Origin: Chloroflexota bacterium
GTDB taxonomy: Bacteria > Chloroflexota > Anaerolineae > J102
Assembly (NCBI GenBank): GCA_013151415.1
Contig: JAADII010000160.1
Span: 1-34,732 of the forward strand
DNA: 34,732 nt
Direction: 5' to 3'
The translations under genes were made by a program, and so were the position numbers. The notes beneath the pieces were generated by a model. That model was not told the DNA's origin. It was given only the letters and a program-made list of their open reading frames with translations, and did no database searches. How positions within the stretch are numbered: position 1 is the stretch's first letter; every line of letters begins with the position of its first letter. Below are positions 1 through 34,732 of the stretch, in pieces.

Positions 1-350
1 CCTCTGATGTCCTGCTCTGGACAACGATGCTTACCTTCTACTTCCTACCACTTTTTGTCACATCAGTGTAAACATATTTCAGGACTTGACATTGTGGTGG
101 ATATTGGAGACTGGATACTGGATATTAGATATTACCCGATGTGCGACTTTCTGGCGGCCATAGCGAGCCATCTCGCCCTATTTCAGCAAACAAAGGGACG
201 AACTTGGACGAAAAATAGACCAAGATAGACGACAAAGAATGGATGTCGTCTCAATTTCATGGTCTATCTTCGTCCCATCGTCCTTTGGTCTGCTCGTCGA
301 GGGCAAGTTTTCCTGGACTTCGGCAAAAAAACTTTTGGAAAAGTTGCACA
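1..350. other. Gene-free spacer at the left edge
   Basis: I see no credible gene here. Short open frames occur on both strands but run through inverted and low-complexity repeats and have no ribosome binding site or family resemblance. The stretch 98-136 repeats the words GGATATTGG and GGATACTGG, and 191-287 is a large inverted repeat (separate entry). The last 80 bases before dnaB form a second inverted repeat. Confidence 0.7.
191..287. repeat. Imperfect inverted repeat of GACGA/TCGTC words
   Basis: The left arm, 191-221, begins CAAAGGGACGA and ends AATAGACC. It is nearly complementary to the right arm, 261-287, which begins GGTCTATCTTCGTCC and ends CGTCCTTTG. A second, inner perfect stem pairs GACGAC (228-233) with GTCGTC (245-250). 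The arms use the same CATCGTC/GACGATG words found in other spacers of this window. Function unknown; it could fold as a long hairpin in RNA read from either side. Confidence 0.6.
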
Positions 351-428
351 TTGGGTTAGATATTGGATATTGGTTCGAATATCGAATATCCAATACCCAA
401 TATCCAATACCTGACATCTAACACCCAA
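351..428. repeat. Inverted repeat of AATATCCA words directly downstream of dnaB
   Basis: Positions 351-373 (TTGGGTTAGATATTGGATATT and two more bases) pair with 397-428, which runs CCAATATCC to CTAACACCCAA. The arms and loop are built from the same degenerate word, CCAATATCCA, that recurs at 17503-17553 and 19641-19690. It lies immediately after the dnaB stop codon, so it may also serve as its 3' end structure. No T-run follows the hairpin closely, so a terminator role is only a suggestion. Confidence 0.6.
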
Positions 429-430
429 TT

Positions 431-1780
431 TCACTCAATCTGCAGCTCCTCCTTGATCACGGCCAGTTCGTCGAAATGAGTATATTGCTTATTGAAATAA
501 AGGTCAACCGAGCCGGTGGGGCCATGACGATGTTTGGCTATGATTATTTCGGCAATGTTTTTACGCTCGCTATCCTCCTTGTACACATCTTCGCGATAGA
601 CAAACATGACCACATCCGCATCTTGCTCGATGGAGCCGGACTCGCGCAAATCACTCAATTGAGGCCGCTTCTCGGCCCGACTTTCCACCTGACGGCTGAG
701 CTGCGAAATGGCGACAAGAGGGACATTGAGCTCACGCGCCAGTTGTTTGAGCGAGCGGGAGATGAAGCTGATCTCTTGCACCCGATTTTCTGAACGCGCG
801 CCCGAATGCATGAGTTGCATGTAATCGACTATGAGCAAATCCATGCCGTGCTCCGCATACATGCGCCGGGCTTTGGTGCGCAGTTCGAAGGGCGTGATCG
901 CCGCGCTATCATCGATAAAAATGGGGCATTCGCTGAGCACGCCTGCGGCCTCGGCCAAACGGCCCCATTCCTCATCCTGAACCTTGCCCAGGCGCAAGCG
1001 CTGCGAATCGATGCGGGCCTCTTGCGAGAGCAGACGCTGCACCAATTGCTCGTTGCTCATTTCCAGGCTAAAGATGGCCACGCGCGCGCCGTGTCGCTTC
1101 GACGCGTTGAGCGCGATGGAAAGAGCCAAACTGGTTTTGCCCATGCCCGGCCGCGCGGCCACGATGATCAGATCGGATTTTTGCAACCCGCCCAAGATCT
1201 GATCGAGCAGCTTGAAGCCGGTGGGCACGCCCAACACTTCGCCCCGCCGGCGATGAAGCTCGTCGATTTCATCCATTACATCGCGCATGATGCTGCGCAC
1301 AGGTTTCAGATCGCGCGTCAACCGACGTTCGGAGATGGCGAAGATCAGTTCTTCGGCCTGATCCATCACCTCTTGCACCTCGCGCGACTCATCGTGCGCC
1401 ATGCGAGCGATTTGCCCGGCTGCGGCAATGAGCTGGCGCAACGTTGAGGTGCGCTGCACGATTTCTGCATACTCCACCGCATGGATGGAGCTAGGCACCG
1501 CGTTGATGAGCGAGCTGATATAAGCCGCGCCGCCTACATCGGTCAGTTTGCCCCGGCGCTCCAACTCATAAGTGACGGTCAGAAAATCGACGGGATGGCG
1601 CTGGTCGTGCAAAGAACGGATGGCTTCGTAGATCAAACCATGTTTATGCGCGTAGAAATCTTCGGATGTGACGATGGTGGCCACCTGGATGATGGCGTCG
1701 GGATCGATCAGCAGTGAACCTAAAAGCGCTTCTTCAGCCTCGAGATTGCTGGGAACGGTCTTATCGGGCAAGGAAGTCAT
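431..1780 (-). CDS. dnaB: Replicative DNA helicase DnaB
   Basis: Hexameric 5'-3' helicase that unwinds the replication fork and recruits primase. The 449 residues match the usual DnaB length. An N-terminal helical domain (about residues 8-110, opening [15 protein letters not shown]) is followed by a linker and a RecA-like ATPase domain. The Walker A motif is ARPGMGKT at 209-216 and the Walker B motif is LLIVDYMQL at 315-323. The DnaB-typical SQLSRQVE and [14 protein letters not shown] segments follow, the latter near the C-terminal arginine-finger region. There is no sign of an intein, although DnaB is a frequent intein host. The ATG start has only a weak ribosome binding site. The nearest upstream gene on the same strand is the DUF151 nuclease, separated by a hairpin, so dnaB is probably transcribed on its own. 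Confidence 0.97.
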
Positions 1781-1832
1781 AAAACATCGTCCATGGTTTT
1801 GTCATGAGAAAAGACGGGCGGCAGAGACAAAG

Positions 1833-1856
1833 CGACGCCTGGCAGTGCAGGCGTCG
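1833..1856 (-). terminator. Hairpin between the DUF151 gene and dnaB
   Basis: CGACGCCTG (1833-1841) and CAGGCGTCG (1848-1856) form a perfect 9-bp stem with a 6-nt loop. Read on the minus strand it is followed by CTTTGTCTC, which is only moderately T-rich. It lies just past the stop codon of the DUF151 gene and before dnaB, so a terminator or attenuator is plausible. Confidence 0.4.
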
Positions 1857-1920
1857 TGGACGAAGGACATCTTCGATCTATCTTGAGATGTAGATAGCCA
1901 GACTACATCACGCGAGCGTG

Positions 1921-2448
1921 TTATTCACCGCCGAGATCGTCGAGGTCCAATTCTTCGATGAAGTCGGCAAACGCGCCCAAATCTTCGGGTTCGACATCGG
2001 CCGAAGACTCGGCTTCGGCGCCTTCGAGAATGGCGGAAGTGATGTCTTCATCGGGCATTCGGCCCGCTTCGTCCATCACCTTCTCCGCCACAAATATGGG
2101 GGCGTCCACGCGCACGGCCAGGGCGATGGCGTCGCTAGGGCGGGAATCAATGCGCACTTCGCGCTCATTATACTCCAACACAATCTCCGCGTAGAATACG
2201 TCGGACCGCAAATCGCTAACCACCACGTATTGCACTTCCGCGCCCAGCGTCTCCATGACATTGGCCAACAGATCGTGGGTCAGAGGTCGCTCGACGCGCA
2301 CGCCCTGAAGGCGCAAAGTGATGGCATCGGCTTCGGGCGCGCCAATCCAAATGGGCAGATAACGTGGAGACTGCTTTTCCCGCAACACGACGACGCGATG
2401 TTGAGTCATCAAACTGATGCGCACACTATCGATAGTCACTTCGATCAT
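1921..2448 (-). CDS. Bifunctional nuclease family protein (DUF151/BFN domain)
   Basis: A 175-residue protein of the DUF151 'bifunctional nuclease' family. Characterised members have nuclease activity, but the bacterial role is poorly defined. The BFN domain covers about residues 1-135. Recognisable segments include [35 protein letters not shown] and the signature [13 protein letters not shown]. The C-terminal 40 residues are strongly acidic (a Glu/Asp tail ending [11 protein letters not shown]), as in many relatives. A longer frame would start at 2454, but that ATG abuts the GGAG sequence (2455-2458). The second ATG at 2448 has 6-nt spacing and is the better start. A near-consensus promoter lies upstream, so the gene is probably monocistronic. 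Confidence 0.9.
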
Positions 2449-2483
2449 GATCATCTCCGCTCGGCAAAAAGGATGGTATGAAG

Positions 2484-2513
2484 ATTATAAGCCGCGCGGG
2501 CGCGAAGCGTCAA
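2484..2513 (-). promoter_or_regulatory. Sigma70-type promoter of the DUF151 gene
   Basis: Read on the minus strand: TTGACG (2513-2508), an 18-bp spacer, then TATAAT (2489-2484). This matches the -35 at 5 of 6 positions and the -10 fully. The expected start near 2477 gives a leader of about 29 nt containing GGAG before the ATG at 2448. Confidence 0.75.
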
Positions 2514-2620
2514 GCAAGTGGCTGGATGACGGAACGACGAAAAGGGAGCAAGAACGAGCCGCGAATAAAACGGGATGGCAAGGCGGTTGAGGGCTTCGAA
2601 AAGGCGCTCTTGAACGTCTC

Positions 2621-4411
2621 TCATCGCGCCACAGGCGGGGTCCACGAGGCTAAGGCGTCCATAGCCGTTCGATAACCTATTTCGATGATTTCTTCATATT
2701 CTGAAAAATTCCCCGGCGAAAAATCGCGCAAATCCGGCAACAAGACGAGATCCGACATACCCAACATTTCTTGTTTGACGCGATACACGCTATTGAGCTC
2801 GAGAGAACGCATGAGCGTGCCCATGAGCGAAGGCGCGCGCAAGGGCTTGACAAAAGGGATCAAGCGCCCCCACAAAATGCGCCAGCCCGACACGCGATCG
2901 CCAAAATTGTAGTTTCGCGGCCGCGTTTGCAAGGGACTAACGTTGACGGTGATGACCGCATCCGCGCCGAGCTGTTCATACATGACATCAACAGGCAGGT
3001 TGTTCATAATTCCTCCATCCACCAGCACATCGCCTTCGTATAACACGGGCGAGAACACGCCGGGGATGGCGATGCTGCTGCGCACGGCTTTCCACAGCGG
3101 GCCGCGCGTATGCACCATAGGTTCGGCCTGGCTGAGATTGGTGGAAACACAGAAAAAGGGACGCCATAGCTCTTCAATTTGCACATCGCCAAAGAGGGTT
3201 TTCGTCATATACGTCACTTTGCCCCCGGCCGTAAGCGATGTCAGAGGCAGTGTGTAGTCGAAGACGCGCTTGTTGGAGCCAAACACCGCAACATGTCGTC
3301 GGATCTCTTCATAATCCCAATTCATGGCCGAAACCGCCGCCATCATGGCCCCCATGCTCGTGCCGCCGATCATATCGATTTCGATTCCGGACTCTTCCAA
3401 CGCCCGAAGCACGCCCACATGCGCATAGCCGCGCGCCGATCCCCCGCCGAACACCAGGCCCAAACTATTGCCCGTGAACCGCCGCGCCATGTGACGAAAG
3501 CCAATATCGTCACCCATGCGGAGATTGAAATGCTCTTTGACGTCGAATGCATCCAGCCATGCGCTCGCACCCCTTCCCTGATCCGCGTCATCCGGATGGA
3601 TCAGAGCCAGGTCGACGCGTCCCGCAACCTCTCGCCACTGGTCTTCGTTCAGCCGCTCGCGACGCGGCTGTTCCGATGCGTTGGCCACCAACAACAAACG
3701 ATCCGCCTGACGCAAACAACGCTCCAACCAGAGCGGGTCTTCACTGGCCACATAGAGGACAAACTCATAGTTCAGCTCCAGATCATTCATCCAGGAGACC
3801 ATGGCATGCGCCGGTGAATCTGAACCAAGCGTTTGCGCCATTCGTTCCTGTGTGCAAACAAAAGTCTTGGCGAGTGGGGCGAGCGCGGTCTCGAATTTGG
3901 CTAGAAAATCGGGTAGAGAAACCCCCTCGGTGATGGGGAGCGCCACCAGGGTTTGCAAGCGACGCTCGAGCCGGGGCGAACGCAGCAAACGCCGGAAACG
4001 TTCGACGATGGTTCTCATCATGCCGCGCATGGCCTGAGGATGCTGAAGCATCAGGCGTTCGAAGCCATCCTGACTGAGGCGCGCCACCTGGGTGTCGCGC
4101 ACGGCCCGCACCGTTGCCGAGCGCGGCTCCGACGTAAGCAAAGCCATCTCACCCACAACCTCGCCACGCCCCACTTCACCCACCAACACCTCTTCCTCAT
4201 CACGACGGACATACACTTGCAGGCGGCCACTAACCACCACATACATGGAATCGCCCGGTTCACCCTGCTCCATCAACGTTTGACCACTGGCAATGACCAT
4301 GGGCTCCAGCATGGTCGCCAGTTCGGCCAGCGATTCCTCATCGTCCGCGGTGAAGAAACCCGCGACCACGAGCAGCCGAATGGCTTCTCGAATGATCGAC
4401 TGATTTGTCAT
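2621..4411 (-). CDS. Patatin-like phospholipase with N-terminal cyclic-nucleotide-binding domain (NTE-like)
   Basis: A 596-residue protein resembling bacterial relatives of neuropathy target esterase. Residues about 15-135 form a cNMP-binding domain, with PGDSMYVVVSGRLQVY at 52-67 and the phosphate-binding cassette GEMALLTSEPRSATV at 87-101. A middle region (about 150-310) contains the segment RQADRLLLVAN. Residues about 317-490 form the patatin domain. Its oxyanion loop is GGGSARG (322-328), the nucleophile elbow GTSMG has Ser352, and the catalytic aspartate is Asp465 in DGG. All catalytic parts are present, so a serine lysophospholipase or esterase controlled by a ligand is likely. Neither the ligand nor the lipid substrate can be read from the sequence. 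No transmembrane helix is evident. The ATG is preceded by GAGGAAGGTGA, a good ribosome binding site. Confidence 0.9.
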   Translation of the reverse strand: MTNQSIIREAIRLLVVAGFFTADDEESLAELATMLEPMVIASGQTLMEQGEPGDSMYVVVSGRLQVYVRRDEEEVLVGEVGRGEVVGEMALLTSEPRSATVRAVRDTQVARLSQDGFERLMLQHPQAMRGMMRTIVERFRRLLRSPRLERRLQTLVALPITEGVSLPDFLAKFETALAPLAKTFVCTQERMAQTLGSDSPAHAMVSWMNDLELNYEFVLYVASEDPLWLERCLRQADRLLLVANASEQPRRERLNEDQWREVAGRVDLALIHPDDADQGRGASAWLDAFDVKEHFNLRMGDDIGFRHMARRFTGNSLGLVFGGGSARGYAHVGVLRALEESGIEIDMIGGTSMGAMMAAVSAMNWDYEEIRRHVAVFGSNKRVFDYTLPLTSLTAGGKVTYMTKTLFGDVQIEELWRPFFCVSTNLSQAEPMVHTRGPLWKAVRSSIAIPGVFSPVLYEGDVLVDGGIMNNLPVDVMYEQLGADAVITVNVSPLQTRPRNYNFGDRVSGWRILWGRLIPFVKPLRAPSLMGTLMRSLELNSVYRVKQEMLGMSDLVLLPDLRDFSPGNFSEYEEIIEIGYRTAMDALASWTPPVAR

Positions 4412-4636
4412 GTGTCACCTTCCTCAAATATGCATGCAAGGAGTTGGCCGGAACAAAACCAACCTGAATAACAGCTCGCTAAAAAGACACAGTGAATGTT
4501 TTCGGCCATGCTCACGAAATCTATTATACCGAAGCTCATCAACATTGCCAACAGAATCTGAGCAGAATTTAACTTTATATCAGGTTGTCTGGCCCTGTGA
4601 AAAGAAGCGCAGGCCCGCTCAAGTTTGCCCTGGATT

Positions 4637-4666
4637 TTGGTTCAGGCTCTTGGCCTCCGCTATAAT
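4637..4666 (+). promoter_or_regulatory. Probable promoter of sucCD
   Basis: TTGGTT (4637-4642), an 18-bp spacer and a perfect TATAAT (4661-4666). Transcription would begin near 4673, leaving a leader of about 55 nt with AAAGGAGGG at 4715-4723, five bases before the TTG start of sucC. The rest of the 4412-4728 spacer shows nothing else I can name. Confidence 0.6.
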
Positions 4667-4728
4667 TCCGATGGTTTAAATGAACGGCACTCAAAATCCA
4701 TATCATCATCGCCCAAAGGAGGGTTCGA

Positions 4729-5871
4729 TTGAAACTTCACGAATTTCAAGCCAAACGCATTTTCGCCCGTTATGGGGTGCCCATCCCCAAGGGCGAGGTG
4801 GCGAACACGGCCACACAGGCGCGTGAAATCGCCCAATCATTGGGGAAGCCGGTGGTCATCAAATCGCAGGTGCTGGTGGGGGGACGCGGCAAGGCCGGCG
4901 GCATCAAATTGGCGCGCACGCCTGACGAAGCCGAGGCCATCGCGGACCAAATTTTGGGGATGAACATCAAGGGATATACGGTCAAGCGCGTATTGGTGGA
5001 TGAGGCGGCCGACATCCAGAAAGAACTATATTTGGGTCTGGTCATCGATCGCGAGCGACGACGCGTGGTGATGATGGCTTCCAGCGAGGGCGGCGTAGAT
5101 ATCGAAGAGGTGGCCGCGACCAAACCGGAGGCCATCCATACAACCGTCATCGATCCCTTTTTGGGAATGCGCTCCTACCAGGCCATTGGGTTGGCCTCGG
5201 GCATCAATCTGCCCAAACATTTGTTTCGCCCCTTCACCCAGATCGCGCTCAGCCTCTATCAAGCGTTTCTCGGCTCCGATGCGGAGCTGGCCGAGATCAA
5301 CCCCTTGGTGATTCAGGGGGACGGCTCGCTGCTGGCCGTGGATGGCAAGATGGTGCTGGACGACAACGCCCTTTTCCGTCATCCCAAACTGGAGGAAATG
5401 CGCGACCTCGATGAAGAAGACCCGGCGGAGACCGAAGCGCGCGTCAACGGACTGAGTTATGTAAAACTGGATGGTGAAATCGGATGCATGGTCAACGGCG
5501 CTGGATTGGCCATGGCCACCATGGACATCGTTAAACACTATGGCGGCGAGCCGGCCAATTTCCTCGACATTGGCGGCGGCGCTCGAGCCGAAAAGGTTGC
5601 GGCCGCGCTGCGCATCATTCTCAGCGATCCCAATGTCAAGGCTGTGTTGGTCAACATCTTTGGCGGCATCACCCGCTGTGATGAGGTGGCGCGCGGGTTG
5701 TTAACGGCCATCGACGAGGTCAAACCCAACGTTCCCTTCGTCATTCGACTGGTGGGGACCAATGAAAAAGAAGGTCGCGCCATTTTGGCCGAAGCGAACT
5801 TTCCCACCGCCACCACCCTGGCCCAGGCTGCGCAAATGGCTGTGGCCGCGGCCCGCGGCGAAACTTTGTAA
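4729..5871 (+). CDS. sucC: Succinate-CoA ligase [ADP-forming] subunit beta
   Basis: Beta subunit of succinyl-CoA synthetase, a TCA-cycle enzyme that makes ATP from succinyl-CoA. Its 380 residues are of normal length. The N-terminal ATP-grasp domain opens [19 protein letters not shown] and carries the nucleotide-binding loop GGRGKAGG at 51-58. The metal-binding segment EINPLV lies near 199. The C-terminal CoA-ligase domain has FLDIGGGA and [10 protein letters not shown]. The start codon is TTG, chosen because AAAGGAGGG sits 5 nt upstream and the encoded N-terminus begins exactly where the family does. sucD follows after 14 nt, so the two are co-transcribed and co-translated into the alpha/beta complex. 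Confidence 0.97.
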
Positions 5872-5885
5872 GAGGTGATAGCACC

Positions 5886-6755
5886 ATGAGCATTTTGGTT
5901 GACAACAACACGCGATTGATCGTACAGGGCCTGACCGGCCGCGAAGGACAATTTCACGCCGCGCAGATGCAGGCCTATGGAACCAACATTGTGGCCGGAG
6001 TCACGCCGGGCAAAGGGGGCCAGGAGACGCTGGGCGTTCCGGTGTTCGATACGGTGCGCGAGGCCAAAGAGGCCGCCGACGCCAACGCCTCCATTATCTA
6101 TGTGCCCGCGCGTTTCGCGGCAGACGCGATCCTCGAGGCCGCGGACGCAGGGATCGACCTGGTGGTGTGCATCACCGAAGGCATCCCTGTGCTCGATATG
6201 ATCACCGTGCGCGCGTACATCGATCAGACCTCCACTCGGCTCATTGGCCCCAACTGTCCTGGCGTCATCTCGCCCGGCCAGGCCAAGGTGGGGATCATGC
6301 CCGGCAATATTCATATTCCCGGCCCGGTGGGCGTGGTTTCGCGCTCGGGCACGCTCACTTATGAGGCCGTGGCCGCGCTGTCGGGACGCGGCATTGGTCA
6401 AAGCACGGTGGTGGGCATCGGCGGCGATCCGGTCATCGGCACAAAATTCGTGGATGTCTTGGCGCTGTTCGAGGCCGACCCTGACACCAAAGCCATCGTC
6501 ATGATCGGCGAAATCGGCGGCAACGACGAAGAACGCGCAGCCGAATTCATCCGGGAGCATGTAAGCAAACCGGTGGTGGGCTTCATTGCCGGTCGCACCG
6601 CGCCGCCCGGCAAGCGCATGGGCCACGCCGGCGCCATCATTAGCGGCGGCAGGGGCGCCGCGGCCGACAAGGTCGCCGCGCTCGAGAGCGTAGGCGTTCC
6701 TGTGGCCAATCATCCCGACGAAATCGCCGAGCTCATTGCCGAACGCTTGAATTGA
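5886..6755 (+). CDS. sucD: Succinate-CoA ligase subunit alpha
   Basis: Alpha subunit of succinyl-CoA synthetase: it binds CoA and carries the phosphohistidine intermediate. At 289 residues the length is typical. The N-terminal CoA-binding domain reads [12 protein letters not shown], then TPGKGGQ near 40-46. GPNCPG is at 121-126. The active-site histidine is His247 in the segment [20 protein letters not shown] (208-216) is the usual ligase motif. The ribosome binding site GAGGTGAT lies within the 14-nt gap after sucC. A long stem-loop directly follows the gene. Confidence 0.97.
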
Positions 6756-6762
6756 TTTCGAT

Positions 6763-6802
6763 CAAAGGGACGATAAGACAATGGAGTTTTATCGTCCCTT
6801 TG
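6763..6802. terminator. Bidirectional terminator between sucD and the HAD gene
   Basis: A perfect 14-bp stem pairs CAAAGGGACGATAA (6763-6776) with TTATCGTCCCTTTG (6789-6802) around a 12-nt loop. It ends in AAA/TTT on both sides and lies between two convergent genes, so it can serve either strand. The stem contains the word GGACGATAA, which also appears in other spacers here. Confidence 0.75.
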
Positions 6803-6816
6803 GCATTTCTACACCA

Positions 6817-7656
6817 TTATTTCCCAAGCACAATTTCCACCAGCTCGTCCAGAGCGTCCACGATGAAATCGGGTGCGGGCTTCAGGCGTTCGGCTTCTTC
6901 CCGCGTCGATGCGCCCGTGAGCGTCACGGCCGTCCACATGCCCGCCTGTTGGCCCATGCGGATGTCGGTCTCCAAACGATCGCCCACCATGAGACAACGT
7001 TCGGGTGGCAGTCCGAGCCGTTCGAGCGTCGCTTCGGCGGTGAGGCTCGAGGGCTTGCCCGCTACCAACTCCACCTTTCGTCCCGTAATGTGCTCCAGGG
7101 CCGCGATGGTGGCGCCCGCGTCGGGAATGAAGCCGCCGGGCATGGGGCAGGCTTTGTCCGCGTTGGTGGCGTAGAAATGCGCGCCCCGCCGCAATGCTTG
7201 ATATGCTGTGTTGAGCTTTTTGTAGTCGAGCGTGCGGTCAAACGCGACCACCACGCCATCAATGCCCGACGGATCAATGACTTGCATGGGGTCTTGATGG
7301 AGATCATCGATGACATCGAGGCCATGACTGCGCAGTTCGGCCAGCAGGGGCGCTTCGCCGATCACGAAAAGGCGCTGATGAGGTGCGGTGCGGGCCAGGC
7401 GTCGGCCCAGCACATAACCCGATGTAATGACCTCATCGGCCGTGGCCGGGATGCCCAAACGCGTCAGCTTCTCGGCATAGGCGCGGCGCGGATTGAGGGG
7501 CTTGTTGCTAACGAAGATCACCCGCTTGCCCGCGGCCCGCAGCGCGGCGATGGCCTCGACCGCGGTTGGCAACGCGGCCTCACCCAAATAGACGGTTCCA
7601 TCCAAATCAAAAACAACGCCCTGAATGGAGGTGAAGGAGCGATTATTTTTCTTCAT
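6817..7656 (-). CDS. HAD superfamily (subfamily IIA, NagD-like) phosphatase, possibly glycerol-3-phosphate phosphatase
   Basis: A 279-residue HAD-IIA hydrolase. Motif I is VVFDLDGTVYLG, with the nucleophile Asp17 and acid/base Asp19. Motif II is FVSNKP (Ser50). Motif III is VAGKPS (Lys201), and motif IV is MVGDRLETDI (Asp226, Asp231). The large C2-type cap lies between motifs II and III. The family includes NagD, 4-nitrophenylphosphatase-like enzymes, mammalian phosphoglycolate/glycerol-3-phosphate phosphatase and a mycobacterial glycerol-3-phosphate phosphatase. The start overlaps the end of ugpE by 14 nt, so it is the last gene of the ugp operon. That context favours glycerol-3-phosphate (inference); the cap domain does not fix the substrate. 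Confidence 0.88.
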   Translation of the reverse strand: MKKNNRSFTSIQGVVFDLDGTVYLGEAALPTAVEAIAALRAAGKRVIFVSNKPLNPRRAYAEKLTRLGIPATADEVITSGYVLGRRLARTAPHQRLFVIGEAPLLAELRSHGLDVIDDLHQDPMQVIDPSGIDGVVVAFDRTLDYKKLNTAYQALRRGAHFYATNADKACPMPGGFIPDAGATIAALEHITGRKVELVAGKPSSLTAEATLERLGLPPERCLMVGDRLETDIRMGQQAGMWTAVTLTGASTREEAERLKPAPDFIVDALDELVEIVLGK

Positions 7657-8524
7657 AAAGCGACATGCCCTCGATGAGGCTCCGTTGCATGATAATCAGA
7701 AGCAGCAGTGGTGGCAACGTAGCGATAAGCGCGCCGGCCATGACGATGTGCCAATCCACGGCCGCGTCTGTGTCCACCAATTGCTTTAGACCGATTTGCA
7801 CCACCCGCGTGCGCTCGGCATTGGCAATGATCAAGGGCCACAGGTATTGGTTCCACATATAGATGAACTCGATAAGAAACAACGCGGCCATATTGGTCTT
7901 GGAAAGGGGAATGACCACCGACCAAAGGAATTGCAAAGGCCCCGCGCCATCGATGCGAGCCGCATCGGCTAAACTAGGAGGAATGGTGCGATAGAGCTGA
8001 CGAAAAAGTAATACACCTGTAGCGCTGGCGAAAAAAGGAATGGTCAGTCCTCTAAAGGTGTTGATCCACTCCAATTGATCGATCAATTCAAAGGTGGGTA
8101 CGATGCGCACAGGCAATGGCAGCATGTGCGTAATGAGAATCGTCACAAAAAAGACGGCCTTTCCCTTGAAATCGAAATAGACAAATGCAAAAGCGGCTGT
8201 CACGCTGAGAACGATCTTTCCAATAGCCACGCTGATCGCGACTACGCTGGTGTTGAAAACCAAACGTCCCAGGTTGATACGTTCCCAAGCAATACGAACA
8301 TTCTCGAGAAAGGAAGAGCCAGGAATGAAGCGGGGGGGAAACTCGTAATATTGGGATGGCGTTTGTGTGGCGATCAAAAAAGCATAGAACATGGGGAAAA
8401 GCAACAGAACCAGCACGCTCAACATAACCAGGTGCGAAAACGTGGGCGTAATGATCCGGTTGCGAACCCGATCCCAATTCCAAGAAACAGTGAGCTTGCT
8501 TGGGGCGGAAGTTTGAACGTTCAT
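7643..8524 (-). CDS. ugpE: sn-Glycerol-3-phosphate-type ABC transporter permease UgpE
   Basis: Inner-membrane permease of the MalG/UgpE class, 293 residues with six predicted membrane helices. The EAA loop that docks the ATPase is DAARIDGAGPLQFLWSVVIP. Stretches match E. coli UgpE closely from memory, for example FFASATGVLLFRQL, PLSKTNMAALFLIEFIY and WNQYLWPL. The ATG overlaps the stop of ugpA (ATGA), indicating translational coupling, and the 3' end overlaps the HAD phosphatase gene. No ATPase gene (UgpC) is nearby, so the complex presumably borrows a shared sugar-ABC ATPase encoded elsewhere. Confidence 0.85.
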   Translation of the reverse strand: MNVQTSAPSKLTVSWNWDRVRNRIITPTFSHLVMLSVLVLLLFPMFYAFLIATQTPSQYYEFPPRFIPGSSFLENVRIAWERINLGRLVFNTSVVAISVAIGKIVLSVTAAFAFVYFDFKGKAVFFVTILITHMLPLPVRIVPTFELIDQLEWINTFRGLTIPFFASATGVLLFRQLYRTIPPSLADAARIDGAGPLQFLWSVVIPLSKTNMAALFLIEFIYMWNQYLWPLIIANAERTRVVQIGLKQLVDTDAAVDWHIVMAGALIATLPPLLLLIIMQRSLIEGMSLYEEK

Positions 8525-9402
8525 TGATAATGCACCCTCGAACCGGCGTAACGGAACTGAAGAATGGTCAGTGCAGCCACCATGATGAGCAAAACAATGG
8601 ACTGGGCCGAGGCGTATCCTGTATTCAAGCCTTCAAAACCATCTCGATAGAGCTTATACACCATCAAATCGGTGGCCCGGCCAGGCCCCCCCTCGGTGGT
8701 GATGTGAACCAGGCCAAACACCTGAAAAAAGGCGTAAAGCGTGTTCATAATAAACAGGAAGAACGTGGTGGGCGAAAGCAAAGGAAAGGTAATCTTCCAA
8801 AACCGCCGCCAAGCCCCAGCGCCGTCAATGGCTGCGGCCTCTAATAGCTCTGTGGGCAAGCTTTGCAAGCCCGCAAGAAAAAAGATGATGTTGTATCCCA
8901 ACATCTTCCAGGCCGCCGCGACCGAAATAAAAAGCAAGGCCTGTTGGCCATTGGTCTGGTAATTGAAACGAATGCCGAACAGGATTTCGAGCAGGTGAGA
9001 CGCCAACCCAATGCTGGGATCCATCATTTGGGCCCAAATAAGACCAGCAATGGCCGGAGAAAGAGCGTAGGGCCAGATCAACAGCGTGCGATATACGCCA
9101 AACCCGCGCAATCGTTGATTCGCAACCACGGCCACGGCCATGCTCGCTGCCAGACCCACAAACACCACGAAAATGGCGAACTCGAAACTGGTGATAATAG
9201 AGTTCAGATAGCTCGGGTCGGTGAGGAGACGGGTAAAGTTTTCCAACCCAATAAAGATTTTCTTGTTGCCCAACGCGCTGACGCGATAAAAACTGAGATA
9301 AAGGCTTTGAACCGAGGGCACAACGAAAAAGATGAGAACAATGATGATGCTAGGCGCCAGAAGCAGATAAGGAAGCGTTTTTTCTGGAAAGCGTGTTTGC
9401 AT
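8521..9402 (-). CDS. ugpA: sn-Glycerol-3-phosphate-type ABC transporter permease UgpA
   Basis: Partner permease of the MalF/UgpA class, 293 residues with six predicted helices. It has the EAA loop EAAAIDGAGAWRRFWKITFP and UgpA-like segments PYALSPAIAGLIW, YNIIFFLAGLQSLP and TEGGPGRATDLMVYKLYRDGF, ending QFRYAGSRVHYQ much like the E. coli protein. A GTG at 9438 would add 12 residues. The ATG at 9402 (MQTRFPEKTLPYLLLAPS) fits the family better, but neither has a convincing ribosome binding site. It lies 93 nt after ugpB, with a strong hairpin in between, and overlaps ugpE by 4 nt. Confidence 0.85.
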   Translation of the reverse strand: MQTRFPEKTLPYLLLAPSIIIVLIFFVVPSVQSLYLSFYRVSALGNKKIFIGLENFTRLLTDPSYLNSIITSFEFAIFVVFVGLAASMAVAVVANQRLRGFGVYRTLLIWPYALSPAIAGLIWAQMMDPSIGLASHLLEILFGIRFNYQTNGQQALLFISVAAAWKMLGYNIIFFLAGLQSLPTELLEAAAIDGAGAWRRFWKITFPLLSPTTFFLFIMNTLYAFFQVFGLVHITTEGGPGRATDLMVYKLYRDGFEGLNTGYASAQSIVLLIMVAALTILQFRYAGSRVHYQ

Positions 9403-9446
9403 GATCGTTCCATCAGCCTGAGCAAAAGTGGCTCGCACAAAGAAGG

Positions 9447-9478
9447 ATGCGGACGACGCTGCGCAACGTCGTCCGCAT
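9447..9478 (-). promoter_or_regulatory. Intercistronic hairpin between ugpB and ugpA
   Basis: ATGCGGACGACG (9447-9458) and CGTCGTCCGCAT (9467-9478) form a perfect 12-bp stem with an 8-nt loop. No T-run follows. Such hairpins after a binding-protein gene commonly protect the upstream mRNA segment and raise binding-protein output over the permeases; that role is inferred here. Confidence 0.6.
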
Positions 9479-9495
9479 TGGGCGAACAGAAGAAT

Positions 9496-10908
9496 TTAGT
9501 CGCCGTAGAGCTGCTTGTATTCAGCCAAGAGCTGATTGGCCTCATTCGCGGCGTTATCCAGGGTCTTGGCCACATCCGCGCCATTGACTACGGCTTCCTC
9601 AATGGCCGTGCCCATAACATCGCGAATGCGAACGAAGGGACCAAGGAGTACGCCTTGCGACGCGGGGGTGTCGTTGCCGCTAAGAATCTGATTGAATGCC
9701 GTGGCGAAGTTCGGCTCTTTTTCGAACCATCCCTCCTCTTTTAACATTTCATAGGCCGTATTGCTGGTGGGGAAGTATCCGGTGCCTTTGTGCCACAGCA
9801 CAGCGCGTTCGGGCGAGAAGGTGTATTTCAGGAATTCCCAGGCCGCTTCTTGCTGCTCAGGCGTAGCGGTGTCCATCACCCAAAGGCAGCCGCCACCAAC
9901 CACGCTATTGCCTTTTTCATAATCCCCCTCGAAACGGGGCAAAAACGTGGTGCCCACCTTGAATTCGGCCTTTTTCAAGATGCCGCCCAAGCTCGACGTG
10001 CTCTGGAACAGGAAGGGGAACTGCTGACCCAAAAAAGGATCATTGGCCTTGTATTTACGGCCGCCATAGACAAGTACGCCCTCTTCGGCCATACGTTGCC
10101 ATTCACCCAACACCATCTTTCCAAAATCACTGTTCACGTAGATCTCGGTGGCAAGGCCAGAACGACCGTTATCGTTGTTAGCATAAAGTTGATTGTGCCA
10201 GGCGAACATTTGCTCCAAAATCCAGGCCGGCCACCCCATAGAGAAACCGCCTTCGGCAGCGCCAGCTTCCATAATCTTTTTACTGTATTCCTCCACCTCA
10301 GCCCAAGTCGTTGGTGGTTTATCAGGGTCCAAGCCGGCTTTCTCAAACATGTCCTTATTGTAATACAGCATGGCAGTGGAGCTATTGAAGGGCATGCAAT
10401 AAAGATTGCCGTCGATAGAATAATACTTGCGGATTGGCTCAACCACCTCAGCCCAGTCCACCTCGCCCTGATTCATGGTGTAGACAGGAATAATGGCGTC
10501 AGAATCGAGCATGGTTTGCGTTCCCACTTCATAGACCTGGACAATGATGGGAGCTTCTCCGGCCTTGTAAGCGGCCAAGGCCTTGGTCAAGGTTTCAGCG
10601 TAACTACCCGTGTATTCGGCCTCCACCTTGTATTGGGGAAATTTTTCATTGAAGGTGTCCACGAGGTCTTGCACCACTTCCCCACGGCTTCCACTCATGG
10701 CATGCCAAAACGTGATGGTCACCGGCCCCTCTTTCGCTTCCGGCTCTGCCGGTTTCTCCTCTTGTGCCGGCGCGGCGGGCGCGGTCGTCGCTTCTTCTTT
10801 CGGCGCTTCCTGTTCTGGCGACTCGGCTGCTGGCGCGGCGCAAGCGCTAAGAACAAGAGCCAGGAGAAGAGTCAATGTCAGTAGGAGAACAATGCGGCGG
10901 CGATTCAT
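9496..10908 (-). CDS. ugpB: sn-Glycerol-3-phosphate-type ABC transporter substrate-binding lipoprotein UgpB
   Basis: Extracytoplasmic binding protein, 470 residues. It begins MNRRRIVLLL with a lipoprotein signal whose lipobox LSAC gives lipidated Cys23. A Glu/Pro/Ala-rich tether (about 24-62) precedes the SBP_bac_1-type domain. Segments match E. coli UgpB as I remember it: ITFWHAMSG, QVYEVGTQTM, MPFNSSTAMLYYNKDMF, KAGLDPDKPPTTW, WHKGTGYFPTSNTAYEM and GPFVRIRDVM. The start at 10908 was chosen over the in-frame ATG 87 nt upstream because GGAGGAG lies just before it and the signal peptide begins there. It is the first gene of ugpB-ugpA-ugpE-HAD. Glycerol-3-phosphate or a glycerophosphodiester is the likely ligand. 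Confidence 0.85.
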   Translation of the reverse strand: MNRRRIVLLLTLTLLLALVLSACAAPAAESPEQEAPKEEATTAPAAPAQEEKPAEPEAKEGPVTITFWHAMSGSRGEVVQDLVDTFNEKFPQYKVEAEYTGSYAETLTKALAAYKAGEAPIIVQVYEVGTQTMLDSDAIIPVYTMNQGEVDWAEVVEPIRKYYSIDGNLYCMPFNSSTAMLYYNKDMFEKAGLDPDKPPTTWAEVEEYSKKIMEAGAAEGGFSMGWPAWILEQMFAWHNQLYANNDNGRSGLATEIYVNSDFGKMVLGEWQRMAEEGVLVYGGRKYKANDPFLGQQFPFLFQSTSSLGGILKKAEFKVGTTFLPRFEGDYEKGNSVVGGGCLWVMDTATPEQQEAAWEFLKYTFSPERAVLWHKGTGYFPTSNTAYEMLKEEGWFEKEPNFATAFNQILSGNDTPASQGVLLGPFVRIRDVMGTAIEEAVVNGADVAKTLDNAANEANQLLAEYKQLYGD

Positions 10909-10973
10909 AATACTCCTCCGGTTCATGCGAGAGAGATGTAAAAAGATCGTCGATTTAGTGAAAGAAAAACTTT

Positions 10974-10992
10974 TTACATTATCGCCTCCTTT
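10974..10992 (-). promoter_or_regulatory. Start-stop element (SD-ATG-TAA) in the ugpB leader
   Basis: On the minus strand AAAGGAGG (10992-10985), a 5-nt gap, ATG (10979-10977) and immediately TAA (10976-10974). This is a near-ideal ribosome binding site and start codon with no coding content, inside the predicted ugpB leader. Start-stop elements can hold a ribosome on a leader; a regulatory role here is speculative. Confidence 0.35.
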
Positions 10993-11080
10993 CATAGATG
11001 AAGTGCCAAATGAAGGACGGTTCGATATATATTTTCATAGACGCGCATAATGGGCGAGAAGTAATGCGCGCACTTTTAAC

Positions 11081-11108
11081 ATTGTAGCACGGAAGAGTTT
11101 TCTTTCAA
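11081..11108 (-). promoter_or_regulatory. Probable promoter of the ugp operon
   Basis: Read on the minus strand: TTGAAA (11108-11103), a 16-bp spacer and TACAAT (11086-11081). It implies a start near 11074 and a leader of about 166 nt before ugpB, which includes an AT-rich stretch near 11025-11035 and the start-stop element. No catabolite-type operator was recognised. Confidence 0.5.
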
Positions 11109-11167
11109 AAATGCTGCCGCGCCAAAAGCATTACAAAACGCCGACGCGTTGGGGCTGCGTGAATAGA

Positions 11168-11197
11168 TTGACGCACGCCAAACCGGTAGGCTAGAAT
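11168..11197 (+). promoter_or_regulatory. Promoter of the DUF5678-like gene, nearly leaderless
   Basis: TTGACG (11168-11173), an 18-bp spacer and TAGAAT (11192-11197). A start about 7 nt after the -10 falls at 11204, only 3 nt before the ATG at 11207. This implies a leaderless or almost leaderless mRNA, consistent with the missing Shine-Dalgarno sequence. Confidence 0.65.
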
Positions 11198-11206
11198 GAT
11201 GACGCA

Positions 11207-11431
11207 ATGCAATCATCCATTTTCTCAGCGTCTCCACCCAAGTATCTGGATATCGACCTGCGAGCATACGCGGGGTGCTATATTGCCATCGTGGAGGGCG
11301 TAGTGCTGGCCACAGGCCAAAGCGCAGAGGCCGCGCGAACGCGAGCCAAGCTTGCACGCCCTCAGCGCGAACCCCTGATCCTAGCTATTGCAGATCAAAG
11401 CGCATCCGAAGACCAAAACGGTAAACCATAA
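11207..11431 (+). CDS. Small DUF5678-like protein
   Basis: A 74-residue protein. Residues about 12-62 fit the DUF5678 pattern as I recall it: an aromatic/Gly turn, then I-A-I-V-x-G-V-V-x-A-T-G (YIAIVEGVVLATGQSAEA), an Ala-rich helix, and a strand REPLILAIA. The domain is common in Chloroflexota, cyanobacteria and archaea and has no established function. There is no ribosome binding site, but a near-consensus promoter ends just ahead of the ATG. The trehalose synthase gene follows after 31 nt and also lacks a ribosome binding site, so both may be expressed from this promoter. Confidence 0.7.
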   Translation: MQSSIFSASPPKYLDIDLRAYAGCYIAIVEGVVLATGQSAEAARTRAKLARPQREPLILAIADQSASEDQNGKP

Positions 11432-11462
11432 ACAAAAATGAACCCCTCCCGATCTTCTCATT

Positions 11463-13109
11463 ATGTCTTCATCCCCTTGGTATCAAACTGCGATTTTCTA
11501 CGAACTTTACGTACGCGCCTTTCAAGATAGCAACGGCGATGGCCATGGCGACTTACGCGGGGTCATCGAGCGCATGGATTACCTGGCCAACTTGGGCATA
11601 GATTGCATCTGGTTGCTGCCCACTTATCCTTCGCCGCTGGTGGATGATGGTTATGACATCGCCGACTATTACAATGTGCATCCAGACTACGGCGATTTAC
11701 AAGACTACCGCGATCTGATCGAGGCTGCGCACGCGCGCGGCATACGGGTCATCGCGGATCTGGTCATGAATCACACATCCGACCAACACCCCTGGTTTCA
11801 AGCTTCGCGACGACGAGTAGAGCCATTCACCGATTTTTATGTCTGGAGCGATACAGATGAGAAATACAGCGACGCGCGCATCATCTTCCTCGACACCGAA
11901 AGCTCCAATTGGGCCTGGGACGAATTACGGGGGCAGTATTATTGGCATCGCTTCTATTCGCAACAGCCGGACCTAAATTTCGACAATCCGGCCGTGCAAC
12001 AAGAGATGCTGGACATCGCCCGGTTTTGGCTCGATATGGGATTGGACGGCTTTCGCGCCGACGCGGTGCCTTATCTATTCGAACGCGAAGGCACGAATTG
12101 CGAAAATCTGCCCGAAACGCATGCTTATCTCAAGCGCTTGCGCGCGTTCGTAGATGCTCATTACCCTCAAGCGCTGTTGTTATGCGAGGCCAACCAATGG
12201 CCAGAAGATGTACGCGCTTATTTTGGCGGCGATCCTAACGATCCCGCGGCGCCCGGCGACGAATTCCATATGTGCTTTCATTTTCCGGTCATGCCTCGGC
12301 TCTATATGGCTTTGCGCCGCGGCGACCGCTCGCCCGTGGTGCAAATTATGGAGCGCACGCCAGCCATCCCCCCCAATTGCCAATGGTGCACCTTCTTACG
12401 CAATCACGACGAACTGACCCTGGAGATGGTGACCGAGGTTGAGCGCCAGTGGATGTGGACGCAATACGCGCCCGAGCCGCGAATGCGCCTGAATTTGGGG
12501 ATCCGGCGTCGTCTGGCGCCTTTGCTCGACAATGATCGCCGCAAGATTGAGCTTATGAACTCGTTGCTATTCACCTTGCCCGGCGCGCCCATCCTTTATT
12601 ACGGCGACGAAATCGGCATGGGCGACAACATCTGGCTGCCCGATCGCATGGGCGTGCGCACGCCCATGCAGTGGGACGATTCGGCCAATGCCGGGTTCTC
12701 GAGCGCGAACAAAACCTACGCGCCCGTCATCGACGACCCCGTTTTTGGCTATCAACGCGTCAATGTGGCGGCGCAGCAGGCCGACCCTGATTCGCTCTAC
12801 CATGTCATTCGCCGTTTCATCACCGTTTACAAGGCCCAACCAGCCCTGGCCCTGGGCGAGCTCCGTTTTCTCGAACATCCCAACCCATCCTTGCTCGGAT
12901 TCGAACGCGTATACAACGATCAACGACTTCTCTGCCTGCACAACTTGAGCGACTCGCCCATCGAGCTATCGACGCCGGCCGCGCATGACCTCCTGACCGG
13001 GGCCGACCTTCCCCCCGGCTCACTCACCTTGCCCCCTTATGGGCATCGCTGGCTGGCGCTATCCGCCCCGGACGCGACGCGCCAAAGGGCGCAGAGAACG
13101 GTGCGATAA
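11463..13109 (+). CDS. treS: Trehalose synthase / maltose alpha-D-glucosyltransferase (GH13)
   Basis: GH13 alpha-amylase-family enzyme, 548 residues, the size of stand-alone TreS, which interconverts maltose and trehalose. The N-terminal part is diagnostic: [20 protein letters not shown], then [11 protein letters not shown] and [14 protein letters not shown]. Catalytic residues are the nucleophile Asp200 ([11 protein letters not shown]), acid/base Glu242 (LLCEANQWP) and the transition-state stabiliser Asp316 ([10 protein letters not shown]). [19 protein letters not shown] follows, and a short beta-rich domain closes the protein. There is no fused maltokinase domain. Oligo-1,6-glucosidase-like activity cannot be excluded by eye, but the [20 protein letters not shown] region is typical of TreS. 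No clear ribosome binding site is visible. Confidence 0.88.
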
Positions 13110-13252
13110 AAATGACGACGGGACGGTGGACGATAGAGAAACCAGATCCTCACATCGTCTTATCGTCCATCGCCTCTAGTCAGAATCAGAGACCAATCTG
13201 TGCAATCCGTGTAGCCCGCGGCCTATTTTAAGAACAACAGGAGCAAAACACC
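13110..13252. repeat. Spacer with GGACGATA inverted repeat and other spacer words
   Basis: TGGACGATA (13127-13135) pairs with TATCGTCCA (13161-13169), a 9-bp stem with a 25-nt loop. CATCGTCT at 13153-13160 is another copy of the same word. The phrase CAATCTGTGCAATCCGTGT (about 13195-13213) resembles the words at 20535-20616. No gene is visible. AGGAG about 9 nt before 13253 is the ribosome binding site of hutU. Confidence 0.5.
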
Positions 13253-14917
13253 ATGTCTAAACCCCGCGTTGTTCACCCCCCTCGCGGAACAAAACTCACC
13301 TGCAAAAACTGGCTCATCGAAGCCCCCTATCGCATGATTCAGCACAATCTCGACCCCGAAGTGGCCGGAGAGCCAGAAAATCTCATCGTATACGGCGGGC
13401 GGGGCAAGGCCGCGCGCAACTGGGAATGCTTCGACGCCATTCTCGAAAGCTTGCGCAACCTCGAGCCGGATGAAACCCTGCTCATTCAGTCGGGCAAGCC
13501 GGTGGCCATCTTCCGCACCCACGAAGACGCGCCGCGCGTGCTCATCGCCAACTCGAATCTCGTGCCCAAGTGGGCCACGTGGGAGGTGTTCGACGAGCTC
13601 GACCGCAAGGGCCTGATCATGTACGGCCAGATGACGGCCGGATCGTGGATTTACATTGGCACGCAGGGCATCTTGCAGGGCACTTACGAGACCCTGGCCT
13701 CGCTGGCCACGCAACACGGCTGGCCCAGCCTCAAGGGCAAATTCGTGCTTACGGCGGGGTTGGGGGAGATGGGCGGCGCGCAGCCCCTGGCCGTGACCAT
13801 GAACGAGGGCGTGGCCCTGGTTGTGGAAATCGACCGCCACCGCGCCCAACGTCGGCTGGAAACGGCCTATCTCGATGAAGTGACCGACGATCTCGAAGAG
13901 GCGATGGTGCGAGTGCAAGAGGCCCTGGAAGCGGAACAGCCCCTTTCGGTCGGCCTCATCGGCAACGCGGCCGAGGTGTTGCCCGAACTGGTGGAGCGAG
14001 GCGTCAGGCCCGACGTGGTCACCGACCAGACATCGGCCCATGACCCGCTTTACTATTATCCCGCGGGCATGTCGTTCGATGACGCCCTGGCCCTGCGCGA
14101 ACGCGATCCCGAAGCATTCAAGGCCGCATCCATGCAATCCATGGCACGTCATGTGGAGGCCATGTTGGAATTCCAACGCCGCGGCGCGGTCGTCTTCGAT
14201 TACGGCAACAACCTGCGCCAGATGGCCTACGACGCCGGCGTAAAAGACGCTTTTTCCTATCCGGGCTTTGTTCCGGCTTACATTCGGCCCCTATTTTGCC
14301 TGGGCAAAGGCCCCTTCCGTTGGGTCGCCTTATCCGGCGACCCCAAGGACATCTATCGCACGGACGAAGCCATCATCGAGATGTTCCCCGACAACCAACA
14401 TCTCGTGCGCTGGATCAAAATGGCGCAGAAAAAAGTGAAATTCCAGGGCCTGCCCTCGCGCATCTGCTGGCTGGGCTATGGCGAACGCGCTCGGGCCGGG
14501 TTGAAGTTCAACGAATTGGTGGCCAAAGGCGAGGTGAGCGCGCCCATCATCATCGGTCGCGACCATCTCGACGCCGGCTCGGTGGCCAGCCCCAACCGCG
14601 AGACCGAAGGCATGATGGATGGCTCGGACGCGATCAGCGATTGGCCCATCCTCAACGCATTGCTCAACACCGCGGCCGGCGCGACCTGGGTTAGCTTTCA
14701 TCACGGCGGCGGCGTGGGCATGGGCTACAGCCAGCACGCGGGCCAGGTGGTGGTGTGCGACGGAACCGAGGCCGCGGAGCGTCGCATCGAGCGCGTGCTC
14801 ACCACCGATCCCGGATTGGGCGTGGTGCGTCACGCGGACGCGGGCTACCCCGAAGCCATCGAATTCGCCAAAAAGACGGGCATCAAGATGCCGATGCTGG
14901 ATGAAAATGGACGATGA
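13253..14917 (+). CDS. hutU: Urocanate hydratase
   Basis: Urocanase converts urocanate to imidazolonepropionate in histidine degradation, using tightly bound NAD+. At 554 residues the length is normal. [20 protein letters not shown] (43-62) and [17 protein letters not shown] are family hallmarks. GLGEMGGAQ (169-177) is the NAD-binding turn. The PROSITE urocanase signature [10 protein letters not shown] is exact at 397-406 and gives the active-site Cys405. The C-terminal part has [20 protein letters not shown] and [18 protein letters not shown]. It stands alone: no hutH, hutI or formiminoglutamate gene is in the window. The ribosome binding site is AGGAG with 9-nt spacing. Confidence 0.97.
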
Positions 14918-14943
14918 GACAATAAGACCAGAGGACGATGTTT

Positions 14944-15861
14944 CTATCCCGGCCGTTTTCCTTCCTCCGGCCCCACGATGACGCGCAATGCTTTGGGCAG
15001 CACGCGAATGCTCAACTCGTGCGCATTCGTGTAGATGATCTCACCGTCGGCCAGCACGGGAAGCGGATCGTCGCTGGTCATCTCGATCCAGGTGCAGCGC
15101 ACCGTTTGCACGACCGGCTCGCGAATGTGCGAGCCGTTGAAGGTTTTGGGCAGAAGACGTAGGATGCTCAACCGACCCAACGCGTCGCCGATGACCAGAT
15201 CGAGCAGGCCGTCATCCAGCCGCGCCTGGGGAGCCAGAAAAAACACGCCGCCCGTGCGAAAGCCGTTGCCCACATAGGCCAGCAAGATTTGCTTCTCTTC
15301 CAGACGCCCATCATCCCATCGGCAATCGATGGTGGGCTGATGATAATTCATTAACGCTTTGAATACGCCGCCAAGATAGAGCAGCGAGCCGCGCAGCCGC
15401 TTGATCTTGGCCGCTTCGACATTCACCTGAGCGCCAAAAGCGATGGTGATGTCGTTCATGAAATAATAATCGTTGATCCGCCCCGCGTCCAGCACGCGCT
15501 CCCGCTCGGCCTGGACCAGAATTCGGCAAGCAGCCTCGAGATCTGTGGGGATGCCAAGCTGATATGCATAATCGTTGGCCGAACCAAGAGGCGCCACGCC
15601 CAGACGAACGCGGTCGGCCAACCCCGCCATCAGCAAACCATTAACCACCTCGCTCACCGCGCCGTCGCCTCCCGCAGCCACAATCGGATCGAACCCGGCC
15701 AGAGCGGCCTCCGCGGCCAGATCCACGGCCTCGCGCGGGCCGCTGGTCTGCACGAAATCGAAATCATAATTCAGCCCGCGCAACACCTCCTGAAGCGGCT
15801 CGGCCATTTTGCTCGCGCCCCAGCGATTGGAGTAGGGATTAAGAATGATCTTCGCGGGCAT
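14944..15861 (-). CDS. Diacylglycerol kinase family lipid kinase (YegS/DgkB-like)
   Basis: A 305-residue soluble lipid kinase that would phosphorylate diacylglycerol or a related lipid at the membrane face. The catalytic domain opens KIILNPYSNRWGA. The glycine-rich loop is GGDGAVSEV (64-72), where most relatives have GGDGTxNEV. The second nucleotide segment, PLGSANDYA (91-99), replaces the usual PxGTxNDFA. The C-terminal beta-sandwich domain ends VLADGEIIY...ELSIRVLPKALRVIV, as in YegS. The Thr-to-Ala/Ser changes in both loops are mild and seen in some relatives, so activity is likely. It converges on hutU with only 26 nt between stop codons. A TATAAT box ends 5 bp before the ATG. Confidence 0.9.
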   Translation of the reverse strand: MPAKIILNPYSNRWGASKMAEPLQEVLRGLNYDFDFVQTSGPREAVDLAAEAALAGFDPIVAAGGDGAVSEVVNGLLMAGLADRVRLGVAPLGSANDYAYQLGIPTDLEAACRILVQAERERVLDAGRINDYYFMNDITIAFGAQVNVEAAKIKRLRGSLLYLGGVFKALMNYHQPTIDCRWDDGRLEEKQILLAYVGNGFRTGGVFFLAPQARLDDGLLDLVIGDALGRLSILRLLPKTFNGSHIREPVVQTVRCTWIEMTSDDPLPVLADGEIIYTNAHELSIRVLPKALRVIVGPEEGKRPG

Positions 15862-15866
15862 GGCTT

Positions 15867-15895
15867 ATTATAGCATGGCGCGGCGAATGCGCTAA
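15867..15895 (-). promoter_or_regulatory. Promoter just ahead of the lipid kinase gene; leaderless start
   Basis: On the minus strand a perfect TATAAT (15872-15867) lies 5 nt before the ATG at 15861, so transcription would start at or within a base of the ATG. The -35 is weak: TTTAGC, 18 bp upstream (15896-15891 approximately). No Shine-Dalgarno sequence exists, which agrees with leaderless translation. Confidence 0.5.
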
Positions 15896-15950
15896 ACCGG
15901 ATGGCTCCCCATCCGAAAGACTACGGCCCCAAAATTGGAAATGCAGCCAA

Positions 15951-15981
15951 TTCAACCCCCGTTAGAAGACCATGCTATAAT
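15951..15981 (+). promoter_or_regulatory. Probable promoter of asnS
   Basis: A perfect TATAAT (15976-15981) with a weak -35, TTCAAC (15951-15956), at 19 bp. Transcription from about 15988 gives a leader of about 158 nt before asnS. I looked for T-box features, which sometimes precede asnS, and found none of the conserved T-box sequence. Confidence 0.45.
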
Positions 15982-16145
15982 TGAAATCCGATTGCCCGAA
16001 ATCGAGAATATCTCATCCAGGGCTTCAGACATCGAACGCAGTTTTCGCACGTATTGGTTTCAAATTCATTTCAGATCTGGAACACTCATCGAAGCACGCG
16101 TCTTCCGCCGGACTGATCACGCAATATTTGTAAAGGAGCAATTCT

Positions 16146-17492
16146 GTGCCCCCCATTATTCGCATTGCCGACGCCAAAGACTATGTTGGTGAAACCGTCA
16201 CCGTGCGCGGTTGGGTGAAGCGCCGCACCGGCAAGGGCAAGCTCGCGTTTTTGCGCATCCGCGACGGCAGCGGCATTTTTCAAGCCGTGGCCTTTCGCCC
16301 CAATCTGGGCGACGAAACATTCGCCAAAGTCAAGAGCCTCACCACCGAATCCTCGGTCATCCTCACCGGCCAGATCAAGGCCGATGAACGCGCGCCGGGC
16401 GTGCCGGGCGGTTATGAAATGGACCTCAGCGACATCGAGATTGTGCAACTCGCGGAGGCCCCCTATCCCATTGCGCCCAAGGAGCACGGCGTCGAATTCC
16501 TGCTGGACAATCGTCATCTCTGGCTGCGGGCCGATTCGCAATGGGCCATCCAGCGCGTGCGAGCGACCGTGATCCGGGCCATTCGCGATTGGCTGGACGA
16601 CCACGGCTTTCTCCTGGTGGACACGCCCATCCTCACCCCGGCCGCGGGCGAGGGAACCACGACGCTATTCGAGATCGACTATCACGGCGAGCCGGCCTAT
16701 CTGGCCCAAACCGGCCAGCTCTACAACGAAGCCAACATCTTCACCTTCGGCAAGGTCTATTGCTTTGGCCCCACCTTCCGGGCCGAGAAGTCGAAAACGC
16801 GGCGCCATCTACAGGAATTCTGGATGGTCGAGCCGGAAATCGCGTTTTGCAAGCTGGAGGAGCTGCTGGAGATCGAGGAGCAATTCGTCTCCTACATTGT
16901 GCAGACAGCACTGGAAAAGTGCGCGGACGAACTCAAGCTCTTGGGCCGCGACACAAGCCTGCTGGAAAACGTGCAACCGTCCTTCCCGCGCATCACCTAC
17001 GACCGCGCTGTCGAGATGATCAACGAGGCAGCGGCGCGCGGCGACACCGTGCCCCCACACAATGAACCCGTCCCGGCCATCGAATGGGGGGATGACTTCG
17101 GCGCGCCGCACGAAACCTATCTCGCCGGCCAATTCGACCGTCCCGTGTTCGTGACTCACTATCCCAGCGCGGTCAAGGCTTTCTATATGGAGCCTGAGCC
17201 GGGCCGCCCCGAAGTGTGCCGCAGCGCAGACCTGCTCGCGCCCGAAGGCTACGGCGAGATCATCGGCGGCAGCGAGCGCATGAGCGACCCTGAGATGCTG
17301 GAAGCGGCCATTCGCAAACACAAACTCCCTGAAGACGCTTACGACTGGTATATCGACCTGCGCAAATACGGCTCGGTTCCGCACAGCGGCTTTGGCCTGG
17401 GCGTCGAGCGCACGGTCGCCTGGATCTGCGGCATTCACCACCTGCGCGAAGCCATCGCCTTCCCCCGCGTTCTGGGCCGTCTCAAACCCTAG
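16146..17492 (+). CDS. asnS: Asparagine-tRNA ligase
   Basis: Class IIb aminoacyl-tRNA synthetase charging tRNA-Asn, 448 residues. An N-terminal OB-fold anticodon-binding domain (about 15-105) contains VTVRGWVKRRTGKGKLAFL and IRDGSG. The catalytic domain has GQLYNEA (190-196) and motif 2 FRAEKSKTRRH (211-221), then EFWMVEPE, which is characteristic of AsnRS rather than AspRS. Motif 3 is GFGLGVER (415-422), and the protein ends FPRVLGRLKP. The start is GTG at 16146, preceded by AAAGGAGC with 6-nt spacing. With its own promoter it is probably the first gene of a rightward group. Confidence 0.96.
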   Translation: MPPIIRIADAKDYVGETVTVRGWVKRRTGKGKLAFLRIRDGSGIFQAVAFRPNLGDETFAKVKSLTTESSVILTGQIKADERAPGVPGGYEMDLSDIEIVQLAEAPYPIAPKEHGVEFLLDNRHLWLRADSQWAIQRVRATVIRAIRDWLDDHGFLLVDTPILTPAAGEGTTTLFEIDYHGEPAYLAQTGQLYNEANIFTFGKVYCFGPTFRAEKSKTRRHLQEFWMVEPEIAFCKLEELLEIEEQFVSYIVQTALEKCADELKLLGRDTSLLENVQPSFPRITYDRAVEMINEAAARGDTVPPHNEPVPAIEWGDDFGAPHETYLAGQFDRPVFVTHYPSAVKAFYMEPEPGRPEVCRSADLLAPEGYGEIIGGSERMSDPEMLEAAIRKHKLPEDAYDWYIDLRKYGSVPHSGFGLGVERTVAWICGIHHLREAIAFPRVLGRLKP

Positions 17493-17502
17493 GATAGCAA
17501 AA

Positions 17503-17553
17503 CCCACATACCCATATCCAGTATCCCAACACCTCAATATCCACCCTCCCCTT
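17503..17553. repeat. AATATCCA-word spacer repeat
   Basis: A degenerate array of CCCATATCC, CAGTATCC and CAATATCC words between asnS and the next gene. It is the same word family as at 351-428 and 19641-19690, all in spacers. It occupies the place where a ribosome binding site for the following gene would be expected. Confidence 0.55.
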
Positions 17554-17565
17554 CTCTTCCCGCCC

Positions 17566-18609
17566 TTGATCGCACTTGCACTCGTCCCTCTCGCCGCATT
17601 CTTGCTGGCCCTGCTCTTCACGCCGCTGAGCATGAAGCTGGCCTGGCGGTGGGATTTGGTGGATCGCCCCGGCGGTCGGCGACAGCACGAGGGGATCATC
17701 CCCCGCATTGGCGGGATCGCGCTCTATGCCGGGTTCATCGGCGCGCTGCTCTTGGCTCGTCTCCTGCCCGAGACCTGGACGCCCGTCAGTCACGATCCGC
17801 AGGAAACGGTGCGATGGCTGGGCCTGGTGCTGGGTTCGACCTTCGTGGCCGCGTTCGGATTGCTAGACGACCGCTACGAATTCGGCAGCCGGCCGCAATA
17901 TCTGGCCCAAATCGCGGCCGCGGTGATCAGCATTCTGTTCATCATCTTCATCGAACGCATCAACAACCCCTTTAGCCCCGGCCAGATCATTTTCCCACCG
18001 CCCATCATCTGGCTGCTGACCATATTTTGGTTCATGGGCGCGATGAACACCATGAACTGGCTGGACGGCATGGATGGTCTGGCCACCACGGTCGCGGCCA
18101 TTGCCGCGCTGGTGCTGGCCGTGCATATGTTGCGCACCGGCCAGGAAAGCGTGGCCCTATTGGCGTTGGCTTTGTTGGGCGTCGGTGCGGGCTTTTTGGT
18201 CTTCAACTGGCCTCCAGCGCGGGTGTTCATGGGTTCGGTGGGCGCGTATTTCTTGGGCTATGCGCTCGCGGCCCTGGGCATCATGGCCGGTGCGCGCGTG
18301 GCCACGGTGCTGCTGGTCATGGGACTGCCCATCCTGGACGTGGCCTGGCTCATCTGGTGGCGCTGGCGACACGGCAAGCCCCTGGGCCAGGGCGACCGCA
18401 ACCATCTTCACTTCCGCTTGCAAGACAATCGCGGGCTTAGCCCTCGCCAGATCGTGCTCGGATACGCGCTGTTCTGTTCTCTGTTCGGGCTCATCGGCCT
18501 GATGACCGCCAGCACCTGGGTGAAGATCGGCGCTTTGCTGGCTCTTCTGCTTGTGGGCGGATTCGTCATCTGGTGGGCCTCGCCCCGCGAAGTGGCGAGC
18601 CGCGCATAA
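17566..18609 (+). CDS. Undecaprenyl-phosphate phosphoglycosyltransferase, MraY/WecA/TagO family (GT4)
   Basis: Polytopic enzyme that transfers a sugar-1-phosphate from a UDP-sugar to a polyprenyl phosphate at the inner membrane, starting cell-envelope polysaccharide synthesis. It has 347 residues and about ten membrane helices. Family motifs are LVDRPGGRRQHEGIIPRIGG (31-50), LLDDRYEF with the Mg-binding Asp101-Asp102, MNWLDGMDGLA (163-173) and GDRNHLHFRL (276-285) with the HxH. The pattern is closer to WecA/TagO than MraY. The frame is open far upstream into asnS, but the first membrane helix begins at TTG 17566, the only sensible start. It lacks a ribosome binding site and follows a repeat. 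An ATG at 17632 would remove the first helix. Confidence 0.85.
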   Translation: MIALALVPLAAFLLALLFTPLSMKLAWRWDLVDRPGGRRQHEGIIPRIGGIALYAGFIGALLLARLLPETWTPVSHDPQETVRWLGLVLGSTFVAAFGLLDDRYEFGSRPQYLAQIAAAVISILFIIFIERINNPFSPGQIIFPPPIIWLLTIFWFMGAMNTMNWLDGMDGLATTVAAIAALVLAVHMLRTGQESVALLALALLGVGAGFLVFNWPPARVFMGSVGAYFLGYALAALGIMAGARVATVLLVMGLPILDVAWLIWWRWRHGKPLGQGDRNHLHFRLQDNRGLSPRQIVLGYALFCSLFGLIGLMTASTWVKIGALLALLLVGGFVIWWASPREVASRA

Positions 18610-18689
18610 CCGCCAACAATCGCCCCGGTCAAACGCGGCCGTCCCCAAAAAAACCGTGGACTTAAAACCCTGAACTTAGAACTCATTCC

Positions 18690-19616
18690 ATGTTCGAACT
18701 CATCTTTCTCGGCACCTCGGCCTCCGCGCCCACGGTTCAACGCGGGCTTTCCAGCGCGGTGGTCAATTTCCGCAACCATCGCTTCATGATCGATTGCGGC
18801 GAGGGCACGCAACGCCAATTGCTCACTTCAGGTCTTGGCTTCAAGCGGCTGGATAAGATATTGCTCACCCACGGCCATCTCGATCACATCCTCGGTTTGG
18901 GCGGCATGATCTCGACCATGGCGCGCTGGGAAATGATGGAGCGCGTGGCCATCTACGGCGGCGCGTTCGCGCTGGACCGGGTGCGACGGCTGTTCGAGGT
19001 GGTGTTCGGGCCGGGACAAGCGCCCATGCGCATTGATTTTCATGTTTTGCAGCCGGGCGTTTTCTTCGAGGATGAGCACATGAAGATCGAGGCCTTTCCG
19101 GTCGAGCATCGGGGACCGGATTGCTACGGCTTTCTCTTCAGCGAAAAGGCCAAGCGCCCCTTTCTGGTGGAGCGGGCCGAAGCGTTGGGCGTGCCGGCCG
19201 GGCCGGAGAGACGACGCCTGGTCAACGGCGAAGCCATCACCCTGGCCGATGGCCGCGTCATCGAACCCGACCAGGTGCTCGGCCCCCCGCGCCGCGGCGC
19301 GCGGCTCGCCTTCATCGGCGATCTGGCGCGCACGCGCGGGCTGACGTCCATCGTACGCGAGGCCGACGCGCTGGTGGTGGAGGCCACCTACATGGAAAGC
19401 GACCGCGAGCTGGCGCGGCGATTCGGTCATCTCACCGCGGCCCAGGCCGCGCAGTTCGCGCGCCGCGCCAACGTGCGTCAGCTCATCCTCACCCACATTT
19501 CCCGTCGCTACTATGTGCGCGACCTACTGCAAGAAGCGCGCGACATCTTCCCCAACACGGTCGTGGCCAACGATTTCGACCGTTTCGCCATCAAAGCCCC
19601 CAAGCCGGAGAACTGA
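18690..19616 (+). CDS. rnz: Ribonuclease Z
   Basis: Metallo-beta-lactamase-fold endonuclease that trims tRNA 3' trailers, 308 residues. It opens [20 protein letters not shown]. The zinc motif is LLTHGHLDH with His61, His63, Asp65 and His66. Further ligands are expected at the histidine of FPVEHRG, the aspartate of FIGDLART and the histidine of LILTHISRR. The segment [20 protein letters not shown] followed by [14 protein letters not shown] is typical of the RNase Z subfamily. No ribosome binding site is visible before the ATG; the 80-nt spacer includes the phrase CCCTGAACTTAGAACTC but no clear promoter. Confidence 0.93.
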
Positions 19617-19640
19617 ACACAAACGCACGCTCCCCAAAAC

Positions 19641-19690
19641 TTACCAATATCCAAACATCCAATACCCCAATATCCAATATCCAATCCCAT
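19641..19690. repeat. AATATCCA-word spacer repeat
   Basis: An array of CCAATATCC, CAAACATCC and CAATACCC words filling the gap between rnz and the methyltransferase gene. It runs up to the ATG at 19689 and leaves no room for a ribosome binding site. It shares its word with 351-428 and 17503-17553. Confidence 0.6.
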
Positions 19691-20453
19691 GCCCACCCCA
19701 ATGCTCGTTCAGATCGAAGAAGACAAACACTGGTGGTTCGCCAGCCGCACGCGGGCCATCCTGGCCCTACTCGACAAATACGCCGGAGAAGGCAAAAAAG
19801 GCCGCCTTGTGCTCGACGTGGGCGCAGGCGCCGGCAATATGATGCATCATCTGGCCCATTATGGCGACGTCATCGGCCTGGAATACAACCCCAAACCCAT
19901 CCCTGTGGCCCATGAACGCGGTTTCGACGTGCGCCAGGGCGACGCCGCGGCCATGCCTTTCGACGACGCCATGTTCGACATCGTGGCCTTGCTCGACACC
20001 GTGGAGCACATTCCCGACGAGAAGGCCGTGCTCAACGAATGCTTCCGCGTGACCAAACCGGGCGGCTGGATGATCGTCACCGTGCCCGCGTTCATGTGGC
20101 TTTGGAGCCACAACGACGTGATCAACCTGCACGAACGCCGCTACACCGCGCCCGAACTGAAGCAAAAACTGCAAGCCGCGGGCTGGGAAGTGCCTTATTG
20201 CGGCTACAACAACTTCTTCGTCTTTCCTTTGGGCGCGGGCGTGATCCTGCTGCGACGCTGGCTGGGCAAGGAGCCGGATATGGCCTCGCCCCATTTCGAT
20301 GAAGACGCCTATCAGGTGGAGATGGAGCCGGCCCCGCCCTTGCTGAACGCGCTGCTGGAAAACGTGGGCAAGGCCGAAGTGGCGCTGCTCAAGCGGGTGA
20401 GATTGCCCATCGGCACCAGCGTCATCGCCATGGCGCGCAAGCCGTCCGAGTAA
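19689..20453 (+). CDS. Class I SAM-dependent methyltransferase
   Basis: A 254-residue methyltransferase. The N-terminus carries EEDKHWWFASRTRAILALL, as in a group of methyltransferases near envelope-glycan genes. Motif I, the SAM-binding loop, is VLDVGAGAGN (41-50). The acidic residue after strand 2 lies in VIGLEYNP. DVRQGDAAAMPFDDAMFDIV is motif II/III, and DTVEHIPDEKAVLNECFRV with KPGGWMIVTVPA completes a UbiE/type-11 methyltransferase fold. The C-terminal 100 residues are hydrophobic in part (FVFPLGAGVILLRRW) and may dock to the membrane. The substrate is unknown. Proximity to the phosphoglycosyltransferase gene hints at glycan or lipid-linked substrates, but that is weak. Confidence 0.8.
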   Translation: MPTPMLVQIEEDKHWWFASRTRAILALLDKYAGEGKKGRLVLDVGAGAGNMMHHLAHYGDVIGLEYNPKPIPVAHERGFDVRQGDAAAMPFDDAMFDIVALLDTVEHIPDEKAVLNECFRVTKPGGWMIVTVPAFMWLWSHNDVINLHERRYTAPELKQKLQAAGWEVPYCGYNNFFVFPLGAGVILLRRWLGKEPDMASPHFDEDAYQVEMEPAPPLLNALLENVGKAEVALLKRVRLPIGTSVIAMARKPSE

Positions 20454-20759
20454 AGGGCCTTTGACGTTTTTTGATACGAATTGATACGAATTCTACGAAT
20501 ACTACCTTTGCGGTTTTTGTAAAATCACGATACGGGACACAGATGAACGCTAATAAACACGGAATTTACTTACATAACCTCAAGATATCCGTATCCATCT
20601 GTGTTTATCTGTGTCCAAAATGAAAAAGTGCAAACATAGTGTACGAAGAAAAAGGCGAAGAAATTCGTGTTAATCCGCCCAATTCGCGTCTACTTCTCAT
20701 CCGAGCGGGAGGATCAACGCTCAAGAGGGAGACGACTCATTGCTGCTCCAAATCCGACC
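20454..20759. repeat. Spacer with long inverted repeat of ACACAGAT/ATCTGTGT words
   Basis: GGACACAGAT (20535-20544) is complementary to ATCTGTGTCC (20607-20616), and ATAAACAC (20553-20560) to GTGTTTAT (20601-20608), so the region can fold as an imperfect hairpin of about 80 nt. Flanking it are other word-like phrases: TTGATACGAATTGATACGAA near 20470-20491 and TTCGTGTTAATCCGCCCAA near 20661-20681. No gene is visible here apart from the unsupported upstream extension of the following frame. Confidence 0.55.
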
Positions 20760-21059
20760 ATGAACGAGTTCGACGGTCCTGAATTCATCGACGAGGAAAC
20801 GCCATCCGAATCCGCAGACCGGGAAACGCCCTTTTCCTGGGAAAACTGGCTGCTGGAAGGGCTTTCCCACGCGCGGCAGACATTGTTCCGCTATAACTTT
20901 GGCCTACCGGACGAATTCTGGCGTCATCTGGAAAACGCCGCGCGCGAGTTGCTGGCCGCGGCCCGCATTCTGTTGCGCACCCTGCTTTCAAAACGCTCCC
21001 GAGGCCAACAACCTCCCCCCGAAGAAAAACGCGGCCCCATCGACATCCAATGGGACTGA
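20760..21059 (+). CDS. Small hypothetical protein
   Basis: A 99-residue protein that I do not recognise. It has an acidic, Glu/Ser-rich N-terminus (MNEFDGPEFIDEETPSES). A central Trp/Leu-rich helical part follows (WENWLLEGLSHARQTLFRYN, then DEFWRHLENAARELLAAARI). It ends in a basic-proline tail, GPIDIQWD. There is no signal peptide or clear membrane helix; amphipathic helices suggest a membrane-surface or coiled role. The frame is open 93 nt further upstream, but that part is spacer-repeat sequence, so the ATG at 20760 is preferred. Composition and codon use look coding, but expression is unproven. Confidence 0.5.
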   Translation: MNEFDGPEFIDEETPSESADRETPFSWENWLLEGLSHARQTLFRYNFGLPDEFWRHLENAARELLAAARILLRTLLSKRSRGQQPPPEEKRGPIDIQWD

Positions 21060-21097
21060 AAGGCTGAGTCATCCAAAAACCGCTTCCCCATGAAAAC

Positions 21098-21115
21098 CGG
21101 CCTAGCCCAAGGCCG
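21098..21115. terminator. Weak hairpin between convergent genes
   Basis: CGGCC (21098-21102) and GGCCG (21111-21115) around an 8-nt loop, followed on the plus strand by CTCGCCTTTTGG. It sits between the stops of the small hypothetical gene and the Cys-rich gene. The stem is short, so this is tentative. Confidence 0.3.
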
Positions 21116-21142
21116 CTCGCCTTTTGGTTGCAGCTAGACCAG

Positions 21143-21448
21143 CTATTCCTCCCTCGCGCACTGGGGACAATGCTTTGGGTCTTCCAGCTCGATGAGATGC
21201 CGGGCGCACACCGCATACACCTCCACCCGCTCCATCAGCCCCCACCGTTTCACCACCTCGGCCTCCAAGGCGATTTCCTTGCAATCGGTGTTCAACAAAA
21301 TATCGGGCACGGGGCATGTATCGCACAGGGCGCGACGCCAGGGTCGAGAATCAGGATTGCGACGGATAAGACGGCACTCTTCATGGTCTCGGCCGCGAAA
21401 ATAATCGGCAAAATAATAGCGACAATTGACGGGTTTGACGACGTTCAT
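21143..21448 (-). CDS. Cys-rich small protein, probable metal-binding
   Basis: A 101-residue protein with eight cysteines: Cys9, 25, 42, 45, 56, 81, 94 and 97, including CDTC (42-45) and a C-terminal CPQC (94-97). Three histidines (22, 84, 93) lie close by. The even number and CxxC pairs suggest two structural Zn sites or Fe-S binding. I recall similar short proteins (CRYYFADYFRGRDHEECRL) as conserved hypotheticals in Chloroflexota, with no known function. Its ATG overlaps the lysA stop (ATGA), so it is translationally coupled to lysA. A longer frame upstream lies entirely inside lysA and is not used. Confidence 0.7.
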   Translation of the reverse strand: MNVVKPVNCRYYFADYFRGRDHEECRLIRRNPDSRPWRRALCDTCPVPDILLNTDCKEIALEAEVVKRWGLMERVEVYAVCARHLIELEDPKHCPQCAREE

Positions 21449-22788
21449 AAGGCGATAAGGGGCAAAGGGAGATCGCGCGCCAAAAGATCGGCGATGGTTT
21501 CGCGACGTTGGAAGGGGATGAGATCGTCGCGGTGGAGCCAATACACGGCCGGCCGCAACGCGCCATTGTAGTTGCTGGCCATGCTCAAATGATAAGCGCC
21601 TGACATGGGGATGGCAAGGATGTCACCAACCGAAAGCGGGGGCAGATCGATCTTATCGATGAGAAAGTCGCCCGATTCACAAAGAGGGCCGACGATCCGC
21701 GCGGGGCCTAAAGGCTGCGCCAGGGCCGCGGCCGCCGCGCAGGCCGTGTAGCGTGCGCGATACAACGCGGGCCGCACATTGTCGGCCATGCCCCCATCCA
21801 CGGCAATGATACGACGGCCATTTTCGAGCATGCGCACCGCGCCCACCGTGTAAAGGGCCAGGCCCGCGCGAGCGATGAGGCTGCGACCCGGCTCCAGAAG
21901 CAGGGTGGGATGCGGGGCCTTGGCCATGCGCGCCCACGTCGCGGCGCAGTGGCGCACAATGCGTTCGACGTTTTGGAACAGCGAAAGTCGCGGGTCGTCG
22001 GGATGATAAGGCGCGCCCAACCCGCCGCCGGGGCTGAGCACGCGCAAAGATGCATGTCCGCGCTCGCGCAGCTCCGCGAACAGGGCAATCAAACGATCGC
22101 AAGCCTCGAACATGGGATCGAGGTCGAATATCTGTGAACCAATGTGCGCGTGCAAGCCGGTGAGACGCAGTTTCGGATGCTTGTGAATCTGTTCGGCCGC
22201 GAGCAAGATCTCGTCGCGGCTCATGCCGAACTTGCTCTCGCGATGTCCGGTCTGGCGATAGGGATGGGTCGGGGCCGAGAGCGCGGGCGTGAAACGCAAC
22301 CACAGGTCGGGGATGCGTTCGCCCTCGTCGCTCAGACGCGCCAGCAAGGCCAATTCTTGCGGATGGTCCACAACCCACGCGGCCACGCCTGCGCGCGCGG
22401 CCATACGCGCCAGCGTGGGCGACTTGTTATTGCCGTGCACATGAATGCGACCGGCCGGAAATCCTGCGGCCAGGGCCACGCCCAATTCCCCCTCGGAAAC
22501 CGCGTCGATATGCAGGCCGCGGCGGGCCAGAACCCGCGCGAAAGGCCGGTTGAACCAGGCTTTGGCCGCATAGCTAATGGCCGAGGGACCGGGCCAGGCG
22601 CGCAAGCCCGCGCGATAGGCCGCGACCGCGTGGTCGAACGTGGCGCCGTCGTAGAGATAGAGCGGCGTCCCCAGACGCGCGGCCAACCCGGCCACATCGA
22701 ACCCGCGCAAATGCAACCGCTCCCGGTGTATATACGCGCTGATCGGCCAAATAGGGCGATAGAACCGAATGGCGCGCGGTGTGTTCAC
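21445..22788 (-). CDS. lysA: Diaminopimelate decarboxylase
   Basis: PLP-dependent enzyme of fold type III making lysine from meso-diaminopimelate, 447 residues from the GTG at 22788. The PLP lysine is Lys76 in ISYAAKAWFN. Other landmarks are HAHIGSQIFDLDPM, the phosphate-binding GGGLGAPY, EPGRSLIARAG and the second active-site segment GPLCESGDFL with its cysteine. The frame continues to an ATG at 22815, but those nine codons lie in a tandem octamer repeat (22791-22830), so the GTG before NTPRAIRF is preferred. It overlaps the Cys-rich gene downstream. Related carboxynorspermidine or ornithine-type decarboxylases are less likely given the CESGDFL segment. Confidence 0.9.
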   Translation of the reverse strand: MNTPRAIRFYRPIWPISAYIHRERLHLRGFDVAGLAARLGTPLYLYDGATFDHAVAAYRAGLRAWPGPSAISYAAKAWFNRPFARVLARRGLHIDAVSEGELGVALAAGFPAGRIHVHGNNKSPTLARMAARAGVAAWVVDHPQELALLARLSDEGERIPDLWLRFTPALSAPTHPYRQTGHRESKFGMSRDEILLAAEQIHKHPKLRLTGLHAHIGSQIFDLDPMFEACDRLIALFAELRERGHASLRVLSPGGGLGAPYHPDDPRLSLFQNVERIVRHCAATWARMAKAPHPTLLLEPGRSLIARAGLALYTVGAVRMLENGRRIIAVDGGMADNVRPALYRARYTACAAAAALAQPLGPARIVGPLCESGDFLIDKIDLPPLSVGDILAIPMSGAYHLSMASNYNGALRPAVYWLHRDDLIPFQRRETIADLLARDLPLPLIAL

Positions 22789-22790
22789 TT

Positions 22791-22830
22791 TATCGTCATA
22801 TCGTCTCATCGTCATATCGTCCCATCGTCT
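22791..22830. repeat. Five tandem copies of an octamer YATCGTCN
   Basis: Reading on the plus strand: TATCGTCA, TATCGTCT, CATCGTCA, TATCGTCC, CATCGTCT, that is five exact-length 8-bp units. The array lies in the lysA leader and would extend the lysA reading frame if translated. The same octamer occurs singly or in pairs at 13153-13168 and in the stems at 191-287 and 6763-6802. Confidence 0.8.
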
Positions 22831-22876
22831 GGCTTCCGTAGCACAAAAAACCTGGTTTCAAAGCGATTTTAGTTCA

Positions 22877-23740
22877 CTACAATATCACGAGCACAATCCC
22901 GATCAAAGTAATGATGACCCCCACTATTTCATTGATGGTGGGGATCTCGCCCAGGAGAATGACGCCTAGAATGATGCCGCCCGTCACCTCTTGGGTGGCG
23001 ATGACATTGACGTAGGTGGCGTTAGTGTGACGCAGCGCCGCATTATAGAGCGTGTGCCCCAATCCCATGGGCAAAATCCCCAAGCCAATAATGCTGAGCA
23101 CGGCCAGCCAGGTGTATCCTTCGGGCGTGAACGACGCTGCGGCCGGGATCGCCATCCACAACGCGGCCACGGCGTAAACCGTCACCGCATAAGTGAGGAG
23201 GCTATAACGATGGCGTTGTGAACGACCGGCTATGCTATACAAACCAAAGGTGATGGCCGAACCCAAGGCGAGCAGATCGCCGATGAGCATACGCGTATCG
23301 AACTGAGGCTGAAAACCCGTGAGCGCGGCGATCCCGGCCACGGTGATGAAAATGCCCAGCCAGCGCCGTCGGAGAATGGGTTCCTTGAGAAAAATGGCCG
23401 AGAAGATGGCCACGAAAATCGGTGCGGTGTAAACGATGGCCAGCGAATGGGCGATGCTGGTGAAGCTGAGGGAGGCGATATAGAAGAGAAAATGGAGCGC
23501 GGTGATCAACCCGAAAAGCGCGAACTTGGACCGATCTTCGCGTCGAACGGCCCATTGTTCGCGGCGGATTCGCATCAACCCGGCCAGCGCCATCGCGGCC
23601 ACCGCCAGCCTTCCGGCCGCGATCTCATAACTCGATAGCGTCCCCGCCCAACGGATGAAAATGGGGCTGGTGGAAAAGAAAAAGACCGCGATCGCGACAT
23701 AAAGCAAACCCCGGCGCGAAGATGTGGACGCGGCATTCAT
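22877..23740 (-). CDS. EamA/DMT-family transporter
   Basis: A 287-residue drug/metabolite-transporter superfamily protein with ten predicted membrane helices in two EamA repeats (about 8-140 and 150-287). Typical segments are LLYVAIAVFFFSTSPIFIRW at the N-terminus and the repeat-end signatures GIFITVAGIAALTGF and GVIITLIGIVLVIL. Conserved ALRHTNATYVNVIATQEVTGG occurs in the second repeat. The substrate cannot be predicted; amino acids, nucleosides or metabolites are possible. It is upstream of lysA on the same strand with an 88-nt gap holding the octamer array, so export of a lysine-pathway product is conceivable but unsupported. No clear ribosome binding site is seen. Confidence 0.85.
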   Translation of the reverse strand: MNAASTSSRRGLLYVAIAVFFFSTSPIFIRWAGTLSSYEIAAGRLAVAAMALAGLMRIRREQWAVRREDRSKFALFGLITALHFLFYIASLSFTSIAHSLAIVYTAPIFVAIFSAIFLKEPILRRRWLGIFITVAGIAALTGFQPQFDTRMLIGDLLALGSAITFGLYSIAGRSQRHRYSLLTYAVTVYAVAALWMAIPAAASFTPEGYTWLAVLSIIGLGILPMGLGHTLYNAALRHTNATYVNVIATQEVTGGIILGVILLGEIPTINEIVGVIITLIGIVLVIL

Positions 23741-23766
23741 GACTCAAATAAAACAACGGTCATAAC

Positions 23767-23790
23767 AAAACCGCCGCTGTGCGCGGCGGA
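23767..23790 (-). terminator. Rho-independent terminator closing the respiratory gene block
   Basis: CCGCCGC (23772-23778) and GCGGCGG (23784-23790) form a perfect 7-bp GC stem with a 5-nt loop. Read on the minus strand it is followed by TTTTGTTATG. It lies downstream of the 44-residue membrane protein gene and before the EamA gene. Confidence 0.65.
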
Positions 23791-23794
23791 GAGA

Positions 23795-23940
23795 CGCGGA
23801 TGCGCGCTGCGCGAAGACGACGCGCTACGCGACCCCAGCGCGCCGGGCGTTGCTCCGCGAAGGAGACGAGCAGAGCGAAGTGATCGCTCTATCGTGCGCC
23901 GCACAGCGCGGCAAGTTGCGCTCCTCTGCATCCGAAGCGC
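23795..23940. repeat. GC-rich multi-hairpin element
   Basis: A gene-free stretch dense in short palindromes: CGCG-ctg-CGCG near 23804-23814, CTCC/GGAG around 23853-23864, and AGAGCG (23872-23877) with CGCTCT (23885-23890). The segment CGCCGCACAGCGCGGC near 23898-23913 is largely complementary to the terminator region at 23772-23790. It resembles a REP-type interspersed element or a structured 3' untranslated region of the minus-strand transcript. No matching copy was noticed elsewhere in the window. Confidence 0.45.
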
Positions 23941-23958
23941 GTAATGAACAGTCTTATT

Positions 23959-24093
23959 TCAAAAGGTGAAAGCGGTGGCGACGAGCGAAAACACCATCGA
24001 AAGCACGATCAAAGCGCCGATGATGTACCAGACAGTGGTGCGCCAATGTCGCTTCTTGGGCTTCGCTCTTTTGCGCGGACGGCGACGCGTCAT
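23959..24093 (-). CDS. 44-residue basic single-helix membrane protein
   Basis: A very short gene supported by a strong ribosome binding site (GGAGG, 9 nt before the ATG) and its own promoter. The protein starts MTRRRPRKRAKPKKRHWR, with 11 Arg/Lys in the first 18 residues. One membrane helix follows (about 21-42, VWYIIGALIVLSMVFSLVAT). The basic head would stay in the cytoplasm. No family name can be assigned. It sits after the di-heme cytochrome c gene and before a terminator, so it could be a small accessory subunit of the cytochrome complex. Separate transcription makes that only a suggestion. Confidence 0.7.
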   Translation of the reverse strand: MTRRRPRKRAKPKKRHWRTTVWYIIGALIVLSMVFSLVATAFTF

Positions 24094-24123
24094 GATTTAG
24101 AACCTCCGGATAAGATCATCTGC

Positions 24124-24153
24124 ATTGTAGCGCAAGGCGACCCAGGATCGCAA
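24124..24153 (-). promoter_or_regulatory. Promoter of the 44-residue membrane protein gene
   Basis: On the minus strand TTGCGA (24153-24148), an 18-bp spacer and TACAAT (24129-24124). The start near 24117 gives a 24-nt leader with GGAGG. It lies in the 103-nt gap after the cytochrome c gene. Confidence 0.55.
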
Positions 24154-24196
24154 CCGCGAGACGATGGAGAAAGCGCCGCGTGGATTTGCGCGGCTG

Positions 24197-25129
24197 CTAT
24201 CCGCCGTCGTCGTGGCCGTCGCCGCCCATGTCTCCGGACCCGACCAACTCCTGCGCCTGCAATAGCGCGGCTTCGGCCGCGGACCTGTCTCCGGCCTCGA
24301 TGGCTTCGAGAGCCTCGTTCAACAGGGTCAGCACCTCGCCCGAGGCCGCCTGGGTCGCTTCGCCCAGCGCGTGCTCCGCTGCGTGCAAATCCCCTTCTTC
24401 CAAGGCGTGCAGAGCCTCGGTGATGGCGGCCTGCGGTCCCGGCAACTCCACCGTTTCTCCCCGCTCCCAGACTCGCAAAAGCGCCACAATATCTCTCACC
24501 TGCTTGGGCGATAATACGGTTCCCCAGGTGGGCATGCCCTGCGAAGGCCGTCCATCTGTGATGGTGTCGATGTACCACTCGTCATCGAATTGGGCCAATC
24601 TTTCGGGATTGTTGAGCGCGGACGCCAGATCGGTTCCCTGGCCGTTTTCGCCATGACAGACAATACAAGTGCTATTATAAATCACCAGGCCCTCGACCGG
24701 ATCGCCCGCCATAGCTTCGGCTTCGCGATCGGGCGCATCTGGCTCCCAACTACGAATGAAGGCCACCAATTGACGCACTTGCTCATCGGTGAAAGGGCCG
24801 CCATGCACCTGACTCCAGGCCGGCATTTCGGTGCTGGGCACGCCCGAGCTGATCAGGCTAAATATGGTCTCGTCGCTGGTATTGGCCAGGAACTTCTTAT
24901 CGTTCAGGGCCGGGGCGTCTACGCCTTCCCCTTGTTCGCCGTGACAACTGGCGCAGTTTTGGGCGTAGAGCGAGCGCCCGACCGTCACCGCGATGAGCAC
25001 GTCTCGCTTTTCGTCGGCCGCGATGCGCTGCGGTTCGCGGCGAATATACAACTCGAACGACACCAGGATGGCGATGGTCAACACCAGGGCCGCCATGATG
25101 AAACGCGAATAATCTTCTCGGGCGCGCAT
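24197..25129 (-). CDS. Membrane-anchored di-heme cytochrome c of the bc complex
   Basis: A 310-residue protein with one N-terminal membrane anchor (about 11-28) and two cytochrome c domains outside the membrane. Heme 1 binds at CASCH (Cys59, Cys62, His63) with Met102 in EMPAW as the likely axial ligand. Heme 2 binds at CIVCH (Cys155, Cys158, His159) with Met199 in GMPTW. The layout recalls the di-heme cytochrome c of heliobacterial and related Rieske/cyt b complexes. A C-terminal extension (about 235-300) is Ala/Glu-rich and has two similar 21-residue helical repeats (238-258 and 272-292), ending in a Gly/Asp/His tail. It lies 9 nt after the Rieske gene, with AGGAGG before the ATG, and is the last gene of the complex. 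Confidence 0.93.
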   Translation of the reverse strand: MRAREDYSRFIMAALVLTIAILVSFELYIRREPQRIAADEKRDVLIAVTVGRSLYAQNCASCHGEQGEGVDAPALNDKKFLANTSDETIFSLISSGVPSTEMPAWSQVHGGPFTDEQVRQLVAFIRSWEPDAPDREAEAMAGDPVEGLVIYNSTCIVCHGENGQGTDLASALNNPERLAQFDDEWYIDTITDGRPSQGMPTWGTVLSPKQVRDIVALLRVWERGETVELPGPQAAITEALHALEEGDLHAAEHALGEATQAASGEVLTLLNEALEAIEAGDRSAAEAALLQAQELVGSGDMGGDGHDDGG

Positions 25130-25138
25130 CTCAACCTC

Positions 25139-25627
25139 CTAAGCGTAGGTTTTTTGTGATGGGTCGAACTCGGCGCGAATGATGGGCGCGCTTGTATCGA
25201 CGATGACCACGCCATCCTCGATTTTGATGGGGAAAAGGTCGAGAGGGCGAGGCGCGGGGCCGCTCACCACTTCGCCGGTGGTGGTGAAGATGGAATTGTG
25301 GCAGGGGCAGTGAAACCGACCTTCATCCTCCCGCCAGGGGACCGTGCAACCCAGGTGGGTGCAACGATGCCACAGGGCCAGCATGCCTCCATCCTCCAGC
25401 GTGGAGATGTAGAAACGCCCTTTTCGCACATGGCTGATGGTTCCGGGCTGGAATTCCTCCACTCGACCCGCCACCACCTCAGAGCCAAAGCCTCCTTCTT
25501 CGACGCGCGGTTTCATAAACCCAAACAGGGCCGAACCGGCCTGACCGAAAAGGGCCAGCAGGGCCACGCCCCAGGCTCCCAAAAGAAATCGCCGTCGCGA
25601 CACGGTGTTATCTTCTTGAAGTTGCAT
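25139..25627 (-). CDS. Rieske [2Fe-2S] protein of the cytochrome bc complex
   Basis: A 162-residue Rieske protein. The N-terminus has a twin-arginine signal (SRRRFLLGAW, 10-19) followed by a hydrophobic helix that anchors it in the membrane. The cluster motifs are CTHLGC (Cys89, His91, Cys94) and CPCHNS (Cys107, Cys109, His110). The four ligands are Cys89, His91, Cys107 and His110; Cys94 and Cys109 form the stabilising disulfide. The later GPAPRPL is the proline loop. It transfers electrons from quinol at the cytochrome b Qo site to the di-heme cytochrome c. A GGAGG ribosome binding site sits 7 nt before the ATG. Confidence 0.95.
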   Translation of the reverse strand: MQLQEDNTVSRRRFLLGAWGVALLALFGQAGSALFGFMKPRVEEGGFGSEVVAGRVEEFQPGTISHVRKGRFYISTLEDGGMLALWHRCTHLGCTVPWREDEGRFHCPCHNSIFTTTGEVVSGPAPRPLDLFPIKIEDGVVIVDTSAPIIRAEFDPSQKTYA

Positions 25628-25649
25628 GAGATTGCCTCCACTTCATCAA

Positions 25650-26417
25650 TCAAAAGTCGTTCCAGGGATTGTAACCATCAGGCATTTGCCAGGGGAGATA
25701 CATCTCGAATCCCGGCCCCCGAAACAGAAAGCCGCTGATGGTGAGCACAACGGCCGAAGCCAGCATCACAGTGAATAAAGCGATCATGATTTCACGCACC
25801 GAGGCTCCTTTCCGCCAAAGGACTGCAACAGGCAGCAACACGATCAACGCCAATATCAGCGATGGCAACAGCCACTGAGCAACCCAGGCCGGAGCCGCGC
25901 CTCGCAACAACTCCCTCATGCTGAAGGCGTTGTCCAGCACGATGAAAGCGGTCATGGCGACAACGGCGTAAAGGGCCGTCCATCCTGCGATCCGTTTGCC
26001 TCGCCTGGTCGAAAACCAGACGCCGGCATGTTCGCGAGAGTAATCTAAGTAGGGCAAAGCCACCAGAAAGAGAACCAGAATACCGGGGATGACGATGCCG
26101 GCCAGGGTGGGATGCATGTGCTCCAGCAGCTCTTGCAACCCGACAAAATACCAGGGCGCTTTGGCCGGATCGGTCGTCACCTGAGGATTCGCGATCGCGT
26201 CGAGCGGCGCTTGCTTGACCAGAGAAAAGAAAAAGAGCGCCAGGGTCACTCCCAACAGAATGAGAATTTCCCACAGCAGCACCACGGGAAAGGAAAACAC
26301 GGTCTTTTCCGGTCCCTTGCCCACCATGGGGCTTTCTCCGCGCATCATCTCCACCAGCGCGTACGATTTGCCGGTTCCTTTTGGAAAAATCTCTTCGTTC
26401 ATGGGTGCGTCGTTCAT
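25650..26417 (-). CDS. Cytochrome b C-terminal domain protein (b6f subunit IV-like)
   Basis: A 255-residue protein corresponding to the C-terminal half of cytochrome b. It has an unusual soluble N-terminus of about 40 residues, then membrane helices. The quinol-oxidation motif PEWY appears as APWY at 87-90 in the context DPAKAPWYFVGLQELLEH, a form common in non-photosynthetic split complexes. Additional helices beyond the three of plant subunit IV are predicted (about five in all). The protein ends in a soluble MPDGYNPWNDF. The ATG at 26417 is chosen because GGAGG lies 8 nt upstream; a TTG start at 26432 would overlap that ribosome binding site. It follows the b6-like gene by 36 nt. Confidence 0.9.
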   Translation of the reverse strand: MNDAPMNEEIFPKGTGKSYALVEMMRGESPMVGKGPEKTVFSFPVVLLWEILILLGVTLALFFFSLVKQAPLDAIANPQVTTDPAKAPWYFVGLQELLEHMHPTLAGIVIPGILVLFLVALPYLDYSREHAGVWFSTRRGKRIAGWTALYAVVAMTAFIVLDNAFSMRELLRGAAPAWVAQWLLPSLILALIVLLPVAVLWRKGASVREIMIALFTVMLASAVVLTISGFLFRGPGFEMYLPWQMPDGYNPWNDF

Positions 26418-26453
26418 CGTCGTTTCCTCCAAAATCTTATGCCTCGGCCGCGC

Positions 26454-27194
26454 TTACTCGGCGTCGGGAACATCATTGGCCGCCAATCCGCCATCTTTAC
26501 GCACTCGCCATAGGTGCACCGATATCAATAGCACCAAAGAGAGGGGCAAAAGGGCGATATGCAATGTGTAGAAACGAATGAGCGTGTCCTGACCGACTTC
26601 GGTCCCGCCCAACAGAATCTCGCGCATGACCGGCCCGGCCACAGGCGCATAACCGGCGATGTTCGCGCCCACAGTGATGGCCCAATAAGAAAGTTGATCC
26701 CAGGGCAACAGGTAGCCGGTGAAGCTGGCGCCCAGGGTGAGAAGCAGCAGCACCACGCCAATGACCCAATTGAACTCACGCGGCGGCTTATAGGCCCCGG
26801 TGTAAAATACGCGCGCCATGTGCAAGATCACCACCAGCACCATGCCGTGCGCGGCCCAGCGATGCATATTGCGCGTAAACTGGCCCAGAGGCACCGAGAG
26901 CTGAATCTCCTTCATCGTCGGATACGCGCGTTCGACCGACGGCACATAATAAAACATGAGCAGGATGCCGGTGAAGACCAAGACGCTGTATAAAACAGTG
27001 GCCATAATGCCCAGGCCGAACGTGTAGGTCCAGCGCAGGCTCTTATGACTCACCTTGACCGGATGAAGGTGGAAGAAGATGTTGCTGGTCATGGTCAGCG
27101 AACGATCCAGGGGATTATCCGGCCAGCCATGCCGAAAAACCGAACGCCACACACGCGAATCGGTCAAACGAGTTAAGGGTTTCGACTGGGCCAT
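26454..27194 (-). CDS. Cytochrome b N-terminal domain protein (b6-like)
   Basis: A 246-residue four-helix di-heme cytochrome b. Heme ligands are His111 and His125 ([20 protein letters not shown]) and His212 and His227 ([20 protein letters not shown]). The second pair is spaced HX14H, as in cytochrome b6 rather than mitochondrial cytochrome b (HX13H). [13 protein letters not shown] is the conserved Qo-side segment. The protein contains no cysteine at all, so the covalent heme ci/cn of b6f-type complexes cannot be attached in the usual way. The start at 27194 follows AAGGAGGAAGCTT; an in-frame codon 33 nt upstream has no support. Confidence 0.93.
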
Positions 27195-27243
27195 AAGCTT
27201 CCTCCTTGGTTCAGGTTGCTTCCACACACGCGAACGCCGGGCG

Positions 27244-27274
27244 GGTGAGCCGCACCGAGCGAGCGCGACTCACC
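27244..27274 (-). promoter_or_regulatory. Intercistronic hairpin between the cupredoxin and cytochrome b genes
   Basis: GGTGAG (27244-27249) pairs with CTCACC (27269-27274), and inner bases extend this to a stem of about 13 bp with three G-T pairs and a tiny loop. No T-run follows on the minus strand, so an mRNA-processing or stability element is more likely than a terminator. The rest of the 130-nt gap (27195-27324) shows no convincing promoter. Confidence 0.45.
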
Positions 27275-27324
27275 GCTGCAATCCAGGCGCGTCAATATAG
27301 AACCTCTGCTCACTAGCTTTGGAT

Positions 27325-27765
27325 TCAGTTTGTAACGGTCAGCGTGCCCACCATGCCCGCCTGAGCGTGGCCGGGAACCGCGCAGATGAAGATGTAATCG
27401 CCCGGTTCGGTGGGCGCGGTGAAGGTCTCGGTGCTGCTCTGGCCCGCCGCGACTTCGTGCATTTCCATGACCAGCATCTCGTGCCCTTCCTCTTCACTGG
27501 CGCCAACGACATCGTCGGGCAATACGCCTTTGTTCAAAATCACAAAGGAGTGAGGCGCCGAACCGGTGTTCTTGAACGTGATCTTGACCTCTTCACCGGC
27601 TTTGACCTTGAGGACGTCGGGCTGGAAAGTGAATTCATCTTTGACGGAAACTTCGAAAGCATCGCCTTGGCCCGCGTCTCCGCCGCCGCTAGCGCCTCCA
27701 CAAGCGGCCAGCAGCAGAGCCAAAGCCAGGACGAAGAGTGCAATAAGGGCATGTTTGGACTTCAT
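27325..27765 (-). CDS. Blue-copper (cupredoxin) lipoprotein
   Basis: A 146-residue small copper protein anchored as a lipoprotein, with signal ending LLLAACGG (lipidated Cys22). The type 1 copper ligands are all visible: His72 (APHSFVI), Cys128 (YIFICAVPGH), His133 and Met138 (HAQAGM). It would carry electrons on the outer face of the membrane, for instance from the bc complex to a terminal oxidase or other acceptor. The ATG overlaps the stop of the flavoprotein gene (ATGA) and is preceded by AAGGAG. A much longer frame upstream lies inside that gene and is ignored. Plastocyanin/auracyanin-like relatives are the nearest comparison; a sulfocyanin-like role cannot be excluded. Confidence 0.92.
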   Translation of the reverse strand: MKSKHALIALFVLALALLLAACGGASGGGDAGQGDAFEVSVKDEFTFQPDVLKVKAGEEVKITFKNTGSAPHSFVILNKGVLPDDVVGASEEEGHEMLVMEMHEVAAGQSSTETFTAPTEPGDYIFICAVPGHAQAGMVGTLTVTN

Positions 27766-29720
27766 GAGAGAGTCTCCTTGGGTTCGAAAATGACTTCTTC
27801 CGTGAAACGGAAGGTTTCCATGGTGATGGCGTCGGTGGGACAGCGAGCCGCGCACAGCGCGCAACGGATGCAGCGCGCGGGGTCCAGCAACATGGCCGAA
27901 GCGGTCGGCCAATCCGCGGTGCGTTGTTCGATCAAGGCCGCGACCGACAAATCGCCCTCCACCTCGGTTATGGGAACGAGCTTGAGACAATCGGTGGGGC
28001 AGACATCAACACAGCCATTGCATAAAATGCAGAGATCGCCGTCGAAAATGGGATTGATGGTGCAGATGAGGCAACGAGCCGCCTGTTCTTTGGCCACGCT
28101 CTCCTCATATCCGACTTCGACGATCGAAACGCCGATGCGGCGATCGACCGGCAGCGTTTCGGGCATCTGGCGTTGCCAACGCAGATAATTTCGCACCGGC
28201 CCGACTTCGGCATATTCTTTTTTGGGAATGGGCGTGAAAAAGCCCTTGCGCACCAGACGAGGCTCGACATCCTGAAGATAGGCGTGGATGCTGCGGGCCG
28301 CGCGCTGGCCATCGGCCACTGCGTTGATGATCAGGCGAGGGCCAAAGGCCACATCGCCGCCGGCATAGACGCCGGCCGCGGTCGTGGCCAACGTCTTTCT
28401 ATCCACCACCAGCCCTCCTCGCGGGTTCAGCTCCAATCCGTCCTCTGGCCGCACCCACTCGAGTTCGGACGACTGGCCAATGGCCACGATCACGCTATCG
28501 CATTCCCAGACGGTCTCTGTGCCCGGAATGAGCTGGGGATTGAAGCGGCCATTTTCGTCGAACGCTCGGGCCACATTGAGCGTCTCGACGCCCATCGCGC
28601 GTCCGCGTTCGCCTATGATGCGCTTGGGAGCCAGATGATTGTGGATGATGATCCCTTCCTCTTCGGCCTCGATGATCTCCAGAGGATCGGCCAACATCTC
28701 ATCTCGATCCTCCACCACCAGACAGTGCACCTCCTGAGTCGCGCCCAGGCGCACAGCCGTGCGGGCCACATCCAGGGCCATCTCCAGATCGCCGCCTGAC
28801 TGGCGAGGAGAACCCAGGCGAGCAGCCGTGCGCGCCACATCCATGGCCACATTGCCGCCGCCAATGACGATCACCTTGCGACCCAGATCGAGATTGTAGC
28901 CTCCCAGGTTCACATTGATGAGGAAATCCACTGCGCGCAACACGCCATCCAGTTCTTCGCCCTCCACATTCAAATTGCGGCTGCGATACGCGCCAATGCC
29001 AATGAACACGGCGTCGAAATCGCGACGTAGATCCGCCAGCGTGAAATCGCGGCCCAGCGCTTGATTGAGCTTGAGCGTGGGGCCGAGCGCCAAAATCGCC
29101 TGAATTTCCAGATCGATGACCTCGCGCGGCAAACGATATTCGGGCACGCCCATGCGCAACATGCCCCCGGCCACAGACGCAGCTTCGAAGACGATCACCT
29201 CATGTCCGAGCAGGGCCAGATCGTGCGCGCAGGTTAGCCCGGCCGGCCCCGCGCCGATGATGGCCACGCGTTTCCCCGTCGCGTCGGGCCGGGTCGTCTG
29301 GCCGCGCTTGTGAGCCGCGCGCATCACGCTGCGGCTGTGGGGCAAGATGGAATTGCCCAGATCGAAACCGTTGGTTGAGCCCACATATGTGGGCCAGGAG
29401 GGCGGCTGTTGGGGCGCGCCCGTCTCGCCCAGGAAAACGCCGTAACGGTCGTTCACGAATCGTTTGAGCGCGCGAATCGCGATGGGCGCATCGATTTTGC
29501 CCCGCCGACACGCGGCTTCGCAAGGCGCGCCGCACACCCACCCGCAGGTGGAAGCAAAGGGGTTGGTTTCGCGTGCGATCAAATACGCGCGTTCATATTC
29601 GCCCTGAGCGATGGCCGTCACATATCCGCGAGCGTCGGTGCGCACCGGACAGGCGAATTGACATGCAACCGTTCTTTCGTAGAAAGTCAGGTCGGGAAAA
29701 TAGACCGGATACTTGGCCAT
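27762..29720 (-). CDS. GltD-like FAD/NAD(P) oxidoreductase with two ferredoxin-type domains
   Basis: A 652-residue flavoprotein. An N-terminal Fe-S domain like glutamate synthase small subunit carries Cys20, 24, 59, 63, 67 and 71. The FAD-binding loop is GAGPAG (156-161), the NAD(P) loop is GGGNVAMD (287-294), and YAGGD (453-457) is the second FAD contact. At the C-terminus are two [4Fe-4S] ferredoxin motifs: Cys564, 567, 570, 574 with a CP ending, and Cys617, 620, 623, 627. An extra CLIC (550-553) precedes them. No glutamate synthase large subunit is nearby, so a role in NAD(P)H/ferredoxin/quinone electron transfer is more likely. The ATG at 29720 follows GAGGTGA with 8-nt spacing; a GTG at 29732 would abut the predicted transcription start. 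It overlaps the cupredoxin gene. Confidence 0.88.
   Translation of the reverse strand: MAKYPVYFPDLTFYERTVACQFACPVRTDARGYVTAIAQGEYERAYLIARETNPFASTCGWVCGAPCEAACRRGKIDAPIAIRALKRFVNDRYGVFLGETGAPQQPPSWPTYVGSTNGFDLGNSILPHSRSVMRAAHKRGQTTRPDATGKRVAIIGAGPAGLTCAHDLALLGHEVIVFEAASVAGGMLRMGVPEYRLPREVIDLEIQAILALGPTLKLNQALGRDFTLADLRRDFDAVFIGIGAYRSRNLNVEGEELDGVLRAVDFLINVNLGGYNLDLGRKVIVIGGGNVAMDVARTAARLGSPRQSGGDLEMALDVARTAVRLGATQEVHCLVVEDRDEMLADPLEIIEAEEEGIIIHNHLAPKRIIGERGRAMGVETLNVARAFDENGRFNPQLIPGTETVWECDSVIVAIGQSSELEWVRPEDGLELNPRGGLVVDRKTLATTAAGVYAGGDVAFGPRLIINAVADGQRAARSIHAYLQDVEPRLVRKGFFTPIPKKEYAEVGPVRNYLRWQRQMPETLPVDRRIGVSIVEVGYEESVAKEQAARCLICTINPIFDGDLCILCNGCVDVCPTDCLKLVPITEVEGDLSVAALIEQRTADWPTASAMLLDPARCIRCALCAARCPTDAITMETFRFTEEVIFEPKETLS
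28744..28850 (-). repeat. Near-duplicate 38-bp segments inside the flavoprotein gene
   Basis: 28744-28781 and 28813-28850 match at 33 of 38 positions with a 69-bp (23-codon) period. They encode MALDVARTAVRLG and VAMDVARTAARLG, that is the helix after the NAD(P) loop is written twice in tandem. The linker between them, SPRQSGGDLE, is polar. Confidence 0.85.
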
Positions 29721-29744
29721 GAGATCGTTCACCTCACTACAGCC

Positions 29745-29776
29745 AGTGTACCCGATAAAGGTCTAAATCAGGTCTA
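29745..29776 (-). promoter_or_regulatory. Activator-type promoter with OmpR/PhoB-style direct repeats
   Basis: On the minus strand: TAGACCT (29776-29770), GATT, TAGACCT (29765-29759), then after 8 bp the -10 TACACT (29750-29745). The two perfect 7-bp direct repeats with 4-bp spacing (11-bp period) are the classical arrangement of PhoB/OmpR-family binding boxes, and they occupy the place of a -35 element. The start would be near 29738, giving an 18-nt leader with GAGGTGA before the ATG at 29720. The gene just upstream encodes an OmpR/PhoB-type regulator. Confidence 0.65.
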
Positions 29777-29805
29777 GACGACGTTTCTGTTTTGTCTGAA
29801 AAGGA

Positions 29806-30486
29806 TCACTCCAACCGATAGCCAAAACCCCTCTGGGTGATGATGTGCCTGGGATCGCCGGGATCGGTTTCGATCTTTTGTCGCAAAGACCAGATGTAAT
29901 GCTTGACATGCTGAACCTCGCCGGCATATTCCGGCCCCCACACCTCCATCAACAACTGTTCGGTGGAAACCGTGCGATGTGGACGACGAGCGAGCAGCGC
30001 CAGTAAGCGATATTCGGTTGGCGTCAGATCGACAGGCTCGCCGTTCAGGGTGACGCGCTGCTGCTCCAAATCCACCATCAGGTCATCGCTAACGAACTGA
30101 CGTCCGGGCGGGTTGTCATGGCGAGCGCGGGCCAACACGGCTCCGATGCGGGCGGTTAGCTCGGCAAAGGAAAAGGGTTTGGTGACGTAATCGTCCACGC
30201 CCAGGCGAAAACCGCGCAGTTTATCCACCTCTTGGCCCTTGGCCGTGAGCATGATAATGGGCGTGGTCCTGGCCTGGCGAAGCCTGCGACACACCTCCCA
30301 GCCGTCCATGCTCGGCATCATCACGTCCAACACCACCAGGTCCACCTCGATCTCATCGGCCAACCGCAGGCCCTCCCGACCATTGGTCGCCAGGGCCACG
30401 TCAAAACCGACCGTTTTCAGGTGCTCGGCCAAAAGCTCCACCAAAATGGCGTCGTCGTCGATGATCAAGATATGCCCATCATGCAT
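29806..30486 (-). CDS. OmpR/PhoB-family response regulator
   Basis: A 226-residue two-domain regulator. The receiver domain (1-120) has acidic Asp11/Asp12, phospho-acceptor Asp54 in VVLDVMMP, Thr81 and Lys103 in YVTKPFS. The C-terminal winged-helix DNA-binding domain (about 130-226) reads EPVDLTPTEYRLLALLARRP, then VSTEQLLMEVWG and RQKIETDPGDPRHIITQRGFGYRLE. Its ATG overlaps the stop of the histidine kinase gene by 8 nt, so the pair is co-translated and is almost certainly a cognate two-component system. The next gene begins 85 nt downstream behind direct repeats of OmpR/PhoB type, the most likely target. Confidence 0.95.
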   Translation of the reverse strand: MHDGHILIIDDDAILVELLAEHLKTVGFDVALATNGREGLRLADEIEVDLVVLDVMMPSMDGWEVCRRLRQARTTPIIMLTAKGQEVDKLRGFRLGVDDYVTKPFSFAELTARIGAVLARARHDNPPGRQFVSDDLMVDLEQQRVTLNGEPVDLTPTEYRLLALLARRPHRTVSTEQLLMEVWGPEYAGEVQHVKHYIWSLRQKIETDPGDPRHIITQRGFGYRLE

Positions 30487-31912
30487 GTTGACGCCACCAT
30501 ATAGGGAGAGCGACGGAGAAAACCGCGCCGCCTTGAGGATGATTCTCGGCCCAGACGCGGCCGTTTTGCGCCTCCATCAGACGGCGACACACATATAACC
30601 CCAGGCCATAGCCATACGCGGCTTGAGCGTCGCTGTTGTCGGTGCGATAGAATTTTTCGAAGATGCGCTCTCGCGCCGCGGGGGGCAGGCCCGGCCCCTG
30701 ATCGCGCACCTCGATGATCACCTCGGCGTCATTGGCCCGAGCATCCACGAAGATGGGCGCGCCCGCGGGCGTATACTTATCCGCGTTGTCGAGCAGGTTG
30801 GCCAAGACCTCCATCAATCGATCGCGATCCGCGTAAATCAGTGGAAGCCCCGGTCTTTCGGCCAGATAAATGGGGCGTTCGCCCAGCCGCGAACGCATTT
30901 GCGCCACCACCTGTCGGGCCACCGGAAACGCGGAGATCGGCTCCAGATGCACCGCCAACTCGCCCGCCTCGATGCGATTGGCGTCGAGCACATCTTGCAC
31001 CAAACGGTCCAGGCGAGCAACCTGCTGATCGATGATGGCGCACATTCGGGCGCAGGTGGGGCTGGTCGAGCAGCAAGCGTTTTGGATGCGCTCCACCGCG
31101 CCGCGAATGTTGGTGAGCGGCGCGCGTATCTGGTGGGAGACCAGAGAGATGAACTCGGCGCGCGTTTGGTCCAACTTCTGTAGTTCGGCGTTGGCCCGCG
31201 CCAGCTCCTCCACTTTTTCGGCCAGCTCGCGGGTGCGGGCGGCCACTTGTTGGTTGAGGCTGGCGTTCAGTTGCTCGATCTCGGCCTGGCGACGTTTGCG
31301 GTTGGTGATGTCGCGCAGAATGAGAGAGATGCCCAGGGGTTCGCCGTTGTCAGCCGTAATATGGGTGGCCGTCAGTTCAACGATGATGGGACGACGAGCC
31401 GCGGTGAGGATGGTGGTTTCATGCCCGCGCACAAAACCAGAGCGCCGCGTGGAGCGGGCCAACCATTGCGCCTCGATAGCCGCGGCCCCGCCCCCGCCAA
31501 AGATGTCGGCCAGCGAATGGCCGCGCGCCTCCTGAGCCGTATAGCCCAACAGCAGCGCCGCACCGCGATTCCATGATTCGATGCGCCCCTCAGGGTCCAG
31601 GCTGATGATGGCGTCGGCCGAGGCTTCGGTAATGGACGCCAGCCAGGAATCCTTGATGCGGGCGGATTGCTCGGCTTGCTCCTTTTCGTTCAACCAATGG
31701 CCCACCAATGTGAGACTCCAGAAAGCGAGCAACGGCCCGGTCAGACCAAAAAAGAGGACTTCCGCACTGAAATGAAGCGACGCATTTACATTGTCGTGCA
31801 ACCAGCGCGCGAAACCCAGTTGATACACAACCACCAACGCGGCAAAAGCAATGGGCATGACCCAGCGAAGGACGGCCACGCGTTGTTTGAGACCGTTGTC
31901 GAATTGCACCAT
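30479..31912 (-). CDS. PAS-domain sensor histidine kinase with Cys cluster
   Basis: A 477-residue membrane kinase. Two membrane helices (about 13-33 and 48-72) leave a short external loop. A PAS domain (about 90-204), which contains no cysteine, and a coiled coil (about 204-250) precede the HisKA helix with phospho-acceptor His260 (LVSHQIRAPLTNIRGA). Right after the first HisKA helix is a four-cysteine group, Cys280, 281, 287 and 291 (ACCSTSPTCARMC). The HATPase domain has the N box NLLDNADKYTP, G1 DQGPGLP, F box FEKFYR and G2 GYGLGLYVCRR. The small external loop and the cytoplasmic PAS and Cys groups point to internal redox or membrane-state sensing (inference). The start at 31912 follows AAGGTG; 18 extra upstream codons have no support. 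Confidence 0.93.
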   Translation of the reverse strand: MVQFDNGLKQRVAVLRWVMPIAFAALVVVYQLGFARWLHDNVNASLHFSAEVLFFGLTGPLLAFWSLTLVGHWLNEKEQAEQSARIKDSWLASITEASADAIISLDPEGRIESWNRGAALLLGYTAQEARGHSLADIFGGGGAAAIEAQWLARSTRRSGFVRGHETTILTAARRPIIVELTATHITADNGEPLGISLILRDITNRKRRQAEIEQLNASLNQQVAARTRELAEKVEELARANAELQKLDQTRAEFISLVSHQIRAPLTNIRGAVERIQNACCSTSPTCARMCAIIDQQVARLDRLVQDVLDANRIEAGELAVHLEPISAFPVARQVVAQMRSRLGERPIYLAERPGLPLIYADRDRLMEVLANLLDNADKYTPAGAPIFVDARANDAEVIIEVRDQGPGLPPAARERIFEKFYRTDNSDAQAAYGYGLGLYVCRRLMEAQNGRVWAENHPQGGAVFSVALPIWWRQHA

Positions 31913-32039
31913 GGTTGCACCTTGAATGAAAAAACGACGATTTGTGAATTCCGCGGCGGCGCGCATCTTCTATTCCGTTCAGGTCAAGCCCCTCATCTCC
32001 TCCAGCTCGAATGTTGAACGATGGAACCCTGGTCGGCGT

Positions 32040-32261
32040 TTACGAGGGAGCTGACCCGACCTTATCTTCGTCCGCTTCAAAATGGGTCGAGTCGTGATCC
32101 ATGCCAAAGCCCACCAACAAGAGATGGAGCGCCGGGCATATGAGCAGCAATCCCACCAAAAGGACGATGCTGACCTGGATTTGGAACCAAAGGATGGCGA
32201 TCAGAGCCAGAAGCGGGATCGCGCAAGCGATTATCATGAGGGCAAGATGTTTTCGCGTCAT
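32040..32261 (-). CDS. Small two-helix membrane protein, DUF2933-like
   Basis: A 73-residue protein with two predicted membrane helices (about 6-27 and 30-52) and an acidic/His tail, MDHDSTHFEADEDK. The pattern LLLICPALHLLLVGFGMDHD resembles DUF2933 proteins, which have a Cys-Pro and His/Met-rich end and often sit near metal-handling genes; this match is from memory. The ATG overlaps the stop of the truncated FAD gene upstream (ATGA). GAGAAGAGGA just precedes the start. It is followed 127 nt later by the histidine kinase gene. Function unknown. Confidence 0.6.
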   Translation of the reverse strand: MTRKHLALMIIACAIPLLALIAILWFQIQVSIVLLVGLLLICPALHLLLVGFGMDHDSTHFEADEDKVGSAPS

Positions 32262-32569
32262 TCCTCTTCTCCAGTGGTCGCGGGCCCCGCTAAACCAGGA
32301 AGCAGCGGCGCCGCGGAGGGGAATCCGGTGAGATGGCGTCGAAAAGGCAAGGCGCGCTTCGAGGTGTGCAGCGCCGGCCGTCTATGAATCTGGCGGATCG
32401 ACGCCTTCAGCCCCAATGACTCCAGCGTGGAGACCAACGCACCGCATGCCGAGGTCTGGCCGGCGCCAATGGGCTTGGGGCTTAGCAACAGGACGCGCTT
32501 GCCGCGCCATGGGGCGGCGACGGCCAGGCCGGCAAAACTGGCCCCGGCGATGATGACGTCGTAGCTCAT
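32258..32569 (-). pseudogene. Truncated FAD-dependent oxidoreductase (geranylgeranyl-reductase-like) remnant
   Basis: The first 70 or so codons encode an FAD-binding start, MSYDVIIAGASFAGLAVAAP, then KPIGAGQTSACGALVSTLES and RRPALHTSKRAL. These resemble the N-terminus of geranylgeranyl-reductase-type flavoproteins, which normally exceed 300 residues. After about residue 75 the similarity ends, and the frame runs out after 103 residues in unrelated Pro/Ala-rich sequence. The FAD loop is GASFAG instead of GxGxxG, but this occurs in the family. No continuation of the family was seen in other frames downstream, so this looks like a deletion product. It overlaps the small membrane protein start by 4 nt. 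Confidence 0.6.
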
Positions 32570-33002
32570 AAGAGTTGACTTGAAAGCGAGGATAATCTTT
32601 TGGCTCAGGCCCGATTTTGGGTTGCTGCACCGGGATGGCGCAGAGGGCAGGACGAGCGCCGTCATCGCGCCGTTCGATGAAAGTCAGGGAGATCACTGGC
32701 GCATATGGGGCGCTCGCAGGGCTGAAGGGCCGTCACGCCATAGGGACAACCCTTCAACCCTGTTTCCAGTATACATCTATTGCCGTTGCTTATATAGAGC
32801 GAATTCACCCATGCGCAGCGCGCCAATATGCCTATCCAAACTCAGCCCCTATTGCGCCATCACGCGCCGACAGCGCAATGCCAAAGCGCCGACGCAAGGA
32901 TAATGGTGAATTGCCCGCGTGGCCCCTGGTTGTCTTTTGAACATGACGAGAAAAAGAACCGCCGCAAAACCGAGGCGTGATGCACGCATTACATTCATGC
33001 GC
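32570..33002. other. Gene-free spacer with one hairpin
   Basis: No convincing gene. CAGGGCTGAAGGG (32717-32729) and CCCTTCAACCCTG (32750-32762) form a 13-bp stem with one mismatch and a 20-nt loop, with no T-run on either side. The part 32850-32940 encodes, on the minus strand, a short RGHAGN...LRRRF stretch vaguely like the C-terminus of some transposases, too weak to call. The region may be a scar of the event that truncated the FAD gene. Confidence 0.5.
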
Positions 33003-34235
33003 TCAGGGAGCAATGGTGATTTCGCCTGAGAACGACTCATGAGGAATGGAATGGGGTTGCGTGCTAGTAAGAACGTCGTCGCTCCAGGTAAGAGGCGTGG
33101 TTCCGATGCGAACAGGGCGAAATTTAATGCTGGCGAGCGTCCCCGAACCGGAAGCGCCTTGTGCGTCGCCATAAGTGAAGGCGCCCACCGTGATGACGCC
33201 TTGTGCATTATCGATGGTGAAAGGAAGGAACACGACTTGACGTCCGGTCGTCGCCAAGAAGGGGCCAAGATAGGCGCTTTGGGCCTCCACGATGGTGGGT
33301 TCGAAATGCAATGTGAACTGGTAAGCCCCCAGATCGCTGACATTCTCGACGGCAATGTCGAGAACGAAGTCTCCCCCAGCCAAACTATGGGTGGCGGAAA
33401 TAGGTTGAGCGAAAAGCGTTGTTCCGGGCAAAGGCGTGGGCGTAAGCGTGGGCGAGGGTGTGATGGTGGGCGTGGGCGTAAACGTGGGCATGGATGTGGA
33501 GGTGGGCGTAGGCGTAAACGTGGGCGAGGGTGTAATAGTCGGCGAAGGCGAGGGTGTGATCGGAGCCTTCTGCAACGTGACGCTCCCTTCAAGACCAGAG
33601 GCGGGAATCAGCGAGCCGTGTGTGTTTGTCAATCGAACCTTCGACCAGCTCAACGACGCGACGCCCGCTTTGAGAGGCCGGAAATGAATGATGGCGAGCA
33701 CGCCTCTCCCACTCGCGCCGGCCGCATCTCCCGAAGAAAGTGCGCCAAACTCCAGCACGCCCTTTGCGTTGTCGATGCTGGGTCCAATGATGGCGATAGA
33801 GCGTCCCGTCTCGGTTAACATAGGGCCGGCTTCCACATCCAACGCCTGGAGCAAGCCGGGATCGTAATGGAGCGTAAACCGAAAATCGCTCAAATCGACG
33901 ACGTCGCGTACAACGATGTCCAACGTAAACTCGCTTTCGGCCACACTGTGCACCGCATCGAGAGGCGACGGCGCCAGTTGCGGCTGAACAAAGCGTTGAT
34001 TTTGAATGAAGGGGAAAAAATGCGCTCGGTTCTGCGCTTCGGGCTGAAAATGCGTTTGGGCGCGAGGCGTGGACAAACTCTCGACCTGAGCCGCAGTGCG
34101 ATCGGGCGCGTAGAAATAGGAGAATGCGCGCGCGCGAATAACGAACGAGAGGGCCAAAAGCGCGACCATGAAAACAAGCGTTTTCCCATAATAGAAACGT
34201 CGCGTTCGCCAAGGACGAAGGTGGCGTCGAGTCAT
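33003..34235 (-). CDS. Membrane-anchored protein with two cohesin-like domains and a Thr/Pro linker
   Basis: A 410-residue exported protein. A basic start (MTRRHLRPWRTRRFYYGK) leads into one hydrophobic helix (about 18-34), a signal anchor or signal peptide. Two related beta-sandwich domains follow (about 90-222 and 272-410). Both show the cohesin-type pattern: LDIVV-LSDFRFTLHYDP in the first and LDIAVENVSDLGAYQFTLHF in the second, then IDNAxGV, SGxGxLAxIxFRP and a closing LxWSxxxLT. Between them lies a linker of about 48 residues of Thr, Pro and Ser. Cohesins bind dockerins, and the neighbouring upstream gene ends in a dockerin. The start at 34235 follows AGGA and is chosen because the basic/hydrophobic signal begins there. 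Confidence 0.8.
   Translation of the reverse strand: MTRRHLRPWRTRRFYYGKTLVFMVALLALSFVIRARAFSYFYAPDRTAAQVESLSTPRAQTHFQPEAQNRAHFFPFIQNQRFVQPQLAPSPLDAVHSVAESEFTLDIVVRDVVDLSDFRFTLHYDPGLLQALDVEAGPMLTETGRSIAIIGPSIDNAKGVLEFGALSSGDAAGASGRGVLAIIHFRPLKAGVASLSWSKVRLTNTHGSLIPASGLEGSVTLQKAPITPSPSPTITPSPTFTPTPTSTSMPTFTPTPTITPSPTLTPTPLPGTTLFAQPISATHSLAGGDFVLDIAVENVSDLGAYQFTLHFEPTIVEAQSAYLGPFLATTGRQVVFLPFTIDNAQGVITVGAFTYGDAQGASGSGTLASIKFRPVRIGTTPLTWSDDVLTSTQPHSIPHESFSGEITIAP
33428..33560 (-). repeat. Coding minisatellite for the Thr/Pro linker
   Basis: On the plus strand the words GTGGGCGT, GCGTAAACGTGGGC and GTGGGCGAGGGTGT recur (for example GTGGGCGAGGGTGT at 33448-33461 and 33519-33532). They encode the TPTPT/TPSPT linker of the cohesin-like protein. 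All units keep the reading frame. Confidence 0.75.
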
Positions 34236-34293
34236 ATTCCTAAACCTCGTTGAAGAGAAAGTGCCCGGTGTGACTTCATGCTTCTGACAACTC

Positions 34294-34732
34294 TCACAAC
34301 GCATCTCGCCAGGCTGCAACCACCCGCATGATGTCCATGACATCGATCACGCAATCGCCGTCGAAATCGTAAGCATCGTTGTATTGCGCGTCGCCGCAGC
34401 GTCGATTCCAGGCATTGGCCACCAGCATGACATCGACGATGTCGATGACCCCGCTGTTATCAACATCGAAGTTCACCACGCGGACTGTGATCCACCCATC
34501 GTCGGAAAGAGCGCCGTCGGTGATGGTGTAATTGAAACCATCCACGCCAATGAAATTGGGATCAGGGATGTAAGTGATCTTGCGGTCGGGCACGGGAATG
34601 GGTTGATTAGGCTGAAGATGAACAGCGCCATGGGCCGCGTCTCCCACCGAACTCACATTGATATTATCGCCGTCGATGTCTGTATCATTGGTCAGCGCGC
34701 TGAACGTGATGGGTTGATTCCTGCCGGTCACT
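34294..34732 (-). CDS. C-terminal part of a dockerin-bearing surface protein (cut by the window edge)
   Basis: Partial; the N-terminus lies beyond the right edge. The visible 145 or so residues start in a cadherin-like/VCBS-type repeat (NDTDIDGDNINVSSVGDAAH, then ITYIPDPNFIGVDGFNYTIT). The protein ends in a dockerin with two calcium-binding F-hand repeats: DVDNSGVIDIVDVMLVANAW and DFDGDCVIDVMDIMRVVAAW. Two cysteines (in RRCGDA and DGDCVID) could form a disulfide. The gene stops 58 nt before the cohesin-like gene on the same strand, so the two are likely co-transcribed and may interact outside the cell. Confidence 0.85.
   Translation of the reverse strand, partial: VTGRNQPITFSALTNDTDIDGDNINVSSVGDAAHGAVHLQPNQPIPVPDRKITYIPDPNFIGVDGFNYTITDGALSDDGWITVRVVNFDVDNSGVIDIVDVMLVANAWNRRCGDAQYNDAYDFDGDCVIDVMDIMRVVAAWRDAL

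Follow-up and report, generated by a model that had tools for sequence, protein, structure and literature searches.

A four-half-site array of OmpR/PhoB type as the probable promoter element of a Rieske/cytochrome b operon in Anaerolineae

How is a respiratory operon controlled when it lies directly behind the genes for a two-component system? The question is raised by a stretch of 34,732 nucleotides (the window) on a contig of a Chloroflexota bacterium of the class Anaerolineae. On its minus strand a GltD-like NAD(P)/FAD flavoprotein with a Fer4_20 domain and two C-terminal 4Fe-4S motifs is encoded by the first gene of the operon (27762..29720), and is followed by a cupredoxin lipoprotein that overlaps the flavoprotein stop in an ATGA (27325..27765), the N-terminal, b6-like half of cytochrome b (26454..27227), its C-terminal, subunit IV-like half (25650..26432), a Rieske iron-sulfur protein (25139..25627) and a di-haem cytochrome c (24197..25129). 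Judged by its predicted proteins, the operon specifies a Rieske/cytochrome b complex that has a pyridine-nucleotide oxidoreductase to itself. The best NCBIfam matches of the two cytochrome b halves are ExtP (276.6, cut-off 290) and ExtQ (40.8, cut-off 150), cytochromes of selenite/tellurite operons, and both scores stay below the cut-off. Upstream, again on the minus strand, lie the gene for a response regulator with receiver and winged helix (29806..30486; PF00072, PF00486) and, overlapping it by 8 bp, the gene for a sensor histidine kinase (30479..31966), in which domain search and orthologues delimit an N-terminal membrane segment with a short loop, PAS, HisKA and HATPase domains. A preliminary description of this DNA had placed an OmpR/PhoB-family regulator just upstream of the operon, and the Pfam domains found (Response_reg and Trans_reg_C) bear this out.

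Between the regulator stop codon and the flavoprotein start, direct reading of minus strand 29776-29745 gives TAGACCT-GATT-TAGACCT-TTATCGGG-TACACT. The two perfect TAGACCT 7-mers, with their 4-bp gap and 11-bp period, had been described before, and every coordinate and spacing proved exact: half-site b (29770..29776) is separated by GATT (29769-29766) from the promoter-proximal half-site a (29759..29765), and an 8-bp spacer, TTATCGGG (29758-29751), leads from there to the -10-like element TACACT (29745..29750), a reading that assumes sigma-70-like promoter signals in this bacterial class. The repeats were also said to occupy the -35 position, and indeed the best TTGACA-like hexamer in the window, with spacers of 15-19 bp, matches at no more than 3/6 positions. 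The TACACT element itself resembles a half-site TACACCT, but it lies 15 bp from half-site a and out of phase. For the flavoprotein, the ATG at 29720, preceded at 8 nt by the ribosome-binding site GAGGTGA (29729..29735, minus strand), is a more likely start than the GTG at 29732. A search of the 4.52-Mb genome with 0 mismatches allowed finds the string TAGACCT-N4-TAGACCT at this place only. The 200-bp region ahead of the flavoprotein gene was put through 1000 dinucleotide shuffles, and not one of them equalled the repeat of the window.

The earlier description had proposed to look for the repeats in relatives that keep the order of regulator and operon. Searching 396 genomes from the class for orthologues of the flavoprotein, we found 13 loci with an orthologous kinase-regulator-operon cassette, the window's own genome (G000) included, in at least eight families (f1, f4, f12, f15, f35, f38, f39 and f45); the entries L038 and L118 are one contig (JAJRVT010000321, 26936 bases) and were tallied once. 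The regulator orthologue lies directly upstream in 12 loci (G000, G358, G303, G331, G225, G030, G010, G329, G285, G309, G301 and G168), being truncated in G168 by the contig edge, so that its last residues alone are visible. The repeats are kept in all 13 loci, as tandem (Y)ASACC(T) half-sites with an 11-bp period, the final copy (TASACCT or a near-match) standing 8 bp before a TAnnnT element, which is TACACT in 8/13. None of the 13 loci has a TTGACA-like hexamer better than 3/6 at 15-19 bp. By contrast, the box was found in 0/14 flavoprotein homologues without this regulator upstream (shuffle p >=0.15). The association of box and regulator has a Fisher probability of 5e-8 when the loci are treated as independent, which they are not, since common descent brings their effective number below 13. 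No flavoprotein orthologue was found outside the class at E<=1e-240 among 400 genomes sampled over the phylum.

Two-copy short repeats are common and the 13 loci have a common ancestry, which would suit a chance match or intergenic sequence inherited without selection. Such an origin is nevertheless hardly credible. When the string of the window itself served as query, shuffle p was <=0.007 in 12/13 loci, the exception being G301, whose array is built of CACACC variants (CACACCA-CACACCT-TACACTA-CACACCT). Moreover, in the 13 aligned loci information falls to background on both flanks of the array and outside the -10 element, even though these regions align, and the regulator proteins of the window and most loci are just 62-68% identical, so that unconstrained positions should have drifted.

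The array turned out to be longer than the pair first described. We anchored the 13 loci on the -10 element and scored the upstream registers with a half-site matrix made from a and b. The score is high at -22 (half-site c) and clearly raised at -33 (half-site d), and the mean scores at these two registers were reached by none of 20000 random placements. An AC core is present at c in 12/13 loci, at d in 13/13 and at the next in-phase register upstream in 0/13; therefore, the array terminates at half-site d. Information across the 13 loci amounts to 11.2 bits at a, 9.3 bits at b and 6.7 bits at c. In the window both distal half-sites are weak, c (29781..29787, minus strand) being degenerate, with GAAACGT where several relatives have TACACCT or CACACCT, and d (29792..29798, minus strand), CAGACAA, being the weakest of the four. 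The proximal pair thus stands as described, as part of what reads as an array of four in-phase half-sites with a consensus of about YASACCT and an 11-bp period (29798-29759). Its graded strength would fit a strong proximal dimer site accompanied by a weaker distal one.

Two genomes provide natural experiments. In the flavoprotein tree all boxes fall within one clade (support 100/99), and G196, which is nested in this clade, has the same operon without the box; a search of its 95%-complete genome at E<=1e-55 returned no orthologue of the regulator. G196 thus appears, from its position in the tree, to have lost regulator and box together. In G298 about 3.3 kb separates the operon from the regulator, which lies upstream and has the same orientation; at least two ORFs, one lipoprotein-like and one glycoside-hydrolase-like, stand between regulator and box (G298:C207, L198, 1648-4950), and the box sits at the operon. 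This latter arrangement bears on the idea that the site is an element of the 3' end of the regulator mRNA (a terminator, a stability or another RNA element) or the -35 of an alternative sigma factor. That the site directly follows the stop codon of the regulator gene in 12 loci would agree with it; however, the site of G298 has stayed with the operon and away from the regulator, and a four-fold 11-bp helical phasing is unexpected for either kind of element, which makes this explanation very improbable.

The regulator orthologues are 62-83% identical and adjoin every box except that of G298. Since the box-bearing genomes encode many OmpR-type regulators, some of them 43-55% identical to this one, the array might be bound by one of those and not by the neighbour. 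We consider this improbable, as the box tracks the presence of this particular orthologue, one co-loss included, and is essentially limited to this operon. In addition, the paralogues differ in the recognition helix: the regulators of boxed operons carry KH(Y/F)(I/V)W(S/T/A), or KQYIWT in G331, whereas the 43-55% identical paralogues of the same genomes have other helices (KRYIWY and the like) and lack a box of this kind. Within the boxed set, the regulators with W-S in the helix (G000, G358 and G298) pair with TAGACC in both proximal copies, while most of those with W-T or W-A pair with TACACC at copy a, G331 being an exception. That Ser versus Thr/Ala tracks TAGACC versus TACACC is suggestive, but the three W-S regulators form one clade (93/90).

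The limitation of the box to one operon also emerged from pattern searches. TASACC-N5-TASACCT-N8-TAnnnT occurs 11 times in the 396 genomes, 10 times at this operon and once elsewhere; the same pattern reversed, taken as a control, occurs twice, and about 3 occurrences are expected under uniform base composition. The off-operon match (G241:C217) was rejected as a second target, as the ORF downstream of it is unrelated and one such match is no more than chance would give. Other matches to TASACC-N5-TASACCT in the 13 genomes are about as frequent as controls, and those in G358:C138, G309:C239 and G010:C50 were discarded as members of a wider regulon, having no array followed at 8 bp by TAnnnT before a related gene; the same applies to the matches to the shorter pattern in the window's own genome (C128 and C137). 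Autoregulation was likewise rejected: in 7 loci, the 400 bp preceding the kinase gene contained no comparable pair of half-sites. Because the pattern is essentially confined to this operon, and neither a further target nor a box ahead of the kinase was found, the cassette looks local, with a single regulator for a single operon. A separate repeat was noticed in G000:C128 at about 1860-1937 (L142), where five tandem copies of approximately TAGACCA, spaced by 10-11 bp, immediately precede a small ORF that looks like a member of the S23/four-helix-bundle family; this is possibly the array of another regulator or a simple tandem repeat.

Altogether, we hold with a probability of about 0.87 that this segment acts as the operon's promoter and that the adjacent regulator most likely binds the four-half-site array and recruits RNA polymerase. 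As far as genome comparison reaches, it documents the co-inheritance and co-loss of array and regulator, the phase of the array, its fixed distance from the -10 element and its restriction to the operon. Binding would then be by the neighbouring regulator; the geometry makes activation likely, as opposed to repression, and by analogy with characterized members of the family the regulator is expected to bring in RNA polymerase from the array. The kinase would phosphorylate the neighbouring OmpR/PhoB-family response regulator, which would bind as head-to-tail dimers, occupying the strong proximal pair (a, b) before the weaker distal pair (c, d). With the array in place of a -35 element, RNA polymerase would be recruited at the fixed 8 bp from TACACT, in an activation of PhoB type, and transcription would start near 29738. 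The signal may be the redox or quinone state, which is suggested because the target genes are respiratory.

OmpR-family regulators can activate or repress. The array could thus serve repression, or toggle between repression and activation, with the bound regulator keeping RNA polymerase off the -35 region: it overlaps the expected position of sigma region 4, and a repressor lying across the -10/-35 region could resemble this layout. Yet a usable -35 hexamer is absent from 13/13 loci and, therefore, the promoter should require assistance. In G196 the loss of the regulator went along with that of the box and of this promoter architecture, and the 8-bp gap to the -10 is as constant in the 13 loci as in PhoB-activated promoters. 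Repression is on these grounds unlikely, and we return to activation from the array as the preferred reading.

In every feature of a PhoB/OmpR-family promoter that can be examined in DNA letters the site conforms, with head-to-tail half-sites at an 11-bp period (four in phase), a -35 replaced close to the -10 (8 bp to TAnnnT in 13/13) and a co-inherited winged-helix regulator. The preliminary description had called the repeats PhoB-box-like, which holds for the architecture and fails for the half-site sequence, which is not that of the Pho-regulon box. PhoB sites extend over the -35, with about 10 bp left between their end and a TAN3T -10 (PMC1906773, PMC3348028). Like the array, the E. coli Pho box has tandem direct repeats of 11-bp period that take over the -35 position, some 8-10 bp before TAN3T (PMC1906773, PMC3348028), and goes with a regulator of OmpR/PhoB type. 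Here, however, the half-site is YASACCT, a Rieske/cytochrome b operon is the target in place of phosphate genes, and the regulator scores 192.5 against NCBIfam PhoB, below the cut-off of 296.2, and we rejected an assignment to the Pho box of the phosphate regulon on these three counts. PhoP of Mycobacterium tuberculosis, which is among the best PDB matches of the regulator (161 bits), binds a 7-bp motif with a 4-bp spacer as a head-to-tail dimer with strict spacing (PMC4832192). This 7-bp plus 4-bp geometry is identical to that of the window array (PMC4832192), but the PhoP motif is TCACAGC, its half-sites number two against four here, and the recognition-helix residues differ.

The nearest published sequence in the literature searched is that of the cyanobacterial SphR box, in which the 8-bp repeat CTTAACCT recurs in tandem at least three times, separated by linkers of 3 bp (PMC1906773), and shares its ACCT end with the half-sites of the window (PMC1906773). 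The period is equal, but the SphR repeat has TTAACCT where the array has TASACCT, with differences at the second and third positions, and serves a phosphate regulon, so that the site was not assigned to the SphR box. As for the protein, MtrA, RegX3 and RpaB are the best-scoring relatives of the regulator, but their recognition helix is unlike and the regulator falls far short of every NCBIfam equivalog cut-off (RpaB 205 vs 330, MtrA 205 vs 300, KdpE 155 vs 325); the regulator was accordingly not taken as an MtrA, RpaB or KdpE equivalog. Within the literature searched, no motif of a Chloroflexi response regulator that has Rieske genes as target came up. The site would add a further example to the PhoB/OmpR-type promoters, one with a distinct motif and with uncommonly good support, the switch itself being of an ordinary kind. 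It offers a sequence-level regulatory rule for a respiratory chain in uncultured members of the class, and the prediction is unusually sharp, naming the regulator, the site, the number of half-sites and the single target operon, for an operon that is little studied.

The surroundings of the cassette tell something of its history. Over window positions 24197-31966 the whole cassette is 70-90% identical to contig C265 of G358 (L206), a genome of another family, and it is far closer to G358 than to G010, a genome of the same family; among the loci read through, the cupredoxin is found only in the window and G358. Because of this likeness across families and the cupredoxin common to both, the comparison points to a transfer of kinase, regulator, box and operon together as a single unit. 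A broader proposal is that of a previously undescribed, dedicated two-component switch, made up of the regulator, the four-half-site array and a kinase that in most orthologues has a Cys-x6-Cys pair in its dimerisation hairpin, which senses the redox or quinone state, controls the NAD(P)H-flavoprotein-linked Rieske/cytochrome b complex and moves as a cassette between families; we put it forward as a tentative suggestion, with the odds somewhat against it.

Some minor observations concern the kinase and the neighbourhood. The hairpin between the two HisKA helices of the kinase contains a C-x6-C pair (ACCSTSPTCARMC in the window), present in 8/10 orthologues compared, and a thiol redox switch is a possible role for it, mentioned as a lead only. 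The orthologue alignment also displays a conserved His in the short loop that joins the N-terminal membrane helices of the kinase. Finally, near the cassette, two adjoining minus-strand ORFs occupy 33003-34731; the one at 33003-34343 carries a Cohesin domain, and the ORF upstream of it reads like a dockerin or cadherin-like end.
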